The position numbers and the translations under genes were made by a program. From Caulobacteraceae bacterium (GTDB lineage: Bacteria; Pseudomonadota; Alphaproteobacteria; Caulobacterales; Caulobacteraceae): a stretch of 64,000 nt of DNA. The stretch is taken from assembly GCA_947441065.1 (NCBI GenBank), contig CANESI010000002.1, positions 62,001-126,000 of the forward strand, read 5' to 3'. The notes below the pieces were generated by a model. It saw nothing but the letters and a program-made list of their open reading frames with translations, was not told where the DNA came from and did no database searches. Numbering within the stretch: position 1 is the first letter of the stretch; each line of letters starts with the position of its first letter. Shown one piece after another: positions 1 to 64,000 of this stretch.

Positions 1-517
1 GGAACAGACCCACCGCCCCAAGCTTGAAATAGGGTTGGGCAAAGGTCAAAAGCCGTTCCATAGGCGCAAAGGCCCGCGCCGTAACGCGGTCAACCCTAAG
101 ACCAATGCTTTCCGCGCGCACATTATGGACAATGGCGGGAAGGTCGAGCGCTTCGACCACAGCCTCCAAAAACCGGCACCGCTTAGCCATGCTCTCAACC
201 AGATGGACCTCACCGTCGGGGTCGTTTTTGAGCAGGATAGCAAGGATCAGTCCGGGAAATCCTGCGCCCGCCCCCAGATCGGCCCAGACCTTGGCCTCAG
301 GTGCCAAGCTAAGCAGTTGGGCGCTATCAAAGGCGTGGCGGCCCCAAAAATCGGCCATGGCCGAGGGGCCGACAAGGTTCATGCGCGTGTTCCAGTCGGC
401 GAGGATTTGGCGATAGGTCTCGATATCGGCGATCTGAGCGTCTGTTGCGCCGGTCGCGGCCTGAAAGCTCGCCGCATCTGTAACGGAATGGGGGGTGCTG
501 GGGTGATCAAGCGGCAT
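1..517 (-). CDS. rsmG: 16S rRNA (guanine-527-N7)-methyltransferase RsmG, partial (3' end beyond window)
   Basis: RsmG methylates G527 of 16S rRNA using S-adenosylmethionine. Reading the minus strand from the ATG at 517 gives 172 uninterrupted codons to the window edge. The reading contains NLVGPSA at about 49-53, the SAM-binding [10 protein letters not shown] at 80-89, the acidic strand end HLVES and then [10 protein letters not shown], all typical of the family. The C-terminal part lies outside the window. The start overlaps the 3' end of mnmG by 11 bp, so the two are co-transcribed as mnmG-rsmG, the usual alphaproteobacterial pair. In relatives parA and parB follow directly, which would place them just beyond position 1; that part is inference. 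Confidence 0.93.
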
Positions 518-2402
518 GGGTCGGCCTGCGGACATGGGCGAGCAAGGCGGTCAAGGCCCCGGGTGTAACGCCTTCAATACGGGCCGCTTGGCCAAGGGTC
601 TGGGGCTGAACGCGGATGAGCTTTTCGCGAACCTCGTTGGAGAGGCCGCCAACAAGGCCATAGTTGAGGTCGGCGGGCAGGGTGAGATTTTCGTCCCGGC
701 GGAAGGCTTCGACATCCGCCGTTTGACGGTCGAGATAGCCGCTATAGGTCGCATCGATCTCGACCTGTTCGCGCACATCAAGGCTCCATTGCGCGATCTG
801 TGGCCAGACCTGCGTTAGGGCCTCAAACGAGAACTCCGGATAGGCCAGCAGGTGCTTGAGGCTGCGTCTTTGGCCATCAGCCTTAACATAGAGGCCGTGG
901 CGACCAGCCTCCTGCGGCGTCAAGGTCAATTGATCGGCTTGGAGTCGTGCGTTCCGCAGGGCGTCTGCCTTAATGGCAAAGCGCTCTGCCCGCTCTGGTC
1001 CGACACAGCCAAGGGCCAGACCGCGTGCTGTGAGGCGTTGATCGGCATTGTCGGCTCGCAAGGTGAGGCGATATTCGGCACGGCTGGTGAACATGCGATA
1101 GGGCTCGGTCACGCCACGTGTAACCAGATCATCGATCATGACGCCAATATAGGCCTCATCCCGCGCAAAGGTCACCGCATCGGCCCCAGAGGCCTGACGA
1201 GCGGCATTGAGGCCCGCCACCAGACCCTGAGCGCCCGCCTCTTCATAGCCCGTCGTGCCGTTGATCTGACCGGCCAGATAGAGACCCGGCAGGCGCTTGA
1301 CCTCCAAGGCGGGGGTCAGTTCACGCGGATCGACATAGTCATATTCGATGGCATAGCCGAACCGGCGGATGACGACCGATTCAAGACCTGGAATGGTGCG
1401 CAGGAACAGGGTCTGGGTCTCTTCGGAGACCGAGGTCGAGACGCCATTGGGATAGACCGTGTCGTCATCAAGGCCCTCAGGTTCCAAGAACACCTGATGG
1501 CTGGTCTTGTCGGCAAAGCGCACGACCTTGTCTTCAATAGACGGGCAGTAGCGCGGCCCAACGCCGGTGGTCCGGCCACCATAGACCGCCGATTCCGTCA
1601 GGCGCTCGGCAATGATCTTGTGGGTCTCTTGATTGGTGAAGGTGATGCCGCAAGCAATCTGCGGCGTCGTGATCTTGTCCGTCAGGAACGAGAAGGGCAC
1701 GGGAGGATTATCAGCCTCCTGCATGTCCAGCTGGTCCCAATGGATGGTCGAGCCATCGAGCCGGGCAGGCGTGCCTGTCTTGAGGCGACCCATGCTCAGG
1801 CCCAATCCGTACAGGCGGTCAGCCAGGCCGATGGCGGGCTGATCCCCCACGCGTCCCGCTGGAATGCGCTTTTCGCCGAGATGGATGACGCCCTTCAAGA
1901 AGGTGCCCGTCGTTAGGACGATCCGTGAGGCGCGATAGGACTGGCCAGTAGCGCCAATCACTCCGGCGACACGGCCCTCTTCGATGATCAGGTCCTCGAC
2001 CGCTTCGGCATGGAGGGTGAGGTTGGGCTGATTGGCCAGAGCGGCCTGCATGGCCTCACGGTAGAGCTTACGGTCGATCTGAGAGCGGGGACCGCGCACG
2101 GCGGCGCCCTTTGACCGATTGAGCATGCGAAACTGGATACCCGCCTGATCGGCCATCCGGCCCATCAGGCCATCAAGGGCATCGATCTCGCGCACCAGAT
2201 GGCCCTTGCCCAAGCCGCCAATGGCCGGATTGCAGGACATTTCGCCCAAGGTCTCTAGCCGGTGGGTCAAAAGCAGGGTCTTGGCCCCAAAGCGCGCCGC
2301 AGCCGCTGCGGCCTCGCAGCCCGCATGGCCACCGCCGATGACGATGACGTCCCAGGCCGCTGTCGGCAGAGGGGGCTGAATGGCGCTCACGGGTTTGATC
2401 AT
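507..2402 (-). CDS. mnmG: tRNA uridine-5-carboxymethylaminomethyl(34) synthesis enzyme MnmG
   Basis: MnmG is the FAD subunit that, with MnmE, modifies the wobble uridine of several tRNAs. The 631-residue product has the normal family length. The dinucleotide-binding motif GGGHAGCEA lies at 23-31, followed by the conserved MSCNPAIGG segment that carries the cysteine used in catalysis and by SRAEYRL. The ATG at 2402 gives a short N-terminal extension before the FAD motif, and no better start is visible. The partner gene mnmE is the next gene upstream on the same strand, with only about 160 bp carrying two parS sites between them. Identification is firm. Confidence 0.98.
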
Positions 2403-2498
2403 GTGGGGTAGGGCGGGCCAATGTGCCGCTGAGCGTCTTATAGGCCAACCACCGCTTGGCGTCGAGATGAGTCAGAGGCCATGCGGGCCGGAAGGCGG

Positions 2499-2514
2499 TG
2501 TTCCACGTGAAACA
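2499..2514. promoter_or_regulatory. parS: parS-like ParB-binding site 1 (one mismatch)
   Basis: The 16 bases TGTTCCACGTGAAACA match the near-universal bacterial parS palindrome (TGTTTCACGTGAAACA) at 15 of 16 positions. The site is in the gap between mnmE and mnmG. ParB loads at such sites to form the segregation complex near the origin. Confidence 0.88.
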
Positions 2515-2544
2515 TCACCCTTCGATCACCGCAGCGGCGGCCTA

Positions 2545-2560
2545 TGTTTCACGTGAAACA
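2545..2560. promoter_or_regulatory. parS: parS ParB-binding site 2 (perfect palindrome)
   Basis: The 16 bases TGTTTCACGTGAAACA are identical to the consensus parS and form a perfect palindrome. The site starts 46 bp after site 1 begins and ends two bases before the mnmE stop codon. It lies about 8 kb from the putative oriC at 10,328-10,875, the spacing and gene context seen in Caulobacter. Confidence 0.96.
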
Positions 2561-2562
2561 GC

Positions 2563-3909
2563 TCACTTGCCGATACAGAAGGTGGAAAAGACTGCGCCCA
2601 AAACATCCTCTGGGTCGATCTTGCCCGTCACCCGCTCAAGCGCTCGTGCCGCCAAACGCGCATCCTCGGCGGCCAGTTCGGAGCCGAGCACCAGAACGCC
2701 TAAGGCGCGCTCTATGTGACCAGCGGCTTCGGACAGGTGGACCGCATGACGTCGCCGTGTCGCCGCCGGAAAGTCAGCCCCGGACAGTGCCGCCGTCACC
2801 CGCTCGGTGAGGTCAAGGAGGACGGCGTCAGCGCCATCCCGTGACAGGCTGACAGGCTGAACCGCCAACCCATGAGCTCGCGCCCAAGCCTCCGCGGCGA
2901 CACCGTCCGCCGACAGGCCAAGGTCCGACTTATTGATCAAACAGACATCATCAGGTCCAACCAGATCCTTAGCCAAGGCCCAGTCGCCCGACGCCGCCGC
3001 ACCATCGACTAGCCAGAGCCGCAGGGCAGCATCTTGCGCCCAGACTTGAGCCCGTCGCACACCCTCCTGCTCGATCTGGTCATCGCTTTGGCGAATACCG
3101 GCCGTATCGGCGATCAAGAGCTTAAAGCCCGCCAAGACCAGCGGCGCTTCGATAATGTCTCGGGTGGTTCCAGCAATATCGGTGACGATGGCGGCGTCGC
3201 GGCCAAGCAGCCCATTGATCAGGCTCGACTTACCCGCATTGGGCGCGCCAATCACGGCGACGCGGTAGCCATCCCTAATCCGCTCGCCCCGTTTGCCATC
3301 GTCCAGGGCGAGGCGCACCTCCACGAGCAACCGTTCAAGCGGCGGGCGCGCCATATTGGCCACGGCCTCCGGGACCTCCTCGTCTGGAAAATCGATCCCA
3401 GCCTCGAGCATCGCCAAGGCACCAAGCAATTGATCACGCCACCGGCCATAGCGCTGAGACAGCCCACCGGCGAGCTGGTCGAGCGCTTGCTGTCTTTGCG
3501 CTGCCGTCTCGGCATCGACCAGATCGGCCACCGCCTCAGCCTGCGCCAAGTCCATACGTTGGTTTTGAAAGGCCCGGCGGGTAAATTCACCCGGCTCGGC
3601 CATCCGCAGTCCCAGCCTATCGAGCCCATCCAGAACGCCCTCAACCACAGCCATGCCACCATGGAGATGAAGCTCGGCAGAGTCCTCGCCCGTATAGCTG
3701 GCCGGGCCGGGGAACCACAGCACCAGCCCATCGTCTAAAACGCCTCCGGTCGCCGGATCCCTCAATCGCCGCAGGCTCGCGCGCCTGGGCTCAGGCATAA
3801 TGCCGATCAGTTGGCGCAGAACCTCACGGGTCCGAGGCCCCGAGAGGCGCAAGACGGCGACCGCAGACCGGCCGGGAGCCGTCGCCGGCGCATAGATCGT
3901 ATCAGACAT
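2563..3909 (-). CDS. mnmE: tRNA modification GTPase MnmE
   Basis: MnmE is the GTPase partner of MnmG in wobble-uridine modification and also binds the folate cofactor. The 448-residue protein has the N-terminal folate-binding domain, which starts [10 protein letters not shown] and contains [10 protein letters not shown] domain is inserted at about residue 225 with GAPNAGKSS (P-loop), DTAG and NKSD (guanine specificity). The catalytic C-terminal FCIGK ends the protein. An upstream in-frame TTG at 3918 would add three residues, but the ATG at 3909 gives the family-typical start. The stop codon abuts parS site 2. Confidence 0.97.
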
Positions 3910-3927
3910 CAGTTGCAAATTTTACGG

Positions 3928-4170
3928 CTAAGTGCCGGTCATGGTCGAGGTCGCTGCAGCGGTCATGAGCTTTCGAAACTGCTCTGTCGCCTGCCCGCCA
4001 AAGGCCATCCAGTTCTTCATCAACTCGTCGGGCTGAAGCAGGGCCATATTGGTGTCCATCCGGTTCTTCATCTCTTGCACCAGATGATCGTTCAAGACGC
4101 TAACGTCCGGCAGCCCTAGAAAGGTCCGCGCCTCGAGCGGGGTGCAATCAATCTCGATGGTCATCTTCAT
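3928..4170 (-). CDS. DUF6489-type small conserved protein
   Basis: This 80-residue protein begins MKMTIEIDCTP. It looks like the small alphaproteobacterial family annotated as DUF6489, whose function is unknown. It has no signal peptide or membrane segment. The N-terminal MTIEIDCTPLEAR and a helical middle part (LVQEMKNRM) are the recognisable portions, and the C-terminus is Ala/Thr-rich. A clear GGAGG lies nine bases before the ATG. Together with the family match this makes it a real gene rather than a chance frame. It sits just upstream of mnmE on the same strand with a gap of under 20 bp and may share its transcript. Confidence 0.82.
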   Translation of the reverse strand: MKMTIEIDCTPLEARTFLGLPDVSVLNDHLVQEMKNRMDTNMALLQPDELMKNWMAFGGQATEQFRKLMTAAATSTMTGT

Positions 4171-4325
4171 GGCAATGTGCCTCCTTACAGTGGCTGGCCC
4201 ACAACCCTGTCATGCGCCTATTAAGATTTGATAGAAATTCACTCGCAAGACCCTTGGCCTAATCGCCGCGAGGTCTCTATCCTAAGACCAACCCTATTTC
4301 CAACCGACACCTTGGAGCCCCGACC

Positions 4326-5021
4326 ATGTCTGGCACAATGACCACCATCACCACCAAAGACGGAACCTTCAGTGCCTATGTGGCCAGACCTGCCGCCGCC
4401 AAGGCCCCAGCCATAGTCGTCATCCAAGAAATCTTCGGCGTCAATGCGGTGATGCGGGCCATTGCCGACGATCTCGCCGCCCAAGGCTATTTGGCCATCT
4501 GTCCAGACCTGTTCTGGCGCATCGAGCCGGGCATCGACATTACCGATCAGTCTGAGGCCGAGTGGGCCAAGGCCTTTGAACTCTACACCGCCTTTAACGT
4601 GGATAAGGGGGTCGAGGACATCGCCGCCACCCTCGCCACCATTCGCGCCGATGAGGGCTGTAATGGGAAGGTTGGCTCTGTCGGTTTTTGCCTCGGCGGG
4701 CTCCTATCATTCCTGACCGCGACCCGCACCGATATTGATGCCGCCATCTGTTTCTATGGCGTTGGCATTGAAAACAAGGTGGACGAAGCCAAGTCCCTCA
4801 AGCGCCCAGTGATGTTACACGTGGCAGAGGAAGACCAGTTCGTGCCCAAGGCCGCCCAGGCCACACTGACAGAGGCCCTGTCTGGCAACCGGCTGGTCAC
4901 CCTTCATAGCTATGCAGGCCGCGACCATGCCTTTGCGCGCAAGGGCGGTGAGCATTATGACGCCGCTGATGCCGCCTTGGCCGAGCAGCGCACCTTGGCC
5001 TTCTTCGCCGCCAACCTTTAA
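4326..5021 (+). CDS. dienelactone hydrolase family protein
   Basis: This is an alpha/beta hydrolase of the dienelactone hydrolase (carboxymethylenebutenolidase) family, 231 residues long. The Cys nucleophile lies in the elbow GFCLGG at about 121-126. The acid is in EEDQFVP and the histidine in GRDHAFARKGG near the C-terminus. The VIQEIFGVN segment, whose Glu gates the nucleophile in the family, is also present. No chlorocatechol pathway genes are nearby, so the natural substrate is unknown. The next gene, a quinone oxidoreductase, starts 24 bp downstream, which suggests a two-gene unit. Confidence 0.9.
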   Translation: MSGTMTTITTKDGTFSAYVARPAAAKAPAIVVIQEIFGVNAVMRAIADDLAAQGYLAICPDLFWRIEPGIDITDQSEAEWAKAFELYTAFNVDKGVEDIAATLATIRADEGCNGKVGSVGFCLGGLLSFLTATRTDIDAAICFYGVGIENKVDEAKSLKRPVMLHVAEEDQFVPKAAQATLTEALSGNRLVTLHSYAGRDHAFARKGGEHYDAADAALAEQRTLAFFAANL

Positions 5022-5044
5022 GCTCAAGCCCGGAGACCCACACC

Positions 5045-6016
5045 ATGCTCGCCATTCAAGCGACAAAGGCCGGGGGACCAGAGGTTCTCAAGGCCATCGA
5101 CCTGCCCGAACCGACGCCCGGCCCCGGTCAGATTCGCATCCGGCACGAGGCCATTGGCCTAAACTTCATCGATATCTATCAGCGAAGTGGCCTCTACCCG
5201 ATCGCCTTTCCATCGGTTCTTGGCCTCGAAGGCGCTGGGATTGTGGATGCCGTCGGCGAGGGCGTTACGCGCTTTGTGGTCGGTGACCGAGCGGCCTATG
5301 GCAGCGGACCCCTCGGGGCCTATTGCGAGGTCCATGTCACCGCCGCCAATCGCGCCGTTAAGGTGCCCGATGGCGTCAGCCTCAAAGGGGCTGCAGCCGC
5401 TATGCTTAAGGGGATGACGGCGGAGTTCCTCTTGCGTCGCTGTTTCCCGGTCAAGGCCGGGGACATGATCCTGATCCATGCGGCTGCTGGCGGTGTCGGG
5501 TCGATCATGACCCAATGGGCAAGAGCTCTTGGAGCCATCGTCATTGGCACAGCCGGGTCGCAGGCCAAGGCCGATCTAGCCATGGCTCAGGGCTGTCATC
5601 ACGTCATCCAGTACCGCACAGAGGATGTCGCGGCGCGGGTGCGTGAGATCACCAAGGGTCAGGGCGTTGCGGTCGCCTATGATTCCGTCGGTGCCGATAC
5701 TTTTGAAGCCACCCTTGCCAGCCTCAGCCGCCGGGGTCTGTTTGTCAGTTTCGGCAATGCGTCGGGGCCGGTGCCACCCTTTGCGCCTGCCCGCCTCGCG
5801 GCCGCTGGATCGCTGTTCTTTACCCGCCCAACCCTGTTTGACTATATCGCCACCACCGAAGATCTGGATGAGAGCGCAAGCGCTCTGTTTGCAGTCATCG
5901 GCTCAGGTGCGGTCAAGATTCAGATTGGGGCGGAATATGCGCTCAAGGATACCCGCGCCGCGCACGAGGCCTTGGCGGGACGCGAAACCATCGGCGCGAC
6001 CCTGCTTATTCCGTGA
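5045..6016 (+). CDS. qor: NADPH:quinone oxidoreductase family protein (zinc-free MDR)
   Basis: This 323-residue member of the medium-chain dehydrogenase/reductase family resembles E. coli Qor. The N-terminal GroES-like fold carries the LNFIDIYQRSGLYP motif. The NADPH-binding segment HAAAGGVGS is at about 143-151. The catalytic-zinc ligands of alcohol dehydrogenases are absent, which fits the quinone-reductase subgroup. Likely substrates are quinones or reactive enones. It follows the dienelactone hydrolase gene closely and ends before a strong terminator. A second, distinct quinone oxidoreductase lies at 30953-31951. Confidence 0.9.
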   Translation: MLAIQATKAGGPEVLKAIDLPEPTPGPGQIRIRHEAIGLNFIDIYQRSGLYPIAFPSVLGLEGAGIVDAVGEGVTRFVVGDRAAYGSGPLGAYCEVHVTAANRAVKVPDGVSLKGAAAAMLKGMTAEFLLRRCFPVKAGDMILIHAAAGGVGSIMTQWARALGAIVIGTAGSQAKADLAMAQGCHHVIQYRTEDVAARVREITKGQGVAVAYDSVGADTFEATLASLSRRGLFVSFGNASGPVPPFAPARLAAAGSLFFTRPTLFDYIATTEDLDESASALFAVIGSGAVKIQIGAEYALKDTRAAHEALAGRETIGATLLIP

Positions 6017-6035
6017 TAAGTATTTGTTTTTACTA

Positions 6036-6079
6036 AAGAAAAAGGGCGGCCCCGAGACCTCGGAGCCGCCCTTTTTCTT
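6036..6079. terminator. bidirectional intrinsic terminator between qor and rho
   Basis: A 15-bp perfect stem (6036-6050 against 6065-6079) continues past one mismatch with a further five pairs around a two-base loop. The outer arms are A/T-rich, so a U-tract follows the GC stem in both directions. It ends qor transcription on the plus strand and rho on the minus strand. The rho stop codon (6078-6080) lies inside the stem, so the signal begins within the gene. Confidence 0.93.
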
Positions 6080-7475
6080 AGGTGTTCATCGACTGGAAGA
6101 AGTCGGCATTGTTTTTGGTCTGACGCATCTTGTCGAGCAGGAACTCGATGGCATCTTGCGGACCCATCGGGTTGAGAATGCGGCGCAGCACATAGGTCTT
6201 TTGCAGCACATCCTTCGGCGTGATGAGGTCTTCCTTACGGGTACCAGACTTCAAGATGTCGATCGCCGGGAAGACCCGCTTATCGGCAACCTTGCGGTCA
6301 AGGATAATTTCCGAGTTACCGGTGCCTTTGAACTCTTCGAAGATGACCTCGTCCATGCGGCTGCCCGTATCGATCAGGGCGGTCGCGATAATGGTCAAGG
6401 AGCCACCCTCTTCGATATTCCGGGCGGCACCAAAGAAGCGCTTAGGCCGTTGCAGAGCGTTGGCGTCAACACCGCCGGTCAGGACCTTTCCCGACGACGG
6501 CACCACCGTATTATAGGCGCGGCCCAGACGGGTGACGGAGTCCAGCAGGATGATCACATCGCGTTTATGTTCGACCAAACGCTTGGCCTTTTCAATGACC
6601 ATCTCGGCAACCTGCACGTGACGGGTTGCGGGCTCGTCGAAGGTTGAGGAGATGACCTCGCCCTTCACGGTGCGCTGCATGTCCGTCACCTCTTCGGGAC
6701 GCTCATCGATCAAGAGCACGATCAGGTAACATTCTGGGTGGTTGGCGGCGATCGACTTGGCGATGTTCTGCAACATCACGGTCTTACCCACGCGCGGCGG
6801 GGCGACGATCAAACAGCGCTGGCCCTTACCCAAGGGCGCGACAATGTCGATCACGCGGCCGGACCGGTCTTTCAGGGTTGGATCCTGAATTTCCATGGTC
6901 AGGCGCTCGTCCGGATAGAGCGGCGTTAGATTGTCGAAGTGAACCTTATGGCGGACATTTTCAGGGTTCTCGAAATTGATCGAGTCGACCTTTAAGAGGG
7001 CGAAATAGCGCTCACCTTCACGCGGCGCGCGGATCGGACCTTCGACGCTATCGCCAGTGCGAAGACCAAATTTGCGGATCTGTGAGGGGGAGACATAGAT
7101 ATCGTCGGGACCCGGCAGATAGTTAGCCTCTGGAGAGCGCAGGAAGCCGAACCCGTCCTGTACGACCTCCATCACGCCGCCGCCCGAGATTTCGACACCC
7201 TCTTCGGCCACGGCCTTGAGGATCCCGAACATCATGTCCTGCTTGCGCATAGAGTTGGCGTTCTCAATCTCCATGGCTTCAGCCAGCGCCAACAGGTCGC
7301 TAGGGGACTTGAGCTTGAGTTCCATCAGCGACATGCGCGTGATGCCCATCTGGGCAACGGCTGTCGCCGCATCGCCGCCGGTGGGCTCTAGGTCGCCCTC
7401 GACGGATGGACCATCGGTCGCTGTCGTATCGATCATCTGATCGGTATCGGTGTTGTTCATAGGTTCGTCTTGCAT
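6078..7475 (-). CDS. rho: transcription termination factor Rho
   Basis: Rho is the hexameric RNA-dependent ATPase/translocase that ends transcription. The protein has an N-terminal helical domain ([20 protein letters not shown]), the cold-shock-like RNA-binding domain ([14 protein letters not shown]), the Walker A segment APPRVGKT and the [13 protein letters not shown] region. The frame opens at a TTG (7508), but the ATGs at 7475 (465 aa) and 7460 (460 aa) are more likely starts; no strong Shine-Dalgarno separates them. The first 45 residues are acidic, Thr/Asp-rich and specific to this lineage. The gene is monocistronic. Confidence 0.97.
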
Positions 7476-7734
7476 TGAGAGTCTCAAGGTCAGTCGGGCT
7501 ACGATCAAGCAGCCACGCGCGTCTTTAGCCCCGCTGTCGAAGCTTTAGACCAGTGATATGTTGCGCCAAGCGGCGCGAAGGGAGAACCGATAGGCCTTGG
7601 TGCGATCCTTAAACGGACCAGCGGTAAGACAACGGTGAGAGGCGGGAACGTGGCGCACCACGTCTGGGACTAGCCGAACCACATAAGGCCAGTCAGGTCA
7701 AGATAATGCCCAACAGTCCTTAAGTCGCTCAGTA
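7476..7734. other. intergenic region, rho leader side and end of the haem operon
   Basis: No convincing gene lies in these 259 bp. The part next to rho must hold its promoter and leader. A short hairpin (ACGTGG-CGCA-CCACGT, 7648-7663) lies downstream of hemJ and could end the hem operon, but it has no T-tract. A minus-strand frame at 7670-7927 is a shadow overlapping hemJ. Confidence 0.5.
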
Positions 7735-8190
7735 TCAAAACCGGGCAAATTCCGTGGTCACAGCAATGACCATGATGATCGCCGCGATGAAGGGCAATTC
7801 GTTGGTCATGCGCCAAAACTTGCCCGTACGCTGGTTGGTGCCGTTCTCGAAACTTTTGCGGGCTCCGGCCAGAAAGCCGTGCCAGCCGGTCAAGAAGACA
7901 ATACCGAGCAGCTTGGTGACCATCCAAGGCTCAGCCAAGAAAGCCCAGCCGCGTATTTCGCTATCCGCCCAGATGAGCAGACCCCCAAAGAGGAAGGACA
8001 AGATCATGGCGGGGTTCATGATGATGCGCAAAAGCTTGCGCTCCATGACCTTGAAGGTCTCGTCCATCTCCGACCCGAGGGTTGCAGCACTGTGATAGGC
8101 ATAGAGGCGCGGCAGATAGAGCATGCCTGCCATCCAAGCGATCACTGCGATAATGTGAAGCCCGCGAAGCAGGTCGTAATGTTGCGCCAC
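7735..8190 (-). CDS. hemJ: HemJ-type protoporphyrinogen IX oxidase
   Basis: HemJ is the membrane protein that oxidises protoporphyrinogen IX to protoporphyrin IX in bacteria lacking HemG and HemY-type oxidases. The frame is open further upstream, but the GTG at 8190 preceded by GGAG gives the family-typical start VAQHYDLLRGLHIIAVIAW. The product is 151 residues with four hydrophobic segments, the conserved His at 12 (LRGLHII) and the lysine-containing KLLGI segment. It starts 10 bp after the hemH stop, so the last steps of haem synthesis (hemE, hemJ, hemH) are encoded together. Confidence 0.9.
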   Translation of the reverse strand: MAQHYDLLRGLHIIAVIAWMAGMLYLPRLYAYHSAATLGSEMDETFKVMERKLLRIIMNPAMILSFLFGGLLIWADSEIRGWAFLAEPWMVTKLLGIVFLTGWHGFLAGARKSFENGTNQRTGKFWRMTNELPFIAAIIMVIAVTTEFARF

Positions 8191-8200
8191 GAGGATCTCC

Positions 8201-9244
8201 CTAGGCCGCCGTCTTGCGGTGAGGACATTTGACGTGTTTCGCCTCACAGGACCAGCCTTGGCATGGGGCGGTGCCGGTCCGGCCTAGGCTGCTAACCGCC
8301 AACTCAGACAGGGCCTCTATAAAGATCGGATCAGTCCCCAAGGCGGGCACGCGGATATAGTGCGGGCAGCCGAGATCATGGGCCAGTTCGGCATATTCAT
8401 GATCAAGCTCGACCAGGGTCTCAATATGTTCAGAGACAAAGGCGATCGGGGTGACAACCACACCAAGACCGGCCTCAGCTGCAGCCGCTATGGCATCGGG
8501 GGTCGTTGGGCCAATCCACTTTAGGGGTCCAACGCGGCTTTGGTAACAGATCTGCCAATCCCAGCCCTTGCCCAGACGAGCCGCAACTGCAGCTGCCGTG
8601 GCCTCTATCTGAGACTGATAGGGATCACCTTGATTAATGATCTTCTCTGGCAAGCCGTGAGCAGAAAACAGCAATCGCGTCGCGGCCGGTGAACCGGCCG
8701 CGCTATAGGCGCGCTCAATAGCCTGAGCATGGGCCTCAACCACCCCGTCCAAAGTCGGATAGCAGCAGATTTCCCACGCCTGTCCTGAACCCCGATAGAC
8801 CCTGTTCCATTCGCCGACCGACGAGCCTGTCGTTGTCGTCGAAAATTGCGGGTAAAGCGGCAGCAAAATGATCTCATCTGGACCATAGGCCGCCACGGCC
8901 TTTGCCGCCTCGTGAGTAAAGGGGTGCCAATAGCGCATGGCGATGAACAGCTGAACCTCAGCCCCATCGACCTTGCTCGACATGGCCGCGCTCAGGGCCT
9001 CGGCTTGAGCCGTTGTTTGCGGCATGATCGGCGAGCCACCGCCCATGATGTTATAATTGGCTTGGGCCGACTTTTTTCTCAAGGTCGAGATCATAAAGGC
9101 GAGAGCCTGTCGGATCCCCGCTGGCGCGCCGATAATCGCCTTGTCCGCAAAGAGATTATATAAAAAGGGCTGCACCGCCTTTGGCCCATCTGGTCCGCCC
9201 AGATTAAACAGGACAACGGCAATTTTATTGGTCGGTTGATCCAT
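8201..9244 (-). CDS. hemH: ferrochelatase HemH
   Basis: Ferrochelatase inserts Fe2+ into protoporphyrin IX. The protein opens KIAVVLFNLGGPDGP, carries the active-site histidine in FSAHGLPEK and has the YQSRVGPLKWIGP stretch, all family hallmarks. Length is 347 residues from the ATG at 9244; a GTG two codons upstream (9250) is an alternative. The C-terminal tail is cysteine-rich (PCQGWSCEAKHVKCPHRK) with Cys-x4-Cys-x7-Cys-type spacing. Caulobacter ferrochelatase is known to hold a [2Fe-2S] cluster, so this tail probably supplies ligands; that is inference. The gene lies between hemE and hemJ. Confidence 0.96.
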   Translation of the reverse strand: MDQPTNKIAVVLFNLGGPDGPKAVQPFLYNLFADKAIIGAPAGIRQALAFMISTLRKKSAQANYNIMGGGSPIMPQTTAQAEALSAAMSSKVDGAEVQLFIAMRYWHPFTHEAAKAVAAYGPDEIILLPLYPQFSTTTTGSSVGEWNRVYRGSGQAWEICCYPTLDGVVEAHAQAIERAYSAAGSPAATRLLFSAHGLPEKIINQGDPYQSQIEATAAAVAARLGKGWDWQICYQSRVGPLKWIGPTTPDAIAAAAEAGLGVVVTPIAFVSEHIETLVELDHEYAELAHDLGCPHYIRVPALGTDPIFIEALSELAVSSLGRTGTAPCQGWSCEAKHVKCPHRKTAA

Positions 9245-9271
9245 GGTCACACTAAAATCCCCAATCGGCCA

Positions 9272-10327
9272 TTAAGAGCCAACAACCCGCGCCAAGACCT
9301 GCTCGACATGGGAAATGGGCGTATCGGGCAAGATCCCGTGGCCAAGATTGAAGATATAGGGTCCACCGCCCCATTGGACCAACATCTCTTCAACACGCCG
9401 ATCAAGGGCTGCTCCGCCTGCTCGCAAAAGCAAAGGATCAAGCGCGCCCTGAATGGCTGTGGTCTGCTGAAGTTGGCGACCGAAGGCCGCTGAGGCTTGA
9501 ACATCCATCGCCACAGCCTGGACCGGCACCTTAGCGACATAGTTGGCAACCAAGGTCCCAGCACCCTTTGGAAAGCCGATAAAGGGCGCATCGATCCCTG
9601 CGGCCCGCACCTTTTCGATAATCCTCATATGGGGACCAATGACCAATCGCTCAAAAAGGTCCTCAGGCAGGTTTTCAGCCCACGATTCAAAGAGTTTTAG
9701 AACCTGGGCCCCGGCCTTGGCCTGCATGATCAGATAGAAGGCGGTTGCCTCGACCAATATGTCGATCAAGCCATCGAGCGCTTCTGGGTGTGTATAGGCA
9801 TAGGTCCGCGCTCCGGTACGGTCGCTTGAGCCCCCTTCGATCATATAGGTCGCCACGGTCCAGGGCGCGCCGGCAAAGCCGATCAGGGCCCGCTCAGGCT
9901 CCAAGGCTGCGCGCACCCGGCTCAATGTCTCACCAACAGCCGATAGCCGTCCTGTAGAGGCCTCAATCTGATCGCGCATCGTCTCGAGGGGGGGCAGGGT
10001 ACCGAGCTTTGGGCCTTCCCCAACTTCAAACCGAACATCCTGACCCAAGGCTCCGGGGATCAGCAAGATATCGGCAAAGACGATGGCGGCGCTGAAAGCA
10101 AAGCGGCGCATGGGCTGCAAGGTCGCTTCAGCTGCCTTTTCCGGGTCCAGACAGAAGGATATGAAATCGGGAGCCGTCGCGCGAAGGGCGCGATATTCTG
10201 GCAAATAGCGACCCGCTTGGCGCATGAACCAGATCGGTGGTTTGGCCAAGCTTTGACCTGCAAGAACCTTGAGCAAGGCTGGGGTCGATGGTCCGGCGGC
10301 GCCGGTTGGTGTCAGGATCTGGTTCAT
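9272..10327 (-). CDS. hemE: uroporphyrinogen decarboxylase HemE
   Basis: HemE removes four carboxyl groups from uroporphyrinogen III to give coproporphyrinogen III. The 351-residue protein has the signature WFMRQAGRYLPEYR near residue 33, the FADILLIPGALG segment with the catalytic Asp, and GFAGAPWTVATYMIEGG. It is the first gene of hemE-hemH-hemJ. It borders the putative replication origin: in Caulobacter and Rickettsia the origin also lies between hemE and the ppsR/DUF299 gene. Confidence 0.97.
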   Translation of the reverse strand: MNQILTPTGAAGPSTPALLKVLAGQSLAKPPIWFMRQAGRYLPEYRALRATAPDFISFCLDPEKAAEATLQPMRRFAFSAAIVFADILLIPGALGQDVRFEVGEGPKLGTLPPLETMRDQIEASTGRLSAVGETLSRVRAALEPERALIGFAGAPWTVATYMIEGGSSDRTGARTYAYTHPEALDGLIDILVEATAFYLIMQAKAGAQVLKLFESWAENLPEDLFERLVIGPHMRIIEKVRAAGIDAPFIGFPKGAGTLVANYVAKVPVQAVAMDVQASAAFGRQLQQTTAIQGALDPLLLRAGGAALDRRVEEMLVQWGGGPYIFNLGHGILPDTPISHVEQVLARVVGS

Positions 10328-10505
10328 GGCTCCCTTAAAGCCATTTCCCTAGTCAGACTCAAGCCCGCACCCATAGGAAGGTCTCTTCCTTTTCTTATTA
10401 AGAGAAGAATAGAAATATATGGGGTGAAGGTAGAGGCAGGGCGCAAACGGGACAGCTCCACCGAAAGCTAGAAAATACAAACCCGCTCCCAGTGCCTTCC
10501 CAGCC

Positions 10506-10514
10506 TTATCCCCA
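10506..10514 (+). promoter_or_regulatory. DnaA-box-like site in oriC
   Basis: TTATCCCCA differs by one base from the DnaA box TTATCCACA. It contains the TCCCCA core described for weak DnaA sites (W-boxes) of the Caulobacter origin. Confidence 0.5.
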
Positions 10515-10578
10515 GACGCCCACACGGACCGCCAATGGCCTGTGAAAAGCGGGGATTGTTTGAAACAGCTTGAAGAGA

Positions 10579-10594
10579 TTAACAAAACCTTAAC
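10579..10594 (+). promoter_or_regulatory. CtrA box 1 in oriC
   Basis: TTAA, seven bases, then TTAAC (10579-10582 and 10590-10594) is an exact match to the full CtrA site TTAA-N7-TTAAC. CtrA bound at such sites blocks replication initiation in Caulobacter swarmer cells. Confidence 0.78.
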
Positions 10595-10619
10595 GCCAAT
10601 GGTTTCAGGGCGGTGAGTC

Positions 10620-10635
10620 TTTAGAACTTGTTAAC
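10620..10635 (+). promoter_or_regulatory. CtrA-like box 2 in oriC, next to a GANTC site
   Basis: TTTA-N7-TTAAC has one mismatch from the CtrA consensus. It directly follows a GAGTC (10615-10619), a CcrM methylation site. The two CtrA-like sites at 10579 and 10620 are 41 bp apart, about four helical turns, so they face the same side of the DNA. Confidence 0.5.
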
Positions 10636-10786
10636 CATAGGCCATGGTCGGCACGATCAGCCACGCACCTACCGGGTTCGGACGGGGAAAAGACGTGGCA
10701 AAATGTAGCGCTTTTCCAATGACCCGTCAGGCCGCCGCCAAGCCACGAATTTGCCCCCAAACCGGCCACCGCTCGAGCCCCCGTCG

Positions 10787-10802
10787 TTAAGGTTTCGTTA
10801 AC
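10787..10802 (+). promoter_or_regulatory. CtrA box 3 in oriC
   Basis: TTAA-N7-TTAAC (10787-10790, 10798-10802) is a second exact CtrA site. It ends four bases before the DnaA-like box at 10806-10814, so CtrA and DnaA would compete there. Confidence 0.78.
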
Positions 10803-10805
10803 CCT

Positions 10806-10814
10806 TTTTCCACA
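10806..10814 (+). promoter_or_regulatory. DnaA-box-like site next to CtrA box 3
   Basis: TTTTCCACA differs from TTATCCACA by one base and keeps the TCCACA core. It lies about 60 bp before the ppsR start. Confidence 0.5.
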
Positions 10815-10875
10815 GATCAATTTTCCAAAACCACAATGCTTGCCGAACCTAGGCCTTGAGGGCATGACTAGGGCC

Positions 10876-11724
10876 ATGAGCCACACACCGCGCATCGCCA
10901 CCTATTTTCATGTCCATCTCGTGTCGGATTCCACCGGCGAGACGCTTAATGCCATGGCCAAGGCGGTCTGCGCCCGTTTTGATGATGTCTTACCCATCGA
11001 GCATGTCTATGCGCTGGTCCGGTCGCCGCGCCAGTTGGAACGGGTCTTAAAAGAGATCGAGGCCTCGCCCGGGATCGTGATCCATACCATTGTCGATAAG
11101 GGTCTACGGGTAGCCTTGGAAGAGGGTTGCCGAGACATCGATATGGGCTGTATCGCGGCGCTTGACCCTTTGGTGTCCGCCCTTGCGCGCTATTTGGGCG
11201 CGTCCCTCTCGACCCGCGTGGGTGCCCAGCACACGCTTGATCACGACTATTTCAACCGCATTGAAGCCCTCAACTACGCCATTGGCCATGATGATGGTCA
11301 AGGCACCCAGCACCTTGAGTCCGCCGATGTGGTCTTGGTGGGGGTGAGCCGAACCTCAAAAACGCCAACCTCGATCTATCTGGCCCATCGCGGCATCAGG
11401 GCTGCCAATGTCCCGTTGGTCCCCGGGTCTGAGCCGCCGCCGCAACTGTTCAATCTCAAAAGAGCGATGGTGGTTGGCTTGACCGTGTCCCCCGACCGAT
11501 TGATCCAGATCCGGCGGAACCGCCTCTTGAGCCTGAAAGAGGACCGTGAAAGCACCTATGTGGATACAGAGTCGGTGCGCGATGAGATTGTCCGGGCCCG
11601 GCGGATGTTTGAAAAACATGGCTGGCCGGTCATTGATGTCACCCGCCGCTCGGTGGAAGAAACAGCCGCAGCCGTCATGAACCTCCTATCTGCCGCCAAG
11701 GCTGCCGCCGAGACCCCCGCATGA
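10876..11724 (+). CDS. ppsR: pyruvate,phosphate dikinase / PEP synthase regulatory protein (DUF299)
   Basis: This is a bifunctional Ser/Thr kinase and phosphorylase. It switches pyruvate phosphate dikinase or PEP synthase off and on by ADP-dependent phosphorylation and phosphate-dependent removal. The 282-residue product starts with FHVHLVSDSTGETL and has the P-loop-like GVSRTSKTPTSIYLA at about 158-172. The frame opens earlier (TTG at 10840, ATG at 10864), but the ATG at 10876 best fits the family. Which dikinase is controlled cannot be told, since neither target gene is in the window. It is the first gene of a five-gene unit running away from oriC; its stop overlaps the maf start as ATGA. 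Confidence 0.93.
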   Translation: MSHTPRIATYFHVHLVSDSTGETLNAMAKAVCARFDDVLPIEHVYALVRSPRQLERVLKEIEASPGIVIHTIVDKGLRVALEEGCRDIDMGCIAALDPLVSALARYLGASLSTRVGAQHTLDHDYFNRIEALNYAIGHDDGQGTQHLESADVVLVGVSRTSKTPTSIYLAHRGIRAANVPLVPGSEPPPQLFNLKRAMVVGLTVSPDRLIQIRRNRLLSLKEDRESTYVDTESVRDEIVRARRMFEKHGWPVIDVTRRSVEETAAAVMNLLSAAKAAAETPA

Positions 11725-12335
11725 CCACCGGCATCGGCGATGTGCCACCCCTGATCTTGGCCTCAGGCTCTACGGCCCGCTGGCAGATCTTGACCGGTGC
11801 GGGTGTACCCTTTTCGGTTCAGCCAGCCGATATTGATGAAGAGGTCTTGAAAGAGGAGCTTTTGGCCAAGGGCCAGCCCCCGATCGCCATTGCGCAAGCC
11901 TTGGCCGGAGCGAAGGCTTTGGCGCGGTCTAAACAGACCCCCGGGCTGGTTATCGGGGCCGATCAAACGCTCGATCTTGCTGGCACACTGTTCAACAAGG
12001 CCGCGAGCCTCGCCGAAGCGGAGGCCAGCCTTAGGCTCTTGAGGGGCAAAACCCATCACCTCCATTCCGCCACAGCCTTGGCCCTAAATGGCCAATTGGT
12101 TTGGCAAGAGGTGGTGAGCGCCAGCCTGACCATGCGGGATTTTTCGGACCGGTTTCTCAGCCGCTATCTGGAACAGCAGGGACCAGCCATCTTGTCTTGT
12201 GTTGGCTTCTATCAGCTGGAATCCCACGGGGTGCAGCTGTTTGAGCAGATCGAGGGTGACTATTTCACTATCCTTGGGCTACCGCTGTCTGGTCTATTGG
12301 CACAGTTGAGACAGTGGGGGGTTTTGGACCAATGA
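11721..12335 (+). CDS. maf: Maf family nucleotide pyrophosphatase
   Basis: Maf proteins hydrolyse non-canonical or modified nucleoside triphosphates to monophosphates. The 204-residue protein has the N-terminal [14 protein letters not shown] (the family's SxxR phosphate-binding motif), DIDEE, the GADQTL segment and a C-terminal [13 protein letters not shown]. The last is usual for Maf/YceF-like members. The exact substrate (dTTP/UTP or m7GTP) is not decidable by eye. Both junctions are four-base overlaps (with ppsR at 11721-11724 and aroE at 12332-12335), so translation is probably coupled. Confidence 0.92.
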
Positions 12336-13192
12336 TCTCCGCGCAAACCCTTGTCGCGGGCGTGGTCGGTTGGCCAGTGCGTCACTCGATGAGCCCGTTA
12401 ATTCATAACCACTGGCTGCAAGCCGGCGGCGTTGATGGGGTCTATGTCGCCTTCTCTCCCCCGCAAGATAGATTTTCGGCCTTTGCGTCCGGTTTGCGCG
12501 GTGGGGCCATCCGCGGCCTTAACGTCACCTTGCCCTTTAAAGAGCATGCCCTTTCCCTTGCCAGTGGTCTGGGCGATCAGGTCAGCGACATTGCCCGGCT
12601 GTCGGGCGCGGCGAACCTCGTCCTTTTTGATGCTGACGGAACCGTACGGGTCGACAATACCGACGGCGAGGGTCTGCTCTATGCCTTTGCGCGCCAAGCG
12701 CCGTCACTTAACCTGACTTCAGCGCCGGTGGTCATTTTGGGGGCAGGCGGCGCGGCGCGGGGCGCGGCGGCAGCCCTGATCCTCGCCGGTGTGCCGCGCG
12801 TCCATATGGTCAACCGCACGCTCGACAAGGCCCAGTCCATCGCCTCTGCCCTCGGCCCAAAGGTTCAGGCCTTTGATCCTACCCAAGCAGAAGCTGCCTT
12901 TGACGGGGTGGGCGCCGTGATCAATGCGACCTCACTGGGCCTCGGCGGCGGCGAGGGCCCAGCCGTGCCTTGGCAAACCGTCTCTGGAGCCGCTGTCTTT
13001 ATGGACATGGTCTACAAGCCTCTCGAAACCGATTTCTTGGCCAAGGCCAAGGCGCGCGGCCATCAAACGGTGGATGGCCTAGATATGCTGATTGGTCAGG
13101 CGAGGCCTTCATTCGAGGCCTTCTATGGCGCGCCGCCCCCGGCCTCGATCGATGTTCGCGCTCTTGCCCTCGCCCAACTGACCGCTGCTTAA
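12332..13192 (+). CDS. aroE: shikimate dehydrogenase AroE
   Basis: AroE reduces 3-dehydroshikimate to shikimate with NADPH in aromatic amino-acid synthesis. The 286-residue product has the substrate-binding [15 protein letters not shown] at the N-terminus, [12 protein letters not shown] with the catalytic lysine and the NADP loop [10 protein letters not shown] at about 130. The [12 protein letters not shown] stretch follows near the C-terminus. The frame extends upstream to a GTG at 12314. The ATG at 12332, overlapping the maf stop as ATGA, gives the normal N-terminus. Confidence 0.97.
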
Positions 13193-13203
13193 GGAGCTAT
13201 GAG

Positions 13204-13794
13204 ATGATCATTGTTGGCCTCACCGGATCGATTGGCATGGGCAAGTCCACCACCTCAGCCATGTTTCAGGCCGAAGATGTGCCGGTCTATGACGCCGATG
13301 CGGCGGTCCACGCCCTCTATGCCAAGGGCGGCGCGGCTGTCGCTCCCGTTGAGGCCGCCTTTCCAGGCGTAGTGGTTGACGGTGCCATCGACCGCGCCAA
13401 GCTCAGTGCACAGGTGGTTGGAAAACCGGAAGCGCTAAAAAGGCTAGAGGCCGTGGTCCATCCCCTGGTCGGGGAAAGTCGGAAGGTCTTTTTCGAAGCC
13501 GCAGCAGCGGTCAATGCGCCTCTGGTGATCCTCGATATCCCGCTTTTGTTTGAGACCGGCGGAGAGCGCAATGTGGCCGCCGTGATCGTGGTTTCTGCCC
13601 CAGAAGCGGTCCAGCGCGAGCGCGTAATGGCGCGTGCGGACATGACGGCTGAAAAGCTCGACGCCATCTTAGCGCGGCAATTGCCGGATGCTGAAAAACG
13701 CGCCCGCGCCGATATTGTCATTGATACGTCAAAAGGCCTCGACAGCGCCCGCGAGCAGGTCCGTGCCGCCATCGCCAAACTTTTGGCCTCTTGA
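13204..13794 (+). CDS. coaE: dephospho-CoA kinase CoaE
   Basis: CoaE phosphorylates the ribose 3'-hydroxyl of dephospho-CoA, the last step of coenzyme A synthesis. The 196-residue product starts [16 protein letters not shown] with the P-loop at 8-15. It has YDADAAVH and the HPLV segment of the CoA-binding part. The frame is open 78 codons further upstream inside aroE, but AAGGAG precedes the ATG at 13204 and the family starts there. The aroE-coaE-dnaQ order is conserved in many alphaproteobacteria. Confidence 0.97.
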
Positions 13795-13825
13795 TCAGAG
13801 CCGCGAACATCCGCAAGGATTGTGC

Positions 13826-14551
13826 ATGGCGCGCGAAATTGTCCTCGATACTGAAACCACCGGCCTAGAGCACAAACAGGGGCACCGACTGGTAGAACTT
13901 GGCTGTGTCGAGCTGAACGATCTGTTGCCCACAGGCCGGACCTTTCACCGCTTTATCGACCCTCAGCGCGAGATCGATCCGGACGCCGAGCGGGTCCACG
14001 GCATTTCCAATGCCTTCTTGGTGGGAAAACCGACCTTTGATGCGCCAGAGGTCAGTGATGAGTTCTTGGACTTTATCGGTGACGCCAAGCTGATCGCCCA
14101 CAATGCCCCCTTCGACCGAGGGTTCATCAATTCGGAACTCGAACGGGCCGGACGCGCGCCGATCCCAGAGGATCGCTGGATTGATACCTTGCCGATGGCG
14201 CAAAAGCGGTTTCCGGGCATGTACAATTCCCTTGATGCCTTGTGCAAACGCTACAAGATCTCGCTGGAGTCGCGCGACAAGCACGGTGCCCTGATCGACT
14301 CGCAACTGCTGGCGGCCGTCTATCTTGAACTACAAGGCGGTAAGGAGCGGGGCCTAGACTTTACCGTTGAACCCAAGGGCGGGACCAAGACCATCCTATC
14401 GACCGGACCGGTCGACTATGGCGCGCGACCAAACCCGCTTGGCGCACGCTCAACAGATGCCGAACGCGAGGCCCACGCCAAGTTCGTGGCCAAGGCCTTG
14501 AAAGATAAGGCTGTTTGGTATAGGACGGGTATGCTGGCTAGCGAAAGCTAG
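13826..14551 (+). CDS. dnaQ: DNA polymerase III subunit epsilon (proofreading exonuclease)
   Basis: The epsilon subunit is the 3'-5' proofreading exonuclease of the replicative polymerase. The 241-residue protein has all DEDDh motifs: LDTETTGL near residue 7, HNAPFDRGFI near 94, and the C-terminal HGALIDSQLL with the catalytic His and Asp. The start is the ATG at 13826; the open frame before it overlaps coaE. A C-terminal tail of about 70 residues after the nuclease fold probably contacts the alpha subunit. It is the last gene of the ppsR unit and converges with secB. Confidence 0.95.
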   Translation: MAREIVLDTETTGLEHKQGHRLVELGCVELNDLLPTGRTFHRFIDPQREIDPDAERVHGISNAFLVGKPTFDAPEVSDEFLDFIGDAKLIAHNAPFDRGFINSELERAGRAPIPEDRWIDTLPMAQKRFPGMYNSLDALCKRYKISLESRDKHGALIDSQLLAAVYLELQGGKERGLDFTVEPKGGTKTILSTGPVDYGARPNPLGARSTDAEREAHAKFVAKALKDKAVWYRTGMLASES

Positions 14552-14570
14552 GTTCCGCCAGCCCAAAGCC

Positions 14571-15101
14571 TTAGACCGTGATGGTGAAGTCACCCGCAGG
14601 GGTGCCCGACGCGGCGGCCTGAGCCTGACGCGCGGCATAGATGCTCGCAAAATCGATAGGATCCAGCATCAGGGGCGGGAACCCGCCTTCGCTCGACAGG
14701 TCGGCAATGATCCGGCGCGCAAAGGGGAACATGAATCGCGGGCACTCGATCAGCAGCACGGGCTCTAGGTCGGCCTCAGGAACGCCTTGAATCTGGAACA
14801 GGCCGCCATAGAGCAACTCAATGTGGAAGACCGCCTCATTTTCGCGTTGGGCCGTGGCCGACAGCTTCAGGTCGACCTCGAATAGACCGTCTTCACGACC
14901 GCGGGCGTTCATCTCAACGCCAAGCTCGATCTGCGGCTGAGCGGCACCAGCGCGCATGGACTCAGGCGCGCGGGGGTTTTCGAAAGACAGGTCACGAATG
15001 AACTGCGCCAAGATCCGGATGCCGGGGCCATTGTCGGCACCGTTCGGCAGGGGCTGGCCCTCAGGAGCGGTCATGGCTGCGCCAGCTTCAGTATCGGTCA
15101 T
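14571..15101 (-). CDS. secB: protein-export chaperone SecB
   Basis: SecB is a tetrameric chaperone that keeps preproteins unfolded and delivers them to SecA. The 176-residue product has the family core [20 protein letters not shown], then [35 protein letters not shown] and the conserved [13 protein letters not shown]. The N-terminal 25 residues and the Ala-rich C-terminus are variable tails. The gene lies opposite to and convergent with dnaQ and is divergent from the Tim44-like gene. Confidence 0.96.
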
Positions 15102-15367
15102 ATGCTCGTCCCGTCTTGGGTGAAATGGTTCACCATGTGAGGCTTGGCCCTATCCAGCAGATCGGCCAAATCTGATGTTTTGAAGCCGCGCAGCTAACAC
15201 GGGAGGCGAACTTACGCAATCTTATGGCGGCTGAGCCGTCGGTTGCTAATGACGCCCCCCCTGACTTGTGGCAAGGAAATCCCTATATAGGCGTTAGGCG
15301 CAGACCTTGGCGGGCTGATCTCCTACCTTGGCCAGCTTTGGGTCGTCGATTAATCAGGTTGTGAACC

Positions 15368-15979
15368 GTGCAAGCCTTAGAACTTTTAATCTCAGCTGTT
15401 CTGGCCGGTATCGTCCTCTATCAGCTCTATGCGGTCCTGGGCCGTCGGGTTGGCCGTCAGCCAGAAGATGAAAAACCTATGGCGCGGTCCGCGCCGGTAG
15501 CCGTCGATGGGCCAGAGCCGGTTGAGGCTGTGGATGATACGCCCCTGTCGGGTTTGGCTGCCGTGCGCTCACGCGATCCCAACTTCAATGTCGCCCATTT
15601 CCTCAATGGCGCGAAAATGGCCTATGAAACCATCGTAAAGGCCTTTGCTGCCGGTGATAGTGCCGCCCTAGAGCGTCTCTTGGCTCCCAATGTCTTGGCC
15701 GGCTTTGTCTCTGTCATCGATCAGCGTGCCGCAGAGGGGCGCACGGAAGTGGTCGAGTTCATTCAGGCACCGCGTGCCGATCTGGAATCGATTGATCTGA
15801 CGGGTCATCTTGTCAGCGCCAAGGTGCGGTTCTTGGCCGAATTTCGCAGCCGAACCAAGGGCCCTGAGGGTGAGGCCGTCGATGATCGCCGCACAGCCGA
15901 GGTCTGGACCTTTACGCGCATGCTGACCAGCCCAGATCCGAACTGGACACTGGTCCGCGTTGACGCCGCTGAAGCCTAG
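15368..15979 (+). CDS. timA: Tim44/TimA family adaptor protein
   Basis: This 203-residue protein resembles the bacterial Tim44-like family (TimA), whose members bind membranes or act as protein-export adaptors. It has one N-terminal membrane segment (about 4-23), a polar linker rich in Pro/Glu, and a C-terminal Tim44 fold. Recognisable parts of the fold are FLNGAKMAYETIVKAFAAGD and VWTFTRMLTSPDPNW. The start is a GTG at 15368. It is transcribed with mltA and smr, an arrangement common in alphaproteobacteria. Divergent secB strengthens an export theme, but the precise role is unproven. Confidence 0.87.
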   Translation: MQALELLISAVLAGIVLYQLYAVLGRRVGRQPEDEKPMARSAPVAVDGPEPVEAVDDTPLSGLAAVRSRDPNFNVAHFLNGAKMAYETIVKAFAAGDSAALERLLAPNVLAGFVSVIDQRAAEGRTEVVEFIQAPRADLESIDLTGHLVSAKVRFLAEFRSRTKGPEGEAVDDRRTAEVWTFTRMLTSPDPNWTLVRVDAAEA

Positions 15980-15994
15980 GCCGAGTTTAGCCGG

Positions 15995-17263
15995 GTGGAC
16001 CTGTTTGCGACCCTTGCTCGCCGACTGGCCGTTATGGCCGGTGCGGCCGTTCTGAGTGCTTGTGCGGTCTTGCCTGCAGGCCCTGTGGACACCCAACCCT
16101 TAACGCCTAACACCACCACAACACCCCAAGGTCAGACGGTTGTCGTGAGCCCGCCGCCGCCTCTACCCCCCAACATCGTTCTGCAGGAGACGGCACCCAC
16201 GCCATCGGCCCCAACCGTCGATCCCGTGACGGTTCCAGCCGAGGTTCGTCTCGAACGGCCCGATCAATTGCCCGGCTGGAAAACTGAAGATCCCATCGCC
16301 GCGCTGAGCGCCCTGATGATCAGTTGCAGGGCGACAAGGGATTTAGACCTCAAGGCCCTCTGTGCCCGCGCGCAGGGCCTGAACGGTGCCGATGCCCAGA
16401 CCGTCCGCACCTTTTTCGAAGCCAACTTCCGGATCGAACCGGTCAAGGGAACGGGCCTTCTCACCGGCTACTATTCGCCTGAATATCAGGCTCGCCAAGC
16501 CCCGGACGCTGAATTCTCTGCCCCCTTGCGCGCCCGGCCTGACGATCTGCTCATTCTCGATCTGGCTGGCCTAGATGAGGACCCTGCCGCCAAACGTCAG
16601 GTTGGCCGAATCCAGCAAGGCCGGTTTGAGGCCTATCCAGACCGCGCTGAGATCGAGCAAGCGGGCCTTGGCGATCCGATCCTCTGGATGAGGCCCGAAG
16701 ACCTCTTCTTTCTACAGATCCAAGGCTCTGGCTCGGCGCAACTGCCGGACGGTCAACGCTACCGACTGATCTATGAGGCCTCCAATGGGCGGCCCTTTGT
16801 TGGCATTGCCAAGACCCTGCGTGAACAGGGCCTGCTGCCAGACAATGGCACCTCCGCTGAGGCCATTCGCCAATGGCTTTCGGCAAATCGAGGCGCTAAG
16901 GCGGAAGAGGTTATGCGGACCAATCCGCGCTATGTCTATTTCACCTTGGGCAACGATGATGGGACCGAACCGTTGGGCGCAGCGGCTATTGCCCTGATCG
17001 CGGGCCGGGCCGTGGCGATAGACCCGACGCAGCACCGTTATGGTGATCTTTTGTGGATTGATGCGGGTGCGCCGGTTCTGACGGGGTCCTTCCCGCTCTA
17101 TCAGCGCATGGTCTCTGCCCTTGATACGGGCGGCGCGATCAAGGGCGAGGTGCGGGCCGACCTCTATCTCGGACGGGGCGATGCTCCGGGCCTAGAGGCA
17201 GGGCGGATAAGGCACAATCTGACGCTCTATCGGCTGCGTCCTCGAACCCAAGCGACACAATAG
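15995..17263 (+). CDS. mltA: murein transglycosylase A (MltA), lipoprotein
   Basis: MltA cleaves peptidoglycan glycan strands to 1,6-anhydro products. The 422-residue protein begins with a lipoprotein signal peptide ending in LSAC, with the lipidated Cys at 23, so it should sit on the outer membrane facing the periplasm. A Pro/Thr-rich linker leads to the MltA domain (GTGLLTGYYSPEYQAR). The 3D domain follows, ending DTGGAIKGEVRADLYLG with the catalytic Asp. The start is a GTG. The smr-like gene follows after four bases. Confidence 0.95.
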   Translation: MDLFATLARRLAVMAGAAVLSACAVLPAGPVDTQPLTPNTTTTPQGQTVVVSPPPPLPPNIVLQETAPTPSAPTVDPVTVPAEVRLERPDQLPGWKTEDPIAALSALMISCRATRDLDLKALCARAQGLNGADAQTVRTFFEANFRIEPVKGTGLLTGYYSPEYQARQAPDAEFSAPLRARPDDLLILDLAGLDEDPAAKRQVGRIQQGRFEAYPDRAEIEQAGLGDPILWMRPEDLFFLQIQGSGSAQLPDGQRYRLIYEASNGRPFVGIAKTLREQGLLPDNGTSAEAIRQWLSANRGAKAEEVMRTNPRYVYFTLGNDDGTEPLGAAAIALIAGRAVAIDPTQHRYGDLLWIDAGAPVLTGSFPLYQRMVSALDTGGAIKGEVRADLYLGRGDAPGLEAGRIRHNLTLYRLRPRTQATQ

Positions 17264-17267
17264 CTTC

Positions 17268-17825
17268 GTGCGCCGTCCCCTTAGCCCCGATGAGCTCAAA
17301 ATTTGGGCTGCGGTCCTATCGACGGTGCGTGCGAGGCCCGGACGCTCGCCGCCCAAGCTGGCCCATGAGCCAGAACCCTCACCGCTCAATCCCGGCCATA
17401 AACCGCACGAGCCCCTATCGCCCATGAGGCTGACGCCAAAGGTTAAGGGTCCGGCCCCTAAACCGGCCAAGGGGGCTGTCTTTAAGGCTGAACCGACGGC
17501 TGCTCCTGAAATAGAACCGCGCCGCAAACAGCGCCTGTCTCGTGAGCGCGACCCCATCTTGGCAAGGCTGGATCTGCATGGCCTTGATCAAGAGCGGGCT
17601 CGGTCCATTCTGGTTGCCTTCTTGCTTCGGGCTCAGGATGAGGGCTCGCGCGCCGTCTTGGTCATTACCGGCAAGGGGTTCTTGGGCGACGGTATCTTGC
17701 GCAGGCGAGCGCCCGAATGGCTCGCCTCGCCGGGATTGCGTACGGTGGTGGCGGGCGTGTCAGAGGCCCATCGTCGCCATGGCGGCGAAGGCGCGCTCTA
17801 TGTGGCGCTCAAAAAGAAGGCCTAG
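17268..17825 (+). CDS. Smr/MutS2-type domain protein
   Basis: The 185-residue protein has a basic, Pro-rich, probably disordered N-terminal half and a C-terminal Smr domain. The Smr signatures LDLHG (about 101-105) and ITGKG (about 131-135) are both present. Smr domains cut RNA or DNA; in stand-alone alphaproteobacterial members the role is unknown. It starts with a GTG four bases after mltA. Its TAG stop interlocks with the hisE stop on the other strand through CTAG at 17822-17825. Confidence 0.92.
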   Translation: MRRPLSPDELKIWAAVLSTVRARPGRSPPKLAHEPEPSPLNPGHKPHEPLSPMRLTPKVKGPAPKPAKGAVFKAEPTAAPEIEPRRKQRLSRERDPILARLDLHGLDQERARSILVAFLLRAQDEGSRAVLVITGKGFLGDGILRRRAPEWLASPGLRTVVAGVSEAHRRHGGEGALYVALKKKA

Positions 17826-18157
17826 GGCTTGCGCGATGCCTTTTCAGCGAGGCCGGACTGACCTTCACGGGCTTCGAGCTTAGCGGCGACCGCATCCAGC
17901 GAAACGCCAGCCGCCTGAAGCAGGACCAGCCAGTGGTAGATCAGGTCGGCGCTTTCGCTGGCCACCCCATCGGTGTCCTTGAGGGCGGTAGCCAGGGCCG
18001 TCTCGATGGCCTCTTCGCCCAGCTTTTGCGCCGCCTTCACCGCGCCCTGTGACAAGAGTTTGGCCGTATAGGACTGGCTTGGATCATCGCCTTGACGCGC
18101 GGCGATGGTGGCGCTGAGGCGGGCAAGGGCGCTAGCAAATTTTTGGCTGTCGGACAT
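17822..18157 (-). CDS. hisE: phosphoribosyl-ATP diphosphatase HisE
   Basis: HisE hydrolyses phosphoribosyl-ATP to phosphoribosyl-AMP, the second step of histidine synthesis. The 111-residue protein shows the MazG-like metal-binding helix KLGEEAIETALA followed by ESADLIYHWLVLL, with the conserved Glu and Asp residues. It is the last gene of the his unit here. No hisI is in the window, so the two activities are on separate proteins. Confidence 0.95.
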   Translation of the reverse strand: MSDSQKFASALARLSATIAARQGDDPSQSYTAKLLSQGAVKAAQKLGEEAIETALATALKDTDGVASESADLIYHWLVLLQAAGVSLDAVAAKLEAREGQSGLAEKASRKP

Positions 18158-18175
18158 GGGATCGTTCCTTTGCGC

Positions 18176-18940
18176 TTAGATCGGCCGCACGGGCAGGCCC
18201 GCTGCCCGCATCGCTGCCTTGGCTTCACCGATACTGACCTCTCCAAAGTGAAAGATCGAGGCGGCGAGTACCGCGTCAGCTCCGCCATCGCGCACACCGG
18301 CGACCAGATCGGCGCAAGATCCGGCCCCGCCACTGGCAATGACCGGCACATTGACCGCGCCGGTAATGGCGCGCAGCAAGGCCGTATCATAGCCGTTTTT
18401 GGCGCCGTCGCGGTCCATGGAGGTCAAGAGAATCTCACCGGCCCCGCGCTTGACGGCCGAAACGGCGTATTCGATCACATCCAGCCCCGTGGCCTTGCGC
18501 CCGCCATAGGTAAAGACCCCCCAGCCGGAACCATCGGGTCTGGCCTTGGCATCGATGGCCACCACAACACACTGGGAGCCAAAGGCATCGGCAGCGTCGG
18601 ACAGGAGGGCCGGGTTTTCAACCGCTGACGTATTGATCGAGATCTTGTCGGCACCGGCGCGCAAGAGGCGCCGCGCATCCTCAACGGCGCGAATACCGCC
18701 GCCGACCGAAACCGGCATGAAACAGACCTCAGCCGTGCGCGACACTACATCGAGTATAGCGCCGCGACCTTCATGGCTGGCGGTGATGTCGAGGAACATC
18801 AGTTCGTCAGCCCCAGCCGCGTCATAGGCCCGTGCCTGCTCAACCGGATCACCCGCATCGCGCAGGGCGAGGAAATTGACGCCCTTGACCACGCGGCCGT
18901 CCTTGACGTCGAGACAGGGAATGACGCGGACCTTGAGCAT
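18176..18940 (-). CDS. hisF: imidazole glycerol phosphate synthase subunit HisF
   Basis: HisF is the cyclase subunit that, with HisH, makes imidazole glycerol phosphate and AICAR. The 254-residue (beta-alpha)8 barrel begins [20 protein letters not shown] with the first catalytic Asp (CLDV). The second catalytic Asp is in [14 protein letters not shown], and phosphate loops include VGGGIR. It starts nine bases after the hisA stop. Confidence 0.98.
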
Positions 18941-18949
18941 GATCTGTCC

Positions 18950-19687
18950 TTAGGCCGCGCGGCGCTTTTGCGCGGCGGCGAGCACTTCCGAAGGAACAAT
19001 GGCCCCATTATAGAGGGCACGGCCAAGGACCGCCCCGGCGATGGCCACGCCCGGACGGGCCTGAAGCCGGGTAATGTCATCGACAGAGGCAAAGCCGCCC
19101 GAGGCAATGACCGGAATATTGACTGCATCGGCAACGGCACCCACGGCCTCGACATTGACCCCGGTCAGGGCGCCGTCACGGCCAATATCGGTGACGATCA
19201 GGGCGGCGACCCCCGCATCCTCGAACCGGCGAGATAGGGTCACGGCATCAAGATCGGACGCTCCGACCCAACCGTCGACAGCGACCATGCCATCACGAAT
19301 ATCGACCGCCACGGCGATCTGTTCTGGAAAGGCCGCAGCGGCGCGGCGAACCATGTCTGGATCACGAACGGCAACCGTGCCCAAAATCACCCGGCTGACG
19401 CCTGCCTCGATCCAACGCTCGACCGCTTCATAGGTGCGGATACCGCCGCCGAGCTGAACCGGAATGGAAACGGTGCGCAAAATCTCGCTGACCGCATCGG
19501 CATTGACGGGCCGACCCTCAATTGCGCCATTGAGGTCGACCACATGCAGCCACTCAAAGCCGTTAGCGGCAAAGCGCGCTGCTTGATCGGCGGGCGAGCT
19601 GTTGAAGATGGTCGCCTTATCCATGTCGCCATGGAGCAGACGCACACATTGGCCGTCCTTCAGGTCGATGGCGGGGTAAAGTATCAT
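18950..19687 (-). CDS. hisA: phosphoribosylformimino-AICAR ribotide isomerase HisA
   Basis: HisA isomerises ProFAR to PRFAR in histidine synthesis. The 245-residue barrel starts [17 protein letters not shown] with the catalytic Asp at 8. It has the partner Asp in [14 protein letters not shown] and the phosphate loops QLGGGIR and ASGGFAS. The ATG at 19687 overlaps the hisH stop as ATGA; a GTG three codons upstream (19696) is possible but less natural. Confidence 0.97.
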
Positions 19688-20328
19688 GGCCGCCACTCCA
19701 GGAAATTGGCGAGCAGGCGAAGGCCTGCCGATTGTGATTTTTCAGGGTGAAACTGTACGCCCGCGACATTGGCCTTGGCCACAGCAGCGGTAAAGCGCCC
19801 GCCATGATCAACTTGAGCAATGACATTACTCGGGTCGCTGGGGAGCAGGGCGTAGGAATGGGTAAAGTACATATGCGCGCCGACCTCAAGCCCGCGCAGC
19901 AGCGGATGGTCGGTCATCTCTTCGAGCGCGTTCCAGCCCATATGGGGGATCTTACAGTGCGGATCGCTGGGGGTGAGGGGGCGAACCTCTCCGCCGACCC
20001 AGCCAAGGCCTTGGGTCTGACCGAACTCTAAGCCGCGTTCGGCGAGCAGTTGCATGCCGACACAGACGCCTAAGAACGGCTTGGCGCCCTGTTGAACGGC
20101 GGTGGTCATCGCCTCGATCACGCCGGTCCGCTCACCCAGCGCCCTCATACAGGCGGCAAAGGCCCCGACGCCGGGCAGCACGAGGCGATCAGCCGCCGCA
20201 ATGATCTTGGGATCATCACTGGCGCAGATGTCGAAGCCACCGCTCAGTGTCGCTGCTGCGGCCACCAACGCCTTTTGGGCTGAGCGCAGGTTTCCCGAGC
20301 CGTAATCAATCAGAACAATCTTTTGCAT
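19684..20328 (-). CDS. hisH: imidazole glycerol phosphate synthase glutaminase subunit HisH
   Basis: HisH supplies ammonia from glutamine to HisF. The 214-residue class I glutamine amidotransferase opens [18 protein letters not shown]. It has the nucleophile Cys in [11 protein letters not shown] (about 87) and the His-Glu pair in [12 protein letters not shown] near the C-terminus. It lies eight bases after hisB and overlaps hisA. Confidence 0.98.
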
Positions 20329-20336
20329 GGGCGCGG

Positions 20337-20933
20337 TTACAGAACGCCCTTGGTCGAGGCTGCTTGGCCTTGGGTCTTGGGATCAAGCTCGACGGCCGTG
20401 CGAAGGGCGCGGGCCAGCGCCTTAAAGCCGCTCTCGGCAATATGGTGATTGTTCTCGCCATAGGCGCATTCCAGGTGCACGCAGGCCCCGCTATTCATGG
20501 CAAAGGCTTGGTGAAACTCTTTGAACAGTTCGGTGTCGAAATCACCAATCTTTGGACGGCTGAAAGCCACCTTCCAGACCAGATAGGGCCGGTTGGACAG
20601 GTCAATGGCGCAGCGGCTCAAGGTCTCGTCCATCGGGATCTCGGCATGGCCAAAGCGGCGAATTCCGGCAAAGCCATCAAGGGCCTTGGCCATGGCCTGA
20701 CCCAAGACAATGCCGACATCTTCGACCGTGTGGTGAAAATCAATATGCAGATCGCCCTTGGCCTCGACGGTCAGATCAAAGCCGCCATGGCGGGCGAAAC
20801 TGTCTAACATATGGTCAAAGAAGCCAATGCCGGTCGAGACCTGAGCCTTGCCCGTCCCGTCCAGATCAATCGTGACCCGGATATGGGTCTCTTTGGTTTC
20901 GCGAACAACTTCGGCGGTTCTCGGTGCAGCCAT
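20337..20933 (-). CDS. hisB: imidazoleglycerol-phosphate dehydratase HisB
   Basis: HisB dehydrates imidazole glycerol phosphate to imidazole acetol phosphate. The 198-residue protein is the short, monofunctional form without the N-terminal phosphatase domain. It carries the paired metal motifs HxxxDxxxxH-type [24 protein letters not shown] and the second-half [17 protein letters not shown]. The frame continues upstream into the kinase gene, but the ATG at 20933, with GGAG-type bases before it, is the natural start. Confidence 0.97.
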
Positions 20934-20947
20934 GGGGACGGCTCCTT

Positions 20948-21937
20948 TTAAAGGCCAGCTTGGGCGACGAGGTCCTTGAGGGAGACCTGTGGGCGTGGAC
21001 CATAGTGGGAAATGACTTCGGCGGCGGCTAAGGACCCCAGTCGCCCGCAATCGGCAAAGGACCTGCCCCGCGCCAGACCAAAGAGGAAGCCCGCCGCATA
21101 TTGATCGCCTGCGCCGGTAGTGTCGAGCACGTGACCGACGGGGCTGGCGGTAATCTGGTGGATCTGGTCGCCAGCCAAGATGGTTGAGCCCTGCTCACCG
21201 CGCGTTACGGCGGCGATATTGGCCCGGCCGCGCATGGCGTCGATGGCGGCATTGACGTCATCGGTCTCAAACAGGGCGCAGATCTCGGCCTCATTGGCAA
21301 AGACGATGTCGACCTCGCTGTCGATAAAGCCCAGAAGCGCGGCGCGGTGACGCTCAACAACAAAACTGTCGGACAGTGTCAGGGCGATCATCCGGCTGTT
21401 GGTGCGGGCAATGGCCGTGGCCTTGGCAAAGGCCCGGCGAGCGGCTTCGGGATCGAACAGATAGCCCTCAAGATAGAGAATGCTGGAGGCCGTGATGAGA
21501 TCTGGATCGACATCGGCAGCGGTCAGCTGGTTGGACGCGCCCAAAAAGGTCGACATGGTCCTTTGACCATCGGGCGTCACATTGATCAGGCAGCGCGCGG
21601 TCGCGGGACCATCGATCAGGCGCGGAATGTCGAACTGAACACCGATGGCGCGAATATCGTGGGCAAAGACGTCGCCAAGCTGGTCTTGAGCCACCTTACC
21701 AATATAGGCCGCCGTACCGCCAAGGCTGGCAATGCCCGCCACCGTGTTGGCCGCAGACCCGCCCGAGGTCTCGATCCCAGCGGCCATGCGGCCATAGAGC
21801 TCTGCTGCCCGATCATCGTCAATTAGGGCCATCGAGCCCTTGGCCATGCCTTCAGTCACAAGGAACGCGTCATTGGCGGGCGAGATCACATCGACGATGG
21901 CATTGCCGATGGCGGCGACGTCATATTGGGCGGTCAT
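20948..21937 (-). CDS. PfkB-family kinase, probable adenosine kinase
   Basis: This 329-residue ribokinase-type enzyme has the N-terminal [16 protein letters not shown] and the C-terminal anion-hole motif [14 protein letters not shown] with the catalytic Asp. Close relatives in alphaproteobacteria are annotated as adenosine kinase, which returns adenosine to AMP. Substrate choice cannot be proved by eye, and sugar kinases of the same fold are alternatives. The ATG at 21937 is preferred over the upstream TTG. It heads the his genes with a 14-bp gap and is probably co-transcribed. The link is plausible because the pathway recycles AICAR and purines. Confidence 0.85.
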
Positions 21938-22072
21938 GGGCGGCAATTACCTGAAAAGCACGAAAAGCGTGCCCTCCTATAGTCTGACTGGCGTCTGAGG
22001 GCAAAGGCGCAAGCGGGTCAATAGCGCACGGACACCGTTGCCAGTCCCTTAAAGGCACGTTACCTCGAAAAA

Positions 22073-22948
22073 ATGACCTCAAAGCCCCACATCGCGATCC
22101 TCGTTCCCTCGCCAGACAACCACCAGCATGATGAGCGTTGGCCGGGTAATTTCGAAATCCTTGCCGCGCCCTTGCGCGCCCTTGGCGCGACGGTCGAGCC
22201 TCAGCCTTGGATTGATGGGGCGCCGGCTGAGGCCCTGCTCGCCTATGACCGGGTCCTGCCGCTCTTGGCTTGGGGCTATCATTTGCGGAGAAAGGATTGG
22301 TTTGAGCGCCGAGAGCTCTGGCAAGATCTCGGCGTACGGCTCGACCATGATCCAAAGATTCTGGGCTGGAATACCAGCAAGGCCTATTTGGCTGAACTGG
22401 CCGCCAAGGGCGCGCCCGTCACGCCGAGCCTAATGGTCGATGGGGTGACTGAGGCGGATCTGGCCAAGGCGCGCGAGCAGTTTCAAAGCCAGAGGCTCGT
22501 GATCAAGCCGCAAATCTCTGCCGGGGCGCACCAGACCCTTGTGGTTCAAGACCATGACCAGCTCGGCAGCCTCCCCTCCGGCCCCGTGATCCTGCAGCCC
22601 TTCTTGCCCTCGGTCGGCGAGGAGGGAGAACTGTCCCTGTTCTATTTTGGCGGCGTCTTTAGCCATGCTGTGGCCAAGGTGGCTCGGCACGGTGATTTTC
22701 GGGTTCAGCCGCAATATGGCGGGGCAACGACGGCCATTGATCCGAGCCCAGAGGCACGCAATGCCGCCGCTGCAGTCTTGGCGGCCTGTGGCCTGGACCT
22801 GACCTATGCCCGGGTCGATCTGATCCGCTGTCTCGATGGAAGCCTCAGGCTGATGGAGCTGGAGGTGATCGAGCCGGACCTGTTCCTAGCCTTTGCGCCC
22901 GATGGCGGCGCGGCCTATGGCCGAGCGATCCTAAAGTCGTTTCTCTAG
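22073..22948 (+). CDS. ATP-grasp domain protein of unknown substrate
   Basis: This 291-residue protein belongs to the ATP-grasp ligases, close to the glutathione-synthetase/DcsG-like group. Visible elements are an N-terminal Rossmann-like part (HIAILVPSPDNHQHDERW), a central WNTSKAYLAELAAKGAPVTPS, and the ATP-binding lysine strand RLVIKPQISAGAHQT. A Gly-rich loop follows, then the C-terminal metal-binding LMELEVIEPDLFL. The substrates are not recognisable; a carboxylate is expected to be joined to an amine or thiol. Its stop interlocks with that of nth through CTAG. No carrier or peptide-synthesis gene lies beside it. Confidence 0.8.
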   Translation: MTSKPHIAILVPSPDNHQHDERWPGNFEILAAPLRALGATVEPQPWIDGAPAEALLAYDRVLPLLAWGYHLRRKDWFERRELWQDLGVRLDHDPKILGWNTSKAYLAELAAKGAPVTPSLMVDGVTEADLAKAREQFQSQRLVIKPQISAGAHQTLVVQDHDQLGSLPSGPVILQPFLPSVGEEGELSLFYFGGVFSHAVAKVARHGDFRVQPQYGGATTAIDPSPEARNAAAAVLAACGLDLTYARVDLIRCLDGSLRLMELEVIEPDLFLAFAPDGGAAYGRAILKSFL

Positions 22949-23640
22949 AACAGGTCTCTTGAGGGGCACAGGTCCGAGATCGGGCAGGTGCTGCATTTGG
23001 GCGAGCGGGCGACGCAGATATAGCGGCCCTGCAGGATCAGCCAATGGTGGGCTCGGGTCAGGGCGTGCTCCGGCACGATGGCCATCAGTTGGGCCTCGAC
23101 CTGATCGGGCGTCTTGCCATTGGCCAATTTGAGCCGGTGAGCGACCCGATAGACATGGGTGTCGACCGCTATGGCCGGTTCAATATCCAGTTCATTGAGC
23201 ACAACGCTGGCCGTCTTGCGGCCAACCCCGGGAAGGGCCTCGAGCGAGGCGCGATCGGTTGGCACCTGTCCGCCATGCAGGTCGATTAAGATCTGGGACA
23301 GGGCCATGACGTTCTTGGCCTTGTTGCGATAGAGCCCGATGGTCTTGATATGGTCGGTGACGCCTTCAAGGCCCAGGGCCAGCATGTCGGCGGGATTGTC
23401 GGCCTTCTTGAACAGTGGCTCGACGGCCTTATTGACCCCCTTATCGGTGGCCTGAGCCGACAAGACCACGGCGACCAAGAGTGTATAGGGGTTGGAAAAA
23501 TGAAGCTCGGTGCGGGGGTGGACATTGGCCGCTTCAAACCGCGCAAACAGGATTTCGATCCTCTCGCGCTCTTGCGGCGACAGGCGTTTGGCGCGCGGCG
23601 TGGTTTTGGCTTTGGTCTTGCTGATCATGGCGGGGATCAT
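22945..23640 (-). CDS. nth: endonuclease III (Nth)
   Basis: Endonuclease III removes oxidised pyrimidines and nicks the abasic site in base-excision repair. The 231-residue protein has the helix-hairpin-helix LPGVGRKTASVVLNE with the catalytic lysine and the catalytic Asp in AVDTHVYRVAHRL. The C-terminal four-cysteine [4Fe-4S] loop C-x6-C-x2-C-x5-C is intact. The N-terminus is Lys/Arg-rich; an internal ATG at codon 5 (MISKTK) is an alternative start. Confidence 0.97.
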   Translation of the reverse strand: MIPAMISKTKAKTTPRAKRLSPQERERIEILFARFEAANVHPRTELHFSNPYTLLVAVVLSAQATDKGVNKAVEPLFKKADNPADMLALGLEGVTDHIKTIGLYRNKAKNVMALSQILIDLHGGQVPTDRASLEALPGVGRKTASVVLNELDIEPAIAVDTHVYRVAHRLKLANGKTPDQVEAQLMAIVPEHALTRAHHWLILQGRYICVARSPKCSTCPISDLCPSRDLF

Positions 23641-23744
23641 GCCTCGGCAATCCCATCACGCCAATCACCATTACGCCCAAGCCGCAAAACGGATGACGAT
23701 AGGCAAGCGGTTAAAACGCGTATGAGACAAGGCCTCATAGGTCA

Positions 23745-23770
23745 TTGACACATAAGTCAGTGACCCATAA
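23745..23770 (+). promoter_or_regulatory. promoter/operator of the toxin-antitoxin pair
   Basis: TGACACATAA (23746-23755) is repeated as TGACCCATAA (23761-23770), a 9-of-10 direct repeat with 15-bp period. It overlaps a TTGACA (23745-23750) and an A/T-rich -10-like segment (about 23766-23773). The layout suggests the antitoxin binds the repeat and blocks its own promoter. Transcription would begin about at the ATG at 23781, so the message may be leaderless. Confidence 0.5.
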
Positions 23771-23780
23771 ATATTTGCCT

Positions 23781-24122
23781 ATGACGATTTTGCAAACCGT
23801 TGTGGAGCTTCCCGAATTCCTTCGCAGGGCAAAGGCCATCATGACGGAGGCCGAACGCTTTAGCTTGGTGAACTATGTAGCGACCAATCCAAATAGCGGC
23901 GTGTCATTAGGCGGCGGGTTGCGTAAGGTCCGTATCCCTCGCGAAGGCGGCGGCAAAAGTGGAGGCTATAGAACCCTCTACGTCTTTGGGGGCATACAGA
24001 TGCCAATATTCTTGGTCACGGTATTTGCCAAAAATGAAAAAGATAATTTGAGCGCAAGCGAACAGGCCGCTGCGATCCATCTGAGCAAAATCCTAATAGA
24101 CACCTACGGAGACAGACAATGA
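23781..24122 (+). CDS. higB: RelE/HigB-like toxin of a type II toxin-antitoxin system
   Basis: This 113-residue protein resembles the RelE/HigB2 family of mRNA-cleaving toxins. Recognisable parts are LRKVRIPREGGGKSGGYRTLYVF, spread over the central beta-sheet, then FLVTVFAKNEKDNLS and a C-terminal helix. The gene order toxin-then-antitoxin and the four-base overlap with the next gene are those of HigBA/RelE-NadS modules. The ATG at 23781 has no Shine-Dalgarno. An in-frame TTG at 23745 would place a promoter element inside the gene and is rejected. Confidence 0.85.
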   Translation: MTILQTVVELPEFLRRAKAIMTEAERFSLVNYVATNPNSGVSLGGGLRKVRIPREGGGKSGGYRTLYVFGGIQMPIFLVTVFAKNEKDNLSASEQAAAIHLSKILIDTYGDRQ

Positions 24123-24406
24123 GCGCCCATGACAGCATCATGCAAGGACTGACAGAAGCCTTGGCCTATGCCCAGGGCAAGGATGTCGGCGCAAGGGTCC
24201 ACTCTGTTGAGATTCCCAATGTTGATGTCGCCTCGGTTCGGGCGCGAACGGGTCTCTCGCAAGGCGATTTCGCTCGCAGCATTGGCGTTGCCAAGGGGAC
24301 ACTTCTAAACTGGGAGCATGGGCGGCGGCGACCAACCGGCCCGGCTCAGGTCCTCCTTGCCATGATCGACAAGAAACCCTCCTTGGTGACCGAATTGCTT
24401 CGGTAA
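24119..24406 (+). CDS. higA: HigA/NadS-type antitoxin, XRE-family DNA-binding protein
   Basis: This 95-residue protein has an N-terminal arm of about 35 residues (toxin-binding in relatives). A helix-turn-helix follows, RARTGLSQGDFARSIGVAKGTLLNWEHGRR at about 40-70, of the XRE type with a C-terminal DNA-binding domain. It starts within the toxin stop (ATGA, 24119-24122), so translation is coupled. It should neutralise the toxin and repress the operon. Confidence 0.88.
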   Translation: MSAHDSIMQGLTEALAYAQGKDVGARVHSVEIPNVDVASVRARTGLSQGDFARSIGVAKGTLLNWEHGRRRPTGPAQVLLAMIDKKPSLVTELLR

Positions 24407-24581
24407 GAGCAAGTTCCCATCATAGGGGGCAAATCCATGATGGGACAAAGCCATGGACTATTCCATTTCGAACATGCAGTTCACCCCTGAAGCCAAGCAC
24501 CTGATCCACTTTCATTGTCTCTATCCCCGATCTTGGCCCATAGGATAGGGTGTCGCGGGCGCGATATTTTGGAGCCAAGCC

Positions 24582-25328
24582 ATGTTCAGTGATGATGAGG
24601 TCGAGCGCTATGCCCGCCATCTGGTCTTGCGTGAAATTGGCGGCCAAGGTCAGCAGAAGCTAAAGGCGGCCAAGGTTTTGGTGGTCGGGGCGGGCGGGCT
24701 TGGCGGACCGGCGGCGCTCTATCTGGCGGCTGCGGGCGTAGGGACCTTGGGTCTGGTTGATGCCGACCATGTCAGCCTATCAAACCTACAACGCCAAATC
24801 CTCTTTTCGACACAGGATGTGGGCAGATCCAAGACCGACATTGGCGCGCAGCATCTGGCCGCGCTGAACCCCGAGGTTCAACTGGTCTCACATCCCTTTG
24901 GCCTGACCGCAGACAATGCAGACGCCCTGATCGGCCAATATGATCTGGTGTTGGACGGGGTCGATGACTTTGCTGTGCGCTATCTGATCAACGCGGCTTG
25001 CCTTGCGACCGGCAAGACCCTGGTGTCCGGCGCGATTGGGCGCTGGACCGGGCAGGTGGCAGTTTTCCACGGCCAGCCCTGCTATCGCTGTCTGGTGCCA
25101 GAAATACCGCCCGGCGCGGAGACCTGTTCTGCCGTCGGGGTGGTCGGGGCCTTGGCGGGGATTATCGGCTCCATGATGGCGCTCGAGGCGATCAAACAGA
25201 TCACGGGGGCGGGCGAGACCCTGTCCTCACGGCTTTTTGTCTATGATGGCCTATCCGCCGAGGCGCGGACGGTTAGATTGGGTCCTGATCCGGATTGCCC
25301 GGCCTGCGGGACCGGGGCTGAGGGATAG
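24582..25328 (+). CDS. moeB: HesA/MoeB/ThiF family adenylyltransferase
   Basis: This E1-like enzyme adenylates the C-terminus of a small ubiquitin-fold sulphur carrier such as MoaD or ThiS. The 248-residue protein has RYARHLVLREIGGQGQQKL, the nucleotide loop GAGGLGGPAALYLAAAG, and the SNLQRQILF arginine-containing motif. The conserved Asp is in DGVDDF. Two CxxC pairs for zinc (CYRC and CPAC) and the Cys-containing ETCSAVGVVG are also present. Whether it serves molybdopterin or thiamine synthesis is unclear because no carrier gene lies nearby; thiE is 36 kb away. Confidence 0.9.
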   Translation: MFSDDEVERYARHLVLREIGGQGQQKLKAAKVLVVGAGGLGGPAALYLAAAGVGTLGLVDADHVSLSNLQRQILFSTQDVGRSKTDIGAQHLAALNPEVQLVSHPFGLTADNADALIGQYDLVLDGVDDFAVRYLINAACLATGKTLVSGAIGRWTGQVAVFHGQPCYRCLVPEIPPGAETCSAVGVVGALAGIIGSMMALEAIKQITGAGETLSSRLFVYDGLSAEARTVRLGPDPDCPACGTGAEG

Positions 25329-25364
25329 ACGATCAAACTGGGGCGGATGCGCGGGGGCGTGATT

Positions 25365-26357
25365 ATGAAATTGGCTTTGAAAATTGTTGGCGGCCTTGTT
25401 TTGGGTCTGCTGGTCCTGATTGTCGGGACCTATCTGGCCCTGCGCCGCCCCGACATCGCGTTTGAGACGCTTGAGGCACAATATGCCAACAGCGCCTCGC
25501 GCTATCTCGATCTGCCGGATGGGGTCCGTGTCCACTATCGCGACCAAGGCAATCCCAAGGGACCCGTCTTGGTGCTGGTTCACGGCTTTTCCGCCTCGCT
25601 CCATACGTGGGAGCCTTGGGTCCAGAGGTTGGGTGGTCGGTACCGGATCATCACGCTCGACCTGCCCGGCCATGGCCTGACGCGGGCGCCCGCGACCTAT
25701 GTCTCGTCGACCGAAAAGCAGGTGGATGTGGTTGTTCAGACCACCGAACGGCTTGGCCTGCAAGGTTTCGTTTTGGGGGGCAACTCGATGGGCGGCGGCG
25801 TGGCCTGGACCTTTGCCACGCTCTATCCCGAGCGCCTGAAGGGTCTGGCTCTGGTCAATAGTGTCGGCCTGCCGCGCGCCCAGACCAACGCCAAATCGCC
25901 TCTGGCCTTTAAGCTTTTGCGCTACCCCTTGGCCCGCGCTCTGGGCCAGCAGTTAGACACCTCTGCCTTGGTGGCGACGGGACTGAAGGGGGCCTTTTAC
26001 AACAAGGCGTTGGTCGATCAGGCCATGATTGACCGCTATGTGGCGCTGGGCCGGGCCGAGGGTCACCGGGCGATCATTTTGAACCAACAGGTGGGCCGTA
26101 AGATGCGCACAGAGGGCGAGGTCCGCGCCCTGCTCGGGGCCTTCAAGATGCCGGTTCTGGTCATGCATGGCCAAGAGGATGAGATCATACCGGTCGCCCA
26201 AGGTCAGGCCTTGGCCGCCGCCATTCCAGGCTCAACCCTCATCCTCTATCCGAAGGTGGGACATATTCCGATGGAAGAGGTGGCCGACAAATCCGCCGCC
26301 GATCTGGACGAATGGCTTAAGGAAAAGGGGATCGGCGCGCCGGAGCGGCCGATCTAA
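25365..26357 (+). CDS. alpha/beta hydrolase, membrane-anchored
   Basis: The 330-residue protein has an N-terminal hydrophobic anchor (about 5-24, LKIVGGLVLGLLVLIVGTYL) followed by an alpha/beta hydrolase fold. Features are the oxyanion-loop HGFSAS, the nucleophile elbow GGNSMGGG, the acid in HGQEDEIIP and the histidine in VGHIPMEE. It probably faces the periplasm. The substrate is unknown; lipase, esterase and haloperoxidase-like names are used for relatives. The ATG at 25365, preceded by a G-rich stretch, is preferred to the ATG at 25347. Confidence 0.87.
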   Translation: MKLALKIVGGLVLGLLVLIVGTYLALRRPDIAFETLEAQYANSASRYLDLPDGVRVHYRDQGNPKGPVLVLVHGFSASLHTWEPWVQRLGGRYRIITLDLPGHGLTRAPATYVSSTEKQVDVVVQTTERLGLQGFVLGGNSMGGGVAWTFATLYPERLKGLALVNSVGLPRAQTNAKSPLAFKLLRYPLARALGQQLDTSALVATGLKGAFYNKALVDQAMIDRYVALGRAEGHRAIILNQQVGRKMRTEGEVRALLGAFKMPVLVMHGQEDEIIPVAQGQALAAAIPGSTLILYPKVGHIPMEEVADKSAADLDEWLKEKGIGAPERPI

Positions 26358-26369
26358 TCCTAAAGGTGC

Positions 26370-27356
26370 TTACAGCATCGCCGGAATGACCCGGTCGGGC
26401 GGCCGGTGACCGTCCATATAGGTCTTGATGTTGATGATCACCTTCTCGCCCATATCGATGCGGCCCTCGACCGTGGCCGAGCCCATATGGGGCAAGAGCA
26501 CGACATTGGGCAGCTTGAGGAGCTTGGGATTGATCGCCGGTTCATGCTCATAGACGTCCAGACCGGCGCCTGCGATCTCGCCGCGCGCCAGCATATTGGC
26601 CAGAGCCGCCTCGTCGATCACTTCACCGCGCGCCGTATTGACCAAGATGGCATGGGGCTGAAGCAGCTTCATGCGCCGGGCGGACAGGAGGTGGAAGGTT
26701 GCGGGCGTGTGGGGGCAGTTGACCGACACCACATCCATGCGGGCCAGCATCTGGTCGAGGCTCTCCCAATAGGTGGCCTCCAACTCTTCTTCGATGCGGG
26801 GGCTGACCGGTTTGCGGTTGTGATAGTGGATCTGCAGACCGAAGGCCTTGGCGCGCTTGGCCACGGCCTGACCGATCCGGCCCATACCGACAATGCCCAA
26901 GCGCTTGCCATAGATCCGCCGGCCCATCATCCAGGTCGGCGACCAGCCTTGAAAGCCGCCGCTCTGAACCACCTGAGCGCCCTCAACGACGCGGCGCGCA
27001 GAGGCCAGAATGAGGGCCATAGTCATATCGGCTGTGTCTTCGGTCAGAACGCCGGGGGTGTTGGTGACGGTAATGCCGCGTGCATTGGCAGTGGCGACAT
27101 CGATATTATCGACCCCAGCCCCAAAATTGGCGATCAGCTTGAGCGAGGGTCCGGCGCGCGACAGAAGACGCGAATCAATCCGATCAGTAATGGTCGGGAC
27201 CAGCACCTCGGCGCGTTGAAGCGCGTCAAGGAGTTCGTCCTGCCCCATGGGCTGGTCGGTCAGGTTCAACTCGGTGTCGAACAATTCACGCATACGGGTC
27301 TCCACCGGATCGGGGAGTTTGCGTGTAACAATGACTTTCGGCTTGCGGACGGCCAT
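26370..27356 (-). CDS. D-2-hydroxyacid dehydrogenase (D-glycerate dehydrogenase / glyoxylate reductase type)
   Basis: This 328-residue NAD(P)-dependent dehydrogenase has the substrate loop NFGAGVDNIDV, the Rossmann motif GIVGMGRIGQAVAKR at about 150, and the catalytic Arg in NTARGEVIDE. The Glu is in DVYEHEP and the His in LLPHMGSAT. The TRKLPDPVETRM start and overall pattern match glyoxylate/hydroxypyruvate reductases. The frame stays open 61 codons upstream. The ATG at 27356 (MAVRKPKVIVTRKLP) is the family start. Confidence 0.93.
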   Translation of the reverse strand: MAVRKPKVIVTRKLPDPVETRMRELFDTELNLTDQPMGQDELLDALQRAEVLVPTITDRIDSRLLSRAGPSLKLIANFGAGVDNIDVATANARGITVTNTPGVLTEDTADMTMALILASARRVVEGAQVVQSGGFQGWSPTWMMGRRIYGKRLGIVGMGRIGQAVAKRAKAFGLQIHYHNRKPVSPRIEEELEATYWESLDQMLARMDVVSVNCPHTPATFHLLSARRMKLLQPHAILVNTARGEVIDEAALANMLARGEIAGAGLDVYEHEPAINPKLLKLPNVVLLPHMGSATVEGRIDMGEKVIINIKTYMDGHRPPDRVIPAML

Positions 27357-27462
27357 GAAGCAATCTGAAAAAGAGGCGGCGCGCTCGAGGCGCGATATTG
27401 CTATCTGTAGCAAAGGGCACCGCTTCGGCCAAGGCGGCTGTGCGATCTGGGACGCAAGAGTT

Positions 27463-28005
27463 ATGATTGAGTGGAAATTTAAGGCGCAAAGCGCGCTTTT
27501 TACCGCACTGATGATGGCCTCAGCCCTGTCAGGGGTCACCGCCTCGGCCGCCCGCGCCCAAGATGCGGAGCGCCAGACCCCCTCTGGCCTGCCTGTGCCG
27601 CGCTATGTGTCGCTGAAATATAATGATGCCAATGCCAGGTCCGGGCCGGGAGACGACCATCGCCTGCTATGGATCTACCATGTGCGCGGCCTTCCGGTGC
27701 AGGTGGTGGCTGAAACGGCAGAGTGGCGACGGATCTGTGACCCAGATGGCGGCCTGTCTTGGGTCCATAGGCGCCTCACCGATGGGCGCCGTATGACCAT
27801 GAGGACCAAGCCCCAGCCCCTGGCCCTTCGAAGCGCACCGAAATCTGACGCTCGCATTGAGGCCTATATGACCCCGCGCGCGCTGGCCTCACTGGATCGC
27901 TGCCAGAAGGATTGGTGCCGCGTGAAGGTCGAGGATGTCACCGGTTGGGTGCCCGCATCTGAGGTTTGGGGTATTGATGAGAAGCCTCAATGCCAGCCAC
28001 GATGA
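27463..28005 (+). CDS. exported SH3-like domain protein
   Basis: The 180-residue protein has a signal peptide (about 1-32, ending SAARAQD) and then a bacterial SH3-type region. The first repeat is VSLKYNDANARSGPGDDHRLLWIYHVRGLPVQV with a conserved WRRICDPDGGLSWVH. The second, weaker repeat is LRSAPKSDARIEAYMTP..., ending WCRVKVEDVTGWVPASEVWG. Such DUF1058-type proteins are periplasmic and probably bind peptidoglycan or protein ligands. The ATG at 27463 is chosen because it gives the signal peptide; the open frame before it is antisense to the dehydrogenase. Confidence 0.87.
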   Translation: MIEWKFKAQSALFTALMMASALSGVTASAARAQDAERQTPSGLPVPRYVSLKYNDANARSGPGDDHRLLWIYHVRGLPVQVVAETAEWRRICDPDGGLSWVHRRLTDGRRMTMRTKPQPLALRSAPKSDARIEAYMTPRALASLDRCQKDWCRVKVEDVTGWVPASEVWGIDEKPQCQPR

Positions 28006-28104
28006 CGACGGACGATTGAGACAAGGGCACGGTCTGTGCTAGGCCAGCGACAGATATGTCACGGCGGGGCCTAAAAAGGCGCTGCGATTAGGAATCCAAA
28101 GCCC

Positions 28105-28623
28105 ATGATGCCCGTCAAAGACCATTATAACAAAGAAGAGCTGCTGGCCTGTGGGCGCGGCGAGATGTTCGGTCCGGGCAATGCGCAGTTGCCGGTCCCC
28201 AACATGCTGATGATGGATCGCATTACCTCGATCACCCGGGACGGCGGTTTGCACGGCAAGGGCCAGGTCCAGGCTGAGCTTGATATTGATCCCTCGCTTT
28301 GGTTCTTCCAGTGCCACTTTATCGGCGATCCGGTCATGCCAGGCTGCCTTGGTCTCGACGCCATGTGGCAGTTGGTCGGCTTCTATCTTGGCTGGTCCGG
28401 CGCTCCGGGCAAGGGCCGCGCCTTGGGTGTGGGCGAGGTGAAGTTCACTGGACAGGTGACGCCCAAGATCAAGAAGGTCGAATATCGCATCGACTTAAAG
28501 CGCGTGATCATCCGTAAACTGGTCATCGGTGTTGGTGACGGCGTGATGCTGGCCGATGGCAAGCCGATCTATGAGGCTAAGGATTTGCGGGTCGGCCTGT
28601 TCGACGCCAAGGATCTGGTTTGA
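28105..28623 (+). CDS. fabA: 3-hydroxydecanoyl-ACP dehydratase/isomerase FabA
   Basis: FabA dehydrates 3-hydroxydecanoyl-ACP and isomerises the product to cis-3-decenoyl-ACP, starting unsaturated fatty-acid synthesis. The 172-residue product carries the active-site His in [20 protein letters not shown] (about 71) and the catalytic Asp in [11 protein letters not shown] (about 85). The start sequence [22 protein letters not shown] is typical. It is first in fabA-fabB-fabI, with 74 bp to fabB. Confidence 0.98.
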
Positions 28624-28697
28624 TCGAACCGTCACAAGAACCAACAATAATGATAGAGAAGGGCCTCTAGGGGCTCGCTCATGAGAAGGATGCGCAT

Positions 28698-29912
28698 ATG
28701 CGCCGCGTCGTCGTAACGGGTATCGGTATTGTCTCCTCGATTGGGAATAATGCAGATGAGGTTCTGTCCTCCTTGAAGGAGGCCAGGTCCGGGGTCATTG
28801 CTGCGCCCGACTATACGGAGCTGGGTTTCCGCTGTCAGGTCCATGCCGCCCCGATCATCGATTGGGAAAGCCTTGTAGACCGCCGCGCGGCCCGCTTCCT
28901 CGCCCCCGGTACGGCCTACGCCCATATCGCTATGGATCAGGCCATTGCCGATTCTGGTCTGAGCGAAACTGAAGTTTCCAATGACCGGACCGGTCTGATC
29001 GTTGGCTCAGGCGGGGCCTCGACCCGTTCGATCATCAATTCGGCTCAGATCGCTCAGGAAAAGGGCCCCAAGCGGGTTGGCCCCTTTGCGGTGCCTAAGG
29101 CCATGAGTTCTGGTCCCTCGGCGACCTTGGCCACCTGGTTCAAGATCCGCGGCATCAACTATTCGATCTCGTCGGCCTGCGCGACCTCGACCCACTGTAT
29201 TGGTGCCGGTGCTGAGCAGATCCAGATGGGCAAGCAGGATGTGATCTTTGCGGGCGGCTGCGAAGAGCTCGACTGGACCCTGTCGGTGCTGTTCGACGCC
29301 ATGGGGGCCATGTCCTCCAACTTTAACGCCACCCCGACCAAGGCCTCACGGGCCTATGACCGCGACCGCGACGGCTTTGTCATCGCCGGCGGCGCAGCGG
29401 TGTTGGTGCTTGAAGAGCTGGAGCACGCCAAGGCGCGCGGCGCCAAGATCTATGCCGAAATTACCGGCTATGCGGCCAATTCCGATGGTCACGACATGGT
29501 TGCCCCCTCGGGCGAGGGTGCGGTGCGCTGCATGAAACTGGCCATGAAGGGTCTGAACCGCAAGGTCGACTATCTCAATCCCCATGGCACCGCGACCCCG
29601 GTCGGTGATGCCAAGGAGATGGAGGCCGTCCGCGAAGTCTTTGGGCAAGATGCGCCGCTGATCTCCTCGACCAAGTCGCTGTCCGGTCACTCCTTGGGAG
29701 CGGCAGGCGCGCAGGAGGCAGTCTATAGCCTCTTGATGCTCAATAACGACTTTGTCTGCGAAAGCGCCAATATCGAAAATCTGGATCCGGCCTTCGAGGG
29801 CCTGCCCATTGTGCGCAAGCGCGTTGATCGCAAGCTCGATACGGTCATGTCCAACAGCTTCGGCTTTGGCGGCACCAATGGCTGCGTGATCATGAGCCGC
29901 CTCGAAGACTGA
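28698..29912 (+). CDS. fabB: 3-oxoacyl-ACP synthase I FabB
   Basis: FabB elongates the cis-decenoyl intermediate and commits it to unsaturated fatty acids. The 404-residue thiolase-fold protein has the nucleophile Cys in [15 protein letters not shown] (about 162). The two histidines are in [14 protein letters not shown] and [17 protein letters not shown], with the C-terminal [11 protein letters not shown]. Position between fabA and fabI supports FabB rather than FabF. Confidence 0.98.
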
Positions 29913-29946
29913 TAGATGCTCCGCTTCGGCGGGCAAAGGAGACACC

Positions 29947-30762
29947 ATGGCTGACGAATATGATCTGCCCAAGGGCGAGCTGATGAAGGGCAAGAAGGGC
30001 CTGATCATGGGCGTTGCCAATCACAACTCCATTGCTTGGGGCATTGCCTCGCAACTGGCCGCCCAGGGCGCAGAACTGGCCTTTAGCTATATGGGCGAAG
30101 GTCTGGAGCGGCGGGTGCGTCCTCTGGCTGAGAGTGTTGGGTCCAAGCTGCTAATTCAGGCTGATGTGGCCGATGATGCCTCGATGGACGCTGCCTTTGC
30201 CGAGGTCGAGGCCGCCTTTGGCACGATCGATTTCCTCGTCCACTCCATCGCCTTTGCCGACAAGGAGCAGCTCAAGGGCTCGTTCGTCGAGAACACCACG
30301 CGTGAGGGCTTCCTGAATGCGATGAACATCTCAGCCTTCAGCTTTGTCGACTGTTCGCGCCGCGCCGCCAAGCTGATGCCCAATGGCGGCTCGATCATCT
30401 GCATGACCTATCTGGGCGCAGAGCGGGTGATCCCCAACTACAATGTCATGGGTGTGGCCAAGGCCGCGCTGGAGGCCTCAACCCGCTATGTGGCCCGCGA
30501 TCTGGGGCCTCAGGGCATAAGGGTCAATGCCATCTCCGCCGGCGCCATGCGCACCCTGTCTCTGGCCGGAATCTCGGGTGGCCGGGGCATGCTGTCTCAG
30601 GGCCGCGCCTTTAGCGCCTTGAAGGAAGACACCTCCATGGAAGGCGTCGCAGGCGCTGCCCTCTGGCTCCTGTCCGATCTGGGCCGCTCCACCACCGGCG
30701 AAGTCGTCCATGTCGATGCGGGCTTCCACATGGTGGGCTTGCCGGACGGGTTTGAGGGCTAA
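29947..30762 (+). CDS. fabI: enoyl-ACP reductase FabI
   Basis: FabI reduces trans-2-enoyl-ACP with NADH in each elongation round. The 271-residue SDR-fold protein has the atypical nucleotide motif GVANHNSIAWGIA near residue 24. The active site is PNYNVMGVAKAALEAS (Tyr-x6-Lys form), and a C-terminal AISAGAMRTLS stretch is typical of FabI. It starts 34 bp after fabB with a GGAG and ends the fab unit. Confidence 0.97.
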   Translation: MADEYDLPKGELMKGKKGLIMGVANHNSIAWGIASQLAAQGAELAFSYMGEGLERRVRPLAESVGSKLLIQADVADDASMDAAFAEVEAAFGTIDFLVHSIAFADKEQLKGSFVENTTREGFLNAMNISAFSFVDCSRRAAKLMPNGGSIICMTYLGAERVIPNYNVMGVAKAALEASTRYVARDLGPQGIRVNAISAGAMRTLSLAGISGGRGMLSQGRAFSALKEDTSMEGVAGAALWLLSDLGRSTTGEVVHVDAGFHMVGLPDGFEG

Positions 30763-30778
30763 ACCCCCTACATCCGTG

Positions 30779-30855
30779 TTCCCCGCGTAGGCGGGGACCC
30801 AGACCCTTACACTCTGAAGCTAATCGACCCACTGGATCCCCGCTTTCGCGGGGAA
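30779..30855. repeat. paired inverted repeat, CCCCGC-type palindromes
   Basis: A left unit (30779-30803, containing CCCCGCGTAGGCGGGG) and a right unit (30832-30855, containing CCCCGCTTTCGCGGGG) are inverted copies of each other, about 20 of 24 bases alike. Each is itself a hairpin. This is the look of a REP/BIME-like intergenic element after fabI. Confidence 0.75.
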
Positions 30856-30886
30856 CGCGGCGGAGAGCGTCTGGATGACCCCCTCA

Positions 30887-30928
30887 CTTAGGCCCTCTCC
30901 CTGTGGGAGAGGGTGGGGTGAGGGCCTT
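30887..30928 (+). repeat. dispersed 42-bp repeat, copy 1
   Basis: This stretch with the core CCCTCTCCCTGTGGGAGAGG is almost the exact reverse complement of 57932-57971, 27 kb away. The core itself folds as a hairpin (CCTCTCCC/GGGAGAGG). It lies in the gap between fabI and the quinone oxidoreductase, which reads towards it. Confidence 0.8.
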
Positions 30929-30952
30929 GTTTGCCCCCAATCCCCTAAAGGA

Positions 30953-31951
30953 TCAGTCCATCGTCACCACGACCTTGCCCATGGCCTTGCGGCTGGCGAG
31001 GTGGGTGATGGCCTTGCCGGAGTCGGCGAGGCTGAAGGTTTCCGAGACGTGGGGGCGGATCTTGCCGTCGACATAGAGCTGCATCAGTTCTGCGACGTTC
31101 TCTTGATGCAGCTTGGGCTCGCGGGCCACGAAGGCGCCCCAGAACACGCCGACGACCTGACAGCTCTTGAGTAGGGTCAGGTTCAGCGGAATGGCGGGGA
31201 TACCGGCAGGGAAGCCGATGACCAAGAAGCGGCCTTCCCAAGCCATCGAGCGCAGGCTGGCCTCGGCATAGTCGCCGCCGACCGCGTCATAGATGACATC
31301 AACGCCATTGGGGCCACAGGCTTCCTTAAAGAGGTTGGCCAGAGCCTTCTTACCGTCCTTATCGAACGGGCCCGTGGGATAGACCACACCGCTGTCAGCG
31401 CCGCGTGAAATGGCCAGATCGACCTTTTCCTGTGACGAGGCTGCGGCAATGACCCTAGCGCCCATCGCCTTGCCGAGCTCGACCGCTGCCAGACCGACGC
31501 CGCCTGCGGCACCGAGCACCAGCAGGCTTTCGCCCGGCTTGATGGTGGCGCGCTGCTTGAGGCCATAGTGCGAGGTTCCATAGGTCATGATGAAGGCCGC
31601 AGCCTCATCAAAGGGCATGGAGGCGGGCATGGGGATGCAGCGGGCCGCGTCGAGCGCGATCTTTTCAGCCATACCGCCATTGCCGGTCGAGGCGATGACC
31701 CGGTCACCGACCTTGAGCCCTGTGACACCTTCGCCAACAGCTTCAACCACGCCGGACACTTCACCGCCGGGCGAGAAGGGGCGCGCAGGTTTGAATTGAT
31801 ATTTGTCTTCGATGATCAGCACGTCGGGATAGTTCACCCCGCAGGCCTTGACCGCCAGCAGAACCTGACCGGCCTTTGCGACCGGGTCCGCGACCTCTTC
31901 CAGCACCAGAGTTTCTGGACCGCCGACACTCTTGCTCAGCACAGCCTTCAT
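30953..31951 (-). CDS. NADPH:quinone oxidoreductase family protein (second copy)
   Basis: This 332-residue zinc-free MDR protein has the start MKAVLSKSVGGPETL and the GVNYPDVLIIEDKYQ motif. The NADPH loop is VLGAAGGVGLAAVELGKAMGA at about 145-165, and the C-terminus is SRKAMGKVVVTMD. It resembles the crotonyl-CoA-reductase/quinone-reductase-like branch rather than the Qor at 5045, so it is a separate family member and not a recent duplicate. It stands alone, flanked by the repeat region and the sigma/anti-sigma unit. Confidence 0.9.
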   Translation of the reverse strand: MKAVLSKSVGGPETLVLEEVADPVAKAGQVLLAVKACGVNYPDVLIIEDKYQFKPARPFSPGGEVSGVVEAVGEGVTGLKVGDRVIASTGNGGMAEKIALDAARCIPMPASMPFDEAAAFIMTYGTSHYGLKQRATIKPGESLLVLGAAGGVGLAAVELGKAMGARVIAAASSQEKVDLAISRGADSGVVYPTGPFDKDGKKALANLFKEACGPNGVDVIYDAVGGDYAEASLRSMAWEGRFLVIGFPAGIPAIPLNLTLLKSCQVVGVFWGAFVAREPKLHQENVAELMQLYVDGKIRPHVSETFSLADSGKAITHLASRKAMGKVVVTMD

Positions 31952-32074
31952 CGTTGTTACCTCCCGTTTAAACGTCTGTTCGATGTTGCCGCGACGCTAG
32001 CGCAACTACCGACAAGCGCAAGCGCCCAAAGGGGGGCTTGGGATCGAGAAAGCCGTTGATGGGCTGATTTTTGA

Positions 32075-32797
32075 TTAATGCAGACGCAGGGCGCGTTGGA
32101 CCAGGCCCACGGCGCCCGAAAAGCGCAGGTCGCCGACATTGACCGCGAGGGCAAAACAGACCTCACCGGATTCCGCAATCGGCTGGTGCACAAAACCCTT
32201 GTGAGCAACGGCAATATCTCCGGCCCCATAGCGCTGATGGCCGTCATGATAGGCGCCGCACAGGACCAAGGTGACCTCGTCGCCCTCATGGTCGTGACGC
32301 GGGCTTCCAGAGCCTGGCATGATCCGCAAAAGCTCGACATGGACACCGTCAGCGGTCGGCTCGGCAAGGGCGAGGCGCTTAAGGCCGCGCCCGCCAAATT
32401 TCCAACCGTTATGTTCCAGCGCATTGAGCGCGGCGTCGCGTACCGGTGCGGGCAGGCCCAGAATTTCGGAGAGGCCTTGACCTGCGGCCTTGGCCGCAAG
32501 GGCCGCGCGCTGGTCGGCCTGATCCAGCCCAGCAATCTGAGCCATCACCCGATCAAACCCCTTGGCGCTCATCTCAACGGCCATTTCCTGTTCAAGCAGC
32601 GCGCCGCCAATGGCGTCCGCATCGGCCGTGGACAGGTCATTTTCGGCCAAGACCGCTTCGTCCCGCATGAAAGCTGCCGTGTCGAGCAATAGCCTTAAGG
32701 CCGGTTGGGCCTTGGCCATTTCGGCGAGGGGAGTCAGGGTTGGGGTCACGAAAGAAAGCCTAGGGTCTGTGGGTTGGTACCCTTTATGATCGGGCAC
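32075..32797 (-). CDS. ChrR-like cupin anti-sigma factor
   Basis: The 240-residue protein follows an ECF sigma gene and resembles ChrR, the anti-sigma factor of the singlet-oxygen sigma RpoE. The C-terminal cupin is intact: PRHDHEGDEVTLVLCG and GAGDIAVAHKGFVHQP hold the His/His/Glu/His metal set. In the N-terminal anti-sigma domain the zinc ligands of Rhodobacter ChrR (two His and a CxxC) are absent, and the matching stretch AAFMRDEAVLAENDLSTADA has none. The start is a GTG, 58 bp after the sigma stop. It may respond by cupin ligand alone. Confidence 0.82.
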   Translation of the reverse strand: MPDHKGYQPTDPRLSFVTPTLTPLAEMAKAQPALRLLLDTAAFMRDEAVLAENDLSTADADAIGGALLEQEMAVEMSAKGFDRVMAQIAGLDQADQRAALAAKAAGQGLSEILGLPAPVRDAALNALEHNGWKFGGRGLKRLALAEPTADGVHVELLRIMPGSGSPRHDHEGDEVTLVLCGAYHDGHQRYGAGDIAVAHKGFVHQPIAESGEVCFALAVNVGDLRFSGAVGLVQRALRLH

Positions 32798-32855
32798 GTC
32801 CTAAATTGATATGAACGTGACGTCGGGTTCTTCAAGGCCGGATGACGATTTTCTC

Positions 32856-33416
32856 TCATTCATCACCCTCTAGCCGAGATCGAAGACGATTAAAGGCCAG
32901 CCTTAGCCTAGACTTTACCGTGCCAAGCGGGATGCCGGTGACATCGGCAATCTGGCGATGGGTGAGGCCCTCATAAAAGGCCTTGCGGATCAGATCCATC
33001 TGCTCTGCAGGAAGGTCAGCCATGGCCAACCTCATCCGATGTTCTTGTTCAACGGCGTCGAGATGGGCGTCCGGGGCCGCCTCTGCTGACGGTAAGAGCG
33101 CGGGGTCATCGGCATCCAGCACCGCGCGCTGATCTTGCCGAAACAGGTCAATGCGGCGATTTCGCGCAATGCGAAAGATCCAGGTGGCGACCGAGGCTTG
33201 GCGCCGATCAAACAGGGCCGCCTTGCGCCAGACCGTGACCATCACCTCTTGGGCCAAATCTTCGGCCTGAGCCTGACCAAGACCCAGACGGATCAAATAG
33301 CCCTTCACCCTTGGGCCATAGTGAGAAAAGAGCTCGGCAAAGGCGGCACGATCCTGCTGAGCGCCCACCCGGTCCATCAGATCGGAGAAATGGGCGCGAT
33401 CCTCAGACAGGAGCAT
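32856..33416 (-). CDS. ECF RNA polymerase sigma factor (ECF11/RpoE-like)
   Basis: This 186-residue sigma factor has region 2 (AFAELFSHYGPRVKGYLIRLGL, then AEDLAQEVMVTVWRKAALFD and the -10-reading IARNRRIDLFR). Region 4 is MDLIRKAFYEGLTHRQIADVTGIPLGTVKSRLRLAFNRLR. Pairing with a ChrR-like anti-sigma places it in the ECF11-type group, which responds to singlet oxygen in Rhodobacter and Caulobacter. The ATG at 33416 gives a normal length; an upstream ATG at 33461 would add 15 residues. No clear self-recognition promoter could be seen upstream. Confidence 0.92.
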   Translation of the reverse strand: MLLSEDRAHFSDLMDRVGAQQDRAAFAELFSHYGPRVKGYLIRLGLGQAQAEDLAQEVMVTVWRKAALFDRRQASVATWIFRIARNRRIDLFRQDQRAVLDADDPALLPSAEAAPDAHLDAVEQEHRMRLAMADLPAEQMDLIRKAFYEGLTHRQIADVTGIPLGTVKSRLRLAFNRLRSRLEGDE

Positions 33417-33629
33417 CTCGTTAGTCGGCAAGGAACAGATCCATCTAAGCCCTTCTACCATTGGGCTGACGCCGTTTAACCACCGGCTTAGCGGGCGCAC
33501 AATCGCTCGCAGCAAAAATTGAGCCCTAAAGACGCCGCCTGCGACCATAGACCTCGGATTTTGGAAGTTCGGCCTTATCTGTTATGAAGCTCGACGTTCT
33601 TTACCCCCAACCTTGCAGGACACGGCCTC

Positions 33630-34811
33630 TTGGGCGTTACGCTAGATCTTTCGCGCGCGTCGGCCTCGGCCGTGACGCCTTCGGCCCCAAAAGGCCCGAC
33701 CAACCTTGCGGGCCTGACGCGCGAGGGGATCAAGGCCGCCTTGATCGCCGGAGAGGCCTGCGCGCCCGATAAGGCCAAGATGCGCACGGCGCAGATCTGG
33801 CGCTGGATCAACCATTTTGGCGTCACCGATTTTGATCGCATGACCGATGTCGGCAAGGATGTCCGCGCCGTCTTGGCCGATCGCTTTGTCGTCGCGCGTC
33901 CTGAAGTCACCGAGCGACAGGTGAGCCGCGACGGCACCCGCAAATGGCTCTTGAAATTTGCCCCGGGCGTCGAGGCCGAGGCGGTCTTTATTCCAGGCGT
34001 TGGCCGTGCCGGTGCCCTTTGCGTGTCCAGCCAGGTCGGCTGCACCCTCAACTGCACCTTCTGTCACACGGGCACCCAGCCCCTCGTGCGCAACCTGACG
34101 GCGGCTGAGATTGTCGCTCAGGTGCAGGTGGCGCGTGATGATCTGGGCGAATGGCCGTCTCCGGCAGAGGGGCGCCAACTGTCCAACATCGTCTTTATGG
34201 GCATGGGCGAGCCCCTCTATAATCTGGACGCTGTGGCTCAGGCCATGGATGTGGTCTCTGACGGCGAGGGCATTGCCCTGTCGCGTCGCCGGATCACGGT
34301 CTCGACCAGCGGCGTGGTCCCGCAACTGGAACCGCTGGGCACGCGCACGGGGGCCATGTTGGCCATATCCCTGCACGCCACCAATGATGAGTTGCGCGAC
34401 CAGCTTGTGCCGCTCAATCGCAAATATCCGATTGCCGAGCTATTGGCCGGAATTCGCGCCTATCCAGGCCTGTCCAATGCCAGGCGCGTGACCTTCGAAT
34501 ATGTCATGCTCAAGGGCATTAATGACAGCTTGGCCGATGCTCGTGCCCTGATCCAGCTGGTCCGAGGCCTTCCAGCCAAGATTAATCTGATCCCGTTCAA
34601 TCCATGGCCCGGATCGCCCTACGAATGTTCAGACTGGGCCACGATTGAGAAGTTTGCGGCGGTGATCAACAAGGCGGGCTATGCCTCGCCGATCCGCACC
34701 CCGCGCGGCCGCGATATTTTGGCCGCCTGTGGCCAGCTCAAGTCTGAGAGCGAAAAGGTTCGCGCCAGCACCTTACGACAGGCCAGCCAAGCCGAGCCCT
34801 TGGAAGATTAG
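33630..34811 (+). CDS. rlmN: dual-specificity 23S rRNA/tRNA methyltransferase RlmN
   Basis: RlmN is a radical-SAM enzyme that methylates C2 of A2503 in 23S rRNA and A37 of some tRNAs. The 393-residue product has the radical-SAM cluster motif CTLNCTFC (C-x3-C-x2-C) and [11 protein letters not shown]. The SISLHA-type [13 protein letters not shown] and the C-terminal ILAACGQL with the methyl-carrying Cys are also seen. The start is a TTG (33630) giving GVTLDLSRA; no ATG or GTG fits the expected N-terminus better, except a GTG at 33672. An overlapping ATG frame at 33584 is not the gene. Confidence 0.94.
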
Positions 34812-34840
34812 ATCGACATTCGGCAACAGAGCGAAACGTA

Positions 34841-35254
34841 ATGTCTCCAGAAATCCAAGCCTTTACCAACGCGATCTTGATCGCCCTCGGCCATGGCGCG
34901 ATCAGCTTGGCGCTCTTGGCGGCAGGGGCTGTGCTCTATGCCTTTCTCACCCCCCACAAGGAAATCACCCAGATCCGCGATGGAAATTCTGCGGCAGCCA
35001 TTTCCTTTGGCGGCGTCTTGGTGGCCTTGGCCCTTCCCCTTGCCCTGTCCTTAACGGCCTCTGCTTCGGCCTTAGAGATCTTGCTGTGGGGCATCATGAC
35101 CGTGGCGGTTCAACTGCTGGTCTTTCGACTGATCGATATGCTGTTTGCCGGTCTTCCCCAGCGGGTTGCAGAGGGCGAGGTTTCGGCCGCAGCCCTTCTG
35201 GTCTCTGCCAAGCTTGCCTCAGCCATGCTCTTGGCCGCAGCGGTGGCCGGGTGA
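34841..35254 (+). CDS. DUF350 family membrane protein
   Basis: This 137-residue protein has four predicted membrane segments (about 10-31, 49-69, 76-98 and 115-135). The DUF350 feature GNSAAAISFGG occurs after the first loop. The family's function is unknown; members often sit beside potassium-channel, spermidine or DUF1190-type genes. It lies 29 bp after rlmN and 11 bp before the protease-like gene. The last two probably form a unit. Confidence 0.85.
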   Translation: MSPEIQAFTNAILIALGHGAISLALLAAGAVLYAFLTPHKEITQIRDGNSAAAISFGGVLVALALPLALSLTASASALEILLWGIMTVAVQLLVFRLIDMLFAGLPQRVAEGEVSAAALLVSAKLASAMLLAAAVAG

Positions 35255-35265
35255 CGGCCTAAGCC

Positions 35266-36126
35266 ATGACCTTTCCGCGTCTGCCCGATTGGCTGGTCTA
35301 TTCGGCGGTGGTCGTGGCTGTGCTTGTTGCCGCACGAGGTCGTCAAGAAAATGCTGATGCCCCCCCGCCGCCGCCGATCAGTGCGCAAGAGGCGGCTCTG
35401 GCCACAGGAACCCTATCGGAATCCGAGGCTGGCGAGGGCGAGGTTCGCGTGCCCAAATCCCTATCGCCGTCAGAGACCGGCACGGCCTTTTCCATCGCTC
35501 AAAGCGGCGTTTGGCTGACGGCGCGCCATGTGGTGCAGGACTGTCGGCAGGTGGCTGTGATTGTGGCCGAGGGACGCGGCGTGGTGGCCGAGGTGCGGCT
35601 CGATCCCCATGCAGATATTGCTGTTCTCCTGACCGAAGGCGGCTCACCTCCCTTGCCGTTGGTAAGCCAAGTCCCCGTTGCAGATGGAGCCTTGGCCTTC
35701 CATCCGGGTTTCCCGCACGGCTCGGCTGGAGAGGTGGCCAGCCGCTATCTGGGTCAACAGACCTTGCAGGGCAGGGGCCGGGCCGGGCGCGATCAGGCGG
35801 TGCTCAGTTGGGCCGAGGTGGGACGAACAGAGGGGTTGAGCGGCTCTTTGGCGGGCCTGTCTGGCGCTCCGACGCTCGATGCTGCGGGCCAAGTGGTCGG
35901 CGTGACCCTGAGCGAGACGCCGCGCCGGGGCAAGATCTATAGCACCACGCCCGCCTCGCTTGCCGCTGCCCTTCACTTGGCGGGACCCACCAAGACTGTG
36001 GAGAGCCCTGATGGCGTTCTCGACGGCGCGGTTGGTGAGCCGATCACCGTTGAAAACTATGGCCGCGTGGCCGATAGCCTGCGACGGGACCTGCGCGTGG
36101 TCCGCGTCGCCTGCCTGCGAGGCTAG
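35266..36126 (+). CDS. trypsin-like serine protease, exported or membrane-anchored
   Basis: The 286-residue protein has an N-terminal hydrophobic segment (about 10-22), a Pro-rich linker, then a chymotrypsin-fold domain. The catalytic triad can be read as His in WLTARHVVQDC, Asp in LDPHADIAVL and Ser in AGLSGAPTLD. The usual GNSGGP is replaced by GLSGAP, so the oxyanion region is unusual. A Cys pair (VQDC and VACLRG) may form a disulphide. It is probably periplasmic with an unknown substrate. Confidence 0.8.
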   Translation: MTFPRLPDWLVYSAVVVAVLVAARGRQENADAPPPPPISAQEAALATGTLSESEAGEGEVRVPKSLSPSETGTAFSIAQSGVWLTARHVVQDCRQVAVIVAEGRGVVAEVRLDPHADIAVLLTEGGSPPLPLVSQVPVADGALAFHPGFPHGSAGEVASRYLGQQTLQGRGRAGRDQAVLSWAEVGRTEGLSGSLAGLSGAPTLDAAGQVVGVTLSETPRRGKIYSTTPASLAAALHLAGPTKTVESPDGVLDGAVGEPITVENYGRVADSLRRDLRVVRVACLRG

Positions 36127-36135
36127 CCCGCCGCC

Positions 36136-38079
36136 CTATTTTACAGCGCGGTTAGCCACCAGATCCTCGACCACCGACGGATCGGCAAGGGTTGAGGTGT
36201 CGCCCAGTGATCCCAGCTCATTTTCAGCAATCTTGCGCAGGATGCGGCGCATGATCTTGCCCGACCGGGTCTTGGGCAGGCCCGGTGCCCACTGGATGAT
36301 GTCGGGGGCGGCGAAGGGGCCGATCTCCTGACGCACCCAAAGGATCAGCTCCTTACGCAGGGCCTCGCTCGGCTCATGGGTATGGTCGAGGGTGACATAG
36401 GCATAGATGCCTTGGCCCTTAATATCGTGCGGATAGCCGACGACGGCCGCTTCGGTGACGCCGCTATGGCCGACCAGAGCGCTCTCGATCTCGGCGGTCC
36501 CGAGCCGGTGACCCGAGACATTGATCACATCATCGACGCGGCCTGTGATCCAGTAATAGCCATCCTCGTCGCGGCGGCAGCCATCGCCGGTAAAATACTT
36601 GCCGGGATAGGTGGTGAAATAGGTGGTGATGAAGCGTTCATGGTCGCCATAGACCGTGCGCATCTGTCCGGGCCAACTGTCGGTCAGGCAAAGATTGCCC
36701 TCAATCGCACCTTCCAGAACCAGACCCTCGGCATCGACCAGTTGTGGCTTGACGCCGGGCAGGGGCTTGGTCGCCGAGCCGGGCTTGGTGGCTGTCGCGC
36801 CGGGCAAGGGTGATATCAGGGCGGCCCCGGTTTCAGTCTGCCACCAGGTATCGACAATAGGGCAGCGGCCCTCGCCGACCACGCGGTTGTACCAGAGCCA
36901 GGCTTCTGGATTGATCGGCTCGCCGACCGAGCCGAGCAGGCGCAAGGACTTGCGCGAGGTGCGGGTGACCGGCTCGTCGCCCTCGCGCATCAGGGCGCGG
37001 ATGGCGGTGGGGGCGGTATAGAAGATCTCCACCTGATGTTTGTCGATCACCTGCCAGAACCGTGAGGCGTCAGGATAGTTGGGCACGCCCTCAAAGATCA
37101 GGGTCGTGGCGCCGTTGGCCAAGGGTCCATAGACAATATAGCTGTGGCCCGTGACCCAGCCGACATCGGCGGTGCACCAGAAGACCTCGCCGGGGCGATA
37201 GTCGAAAATCAGCTCGTGGGTATAGCTGGCCCAGGTCATATAGCCGCCGGTGGTGTGCAGCACGCCCTTGGGCTTGCCGGTCGAGCCGGAGGTATAGAGG
37301 ATGAACATCGCATCCTCCGCGCCCATCGGCTCTGGCGTGCACTCGGCGGGCACGGTTTCTCGGACGGCGCTGTAGGAAACATCGCGGCCCTCGACCATGG
37401 GCACATCTAGGCCCGTGCGAGTGATAACCAGAACGGTGGTGACCTCTGGGCAGGATTTGAGGGCCTCATCGACATTGGCCTTGAGCGGCACCTTGCGGCC
37501 GCCGCGCAGGCCCTCGTCGGCGGTGATGATCACATGGCTGTCGCAGTCCTGAACCCGCCCGGCGATGGAATCGGGTGAAAAGCCGCCAAAGACTACCGAA
37601 TGGACCGCGCCAATCCGGGCGCAGGCCAGCATGGCATAGGCCGCTTCGGGGATCATGGGCATATAGATGGTGACACGGTCGCCCTTCTTGACCCCCCGGC
37701 CCTTGAGGACATTGGCCATGCGGCAGGTCTCTTCATAGGCCTCACGATAGGTGATCTTGCGGCTCTGTGAGGGATCGTCCCCCTCCCAGATGATGGCCAC
37801 GGCCTCGCCCTTGTCGGCCAGATGCCGGTCTAGGCAATTGACTGACGCGTTCAGCACCCCATCGGCGAACCAGCGGATGCGAAAGTCTTCGGCCCGGAAC
37901 GACACGTCCTTGACGATGGTGAAGGGCGTGATCCAGTCCAGACGGCTGGCCACCTTGCGCCAGAACCCGTCCGTGTCGCTGGCCTCATGGGCCAGGGCCG
38001 CCTCATAGCCCGCCGCATCCATATGCGCTTTTTTGGCCCAGGCCTCGGGAACGGGGAACAGGTCAGTGGCATGGGACAT
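36136..38079 (-). CDS. acs: acetyl-CoA synthetase Acs
   Basis: Acs activates acetate to acetyl-CoA through acetyl-AMP. The 647-residue adenylate-forming enzyme has the phosphate-binding loop [19 protein letters not shown] at about 261-279 and DTWWQTETG. The hinge [21 protein letters not shown] and the C-terminal [11 protein letters not shown] follow. The last contains the lysine that is acetylated to switch the enzyme off in other bacteria. Length and motifs match Acs rather than propionyl-CoA synthetase. It is monocistronic and convergent with the protease gene. Confidence 0.97.
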
Positions 38080-38213
38080 GGTGCGGGCCTCCGGTTTTTA
38101 AGCTTTGCGAAGGAGTATGCTGACCAAGGGGTGGTGGCAAGGTCGGCGAGGCATCGCCGATCAGGTGACGCGGCCCTCTCAGCGGGTTATGACAGGCGGA
38201 ACGGAGACCTCAG

Positions 38214-38963
38214 ATGCTGCTCGCCCAATCGACCTGGCCCGAAATTGAGGCCTTCTTGACCCGCTCCAAGACGGTGATCATCCCCATTGGCTCTAATGAG
38301 CAGCATGGCCCGACGGGCCTTTTGGGCACCGATTGGATGTGCCCGGAGATCATTGCCCATGAGGCGCAAAAGGATGCCGATATTCTGGTCGGCCCGACCT
38401 TCAATATCGGTATGGCCCAGCACCATCTGGGCTTTCCCGGCACCATATCCCTTCGGCCCTCGACCTTCATTGCGGCCATTGGCGATTGGACAAGGTCGCT
38501 GGCGGCCCACGGCTTTGAGAAGATCTATTTCTTCAATGGTCACGGCGGCAATGTCGCGACCATTGAGGCGGCCTTTTCCGAGCTCTATGCCGAGGCCTCC
38601 TTTGCGCGCCAGCCGCGTGGCTATGCCTTGAAGCTGCGCAACTGGTGGGACCTAAATGGCATCAACCGTTTGGCCCAGACCCAGTTTCCGGTCGGTCACG
38701 GCAGCCATGCCACGCCGTCCGAGATCGCCGTCACCCAGTGGGCCTATCCCCACGCCATCAAGACGGCGGACTATAGCCCGACCATCGCCCCATCGGGTCC
38801 GATCCGCGAGGGTCTGGACTTCCGCGCCCGTCACCCCGATGGCCGCATGGGCTCTGACCCGGCGCTGGCGACACCGAAAAAGGGCGGGGAACTGGTGAGG
38901 GCCGCAGCGGCTGCGCTAATTACCGAGGTGGCCAGCTTCTCGGCTGAGCCCTTCTTGGTCTGA
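38214..38963 (+). CDS. creatininase family protein (metal-dependent amidohydrolase)
   Basis: The 249-residue protein has the creatininase/FAPy-deformylase fold. Metal ligands are visible in IPIGSNEQHGPTGLLGTD (Glu, His, Asp), FFNGHGGN and GSHATPSE. Known members cut creatinine, mycofactocin precursor or formamidopyrimidines. No mycofactocin or creatine genes are near, so the substrate is open. It converges with the Rieske-protein gene three bases apart. Confidence 0.88.
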   Translation: MLLAQSTWPEIEAFLTRSKTVIIPIGSNEQHGPTGLLGTDWMCPEIIAHEAQKDADILVGPTFNIGMAQHHLGFPGTISLRPSTFIAAIGDWTRSLAAHGFEKIYFFNGHGGNVATIEAAFSELYAEASFARQPRGYALKLRNWWDLNGINRLAQTQFPVGHGSHATPSEIAVTQWAYPHAIKTADYSPTIAPSGPIREGLDFRARHPDGRMGSDPALATPKKGGELVRAAAAALITEVASFSAEPFLV

Positions 38964-38966
38964 GGC

Positions 38967-39347
38967 CTATTTAACCACGACCATGCCGTCCCGGACCTCT
39001 ACCGGCCAAGGGCTCAAGGATCGTCCGGCGCAGGGGCCAGAGGTGCAAAGCCCGGTCTCTGGCGTGAAAAGGGCCCCGTGCCCCGCGCACAGGACATGAT
39101 TTCCATCGCGGGTCAGATAACGGTCCGGCCCGCCGGATAGCGGCCACCCGGCATGGGGACAGCTATCGACATAGCCGAGGGTCTGCCCGCCCCGCCGCAG
39201 GATAAAGCCCGAGAACAGGGCCTCATCTTGGCGAAAGATAAAGCCCTTGGCCCCCGGCTCAGCCACGTCGCTCAGGGCACACAGCACCGTGCCAGATGGG
39301 GGTCGGGCGGGATTGAAGGTGGGATCGTGCGAGACAAGCCGGGTCAT
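38967..39347 (-). CDS. Rieske [2Fe-2S] domain protein
   Basis: This 126-residue protein is a single Rieske domain. The cluster motifs are C-P-H in VDSCPHAGWPL and C-x2-H in HVLCAGHGALF, followed by TGLCTSGPCAG and a terminal VRDGMVVVK. Stand-alone Rieske proteins serve as small ferredoxins or scavenge oxidants; no oxygenase gene accompanies it. The ATG at 39347 is chosen over the longer open frame. It is last in the tsaD-gpsA-yciI unit, ten bases after yciI. Confidence 0.9.
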   Translation of the reverse strand: MTRLVSHDPTFNPARPPSGTVLCALSDVAEPGAKGFIFRQDEALFSGFILRRGGQTLGYVDSCPHAGWPLSGGPDRYLTRDGNHVLCAGHGALFTPETGLCTSGPCAGRSLSPWPVEVRDGMVVVK

Positions 39348-39357
39348 GGTTAGGAGC

Positions 39358-39645
39358 CTAGCCGAGGGCTCCCAAGGTGACCTTCCAGCCCATGATCTCG
39401 CTGCGCTCAAACAGGCCTGCAATGGCATAGGGATCTTGGTCAGCAAAGGCCTGGACCTGATCGCGGCTGTCGGCGTCGAAAACCAGAATGGAGCCCGCCA
39501 TCTCGCCGTTATCGGACAGGATCGGACCGGCCACCTTCAGAGGCAAGGGGTGATCACGCACATAGGCCAGATGGGCTTCGCGCGTGGCCATACGGAGGGC
39601 AAGGCTGTCGGCGCGGTCGTGGCAGATCAGAACATAGAGGGCCAT
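39358..39645 (-). CDS. YciI family protein
   Basis: This 95-residue ferredoxin-like-fold protein of the YCII family starts MALYVLICHDRADSLALR. It has the conserved His (ICHD) and Asp residues, and the DPYAIAGLFERSEIMGWKV C-terminal motif. The biochemical role of YciI-like proteins is poorly known. In alphaproteobacteria the gene regularly follows gpsA, as it does here. Confidence 0.92.
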   Translation of the reverse strand: MALYVLICHDRADSLALRMATREAHLAYVRDHPLPLKVAGPILSDNGEMAGSILVFDADSRDQVQAFADQDPYAIAGLFERSEIMGWKVTLGALG

Positions 39646-39670
39646 ATTTATGTTTTCCTTGGTGTGAATC

Positions 39671-40687
39671 TTAAGCATCGTGTTCGGGGCGAATGGGTCT
39701 GGATAGAAGCCTGTCTATAGCCCCGTCCAGATCGATTTCTCCGGCCAAGACCGCCGCGACGGCCTCGCATATGGGGGTTTCAACCCCAAGCTTGGCGGCG
39801 AGAGCCCGCACGGCGGGGGCTGAGGCGACCCCTTCGGCGACACTGAGCTTGCCCGATAGGGCCTCAGCGAGACCTATCCCCCGACCGAGGGCTAGGCCCA
39901 CACTCATATTACGTGACTGATGACTAGAACAGGTCAGGACCAGATCGCCCAGTCCGCAGAGCCCGGCGAGGGTTTCGGCCTCTGCCCCGAGGGCCACCGC
40001 GAGCCGGGTCATTTCGGCAAAGCCTCGGGTAACAATGGCGGCATGGGCGCTACGGCCTAAGGCGCGTCCTTCAACCACGCCGCAGGCAATGGCCAGCACA
40101 TTCTTCATGGCCCCACCCGCTTCGGCCCCGATCAGATCGGTGGCCAGATAGGGCCGAAAGGTTCGGGTCCCCAGATGGTCGGCGAGCGCCCGGCCAAGGG
40201 CCTCGTCGGCGCAGGCCAAGGTGACGGCGGTCGGCAGACCCTTAGCCACCTCACCGGCAAAACTGGGGCCTGACAGGACGGCGATGGGTTGGCCGGGCAA
40301 GGTCTCTTCGGCCACCTCGGTCATCAGCTTCAGTGAGCCCTGCTCGATACCCTTGGCGCAAAGGATGATCGGGGTTGGGGGCTGGATATGGGCCGCAAGG
40401 GCGCTCAAGGTCGCGCGCATATGTTGGGCAGGCGGCACAGCAAGGATCAGGTCGCAGGTTGCGAGCTCTGCCAAATCTGAGCGGGCCGTGATGCTGGAGG
40501 CCAGCGTCACACCGGGCAGGAAGAGAGGGTTTTCGTGATCCTTATTGATCTGGTCCGCCACCTCCGGCTCGCGGGCCCAAAGGGTAACGGCCCGCCCCGA
40601 TCCAGCGCAGACCTGCGCCAAGGCTGTGCCCCAAGCGCCTGCACCCAGAATGCCGACATGGGAAAAGGTTCGGCCAGCTATGGTCAT
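39671..40687 (-). CDS. gpsA: glycerol-3-phosphate dehydrogenase [NAD(P)+] GpsA
   Basis: GpsA reduces dihydroxyacetone phosphate to sn-glycerol-3-phosphate for phospholipids. The 338-residue product has the Rossmann motif [14 protein letters not shown], the CAKGIEQGS segment and [19 protein letters not shown]. The catalytic lysine is in [13 protein letters not shown], and [16 protein letters not shown] also occurs. It starts inside the tsaD stop (four-base overlap). Confidence 0.97.
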
Positions 40688-41796
40688 GCCTTGGCCCCCT
40701 TACGGCTGGGCTTGTGGATCGGATTGGACGCCGCCATCGCCTCATCAAGGGGCCATCTTGGCCTTGCGGCCACATCCAATGGATCCGTCAGGCCAAGAAC
40801 CAGTCGTTCCGCACCTGCAAGCGCGATCATGGCCGCATTATCGGTGCAGTATCGCAGCGGCGGCGCCGCAAAGCTGTAGCCCTGTTTTTCGCAGGCTGCC
40901 AGTAGGGCCGCGCGCACGGTGCCATTGGCTGCAACGCCGCCAGCGACCACGAACCGGCGATCTTTTGGGCCACGATCTTGCCCATGGAGCGCCATAGCCC
41001 GCTCGGTCCGCTCGGTCAGTTGGCGGGCAATGGCCCCTTGCACTGCGGCAGCAAGGTCGCGGCGCTCATCCTCGGTGGTCAAGGTCACAGCTATGCGTGC
41101 GGCGGCGGTCTTGAGACCCGAAAAGGAAAAGTCGCAGTCCTGCCGACCCAAAAGGGCTATGGGCAGGGGGTAGCGAGTGGGGTCGCCGCCCTCAGCCAGT
41201 CTTTCCAGCGCCGGGCCACCGGGATAGGGCAGGCCCATGGTCTTGGCGATCTTGTCAAAGGCCTCACCGGCGGCATCGTCAATGGTGGTGCCCAGTCGCT
41301 GGCAGCGACCAATCCCCGCCACATCCAAAAGCTGGCAATGGCCGCCAGAGGTCAGCAAAAGCAAGAAGGGATAGGCGACATCGGCCTCTAGCCGCGCCGA
41401 TACTGCATGGCCCTCGAGGTGGTTGACCGCCATCAGCGGCAGGCCGCGCGCTAGGGCAATGGCCTTTCCCGCCGATAGGCCCACCATCACCCCGCCGACC
41501 AATCCTGGCCCAGCGGTTGCTGCCACACCATCGAGGTCCTCATAGCCAAGACCCGCCTCGTCCATGGCCGCGCGGATGACATGATCGATGGCCTCGACAT
41601 GGGCTCTGGCGGCAATTTCAGGCACGACACCGCCAAAGGGGGCGTGTTTGGCGATCTGGCTATCGATAATGCTGGACAGGACCACCGAGCCTTCGGGACC
41701 CAGACGAACCACCGACGCGGCGGTTTCGTCGCAGCTGGTTTCTATCCCCAGTACGGTTACGGTGGCGGTCGAGTGGGCTGCGGCGGACGGGCTCAT
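40684..41796 (-). CDS. tsaD: tRNA threonylcarbamoyltransferase TsaD
   Basis: TsaD is the catalytic subunit that forms N6-threonylcarbamoyl-adenosine at position 37 of ANN-reading tRNAs. The 370-residue ASKHA-fold protein begins [15 protein letters not shown] and has the metal-binding [21 protein letters not shown] and [11 protein letters not shown] are also visible. The open frame reaches far into antisense hemC; the ATG at 41796 gives the family start, with 41832 as a second choice. The gene is divergent from hemC with 66 bp between them. Confidence 0.96.
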
Positions 41797-41862
41797 AGGT
41801 TGCGGTCTAGCCGCCTCTCCTGTAGCAGGCATATATTGTCCCTCCGAGGTAGCCTTCCGCCC

Positions 41863-42834
41863 GTGCTTAAGCAACCTTCTGTCCGAATTGGCACGCGCGC
41901 CTCGAAGCTGGCCCTGACCCAGAGCCGCATGATGCAGGCCCGTATTGTTGCAGCCCTTGGCGGCGCGCCTGAGTACGCTGACCGGATTGCGCCCCTGGTC
42001 GAGATTACCACATCGGGCGACCGTATTCAGGATCGCCGACTGCTGGAGGTGGGTGGCAAGGCGCTTTTTACCAAGGAAATCGAAGAGGCGCTGCTCGACG
42101 GCCGCATTGATTGCGCCGTCCATTCGCTCAAGGATGTCCCCGCAGAACTGCCCGCAGGTCTGATTATAGCGGCGGTGCCAGAGCGTGAAGATCCGCGCGA
42201 TGCCTTCTTGTCTCTGCACTATGACCGGCTGGAAGACCTGCCCCAAGGCGCGCGGCTGGGGACGGCCAGCCTTCGTCGCCAAGCCCAATGTCTGAGCGTC
42301 CGGCCCGATCTTGAGATCGTCATGACGCGCGGCAATGTTGATACCCGTATTGCCAAGCTGGAGCGCGGCGAGGCCGATGCCATCTTGCTCGCCCTGTCTG
42401 GACTGAACCGGCTCGGCCTTGGTCACCTGCCGCGCTCTTTGCTCGACCCTGTGGCGTCGCCGCCCGCACCGGGCCAAGGGGCGCTGGCCATCGAGACCCG
42501 GATCGAGGATGCGGGCGCGCTCTGGGTTCAGGCCCTGCACCATCTGCCAACCGCTTTGGCGGTTGCGGCTGAGCGCGGCGCGCTTGAGGCCCTTGAAGGG
42601 TCTTGCCGCACCGCCATCGGAGCCCATGCCAGAACCCTCGGCAGTCTGATGACCCTGACGGTGGAGGCCTTGACGCCGATGGGCGAAGAGCGTTTCCGGC
42701 AAGAGGGCACGCTCGATCTCGCAACGCTCGGCACCGATGCTCAGAGATTGAAGGCCGTGCGCGATTTTGGCCATGGCATGGGGATCTTGATCCAAGCGGC
42801 TGGCGGCGATCGCCTGCTGCTGCCGGAACATTAG
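41863..42834 (+). CDS. hemC: porphobilinogen deaminase HemC
   Basis: HemC joins four porphobilinogens to hydroxymethylbilane on its dipyrromethane cofactor. The 323-residue product starts [16 protein letters not shown] and has [11 protein letters not shown]. The substrate arginines are in [11 protein letters not shown], and the cofactor Cys is in [12 protein letters not shown]. The GTG at 41863 is the start; the frame is open upstream in antisense tsaD. It heads hemC-hemD-mic60-like-hemY. Confidence 0.97.
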
Positions 42835-42842
42835 GCTTAAGG

Positions 42843-43520
42843 GTGCGCGTCTGGGTCACCCGCGCTCAGCCTCAAGCCGCCGCCACCGCCGAGCGGCTGG
42901 TCCAGAGGGGCCATGAACCGGTGGTCCAACCCCTGATCGAGACGCGCATAGTGCCGGTGGCGCTGGAGAGTTTGGCGGGTGCTGGGGCCTTGGCCTTTAC
43001 CAGTCAGACCGCGATCGACGCGGCCCTGTCGCAAGGGCTTGTCCCAGCCTTGGCCGATCTGCCGGTTTTTGCGGTTGGTGATGCCACGGCAGAGGCGGCC
43101 CACCGGGCAGGCTTTAAACAGGTTCATTCGGCCGCCGGAACGGTCACCGATTTGGCGGCGCTGATCCTCTCAATCCCTCCTTCATGGCAAGGCGATCTGG
43201 TCCATTTGAGCGCGCGCCAACCCGCAGGAGACCTGACCGGTCTGCTCGAAAAGGCCGGTTGTACGGCGCGGCGGGTCACCCTCTATGAGACGATTGACGC
43301 CGCGAAAGGCGAGGTTCCGGAGGCTGTAGAGGCGATTCTCATTCATTCGGCCAAGGCTGCGCGACGGGCAGCGGCCATGATTTCTCCCGATGCAGCGCGA
43401 AATATGTGTCTTTTTGGTCTCTCTGAAGCCGCACTTACGCCATTAAACGCAATAAAGTTCCGTCAAAGGGCTGTTGCACCGATTGCGAACGAAGCTTCAA
43501 TCCTTAGTCTGTTAGATTAG
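42843..43520 (+). CDS. hemD: uroporphyrinogen-III synthase HemD
   Basis: HemD closes and inverts ring D of hydroxymethylbilane to make uroporphyrinogen III. HemD sequences are very divergent; here [16 protein letters not shown] at the start, [28 protein letters not shown] and the late [10 protein letters not shown] are the recognised landmarks. The 225-residue length and position eight bases after hemC settle the assignment. The GTG at 42843 is the start. Confidence 0.93.
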
Positions 43521-43576
43521 ACATCAAACACCGTGAGGCCGCATCTGGCGGCAAGAGAACCTGCAGGCCTTCGATT

Positions 43577-44467
43577 ATGGAACCCGATCACAGCACGGCC
43601 CCAAACTTTGGAACCTCGCCCGTCGCGCGGCGTCGACCGCTGTTGGGTCTGGGCTTCTGGTTGTCGATGGTTTTCGGCCTGGTCTGTATCGGGCTCGGTA
43701 TCTTTATCGGCCTCTATGGCCCGCAGGTCTTTCGGCAAGGGGGACCATCAGCCAGTCCAGCGGCCAGTGTAATCGGCGCGGTTTTGCCGCCCGCTACGGG
43801 TCCATCCGATTCTGTCAGGGCACCGGCGGAAGAGGTCGCGGTTGAGTCGCCTCGGCCCGCGGTTGCGGACGCGGAACTGTTTGCCATTAACCAGCGGGTC
43901 GGACGATTAGAGGCGGATCAGCATGATCAGGCTGCAGCAGCGGCCTCAGCCTTGGCGGCGTCAGCCCTGCAGCAGGCGGCGCAGTCTTCGCAGCCCTTTG
44001 ACGAGGACCTCAAGGCGGTTGAGCCGCTCTTGCCGGCCAATACAGATCTGCGGGCCTTGCGCCGTCTCGCCCAGATCGGCGCTCCGACCCGCTCAGCCCT
44101 CGCCAGCAGCTTTCCAGAGGTTGCCGCAAAGGCCGCGGTCGCCGCGCGCACGCCGGGCAAGGATTCGGGCCCCTTTGCTGAGGCCCTTCATGTTCTGGCC
44201 TCCATCGTCACCATTCGGCGTGTCGACAAGGTCACCGGCAAGGGCCCGGATGCGGTTTTAGCGCGCGCCGAGCGACTGCTGAATGACGGCGAGCTTGATG
44301 CGACCCTAAAGGCCTTGGACGATCTGCCTAAGGACGCGCAACTGTCCATGACCCAATGGCGGTCGGGATTGGAGCGGCGAGCCGAATTGGATCGACAGAT
44401 TGGTGCCCTGCGCGCCTCGGCCCTTAAGGCTCTGAGCCAGTCGGCCGGCCGGGCGGTTGGCTCATGA
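43577..44467 (+). CDS. mitofilin/Mic60-like inner-membrane protein
   Basis: The 296-residue protein has one membrane segment (about 26-47) and a Pro/Ala-rich periplasmic linker. A short Ala-rich helical stretch (about 110-135) may be a coiled coil. The C-terminal domain has mitofilin features (LAQIGAPTRSALASSFPEV, IVTIRRVDKVTGKGPDAVLARAERLLNDGELDATLKALDDLP). Alphaproteobacterial Mic60 relatives bend the inner membrane and are encoded beside hemY, as here. The coiled coil is much shorter than in mitochondrial Mic60. The next gene overlaps it by four bases. Confidence 0.83.
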   Translation: MEPDHSTAPNFGTSPVARRRPLLGLGFWLSMVFGLVCIGLGIFIGLYGPQVFRQGGPSASPAASVIGAVLPPATGPSDSVRAPAEEVAVESPRPAVADAELFAINQRVGRLEADQHDQAAAAASALAASALQQAAQSSQPFDEDLKAVEPLLPANTDLRALRRLAQIGAPTRSALASSFPEVAAKAAVAARTPGKDSGPFAEALHVLASIVTIRRVDKVTGKGPDAVLARAERLLNDGELDATLKALDDLPKDAQLSMTQWRSGLERRAELDRQIGALRASALKALSQSAGRAVGS

Positions 44468-46005
44468 TCCGGGTCGCCTTCATACTGTTTTTCGTCTGCG
44501 TCGCCGCTGTCATCGGCCTGTCGGTGACCGGTGCGCCGGGTCAGGCGACGGTCGAATGGTTGGGCTGGCGCCTCGACATGACGGCGGCAGCGGCCCTGTT
44601 GGCGGTGGTCTTTACCTCCCTAATTGCAACCCTCTTCTGGCAAGGCCTGATCTGGTTGATCGGCATGCCGCGCCGCGCCGCCTTGGCCCGCGCGGAAACC
44701 CGCCGTCGACAAGGCAACGAGGTTCTGACGCGCGGCTTTCTGGCCGCAGCAGCAGGCGACGGATCTGAGGCGAGGCGCTTGGGTCAAAAGGCCGCCGATC
44801 TTGCCCAGGACACCCCAGCCTTGGTTCGTCTGTTGGCGGCGCAGGCGGCCGAGGCGGCGGGAGACGCTGCGGCGGTTCAAGCGGCCTATACCGCCATGCT
44901 TGGTTTTCCGGATATGCGGCTTGCCGCCCATCGAGGCCTGATGCAAGCGGCCCTTCTACAGGGTGACCGCGCCAAGGCCCTTCGTCATGCGCAAGAGGCC
45001 TATGACTTGGCCAAGACGGCGCGCTGGGCTTGGCGGGCTGTGTTCGAGCATCAACTTCAAAGCGCCGATTGGCCGGAGGCCTTGGCCCTCTTGAAGGGTG
45101 CGCAGGAACGAAAGATCGTCTCGCCGATTGTCGCTGACCGTGGCCGCGCCGCCCTCTTGGCTGCGACAGCGGCGGGATTTGAGAACCAGATTGATGATCG
45201 GGCGCGGGTTCAGGCGCTCGATCTAGCCCTTCAGGCCACCAAACTTCAGCCAGGCTTTGCGCCGGGGGCGGTTATGGCCGCCCGGCTTTTGCAGGCCGAC
45301 GGCAAGGCCTCTAAGGCCTCTTCTTTGATTGAGACGGCGTGGCGCTCTGGTCCCCACCCCGCCCTTTGGCTTGCCTATAGGGACCTGAACACCCAAGAGA
45401 CCCCAAGGGCCCGCGCGGCCCGTTTGCAGGCCTTGGCGGCGCTTAACCCCGGTCATCGCGAAAGCCAGATCCTGATGGTCGAGCAGGCCCTGCTGCTGGC
45501 CGATCCCGCCGCTGCCCTGACCTTTGCCTCGGTCCTGCTCGAGCCTGATATTGCGCCGACCGCTCGGCTTTGCGGCCTTATGGCCCGTGTCCATTTTGCG
45601 GCCCATCGCTCGGATGAGGCGCGCGCCTGGATCGCGCGGGGGGCCTCTGCGCCGCAAGAGCCGGACTGGTCTGATCTTGATCCCGAAGGCCGGGCCTTTG
45701 CCTATACGCCCGGCGATTGGGCGCGCCTGTCTGTGGCCTATGCCGAGACCGGGGAGTTGATCCATCCGCGCTTTGAGCGCCGAGAGCGGTCGATCAGTGA
45801 GTTGCCCTCCCTGCCCTCGGCCTACGAGGCCTCCGCACCCTTTGTCGCCGCCGCCGCCTCACCCATTGGCGCGGCACCTATACCCGATGATCCAGGCCCA
45901 ATGGGGGATGGGATCAACCTGTCAGCCTCTGATGTCAGCGCCTCCATGACCCGAAGGTCTGCGCCGCGCCGCCGCTTAGGCACTAAGCCCCGGCCCATCC
46001 AATAG
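44464..46005 (+). CDS. hemY: HemY-type TPR membrane protein
   Basis: This 513-residue protein has two N-terminal membrane segments (about 3-21 and 38-60) and the HemY_N domain. A long array of tetratricopeptide-like helices follows (for example AAHRGLMQAALLQGDRAKALRHAQEAYDLA). The C-terminal 80 residues are Pro/Ser-rich. It is the proteobacterial haem-operon HemY, whose role is unclear, and not the Bacillus protoporphyrinogen oxidase of that name; hemJ fills that role here. It overlaps the Mic60-like gene by four bases. Confidence 0.88.
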   Translation: MIRVAFILFFVCVAAVIGLSVTGAPGQATVEWLGWRLDMTAAAALLAVVFTSLIATLFWQGLIWLIGMPRRAALARAETRRRQGNEVLTRGFLAAAAGDGSEARRLGQKAADLAQDTPALVRLLAAQAAEAAGDAAAVQAAYTAMLGFPDMRLAAHRGLMQAALLQGDRAKALRHAQEAYDLAKTARWAWRAVFEHQLQSADWPEALALLKGAQERKIVSPIVADRGRAALLAATAAGFENQIDDRARVQALDLALQATKLQPGFAPGAVMAARLLQADGKASKASSLIETAWRSGPHPALWLAYRDLNTQETPRARAARLQALAALNPGHRESQILMVEQALLLADPAAALTFASVLLEPDIAPTARLCGLMARVHFAAHRSDEARAWIARGASAPQEPDWSDLDPEGRAFAYTPGDWARLSVAYAETGELIHPRFERRERSISELPSLPSAYEASAPFVAAAASPIGAAPIPDDPGPMGDGINLSASDVSASMTRRSAPRRRLGTKPRPIQ

Positions 46006-46036
46006 GTCCCCTCAGGGCGGCTTGACCCCGCAGAGG

Positions 46037-46063
46037 ATTATTGGCAGTCTTGTTGCCAATAAT
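46037..46063. promoter_or_regulatory. 27-bp perfect inverted repeat upstream of the GST gene
   Basis: ATTATTGGCA, seven bases, TGCCAATAAT: ten-bp perfect arms (46037-46046 and 46054-46063). It sits 31 bp before the GST start and lacks a T-tract, so a protein-binding site is more likely than a terminator. The regulator is unknown. Confidence 0.5.
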
Positions 46064-46094
46064 AATCATGCCTGTTTGCCTGTCGGAGGACCCC

Positions 46095-47129
46095 ATGACC
46101 AAGACCCAAGCACCATTGGAATTGATGGGGGCTCCGGGCTCGCCCTATACCCGTAAGATGGTGGCCTTGCTGCGCTATCGGCGCATCCCCTATGCGGTCC
46201 ATTGGACGTCGGGTCGTCCGCCCAAGCCGGGCTATCCGGTCCCCAAGGTGCCGCTCTTGCCGACCTTCTACTATCCCGATGGTCAGGGCGGCCTTGAGGC
46301 CGTGACCGATTCCACCCCCCTGACCCGTCGGCTTGAGGGGGAATATGAGGGGCGCTCGGCGATCCCGACCGATCCTGTCCTGTCGTTCTTGAATGACCTG
46401 ATCGAGGACTATGCGGATGAGTGGCTGACCAAGGCCATGTTCCACTTTCGTTGGTACCATAAGGCCGACCACGACAATGCTGGGCCCATGTTGGTCTATT
46501 GGGCGCAGAACCGGTCCGACCCGGTTGCAGCCAAACAGTTCTCTGATGCCATTTCGAAGCGCCAATTTGATCGGCTCTATGTGGTTGGATCCAACCCGGT
46601 CACCGCAAAGACCATTGAGTCCAGCTATGAGCGCCTGATCGATATTCTCGACGCCCTTTTGCAGCACAAGGGCTATGTCTTGGGCGGACGGCCGTCGTCG
46701 GCGGATTTCGCCCTCTATGGTCAACTAACCCAACTGGCGATTATTGAGCCAACCTCTGCGGCCATCACCATAGCGCGATCCTATCGGGTGCGGGCCTGGT
46801 TGGATCTGATGGATGATCTGTCGGGGCTCGACCCGCAAGAGGGCGACTGGTTTACAGCCGATGAGGCGCGCGCGGCCCTATCACCGCTCTTGGCCGAGAT
46901 TGGCCGGGTCTATGCCCCGTTCTTGCTGGCCAATGCCAAGGCGGTCATGGCGGGTGAAAAGAGCTTTGATACCGAGATTGATGGCCTAGCCTGGACCCAG
47001 CCGAGCTTCCCCTATCAGGCCAAGTGCCTCAAATGGCTACGAGACGGCCATGGGGCCCTTTCCGATAATGAGCGGGGTTCTGTCGATGGTCTTTTACAGG
47101 GCACAGGGTGTGAGTCCCTGTTCCAATAG
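46095..47129 (+). CDS. glutathione S-transferase family protein
   Basis: The 344-residue protein has an N-terminal thioredoxin-like domain (LELMGAPGSPYTRKMVALLRYRRIPY, with the Ser/Tyr near the glutathione site). A long helical C-terminal domain carries the GRPSSADFALYGQLTQL motif at about 199-215, which holds the N-capping box of GSTs. It is about 120 residues longer than classic GSTs. GGAGGA precedes the ATG at 46095; the earlier open frame crosses the palindrome and is not used. The substrate is unknown. Confidence 0.87.
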   Translation: MTKTQAPLELMGAPGSPYTRKMVALLRYRRIPYAVHWTSGRPPKPGYPVPKVPLLPTFYYPDGQGGLEAVTDSTPLTRRLEGEYEGRSAIPTDPVLSFLNDLIEDYADEWLTKAMFHFRWYHKADHDNAGPMLVYWAQNRSDPVAAKQFSDAISKRQFDRLYVVGSNPVTAKTIESSYERLIDILDALLQHKGYVLGGRPSSADFALYGQLTQLAIIEPTSAAITIARSYRVRAWLDLMDDLSGLDPQEGDWFTADEARAALSPLLAEIGRVYAPFLLANAKAVMAGEKSFDTEIDGLAWTQPSFPYQAKCLKWLRDGHGALSDNERGSVDGLLQGTGCESLFQ

Positions 47130-47260
47130 GCACCTAGCGGCCTTCGGATCAGAAAACTAGCACTGTAGAATATTGATAATTACCTAGTTTGGCATTAGGC
47201 CTCTTCTCTGTCCCGTGACCTGTAGATCGGAGACTTGAGCGGGAGGCCGAACTGAATCTG

Positions 47261-49360
47261 ATGGTGCCTCCACCCTCTCAGCAGGTCGCGATCCGCCGCC
47301 AGCAATTGCTTCGCCTTTTTGCGGTGTTGGTCATCGCCGCTGGCGCTACCATTGTCACCGTGGTGGGGCTTGCCTACTATTCGGCTAGGCTCATCGATCG
47401 GGCGAGCCTGCAGCAGGAAACCCTACAGGTCTCCCGGCGCGTCGATAGCACCCTCGTCAAAATGCAGAATGATGTGCGCTCGGCGGCGGTTTGGAACGAT
47501 GCGCACGCCCAAAGCTTGGCTCAAAACGCCGCTTGGCTTCATGAGAATATCGGGAAATATTTCTCTGACTATATGAGCTATCCGGTCTCTGTCGTCTTCA
47601 CCCCAGGCGGCAAGCCCATCTATGCCGCTCGGGATAGCAAAATTGTCGCTGTGTCACGGGAGGCCCAGTTCATCGCCGCTGTCGCGCCAATGGTCCGTGC
47701 CGTTCGAGATGAATCCATCACGAGAAACAGTATGGCTTCAGACCATCGCGCCTATGGGTTCGCCGCCCACGTGGCGCGAGAAGGCATAGTTCTGGTGGGC
47801 GGCAGCCCCTATTTTGTCGTGGTCTCGAACATTGTTCCAGAGGATGCCGCCCATCGCGACGCCAACTTTGAAGATCCACTGGTCGCAACGGGGCAGCGGG
47901 TGTCCAGTATCCTTCCGCGCCTGTCGCAAGATTTGGCGCTCTTTCGTCCACGGCTATTGTTGCAGGGCGCATCCACCTCTGAGCCCTATGTCGCCCTGTC
48001 GGCGCCTGATGGGGCGCCAATCGGCAAGATTTCATGGCGCGCTAACCGCCCGGGCGGTCGATTGCTGATCGACGCCGCCCCCGCCCTGGTTCTCGTGATC
48101 TTGGTCGCTTTGGCCGCCCTGTTTGCGGGAATGGTCCGCATCCGCCGCCTCTTTGTGGATCTGGTCAATCATGAGACCGCCTTGGATGTCAGCCGACAGG
48201 AGGCGGAGGCGGCCAATCTCGCCAAGACCCGGTTCTTGGCCAATATGAGCCACGAGCTTCGAACGCCCCTCAATGGCATCATCGCCATGTCTGAAATGCT
48301 GCACCAGCAACAGACAGACCTCAAGGGCCGAGAGATGACGCGCACGGTGGTGGCATCAGGCCGAATATTGGAGCGGGTCCTCAACGATATTCTTGACGTC
48401 GCCAAGATTGAGGCCATCGATGTCGAGTTTGAGCGCGTGCCCTTCGACATGGATCGGTTGTTGTTGGATGTCGCCGCCCTGCACCGCGCAACGGCTGAGG
48501 CCAAGGGGCTAAGGATGGAGCTCAACATCTTGCCTGGCGCGGCAGGAACCTACATCGGTGACCATGTGCGGGTCAGTCAGGTCATTTCCAACCTGCTCAG
48601 CAATGCCGTAAAGTTTACTGACCAAGGCCGCGTGGCCATCACGGCGCGCCGCTGTGCAACCGGTCTGCATTTGGTCGTCAGCGATACGGGCCAAGGCTTT
48701 GACCGCGCCACATCGGATCGCCTGTTCAAGCGGTTTGAGCAGGGAGACAGCTCAATCAATCGCCGTCACGGCGGCACCGGCCTTGGCCTTTGGATAAGCC
48801 GCGCCTTGGTGCGAGCCATGGGCGGAACCATTCGCGTGCGCTCCATTGTCGGCAAGGGCACGCTGTTCTCGGTCCACCTTCCCCTCGAGCGGAGCCAGGC
48901 TGAAGGGCCTGCAGTGGTGGAAGTGGCTTTGGGAAGCCAACCCAAAGACGAGGATGGCCTACATCCCATTCGTGTTCTTGTCGCCGAAGATCATGAGGTC
49001 AATCAGAGGGTCATGATAATGATCCTCGACACGATCGGGGCCAAGGTGACCTTGGCGGAAAATGGTGCCTTGGCTGTTGAGGCCTTTAAGGACGCGGACT
49101 TCGACGTCATCTTGATGGATACCCAGATGCCGATCATGGATGGGCTGATTGCCACAACCAAGATCCGTGAGCTAGAGGCTGCCAGCGGCGCGTCGCGCAC
49201 CCCCATCGTCGCTGTGACCGCCAATGCCATGGCAGCGGATCGTGAGGCGAGCCTGAGGGCTGGTGCGGACTATCATTTGAGCAAGCCGGTTCGCCCCGCC
49301 GCCCTTATAGAGGCCCTGTCCCAGCTACTCGCGCCGGTTGTTATTAAAGAAGTTCATTAA
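47261..49360 (+). CDS. CHASE4-domain hybrid histidine kinase/response regulator
   Basis: This is a 699-residue membrane sensor. It has a first membrane segment (about 16-45), a periplasmic CHASE4 domain (about 46-260, with SRRVDSTLVKMQNDVRSAAVWNDA), and a second membrane segment (about 268-290). The phosphorylated His is in FLANMSHELRTPLNG at about 334. The ATPase domain has N, G1 and G2 boxes (GGTGLGLWISRALV). A C-terminal receiver follows with its Asp in DVILMDTQMPIMDG. No HPt domain is present, so it must pass phosphate to another protein. The Shine-Dalgarno (GGGAGG) is unusually far from the ATG. No cognate regulator lies alongside. Confidence 0.93.
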   Translation: MVPPPSQQVAIRRQQLLRLFAVLVIAAGATIVTVVGLAYYSARLIDRASLQQETLQVSRRVDSTLVKMQNDVRSAAVWNDAHAQSLAQNAAWLHENIGKYFSDYMSYPVSVVFTPGGKPIYAARDSKIVAVSREAQFIAAVAPMVRAVRDESITRNSMASDHRAYGFAAHVAREGIVLVGGSPYFVVVSNIVPEDAAHRDANFEDPLVATGQRVSSILPRLSQDLALFRPRLLLQGASTSEPYVALSAPDGAPIGKISWRANRPGGRLLIDAAPALVLVILVALAALFAGMVRIRRLFVDLVNHETALDVSRQEAEAANLAKTRFLANMSHELRTPLNGIIAMSEMLHQQQTDLKGREMTRTVVASGRILERVLNDILDVAKIEAIDVEFERVPFDMDRLLLDVAALHRATAEAKGLRMELNILPGAAGTYIGDHVRVSQVISNLLSNAVKFTDQGRVAITARRCATGLHLVVSDTGQGFDRATSDRLFKRFEQGDSSINRRHGGTGLGLWISRALVRAMGGTIRVRSIVGKGTLFSVHLPLERSQAEGPAVVEVALGSQPKDEDGLHPIRVLVAEDHEVNQRVMIMILDTIGAKVTLAENGALAVEAFKDADFDVILMDTQMPIMDGLIATTKIRELEAASGASRTPIVAVTANAMAADREASLRAGADYHLSKPVRPAALIEALSQLLAPVVIKEVH

Positions 49361-49396
49361 ATATTTATAGTCAACACTATAGACATAGACATCCGC

Positions 49397-50578
49397 ATGC
49401 CTGTGCGGATTGGGCCGCTGCTTGCGCCATCATTCCGAGTCCATGAGATCTGTGTGACCAGCCGAATCGTCCGCAAACTCTCTAGCCTGCAAGAGACGGC
49501 GGCTAGCTCACGGGTTCTAAACCTTGTGGCGACGTGGAAGCAAAGTGGCCCTCAGGCCCAGTATGCGGACCGACCACTGCTTGAAAATCGGGTGCTTAAT
49601 CGTAGTATCATCGTCAAGCACCAGCTCCGGGCCAATGAGCGGGTCTATTTTGACGACAAACGTCTATCGGCCACCAAGATCATCATCCCCATCGATATGG
49701 ATAATTTAAACACGGGCGGCTATTCGATCTTCATCGGTGAACGAAACTATGAGGCCCGGCTAAGAACCATTTTGGGATCCCATTCGCGGCACAATGCGCG
49801 CGATCGAGAGGTCCTGAACATGCTCGACGCCCTGCCCTCCTTTGATCCCTTTCTGCTTCGAGAGGCCGTGGTCAAGAAGGGGCTCGATGTCGCCCCCTGC
49901 TATTTTGAACTGTCGCCCGCTGACCTAGCCTCCATGCGGGCATTGGCCACCGAGGAGGTGTCGAGCCTGGTGCGGCTGTCCTTTTCCGGAAATGCAGGCC
50001 TCGTCGCCTATACGGATCGGCTTATCAGCAAGATCTTGGCCACCAAGCCGGATGAGCAGCTGGAACCGCTTCGCCACACCCTAAAGCTCTCGCTCGAGGA
50101 GTTTGAAGAGGGGCTGTTCTGCTGGAAGGCCTTTCTCTATTATAAATGGGCTCAGAATGACATTTTAGACAATGCTCAGGCCCTGATCGAAGACATCATC
50201 AACATCCAGCCCATGGGGTTTATGAAACAGTCTGAGCGGCAATGTCTCAACCATTCGCGCATGGTCACACGGCGCGGCCTGATGGATGCGCTCGACAATA
50301 TTGAGAAGATCGTCTTGGTCTATGACCGCGCCTATTGCGATCTGATCAAGAAGGGCAGCCCCCTGCTCTTTCGCGAATTTCTGCTCACCGCGCCCCGGCT
50401 ATTTCATCAGTTGGGCGGCCAGCTTGCGGCCATCAACCATATGAGCCACTTCTGGGCCTTCCGCTTCCACAGCCGCTATGCCAACCCCAAAATTTCTGGC
50501 CCAGATCTCATCGAGCTATTTCTGGATTTTCAACAGGGTCTGGGCATCAGCACCTATAAGGGTGCCAAGGTCTGGTAG
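49397..50578 (+). CDS. uncharacterised 393-residue protein downstream of the hybrid kinase
   Basis: No family is recognised. The frame codes 393 residues without signal peptide, membrane segment or enzymatic motif. It is soluble and rich in charged helices, with notable stretches IIIPIDMDNLNTGGYSIFIGERNYEARL near 100 and a helical second half (LEEFEEGLFCWKAFLYYKWAQNDI; FRFHSRYANPKISGPDLIELFLDFQQGLG). An internal GTG at 49454 is an alternative start. It begins 36 bp after the kinase stop in an A/T-rich gap and is probably co-transcribed. That makes an output or partner role for the kinase a reasonable guess. Confidence 0.75.
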   Translation: MPVRIGPLLAPSFRVHEICVTSRIVRKLSSLQETAASSRVLNLVATWKQSGPQAQYADRPLLENRVLNRSIIVKHQLRANERVYFDDKRLSATKIIIPIDMDNLNTGGYSIFIGERNYEARLRTILGSHSRHNARDREVLNMLDALPSFDPFLLREAVVKKGLDVAPCYFELSPADLASMRALATEEVSSLVRLSFSGNAGLVAYTDRLISKILATKPDEQLEPLRHTLKLSLEEFEEGLFCWKAFLYYKWAQNDILDNAQALIEDIINIQPMGFMKQSERQCLNHSRMVTRRGLMDALDNIEKIVLVYDRAYCDLIKKGSPLLFREFLLTAPRLFHQLGGQLAAINHMSHFWAFRFHSRYANPKISGPDLIELFLDFQQGLGISTYKGAKVW

Positions 50579-50592
50579 GCCCTCAGGGTGGG

Positions 50593-51075
50593 TTAGTGCT
50601 TGGTCAGGCGCTCATTAAGCTGAATGATGCTGTCGATCTTTGCCGTCATATCCGCCGTCATATCGTCGGGGATGGTGCAGCGATAGAGGCGCGACCCTTC
50701 ACGCGAAATCACGCCCTTTTCCGCCAGCTCGACGCATTTGCGGCGCGCGGTCTCGCGCGGAATGCCGGTCATCTGTGAGATGCTGCTAACCGACAGAAGG
50801 CCGTCCTGCATGGCGCTGTTCCCCGAGGCGCTCCCATAAAGGATGCTGCGGGTTGAATCGGACGTGGCCGCCAAGAAGAAGGCGCAGAAAATGGTCGCGC
50901 TGATGAAGTCACCACCTGCCCAACGGTTAGAGACCCCGCTGATGCTGGTCAGCATGACGTTGGAAAAGGCCTGCAGAAGGGCCAGTTCCTTAAAGGCGTG
51001 AGATGTTTTTTCCGATTCGACCTTCGAAATGGTCACGGCAGCTGCATCGAGGTCCTTCTGAACGGGTAATCCCAT
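50593..51075 (-). CDS. winged-helix transcriptional regulator
   Basis: The 160-residue protein has a helical N-terminal half (about 25-85) of no recognised family. A DNA-binding helix-turn-helix follows: LLSVSSISQMTGIPRETARRKCVELAEKGVISRE (about 94-127), then a wing-like RLYRCTIPDD. The HTH resembles Crp/MarR-type winged helices. The gene converges with the 393-residue gene 14 bp apart. A perfect 25-bp palindrome 28 bp upstream of its ATG is a likely site for self-regulation. Confidence 0.8.
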   Translation of the reverse strand: MGLPVQKDLDAAAVTISKVESEKTSHAFKELALLQAFSNVMLTSISGVSNRWAGGDFISATIFCAFFLAATSDSTRSILYGSASGNSAMQDGLLSVSSISQMTGIPRETARRKCVELAEKGVISREGSRLYRCTIPDDMTADMTAKIDSIIQLNERLTKH

Positions 51076-51102
51076 CGTTGCTGCTCCAAACCCTATGAGG
51101 CC

Positions 51103-51127
51103 CGGATGAAGCGGACCGCTTCATCCG
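51103..51127. promoter_or_regulatory. perfect 25-bp palindrome, probable operator of the regulator
   Basis: CGGATGAAGCGG and its exact complement CCGCTTCATCCG flank one central base. A hairpin with a one-base loop cannot form well in RNA, so this is best read as a binding site for a dimeric protein. It lies between positions -28 and -52 relative to the regulator start. Confidence 0.7.
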
Positions 51128-51404
51128 TATTCTGATCAAATGTGAAGCCTATCTAAGTTCAGGGTGGATACAATGATGTTGTAGCCTAAAGTAGACGATT
51201 GTCGCCCAAAATGGGCATTGGCCCAGTGTTTTTGGTCGGGTTCTCATAAATAATACATTATTTGCGTGTAATTTCCGTTAGGGCACGCCCAAAGATTCTT
51301 TAATCAATGATATAATCATTAGGCTAGGTTCCTGACACGAGTGTTTTTAAATCCCTCAACTTTGGTAACTAAAATAATGTGTCAGCGACTGTGCCAATAG
51401 AACT
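51128..51404. other. A/T-rich non-coding region with several short palindromes
   Basis: No gene is seen. Four symmetrical elements occur: GCCCA-AAA-TGGGC (51204-51216), AAATAAT-AC-ATTATTT (51248-51263), AATGAT-ATA-ATCATT (51306-51320), and a spaced pair CTGACAC (51332-51338)/GTGTCAG (51379-51385). Base composition is markedly lower in G+C than in neighbouring genes. Promoters for the regulator and for whatever lies at 51405-51586 are expected here. Confidence 0.55.
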
Positions 51405-51530
51405 CTTCTGCTGCGGGGGGGGTTACCCGTAAAAGTGTTTTCAACCCTGTGCGCCGTCTGCAGCGCGGGTTCCGGCCCCCGCAGCGGTTCGTGCGCAGAA
51501 GGGAGCGTCTTGAACTGAAACCAGACGAGG
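51405..51530 (+). ncRNA. candidate structured RNA upstream of tRNA-Thr
   Basis: An outer 10-bp stem GCTGCGGGGG/CCCCCGCAGC (51410-51419 with 51476-51485) encloses an inner stem AACCC...GCGC/GCGC-GGGTT (51443-51454 with 51463-51471). A further hairpin CGTCT/AGACG lies at 51506-51527. No protein frame and no known RNA signature (4.5S, tmRNA, RNase P) is seen. 6S RNA was considered but could not be confirmed. The strand is a guess from the upstream A/T-rich region. Confidence 0.3.
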
Positions 51531-51586
51531 GCCGCGCAACGGCGCTTGGCAAATGGCCCTTGGAGCGCTAAACAGCGCCACGGTTA

Positions 51587-51662
51587 GCCGCTTTAGCTCA
51601 GCCGGTAGAGCATCGCATTCGTAATGCGGGGGTCAGGTGTTCGAGTCACCTAAGCGGCACCA
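51587..51662 (+). tRNA. tRNA-Thr (anticodon CGT), CCA encoded
   Basis: The 76-nt gene folds as a standard cloverleaf. The acceptor GCCGCTT pairs with AAGCGGC, the D-arm is GCTC/GAGC, and the anticodon loop TTCGTAA contains CGT. The T-arm is AGGTG-TTCGAGT-CACCT, and the 3' ACCA is encoded. CGT reads ACG, a threonine codon. A T-tract follows (51664-51669). Confidence 0.96.
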
Positions 51663-51693
51663 TATTTTTCAATGCCATTTAAAAACTCAAAAA

Positions 51694-52086
51694 TCAGGCT
51701 GCCGACTTGCGTGGGCGTCCTCCGAGAAGGCCGTTGGCTTTGGAGGCCCGAGTGCGCGCTATCGAGCGTTTCATGAGCCTTGAGCCCAGTTGATCCTCCA
51801 AGAGTTGGGGAATGGAAATGTCTGCGTCCAGACGATCGATCCTTAGGCCGTAACCGCCGCCCTCGATCGTGACATGAAGCAGATCGTCTGCGCTCGCCCC
51901 CTCCAGACCGGGAAGCGCTTGAAGGGGGAAGCCGACCACCGCGCCAGAGTTGAGCGTGATCATCATCCTGTCCGCGCGTCGGTCATATCGCGCCGAGACG
52001 GCGGCCAGTTGGCGTTTCATTTGCCCTTCGGTCCGGCGCGTGATGGCTGCGAATTCAGCATCGGTTGGAATCTCAAACTTGGCCAT
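51694..52086 (-). CDS. DUF2442 family protein
   Basis: The 130-residue protein matches the DUF2442 type: a domain with SARYDRRADRMMITLNSGAVVGFPLQALPGL and the YGLRIDRLDADISIPQLL end. A basic C-terminal tail (GLLGGRPRKSAA) follows. DUF2442 proteins are commonly encoded with a DUF4160 protein, as here, in small mobile gene pairs resembling toxin-antitoxin modules. No activity is proven. It overlaps the DUF4160 gene by 14 bp and converges with tRNA-Thr. Confidence 0.88.
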   Translation of the reverse strand: MAKFEIPTDAEFAAITRRTEGQMKRQLAAVSARYDRRADRMMITLNSGAVVGFPLQALPGLEGASADDLLHVTIEGGGYGLRIDRLDADISIPQLLEDQLGSRLMKRSIARTRASKANGLLGGRPRKSAA

Positions 52087-52339
52087 GGATTGCCCACCAT
52101 TTCATACAGATTGCAGCGAGGTCATCGGCAATAGCCGAGCCGATTTCGATAATTTCCGACGCCTTAAACATCGTTGATTCCAACAGTTTTACAGGCCCGT
52201 CCGGGCAATTTAGCGCGAAAAGTGCCCTACCTCCGCCCTTCTTTACGGCGTGAACATGGGGCGGTGCATGGTCGTTCGTATAGATACGAACAGAGATATT
52301 TCGGATGGTCAGAACGGTTGGCACACTCAACCATGCCAT
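52073..52339 (-). CDS. DUF4160 family protein
   Basis: This 88-residue protein has the family hallmark ISVRIYTNDHAPPHVHAV (the DHxPPHxH motif) and a C-terminal helical part (KWWAIHG). It is first in a two-gene unit with the DUF2442 gene. A toxin or antitoxin role has been suggested for such pairs on grounds of gene order only. Confidence 0.88.
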   Translation of the reverse strand: MAWLSVPTVLTIRNISVRIYTNDHAPPHVHAVKKGGGRALFALNCPDGPVKLLESTMFKASEIIEIGSAIADDLAAICMKWWAIHGQV

Positions 52340-52421
52340 AACCTAGAATTTTGTCTAGGTTATTGTCTTGAAGGGAGAGGGCGCGCCCCTATTGAGAATC
52401 TCACGGCCCAACCAATGCATA

Positions 52422-52444
52422 GATTATTCCGATACTAAATAATC
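52422..52444. promoter_or_regulatory. inverted repeat in the ahpC promoter region
   Basis: GATTATT (52422-52428) and AATAATC (52438-52444) are perfect inverted arms separated by nine bases, 77 bp before the ahpC start. Peroxide regulators such as OxyR often bind upstream of ahpC. This repeat does not match the ATAG-N7-CTAT OxyR pattern well, so the regulator is unnamed. Confidence 0.4.
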
Positions 52445-52520
52445 AAAAGATCACTTTTATCTATCAATCCCCTTGCCCTATCTCTCCGTTCACTGAGACA
52501 CCAACCCCCGGAGAGACCCC

Positions 52521-53084
52521 ATGTCCCTGATCAATACGACCATTAAGCCCTTTTCCGCCGACGCCTATAAGGCCGGCAGGTTCATTACTGTCACCGACGC
52601 CGATCTGATGGGCAAGTGGTCTGTGGTGTTCTTCTACCCCGCCGACTTCACCTTTGTTTGCCCAACCGAGCTGGAAGATCTGGCCGACAATTACGCGACC
52701 TTCCAATCCTTGGGCGTCGAGATCTACAGCGTCTCAACCGACACCCACTTCGCCCACAAGGCTTGGCACGATACGTCGGAATCGGTCGGCAAGATCCAAT
52801 ATACGATGGTCGGCGACCCCACCGGCACGATCAGCCGCAATTTTGAGGTCATGATCGAAGAGGCCGGTCTTGCTGATCGCGGCACCTTCGTCATCGACCC
52901 CGAAGGCAAGATCCAGATCGTTGAGGTCAATGCCGGCGGTATCGGCCGCGATGCGGGCGAGCTGCTGCGTAAGGTCAAGGCCGCGCAATATGTTGCTTCG
53001 CACCCTGGCGAGGTCTGCCCGGCCAAGTGGCAAGAGGGTGAGAAGACCCTCGCGCCGTCGCTTGATCTCGTCGGCAAGATCTAA
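52521..53084 (+). CDS. ahpC: alkyl hydroperoxide reductase AhpC (peroxiredoxin)
   Basis: AhpC reduces hydrogen peroxide and organic peroxides using AhpF as electron donor. The 187-residue typical 2-Cys peroxiredoxin has the peroxidatic Cys in [13 protein letters not shown] (about 47). The resolving Cys is in [13 protein letters not shown] (about 166), and [11 protein letters not shown] lies between. The start [11 protein letters not shown] and a GGAGAG just before the ATG leave no doubt. It precedes ahpF. Confidence 0.98.
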
Positions 53085-53114
53085 CCGACCCTTCCTCTGA
53101 TACCCCCTTCCAAG

Positions 53115-53150
53115 GGGGGCCTAGCATCGATCCTTCACCGCTAGGCCCCC
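53115..53150 (+). terminator. intercistronic hairpin between ahpC and ahpF
   Basis: An 11-bp perfect stem (GGGGGCCTAGC with GCTAGGCCCCC) around a 14-base loop lies midway between ahpC and ahpF. No T-tract follows, so it probably stabilises the ahpC message or partly blocks read-through rather than stopping transcription. That would keep AhpC in excess over AhpF. Confidence 0.6.
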
Positions 53151-53187
53151 TGAGGGTCACCTCATCGCACTATTCGGAGCCCATCCC

Positions 53188-54771
53188 ATGTTAGAAGACA
53201 GCCTCAAGGCCCAGTTAAAGGCCTATCTCGTCAATCTGCGTCAGCCGATTGAGCTTGTCGCCGCGCTGGATGCCAGCCCCAAGTCGCAAGAGATGCTGGC
53301 TCTCCTTACCGACATTGTCGCTCAGTCCGACAAGGTCACCCTGCGCCAAGACGGGACCGATAGCCGCAAGCCATCCTTCGCCATTGCCCCCTTGGACGCG
53401 CAGGCGCGGGTGCAGTTTGCGGGCTTGCCGATGGGGCATGAATTTACCTCGCTGGTCTTGGCGCTGTTATGGACCGGCGGACACCCGCCCAAGGTCGAGC
53501 AGGCCGTGATCGACCAGATTGTGGCGCTTGAGGGCGACTACCGGTTCGAGACCTATTTCTCCCTGTCCTGCCAAAACTGCCCCGATGTGGTGCAGGCCCT
53601 GACCTTGATGAGCGTGCTCAATCCGCGCATTCAACATGTCGCCATCGACGGTGCACTATTCCAAGGTGAGGTCGAGGCACGCAAGATCATGGCTGTGCCG
53701 ACCGTGCTATTGAACGGCGAGCCCTTTGCCCAAGGCCGGATGAGCCTTGAGCAGATCGTCGCCAAGCTCGATAGCGGCGCAGAGGTCCGCGCGGCCGAGG
53801 CCTTGGGGGCCAAGCCCGAATTTGACATGCTCGTCGTCGGCGGTGGTCCTGCCGGTGCGGCCGCAGCCGTCTATGCCGCCCGCAAGGGCATCCGGACCGG
53901 TCTGATGGCCGAGCGCTTTGGCGGACAGGTGCTCGACACAATGGGGATCGAGAACTTCATTTCGGTGCCCCACACCGAAGGCCCCAAGCTGGTTCAGGGC
54001 ATGGAACAGCATGTGAATGCGTATGGTGTCGACATCATGACCCTTCAGACCGCGCACGCGCTGGTGCCCGCATCAACCCCCGGCGGCCTGATCGAGATCA
54101 AGCTGGCCAGCGGCGTTAGCCTGAAATCGCGGTCCGTCATCCTCTCGACCGGCGCACGCTGGCGTCAGATGAATGTTCCGGGTGAGGAAACCTATCGCAA
54201 TCGCGGCGTTGCCTATTGCCCGCACTGTGATGGGCCTCTGTACAGGGGCAAGCGCGTAGCGGTGATCGGCGGTGGCAATTCCGGCGTCGAAGCCGCGATC
54301 GATTTGGCGGGGATTGTCGCTTCCGTGACCCTGATCGAGTTTGACAGCCAACTTCGCGCCGATGCGGTCTTGCAGCGCAAGCTAGAGAGCCTGCCCAATG
54401 TCACCGTCATCACCTCAGCCCTGACCACCGAGGTCCATGGCGACGGCGACAAGGTGGTCGCTCTGAGCTATCGGGATCGCCCATCCGACGCGGTCCATAG
54501 GCTCGACCTTGAAGGCATCTTTGTTCAGATCGGCTTGGTGCCCAATACCGAATGGCTCAAGGGGGTGGTTGACCTGTCCCCGCGCGGGGAGATCGAGATC
54601 GATGGCCGGGGTCAGACCTCTGTGCCCGGTGTCTTCGCCGCCGGTGATGCGACCACCGTGCCTTTCAAGCAGATCATTGTTGCGGCAGGCGATGGGTCAA
54701 AGGCCGCGCTATCGGCCTTTGACTATCTGATCCGCTTGGCGCCGGTAGAGGTCCAGCAGGCCGCCGAATAG
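53188..54771 (+). CDS. ahpF: alkyl hydroperoxide reductase subunit F (AhpF)
   Basis: AhpF is the flavoprotein disulphide reductase that passes electrons from NADH to AhpC. The 527-residue protein has an N-terminal tandem thioredoxin-like domain with a CxxC (SCQNCPDV, about 129-132). The FAD motif [18 protein letters not shown] follows at about 216. The redox-active CPHCDGP and NADH motif [16 protein letters not shown] come next, and [13 protein letters not shown] closes it. It is separated from ahpC by 103 bp with a stem-loop. Confidence 0.97.
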
Positions 54772-54803
54772 CGACCTGCCGAAAGATGAAGGGTCGCTGG
54801 GGC

Positions 54804-55340
54804 TTAGGCCTTGGCGGCCTTCGCCGCTTCAATGCCTTCAAGCACAAGGCGGCGACCATGGTCGGCGTCGCCCCAACCGCGCAGCTTGACCCATTTTCCA
54901 GGCTCAAGGTCCTTATAGCTCTCAAAGAAATGTTCGATCTGTTTGAGGGTAATGTCCGGCAGGTCGCTATAGTTTTGGACATTGTCATAGCGCTGGGTCA
55001 GCCATGAGGATGGCACCGCCAGCAGCTTTTCATCGGCACCCGCCTCGTCCTCCATCAATAGAACGCCCACGATGCGGCAACTCATCACGGCACCCGGAAC
55101 GATGGCCCGCGTATTGGCGATGATCACGTCACAGGGATCACCGTCGCCCGACAGGGTGTGGGGGATGAAACCGTAATTTCCGGGATAACGCATGGCGGTA
55201 TAGAGAAAGCGGTCAACGACCAGAGCGCCGGACTCCTTATCCATCTCATATTTGATCGGCTCGCCACCGATGGGGACCTCGATGACCACATTGACGTCAA
55301 AGGGTGGGTTCTTACCAATAGAAATAGCGCTCAATAACAT
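54804..55340 (-). CDS. ppa: inorganic pyrophosphatase
   Basis: This enzyme hydrolyses pyrophosphate to drive biosynthetic reactions. The 178-residue family I protein has [25 protein letters not shown] and [12 protein letters not shown]. The metal-binding [10 protein letters not shown] motif (about 66-75) and [26 protein letters not shown] are also present. The ATG at 55340 with GGAG six bases before is chosen; the open frame continues upstream without meaning. It converges with ahpF. Confidence 0.97.
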
Positions 55341-55481
55341 GGGGGGCTCCAGGCCGGGGAGGGACGCAGTTGCGACGCCCTCCATCGGGGACAACCGTGA
55401 CAAAGGCAAGGCAGCAAAGGGATATTTTAGCGCTTGGCTAGGATTTTGCTCGATCCGCCCCGGCCTTGCGGGCCAGACACG

Positions 55482-55514
55482 AAAAAACGGCCGCCCACAG
55501 ATGGGAGCGACCGT
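55482..55514 (-). terminator. intrinsic terminator of rpmE
   Basis: Read on the minus strand, a GC-rich stem (ACGGTCGC...CGGCCGT with a CCC/GGG inner part) is followed by six T residues. It lies about 28 bp after the rpmE stop, before ppa. Confidence 0.85.
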
Positions 55515-55542
55515 TAAGCCGTAGGGCAAACCCAGACGGGTC

Positions 55543-55767
55543 TTATTTCTTGAGGAAGCCGCCGAACTTGGCCGAGAAGCGCGACACGCGGCCGCCACGG
55601 TCCATCAGGTGGGCATTGCCGCCGGTCCAAGCCGGGTGGGTGCGAGGATCGATATCGAGGCTCAATGTCGCTCCTTCCTTGCCGTAGGTGGAGCGGGTCT
55701 GATAGGTCGATCCGTCGGTCATCACAACATTGATGAAGTGATAGTCAGGATGGGTGTCTTGTTTCAT
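55543..55767 (-). CDS. rpmE: 50S ribosomal protein L31
   Basis: The 74-residue protein starts [19 protein letters not shown] and contains [11 protein letters not shown] and [11 protein letters not shown]. The zinc-binding cysteines of some L31 forms are missing; this is the zinc-free form usual in alphaproteobacteria. The ATG at 55767 is the family start. Its own terminator follows. Confidence 0.96.
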
Positions 55768-55931
55768 GGCTCTGTCCAACCGACTTGAGGGCGCGGAACG
55801 AAAAGCCCGCCGCCACCGGTAAGGACGGGGCGGGCGAATGGATGCGCGGCTATACACGATGGCGGGCTCGCTAGGCAAGGGCCCAGTTGAAAACGAAGAT
55901 CGGGCGAGCCGGTCTTTTGAGAGGTTTTGGA

Positions 55932-57800
55932 ATGAGCGACCCTTCGACTACGGCTTCGGCCCCCTTGGCAATGGCCTCGACGGACGGCCGACCCACCGAG
56001 GGCGCGGCCTTGGCCAGTCAGATTGCAGAGGCGGTTAATAAGCGGCCTCGGCGCAAGGATCTAAAGCCTCTTGGCCATATCTTGCCCTTCATTGTCGCCC
56101 ATAAGGCCAACGCCTTTGCCGCCCTGTTCTTTCTGCTCCTATCGACCGCATCGACCCTTGGGCTGACGGTGGCGCTGAGAAGCGTGGTGGACCATGGCTT
56201 TGTGACCGGATCGTCTCAGGCCCTGAACCGCTATTTCTTGATCATGGTCGCGGTGGCTCTGGCCCTCGCCGGCGCCTCAGCTCTGCGCTATTTCTTTGTC
56301 ACCAAGCTGGGCGAGATGGTCGTGGCCGACCTGCGTAAGGCGGTTTATGCCCACACCCTGACCTTGGATCAGGCCTATTTTCTCAATACCCGCATCGGCG
56401 AGGTCCTATCGCGCCTGACCACCGATATCACCATTGTCGAGACCATGGTCGGATCGGCTGCCTCAATCGCCCTGCGCAATCTGCTCAGCCTCATTGGGGC
56501 TCTTGCCCTGCTGTTCATCGTCAGTCCGAAACTCACCGGCCTGATCGTGCTCTTGGTCCCAGTGATCCTTGTGCCCCTGTTCCTCTATGGCCGCCGAGTG
56601 CGGGTTCTGTCGGTTTCTGCTCAAGACCGATTTGCCGACGCAGTGGGCTTTGCCGGTGAAAGTCTCGATGCCCTTGATACGGTTCAGGCCTTTGGCCGAG
56701 AAAAAAGTGCGGCCAAGCGGTTCGCCGAAGCGGTCGATATGGCCTTTCGCGCGTCCCTGACCCGCATTGAGGCTCGGGCCATCATGACCGCCATGGTCAT
56801 TGGCCTGATCTTCAGTGGCGTGGCGGTGGTCCTGTGGCTGGGTGCTCAGGCGGTGATCAGCGGAACCATGACCGGCGGGGCACTGGTTCAGTTCCTGTTC
56901 CTGTCTGTGATGGCCGCCGCCGCCGTCGGCGCTCTGGGAGAGGTCTGGGGCGACGTCCAGAAGGCCTCTGGGGCCATGGAGCGCATTAGCGAGCTGCTGA
57001 ACGCCAGGCCCGCCATCGCCGCTCCAGCGCGCCCCAAGCCGCTTCCAAGCCCCTCCAAAGGTGAGATCGCCTTTGATGATGTGGTCTTTGCCTATCCGGG
57101 CCGTCCTGACCTGCCCGCCCTGCGTGGTCTGGACCTGCGGGTGCGTTCGGGAGAGACGGTTGCGCTGGTGGGTCCATCGGGGGCGGGAAAGAGCACGGTC
57201 CTTCGCCTGCTCCTGCGGTTCTATGATCCCCAGTCCGGCTCAATCCGGCTCGACGGCGTTGATCTGCGTGAGGCTGATCCCCAGCAGGTCCGGGCCCGCA
57301 TGGCCTTGGTGGCACAGGACGCGCCGCTCTTTTCGGGGTCAGCCCTCGACAATATCCGCTATGGCCGCGAGGAGGCCTCGATTGACGCCATCATGGCCGC
57401 GTCACGTGCCGCCGAGGCTGACGGCTTTATCAGTGCCTTGCCGCAGGGCTATGACACCCCCGTCGGTGAACGGGCCAAGACCCTTTCGGGCGGTCAAAAG
57501 CAGAGGCTGGCCATTGCAAGGGCCTTGGTGCGCAATGCGCCTGTGCTGCTGCTCGATGAGGCCACCAGCGCGCTGGACGCGGAAAATGAGCGTCTGGTTC
57601 AGCAGGCCCTGCATGATGCCATGACCGGTCGCACGACCCTCGTCATCGCCCACCGTCTGGCCACGGTTCAACGGGCCGACCGGATTGTCGTGATGGATGC
57701 TGGCCGCGTCGTCGAACAGGGCACTCACACCGATCTGGTGGCCCAAGGTGGTCTCTATGCCAAGCTGGCCAAGCTGCAGTTTGGGGCTGAGGCGGGGTAG
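55932..57800 (+). CDS. ABC transporter, fused membrane and ATP-binding domains (MsbA/BmrA-like)
   Basis: The 622-residue half-transporter has six membrane segments in the N-terminal exporter domain (about 60-330). The ATPase domain follows, with Walker [10 protein letters not shown] (about 430), Q-loop LVAQDAPLF, signature [15 protein letters not shown], Walker [13 protein letters not shown] and the switch His in IAHRLATV. It should act as a homodimer exporting lipid or hydrophobic compounds; the exact cargo is unknown. The ATG at 55932 with GAGAGG before it is preferred over the ATG at 55887. It ends two bases before a long inverted repeat. Confidence 0.93.
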
Positions 57801-57801
57801 A

Positions 57802-57917
57802 AAACAAGACCCCCTACGGCCCTTCGGGCCACTTCCCCCAGAGGGGGAAGATTTAGCGCTGATGATCTTCCCCCTCTGGGGGAAGTACCCGCGAAGCGGG
57901 GGTAGGGGGTCTTGTTT
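57802..57917. repeat. 116-bp nested inverted repeat, family A copy 1
   Basis: The outer arms AAACAAGACCCCCTAC and their complement (16 bp) and the inner arms around CTTCCCCCAGAGGGGGAAG (22 bp) match perfectly. The middle hairpins differ between the arms (GGCCC-TTC-GGGCC against CCCGC-GAA-GCGGG) yet each still folds. It directly follows the ABC gene stop and may act as its terminator. Confidence 0.85.
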
Positions 57918-57931
57918 AAGAAAAAACAAAC

Positions 57932-57971
57932 AGGGCCCTCACCCCACCCTCTCCCACAGGGAGAGGGCTAA
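57932..57971 (-). repeat. dispersed 42-bp repeat, copy 2 (inverted)
   Basis: This is the near-exact reverse complement of 30887-30928 with one insertion/deletion and a terminal difference. A related, more diverged unit (CCCCCTTCAGGGGGAGAGGG core) follows at 57981-58018. Confidence 0.8.
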
Positions 57972-58043
57972 GGCGGGTAAGCCCTCGCCCCCTTCAGGGG
58001 GAGAGGGTTGGGTGAGGGGGATTATGCCCACCACCCTCTCCAC

Positions 58044-58144
58044 CGCGTCATTGCGAGCGCAGCGAAGAAACCTAGGTGTCTGAGAAGGACCTAGGATGAT
58101 GATCCCCTGGGTTGCTTCGGCACGATGCGCCTCGCAATGACGCG
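58044..58144. repeat. 101-bp element with GTCATTGCGAG inverted arms
   Basis: Perfect 14-bp arms CGCGTCATTGCGAG (58044-58057) and CTCGCAATGACGCG (58131-58144) enclose an inner CCTAGG...CCTAGG pair. GTCATTGCGAG-type palindromic repeats are widespread in bacterial intergenic DNA. No frame or mobile-element gene lies within. Confidence 0.8.
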
Positions 58145-58156
58145 AGAGGGGCCAAT

Positions 58157-58240
58157 GGGCCACTTCCTCAAAGGGGGAAGAACTAAGACCTGTAAATCTT
58201 CCCCCTTTGGGGGAAGTGCCGGCGCAGCCGGGGTAGGGGG
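58157..58240. repeat. inverted repeat, family A copy 2
   Basis: GGCCACTTCC...GGGGGAAGA and TCTTCCCCC...GGGGGAAGTG repeat the inner arms of copy 1, followed by a GCCGGCGCAGCCGGGG hairpin and GTAGGGGG. It abuts the glpQ stop codon, so both copies sit directly at gene 3' ends. Confidence 0.8.
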
Positions 58241-59320
58241 TTACCGGGTCGCTGCGACCGCCAAACCCGGGAAGTCGCTGAATAGGCCGTCAATGCCGAG
58301 CGCAACAAACCGTTGGATCTCCGCCGCCATATTGCCGTGCTGGGCCAGATAGTCCGCCGCCTGAGGATCACCGAGGCGCAGGGCGGGCGGCAGGAAGGCG
58401 TTTTCTGCGCGGAAGGTGTAGGGATGGAGCACAAGGCCTGCCGCATGGGCGTCGGCCACCAGGCTGGTCGGCTGGGTCCAGTTGCCGTCCTTGTCGGTGG
58501 GTAGGATCATGGCCTTATAGGGCCCAATCCCGTCAGCGAACTTGGCCACCTGTTTCAAGCCTTCGGGGGTGGCCAGATCGGCATAGGTGCGCGCATCACC
58601 GGCAGCGACGAGGTCCGCAGGCGCGCCTTCAGAGTCCATCAAAAAGACCTGACGACAGTCGATCATGCCCCGTAGTGTGATCAGGCTGGTGGTTTCAAAA
58701 CATTGCACAAAGATCGGGGCAGACTTTGAATTGAGCCCCGCCGCCTTCACCTTTTGCGCAAAGCGCGCCTCCATGGGCAGGCCGATCTTGGTAAAGTAGG
58801 TCGGGTGCTTGAGTTCAGGATAGACGCCCACCTTGGCGGCCTTGGCCAGCGCCAGAACCTCGTCAAAGGTCGGAACGTCGAACTGGCCGTCAAAGGCCGT
58901 GTTTGCGGCCCGAAGCTGCGGCAGGCGCTCGCGGGCCTTCAGGCTCTTGATCTCAGCGAGCGTAAAGTCCTCGGTGAACCAACCGGTCAGGGCTTGGCCA
59001 TCAATGGTCTTGGTGGCCTTGCGATCGGCAAATTCAGGGCGCGAGGCGACATTGGTCGTGCCGCTGATCTCGTTCTCGTGGCGACAGACAAGGACCCCGT
59101 CCTTGGTCAGGACCAGATCCGGCTCGATGAAGTCTGCGCCCTGTTCAATCGCGCGGCTATAGGCGGCGAGGGTATGTTCCGGCCGCTCGCCGCTGCAGCC
59201 GCGATGGCCGATGATCAGGGGGTGTTTGGCCGCAGGGGTCGCCGCCGAAACATCAAGGGGCAGGGTCATGGCAAGCATCGCTCCGCTGCTGGCCAAGAGA
59301 TCACGACGGGACAGGGACAT
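58241..59320 (-). CDS. glpQ: glycerophosphodiester phosphodiesterase, Tat-exported
   Basis: GlpQ releases glycerol-3-phosphate from glycerophosphodiesters in the periplasm. The 359-residue protein begins with a twin-arginine signal (SLSRRDLLASSG, cleavage after VSAA near 27). It has the catalytic IIGHRGCSGERPEHTLAAY and FIEPDLVLTKDGVLVCRHE with the metal-binding Glu, Asp and His. A long insert (about 95-130) is typical of GlpQ rather than UgpQ. The ATG at 59320 places the Tat motif correctly. Confidence 0.95.
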   Translation of the reverse strand: MSLSRRDLLASSGAMLAMTLPLDVSAATPAAKHPLIIGHRGCSGERPEHTLAAYSRAIEQGADFIEPDLVLTKDGVLVCRHENEISGTTNVASRPEFADRKATKTIDGQALTGWFTEDFTLAEIKSLKARERLPQLRAANTAFDGQFDVPTFDEVLALAKAAKVGVYPELKHPTYFTKIGLPMEARFAQKVKAAGLNSKSAPIFVQCFETTSLITLRGMIDCRQVFLMDSEGAPADLVAAGDARTYADLATPEGLKQVAKFADGIGPYKAMILPTDKDGNWTQPTSLVADAHAAGLVLHPYTFRAENAFLPPALRLGDPQAADYLAQHGNMAAEIQRFVALGIDGLFSDFPGLAVAATR

Positions 59321-59383
59321 GGGCAAGGCCTTGATGGGGGACAGATCCCTCACCCTAGCCCAAAATTCATGACCGTTTGATGT

Positions 59384-60178
59384 TTATCGCGCGCCCTTGA
59401 GGGTCTCGAGGATCAGGGGATGAAGTTCGAGGCTAGAGGCCAGAACCGTTCCGCTGTGCAGGGGCGCAATATCGCCGTCCGCATCGGTCACCTTGCCGCC
59501 CGCTTCGGTGACCAGCAAGGTGCCTGCCGCCATGTCCCAGTTCTGCAGCCCGCGCTCCCAATAGCCGTCAAACCGGCCAGCGGCGACATAGGCCAGATCC
59601 AGCGCGGCAGAGCCAAAGCGACGAACGCCACTGACCTTTTGCGAGACCTGATGCAACTCTTTCAGGAACACGGCATGGCCGGGCTTGCCGATAAAGGGAA
59701 TGCCGGTGGCCAGTACCGTCTCATCGAGATGACGACGGGCCGCGACGCGCAGACGCTTGTCGTTGAGATAGGCGCCCTTGCCCTTTTCGGCCCAGAACAT
59801 CTCGTTGCTGATTGGATTGTAGGTCACACCGGCCACGATCACGCCGTCACGTTCCAGCGCGGCTGTAACGGCAAAATGGGGGATGGCGTGGAGGAAGTTG
59901 GTCGTGCCGTCCAAAGGATCGACGATCCAGGTGTGGGTCTTATCACTGCCCTCGATCAGGCCGCGCTCTTCGCCGATAAAGCCATAGCCGGGACGTACCC
60001 GCATCAGCTCTTCAAACAGGACCTGCTCGGCCTTGATGTCGGCGGCGGAGACATAGTCGCCCGCGCCCTTTTTGGACACTTGAAGCTCGGCCACTTCGCC
60101 AAAGTCGCGGGTCAGGCCGCGCGCCGCCTTACGAACGGCGTCGATCATAACCTTTAGGAGGGTGGTGGGCGTGGTCAC
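59384..60178 (-). CDS. suhB: inositol monophosphatase family protein (SuhB-like)
   Basis: The 264-residue Mg2+-dependent phosphatase has GEERGLIEG (metal Glu), WIVDPLDGTTNFLHAIPHFAV and the C-terminal WDMAAGTLLVTEAGGKVTD. Relatives hydrolyse inositol-1-phosphate; in E. coli SuhB also assists rRNA transcription. Which role applies here is open. It lies 61 bp downstream of efp on the same strand, an arrangement often seen in alphaproteobacteria. Confidence 0.93.
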   Translation of the reverse strand: MTTPTTLLKVMIDAVRKAARGLTRDFGEVAELQVSKKGAGDYVSAADIKAEQVLFEELMRVRPGYGFIGEERGLIEGSDKTHTWIVDPLDGTTNFLHAIPHFAVTAALERDGVIVAGVTYNPISNEMFWAEKGKGAYLNDKRLRVAARRHLDETVLATGIPFIGKPGHAVFLKELHQVSQKVSGVRRFGSAALDLAYVAAGRFDGYWERGLQNWDMAAGTLLVTEAGGKVTDADGDIAPLHSGTVLASSLELHPLILETLKGAR

Positions 60179-60239
60179 GGTCGGTCTGTTTCTAACAAGA
60201 GGAGCGGGGGCAGGGGGCGCAGAAAGGTCGCCTGTTGGA

Positions 60240-60806
60240 TCAGTCGGCCCGGCGCAGATATTCGCCGGTCTCGGTCGAAACGATGATGCGCTCGCCCGTG
60301 CCCATATAGGGCGGGATCATGATGCGCATGCCATTATCGGCCTTGGCGGGCTTGTAGGAGGATGAGGCGGTCTGGCCCTTCACGGTCGCATCGGCCTCTA
60401 CCACGGTCAGGACAACCGTGTCGGGCAGGGCGATACCGATGGGGCGCTCTTCGTGGAATTCCAGAACCACGGCCATGCCATCTTGCAGAAACTGAGCCCG
60501 CTCTTCGCCGACAAAGTCCTTGTGCAGCTCGATCTGCTCGTAATTGACCGTATCCATGAAGACCAGCATATCGTCTTGGGCATAGAGGAAGGTGTGGTCC
60601 TTCTGCTCAAGGCGCACGCGCTCGACCGTATCGGAAGACCTGAACCGTTCATTGAGCTTGCGCCCATCGATCAGGTTCTTCAGCTCGACCTGAGCAAAGG
60701 CACCGCCCTTGCCGGGCTTGACGTGAGCGGTCTTAACCGCGACCCACAGGCCGCCATCATGGGTGATGACGTTACCGGGTTTGATGGCGTTGCCGTTGAT
60801 CTTCAT
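60240..60806 (-). CDS. efp: elongation factor P
   Basis: EF-P relieves ribosome stalling at polyproline. The 188-residue three-barrel protein has the tip loop [10 protein letters not shown] with the lysine at 33, the residue modified in bacteria that use EpmA. The C-terminal [33 protein letters not shown] follows. The ATG at 60806 ([13 protein letters not shown]) is clearly the start; the longer frame is noise. No epmA or epmB is in the window. Confidence 0.97.
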
Positions 60807-60935
60807 GACGGGTCTCGGGTTTCGACTGGATGGGACAGCCCTCCCGCGCACAGACGCACACAGGACAGGGCAATGGGCGCGGAACCTAGCCCTCAGACCC
60901 GCTAAAGGCAAGGTCGGGGCTGAAGTGACGCCCTA

Positions 60936-61592
60936 TTAGGCGCGGCCCTGAGCCGCTTTCTGTATCTGTTTGAACTTGGCATTGAAGGCGCCAACCGCTG
61001 CGGCGGGGCCTTCGGGGTGGTTCCAGATGCCGCCGCAGACGGCGATGAAGTCTGCGCCCGCCTCGATCACGGCATCGCAATTATCGACCGTAATACCGCC
61101 AATGGCGACGCAAGGGGTCATCATGCTCTCTTGCCAGATGGTCAGGTCTTCCAGTTCGGCCTGAAAGTCCGTGTCCTTGGTCTGGGTCGGGAAAAAGGCC
61201 CCAAAGGCCACATAGTCCGCGCCGCCTTCAGAGGCCTCCATGGCCAGATGGCGGCTATCGTGACAGGTGACGCCGATCATGGCGTCCGGCCCCATGATCT
61301 TGCGGGCATCTTTGAGTGTGCCGTCCGATTGACCAATATGGACCCCGTCACAGCCGAACCTCGCGGCGAGCTCTGGGCTGTCATTGAGCAGAACCGCCAC
61401 CTCATAGTCCTGACCGACGGCCAGAACGGCCTTTGTCACCTCGGCCAGATGGGCTTCGCTGACATCCTTGAGGCGCACCTGAATGGCCGCCACATCGCCC
61501 GCATCCAGCGCCTGTTCCAAAAGGGCGGCGAAGGCCTTGGCGTCGTCAATGACGGGCGGCGTGATCAGATAGAGGCGGCAACGATGGGTCAT
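60936..61592 (-). CDS. thiE: thiamine-phosphate synthase family protein ThiE
   Basis: ThiE condenses hydroxymethylpyrimidine diphosphate with thiazole phosphate. The 218-residue TIM-barrel protein has [42 protein letters not shown] and [10 protein letters not shown]. In the QVRLKD strand the usual lysine before Asp is kept. The last 30 residues ([13 protein letters not shown]) are variable. No other thi gene is near; some alphaproteobacteria carry ThiE-like paralogues, so a paralogue is possible. Confidence 0.9.
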
Positions 61593-61651
61593 AACCAGCC
61601 GCTAAGCCGGGATGGCGCTCGCGTCAATCCTCCAAGAGGCTTCTGGGTCGT

Positions 61652-63601
61652 TCAAAACCGATAGGAGAGCTGTGCGGCCGCACGCCGGTCGTCGCCGTCG
61701 GAACCGCTGATCGCACTATCGGCGGTCAGGTCCAGCCCAAGGCCTTGACCAAGCCTGGCCTTCAACCCCACCCCGACCCGGCCAACGGTGCGATCGGGCT
61801 CCCGATAGGTCTCGTCAAAGTTTTGGCCCCCGACAAAGCCAAAGCGGTAGGTCTTGGCCGATTGCGCCAGATCCCGATCAATCGAGACCCGCAGCGCCGG
61901 TGTGATATAGCCCAGAGACGTGGAGAAGCGCCTTTGGGCCACCAGACCCAGGGTGCCGACTGCGGCATTGGCTTGGCGATCCCCGAAGATCATGGACAGA
62001 TTATAGGCGCCGGTTTCCTGATAGCCGCCCAGCTTGATCTGGTTGACGCGAACTGCGCCAAAGGCCTCGAGATGGGCTGGGCCCCAAGCCTTGGTGTAGC
62101 CGACGCGCACGCCGCCAAAATAGCCGGATCCATCGGTCTTACCCGAGGTGATGGGCTCGCGCATCGATCCGGTCCATCTTTTCACATCCTCGAGCTGGTA
62201 AATCGCGCCGCCAATCGTGCCGCTATAGGCCAGAGGGCCTCGACGTGTGACGCCGTAAGCGGTCGCGGAATAGGCGGTCAGGTTTGCACCGGCTAGGCCA
62301 TTGTCGCTTTTCGACTCCGAGCTCAAATAGCCGAGGGCCCCGCCGATAAAGCCATGGCCCGACGCCGCATAGTCTAGGCCGATCAGCGCGGTTTGGGTTC
62401 GATGGTCAAATCCGAGCGAGGGGTTGGTGCTGTCGCGCTCAAGATTTGCGCCCTGATAACCGATCTGTACGAAGCTCGACAGACCCTGGCGCCGGGCGGT
62501 GGTGCCGCGCAGGGTGGCCTGCACCTCGTGATCATCACTAGGGCCTGAGGGTTCGCTGAGCTCCTCAACCCGACCATCAATTTGCCGATGGGCCAGATCA
62601 TTGAGGGTCAGGCCGAGCTTTTGCACATAGTTGAAGGCGCGGGGCCCCTCATAGACCGAATAGAGCACCGCCCCGGTAAAGGCCGCCACCTCTTGGTGGC
62701 CGAACGTGGTCATGTGCACCCCGTCCCACTTGACAGCTCCGGGCGCATCCAGCGTGCCATCCTTGTTGAGGGTGGTGCCACAGGCCCCTGCGGGTTTGGC
62801 TGTAAACCAGTCGATGCAGGGCTTGTCCCAGTTGGTGATGCCATAGCGGGCCGGATTGGCCTTGGCGACATCGTTCATTCCGATGACATCGACGACAATG
62901 ATCTTGACGCCCAACGACTTGCTCAGCGCCGTCATTGCGGGGGTCAGGGCCGCATTATATTGCCGGGTGGCGTAGGAGGCCAAGGCCGTGGCCGTCGGGT
63001 TATAGTTGTAGATCGCGGCGGCCTCTCCAAGGTCCTGCTGGTTCATGACGATGAAGGTTCGGCCACCCTTGTCGTGGAGCCGACGAACCATGGTCGACAT
63101 CTCGCCAACAAATTTTTGGACCAGCGGATCAACACCGGCCCGGCTGGTGAGGCTGCCGTCCTTGAGGGCATAGCTAATCCCATTGCCGCCGCCATTGAGC
63201 CCGACAAGCGCGGTGCTCGGGATCGCTCCGACCCGCCCGAGCTGATAGGGCCCCAATAGGCTGGTGACATCATCGCTATTGCCAATTGTGGCCCCAGCAA
63301 TGGCAAAGTTGAAATATTGGTTGTAGCTGATCTTCAACAGGCCCGGCATATAGTCGGCCCAGGTCGGGCCATTTGAGGGCCTGCCCCTCCAATAGGGTTT
63401 GCCAAACTGTCTAGGGTCGACAGCGTTCAGATTGCCCGGGTCCGACATACTGTCGCCGAACATATAGAAGCCCGTAAAGCTTTCGGCCCGCGCCTCGCCC
63501 TCTAGGCCTAGGGCGAGGCCCACGCCCATCAGTCCCACTATAGAGGCGCGCTTTATGGTCTGCCGAACGCGACCCAAACCCGTTGATTTTGGAAAAGACA
63601 T
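61652..63601 (-). CDS. GDSL-type esterase/lipase autotransporter
   Basis: The 649-residue protein has a long signal peptide (about 1-39, ending EARAES). A GDSL hydrolase domain follows, with catalytic Ser in YMFGDSMSDPGN (about 50), FVGEM and the Asp-x2-His of VKWDGVHMTTFGHQE at about 300. A C-terminal 12-strand-type beta-barrel (about 375-649) ends in SYRF. The terminal aromatic residue is the usual outer-membrane signal. It should be a surface or outer-membrane-bound lipase or esterase. GGAGG lies five bases before the ATG. Confidence 0.93.
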   Translation of the reverse strand: MSFPKSTGLGRVRQTIKRASIVGLMGVGLALGLEGEARAESFTGFYMFGDSMSDPGNLNAVDPRQFGKPYWRGRPSNGPTWADYMPGLLKISYNQYFNFAIAGATIGNSDDVTSLLGPYQLGRVGAIPSTALVGLNGGGNGISYALKDGSLTSRAGVDPLVQKFVGEMSTMVRRLHDKGGRTFIVMNQQDLGEAAAIYNYNPTATALASYATRQYNAALTPAMTALSKSLGVKIIVVDVIGMNDVAKANPARYGITNWDKPCIDWFTAKPAGACGTTLNKDGTLDAPGAVKWDGVHMTTFGHQEVAAFTGAVLYSVYEGPRAFNYVQKLGLTLNDLAHRQIDGRVEELSEPSGPSDDHEVQATLRGTTARRQGLSSFVQIGYQGANLERDSTNPSLGFDHRTQTALIGLDYAASGHGFIGGALGYLSSESKSDNGLAGANLTAYSATAYGVTRRGPLAYSGTIGGAIYQLEDVKRWTGSMREPITSGKTDGSGYFGGVRVGYTKAWGPAHLEAFGAVRVNQIKLGGYQETGAYNLSMIFGDRQANAAVGTLGLVAQRRFSTSLGYITPALRVSIDRDLAQSAKTYRFGFVGGQNFDETYREPDRTVGRVGVGLKARLGQGLGLDLTADSAISGSDGDDRRAAAQLSYRF

Positions 63602-63611
63602 AACATCCTCC

Positions 63612-63632
63612 AGATGGTCATTTTAACCATCT
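63612..63632 (-). promoter_or_regulatory. leader hairpin just before the autotransporter ribosome-binding site
   Basis: AGATGGT and ACCATCT form a seven-bp stem with a seven-base A/T-rich loop. On the minus strand the stem ends one base before the GGAGG of the autotransporter gene, so it could affect translation initiation or protect the 5' end of the message. Confidence 0.4.
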
Positions 63633-63682
63633 TGGGATGCAAAAAGATTTAGGCAACTGCTATTTTTGGCGGTGCGCCCGAC

Positions 63683-64000
63683 CTACAGCGACCCTGACGC
63701 ATAGCGTTTGGCCATGATGCCGAGCGCGATGGGTTTGATGCTCGAGCCGTGGCCCGCAGCGCCGAACTGTTCAAAGCGCGCGCGGCAGACGGCGGCCATG
63801 GCGTCCTTAGCGGGCTTGAGATATTTGCGCGGGTCAAACTCCTCGCGACTTTCACTGAGGATGCGGCGGATCTGGCCGGTCATGGCCAAGCGGTTGTCCG
63901 TATCGACATTGATCTTGCGCACGCCGTGCTTAATGCCGCGCTGGATCTCCTCGACTGGCACACCCCAAGTCTGGGGCATCTCGCCGCCATGGGCATTGAT
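63683..64000 (-). CDS. fba: fructose-bisphosphate aldolase class II, partial (5' end beyond window)
   Basis: The 105 C-terminal residues of a class II aldolase are read from the window edge: INAHGGEMPQTWGVPVEEI, then GIKHGVRKINVDTDNRLAMTGQIRR and DPRKYLKPAKDAM. The KINVDTD motif holds substrate-binding residues and the HGGE segment follows the metal-binding histidine. Class II aldolases cleave fructose-1,6-bisphosphate to triose phosphates in glycolysis and gluconeogenesis. The N-terminal two thirds lie beyond position 64000. It reads towards the autotransporter gene, 81 bp away. Confidence 0.93.
   Translation of the reverse strand: MNAHGGEMPQTWGVPVEEIQRGIKHGVRKINVDTDNRLAMTGQIRRILSESREEFDPRKYLKPAKDAMAAVCRARFEQFGAAGHGSSIKPIALGIMAKRYASGSL

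Follow-up and report, generated by a model that had tools for sequence, protein, structure and literature searches.

The hemE-PPSR intergene and its neighborhood

We analyzed a window of 64,000 nucleotides (G000:C2:62001-126000) from contig C2 (154,190 bp) of a 2.92 Mb assembly. Its central feature is an intergene of 536 bp between hemE and PPSR (Table 1), for which the window gene calls and family models gave the hemE and DUF299/COG1806 borders typical of Cori-type origins. To the left of hemE follow hemH, rho, mnmE, two parS-like 16-mers 46 bp apart, mnmG, rsmG, a ParA-like gene and parB, and to the right of PPSR a maf-like gene, an aroE-like gene, coaE, dnaQ and secB. The parB product scored over the TIGR00180 cut-off, and the ParA-like gene matched no model over that model's own cut-off. 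Both parS-like sites were called with the parS consensus. Together with parB they lie 8-12 kb from the intergene, with parS alone at about 8 kb. The distance between origin and parS reported for C. crescentus is also about 8 kb (PMC4468827). The PPSR protein is 100% identical to that of a freshwater Caulobacteraceae-labelled MAG, 83-99% identical to others so labelled and 82% identical to that of Caulobacter sp. CCUG 60055. Judging by these nearest named matches, on which the family name rests, the host is an uncultured freshwater member of the Caulobacteraceae.

Table 1. Positions in the window of the putative origin intergene, its borders and its sequence elements.
Feature	Position	Strand	Basis or remark
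parS-like 16-mer, one mismatch	2499-2514	.	C2 position 64499
parS 16-mer, exact	2545-2560	.	mnmG/mnmE gap; C2 position 64545
hemE, uroporphyrinogen decarboxylase (left border)	9272-10327	-	TIGR01464, 359.8 bits (cut-off 302.95)
Probable origin intergene, Cori counterpart	10328-10863	.	place between hemE and DUF299, box cluster, blocks kept in relatives
GANTC (GACTC), CcrM-type site	10356-10360	.	motif match
AT-richest 40 bp, candidate unwinding element	10381-10420	.	30/40 A/T; putative function
Decayed hemE-side CtrA box	10395-10409	.	5/8 half-site bases; alignment with relatives
TTATCCCCA with W-box TCCCCA (10509-10514), weak candidate DnaA site	10506-10514	+	W-box as defined in PMC4285127
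Central CtrA box TTAACAAAACCTTAAC, exact	10579-10594	+	TTAA-N7-TTAAC match
IHF-like site TAACAAAACCTTA, inside central CtrA box	10580-10592	+	one mismatch to the IHF consensus WATCAANNNNTTR
GANTC (GAGTC), abutting the CtrA-like box at 10620	10615-10619	.	motif match
CtrA-like box TTTAGAACTTGTTAAC, one mismatch	10620-10635	+	starts 41 bp past the start of the 10579 box; also in L009 and L011
DUF299-side CtrA box TTAAGGTTTCGTTAAC, exact	10787-10802	+	minus strand also exact, from 10786
DnaA-like box TTTTCCACA	10806-10814	+	one mismatch to TTATCCACA
PPSR (DUF299; right border)	10864-11724	+	ATG at 10864 or 10876; NF003742, 340.7 bits (cut-off 225)

An earlier note on this DNA had listed two exact TTAA-N7-TTAAC sites, a third with a mismatch, two GANTC sites and a DnaA-like box, and we found every one of them in its place. 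It did not include the decayed hemE-side box, the IHF-like site, the W-box at 10509 or the AT-richest 40 bp. The decayed box aligns to an intact TTAA-N7-TTAA in four relatives (L017, L018, L044 and L086). The intergene thus holds several CtrA boxes and an AT-rich block (10381-10420), as Cori-type origins do, and the boxes are more numerous than composition predicts: when the intergene was copied 20,000 times under a first-order Markov model, two or more TTAA-N7-TTAA sites appeared once, and at least three boxes at >=7/8 half-site bases in 11 of 2,000 such copies.

The exact CtrA 16-mer matched the assembly 11 times, at 10 distinct places. Two of these places are in the origin intergene; the reversed control matched 10 times. 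The 16-mer is therefore no commoner than its control, and the CtrA signal consists in the cluster within the intergene, not in the genome total. Elsewhere in the genome, exact boxes sit in the divergent promoter of flgB/fliO and upstream of eipA, and others adjoin a glutathione synthase gene and several unnamed genes. One of these boxes (L108, contig C52) lies between tandem 255-aa open frames (319-1086 and 1252-2019) with near-identical starts; neither frame had a Pfam match and the first had none in NCBIfam.

Among DnaA-type sites the window intergene has two E. coli-type boxes with one mismatch each, a single exact W-box and a single TCCACA; neither an exact G-box (TGATCCACA) nor an exact E. 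coli-type box (TTATCCACA) occurs there. The DnaA-like box TTTTCCACA begins 4 bases past the CtrA box at 10787 when this is read as a 15-mer, and 3 past it as a 16-mer.

A search of the genome for ctrA and ccrM, which the earlier note had proposed as a check, returned a ctrA gene over its cut-off (NF045991, 371.6 bits; cut-off 350) and a CcrM-type RAMA domain (C62:792-1088), the part of the putative methylase that was read. With GcrA, encoded at C38:2423-2905, the genome has the genes of a CcrM/GANTC circuit. The DNA-binding region of CtrA is conserved, as a CtrA-controlled origin would demand: in the 27 homologues readable out of 30 loci, residues 147-201 were identical in 25, and the other two carried the single change Q156E. 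Homologues of the chpT, popZ and FlhA families were also found. They fit the asymmetric division that the earlier note had thought probable and that we regard as plausible, and they demonstrate nothing about it. The dnaA gene lies at G000:C5:37911-39329, off the 154-kb origin contig. We considered whether this was unusual and rejected the idea: in the ten family genomes where a single contig carries both, dnaA and PPSR are 58-415 kb apart, so a dnaA gene off the origin contig is the usual state.

hemE-PPSR intergenes across the family and within the genus

Of 107 loci requested, 99 had hemE and PPSR within reach, and merging of 9 duplicates left 90 distinct intergenes, 69 from Caulobacteraceae and 21 from other lineages. 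Eight loci without hemE in the flank were left out, namely L010 and L039, which run into a contig edge, and L022/L047 (one genome), L024, L030, L051 and L123. The five genomes behind the last six loci have no hemE upstream of PPSR within a flank of 1.5-6 kb; even so, all five carry CtrA-like boxes upstream of PPSR that have no more than one mismatch.

All 69 Caulobacteraceae intergenes have a box at >=7/8 half-site bases, whereas in Markov copies 6.0 of 69 do on average. Boxes of this quality number 149, compared with 6.4 expected. The spacing is specific as well, with 69 exact pairs at spacing 7, 16 at spacing 6 and 0-3 at spacings of 4, 5, 8, 9 and 10. By the same >=7/8 measure 48 family intergenes have two boxes, 10 have three, 7 have one and 4 have four; 25 of the 69 lack any exact box. 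Since the window is among the ten with three, and most have two, its boxes are ordinary in number, and the comparison does not support the earlier note's variant architecture in any distinctive sense. By this measure the family norm is one to four boxes, usually two, so the five sites footprinted in C. crescentus should not serve as a standard. The decayed hemE-side box is, as far as the alignment goes, a small difference between the window and its family. Of the 21 intergenes of other lineages, 9 carry an exact box and 4 lack any box at >=7/8.

The layout of the intergene is also shared. Of the 69 family intergenes, 64 have a box at >=7/8 in their middle third, 11 in the hemE-side third and 14 in the DUF299-side third; in 65 the AT-richest 40-mer belongs to the hemE-side third. 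DnaA-type cores exceed expectation, with 68 copies of TCCACAG (3.1 expected) and 115 of TCCCCA (36.1 expected). Two further patterns were tried and rejected. From a nine-sequence alignment it had looked as if CtrA and DnaA sites formed a composite of fixed spacing, TTAAC-N6-TCCACA, throughout the family. Only 11 of the 69 intergenes contain TTAA-N4..9-TCCACA, however, so the composite is not general. Nor did the CtrA boxes of the family intergenes correlate with their DnaA-core sites (Spearman 0.03, p 0.78, n 69), and a trade-off between the two was rejected as well.

Within the genus, where the comparison leaves out G003 (locus missing), the exact central and DUF299-side boxes are both present in four genomes, that of the window included (G000, G001, G002 and G006). 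The window, L009 and L011 share three boxes although the L011 intergene is only 66.9% identical. Two further genomes, G004 and G005 (PPSR identity 83-84%), have no exact CtrA box in the hemE-PPSR intergene (L012 and L013, respectively): the central and right-hand boxes are gone, while alignment showed that the AT-rich block and TATCCACA are kept. W-boxes number five in L012, three in L013 and one in the window. The single >=7/8 box of L012 was reached in 557 of 2,000 shuffles and the three of L013 in 19 of 2,000. G005 encodes ctrA with residues 147-201 unchanged and has nine or ten exact boxes outside the intergene, about as many as the control; G004, an assembly 73% complete, gave no ctrA match. 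From these two assemblies of one sampling series we would suggest, as a tentative and rather doubtful reading, that origin CtrA boxes are turning over within the genus, and that the sister lineage may have shed direct CtrA control or shifted to a new box at -136/-127. Among the titles and abstracts listed on CtrA box evolution in Caulobacteraceae origins, none dealt with turnover within a genus. If the reading is true, box-keeping and box-losing sister species would form a natural pair for testing box function, and the loss in a pair of sister species, of which one has a ctrA match, would amount to a small natural experiment on the control of replication by CtrA.

GC skew, GANTC sites and competing explanations

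On contig C2, where we used raw and four-fold-site skew, the raw cumulative curve is shallow and noisy and reaches its minimum near 82 kb, 9 kb to the right of the intergene. In another genome, G024, from which 40 stretches of 20 kb were sampled (0.8 of 5.55 Mb), the minimum is at 4.17 Mb and PPSR at 3.65 Mb. When the origin was fixed at PPSR, 24 of 1,000 permutations reached the fit, so that the site beats chance and is not the best place; with strand-corrected skew this fit is 0.054, versus 0.060 for the best at 4.23-4.30 Mb, within a best-fit range of 4.16-4.30 Mb. Gene-strand bias in G024 fits best at 3.54-3.61 Mb. In G016 (20 stretches, 0.4 of 2.67 Mb) skew gave no signal. The skew check proposed in the earlier note thus leaves the origin neither refuted nor proved.

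A GC skew that leaves the site unmarked would suit an explanation in which the boxes are purely transcriptional: CtrA would act on the promoters of the divergent genes hemE and PPSR, and replication would begin elsewhere. The boxes do lie between divergent genes, CtrA boxes occur at ordinary promoters of this genome too (flgB/fliO, for example), and the five genomes without hemE in the flank still carry boxes upstream of PPSR. A promoter function leaves unexplained, however, the family-wide excess of the DnaA-type cores TCCACAG and TCCCCA, an AT-rich block that 65 of the 69 intergenes have in the same third and parS 8 kb away, and the place is homologous to that of the experimentally mapped Cori (PMC1914354). 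We regard this explanation as highly improbable. A somewhat less remote, still improbable alternative accepts the origin and holds that its control by CtrA has weakened in the genus, the boxes being remnants and DnaA alone setting initiation. It draws on the decay of the hemE-side box to 5/8, on the absence of exact boxes from L012 and L013 and on the frequency with which shuffling yields the lone >=7/8 box of L012; against it stand the three boxes kept in the window, L009 and L011 despite the divergence of the L011 intergene, and the three >=7/8 boxes of L013, which shuffling seldom yields.

The GANTC sites raise the further question of whether the origin is under a CcrM methylation gate. The genome encodes a RAMA-domain protein, and GANTC is depleted on contig C2 (151 sites versus 649 under a first-order Markov model and 369-636 for seven permuted motifs), yet it reaches 3.7 per kb in the intergene (2 in 536 bp, versus 151 in 154,190 bp). 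Such depletion has been described for Alphaproteobacteria, and GANTC is reported to be over-represented in intergenic DNA in general (PMC3973325). The intergenes of relatives are similarly dense (78 in 24,549 bp versus 676 in 559,315 bp of flanks); the 69 family intergenes gave 260 GANTC readings against 328 expected, so there is no excess over composition. Nor have relatives preserved the GANTC sites of this intergene: alignment showed that the GANTC at 10615 is missing in the near relative L011 (98% PPSR identity), and the L012 and L013 intergenes have no GANTC at all. In C. crescentus, initiation control is reported to stay normal after deletion of ccrM, CcrM being dispensable there (PMC3973325). 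Because that deletion is harmless to initiation control and the 10615 site is absent in L011, GANTC methylation is unlikely to gate initiation here, and we give a CcrM gate hardly any credence. The earlier note had coupled replication to a CtrA/CcrM cell cycle; the ctrA gene agrees with the CtrA half of that proposal, and the role given to GANTC is weak, for the same two reasons.

The proposed origin and its relation to known systems

Our preferred reading, to which we assign a probability of about 0.93, is that the intergene serves this uncultured freshwater member of the Caulobacteraceae as its chromosomal replication origin and is homologous to Cori in place and make-up. The earlier note had arrived at the same origin, and its proposal is borne out by the hemE-DUF299 intergene, the clustered boxes and a genome with ctrA, chpT, a RAMA domain, gcrA and dnaA. 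Several findings count against it: skew minima that lie off the site, a CtrA-DnaA pair in only 11 of 69 intergenes, no exact G-box or E. coli-type DnaA box, a single exact W-box and a 16-mer about as frequent as its control. If correct, it locates the origin for an uncultured freshwater lineage of the family. As a Cori-type origin the site belongs to a familiar class and is ordinary within it.

We observed the sites, the gene order, the genes for the proteins and the conservation of the boxes across the family; for binding, competition, melting and timing, C. crescentus offers a model that may apply here. The C. crescentus origin is described as combining five CtrA sites with G-boxes, W-boxes and an IHF site that overlaps one of the CtrA boxes; CtrA~P is reported to exclude DnaA there, and IHF to displace CtrA (PMC1914354, PMC4285127). 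By analogy, phosphorylated CtrA would occupy the central pair (10579 and 10620) and the DUF299-side box (10787), and from these boxes would keep DnaA off the adjoining TTTTCCACA and the weak W-boxes. IHF may be able to compete with CtrA at 10580. Removal of CtrA would then permit DnaA to assemble, upon which the AT-rich block at 10381-10420 would open.

With Cori the window shares the position between hemE and DUF299, TTAA-N7-TTAA boxes, an AT-rich block and parS within 8 kb (PMC1914354, PMC4468827, PMC4285127), together with putative weak DnaA sites and a candidate IHF site that overlaps a CtrA box (PMC1914354, PMC4285127), the IHF-like site of the window having one mismatch. It differs in having three CtrA boxes at >=7/8 and one decayed box where Cori has five footprinted sites, and one exact W-box and no exact G-box (TGATCCACA) where five W-boxes are reported for Cori; the position of dnaA off the 154-kb origin contig is also listed as a difference from C. 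crescentus. In the origins of Rickettsia and Wolbachia, the hemE border and CtrA, DnaA and IHF sites are described as shared features, whereas in Wolbachia, Ehrlichia and Anaplasma COG1253 is reported to replace DUF299, with zero to seven boxes (PMC1914354). Sinorhizobium meliloti likewise has an alphaproteobacterial chromosome and a conserved CtrA, but its origin is described as lacking CtrA motifs and as not bound by CtrA (PMC4433202). CtrA of H. neptunium is reported to bind one site adjoining its origin (PMC7200025). With one such site in H. neptunium and none in S. meliloti, box number thus varies among Alphaproteobacteria. Brevundimonas and other Caulobacteraceae have in common with the window the borders, the middle-third box (64/69) and the AT-rich hemE side (65/69), and a DUF299-side box, found in only 14 of the 69, is present in the window.
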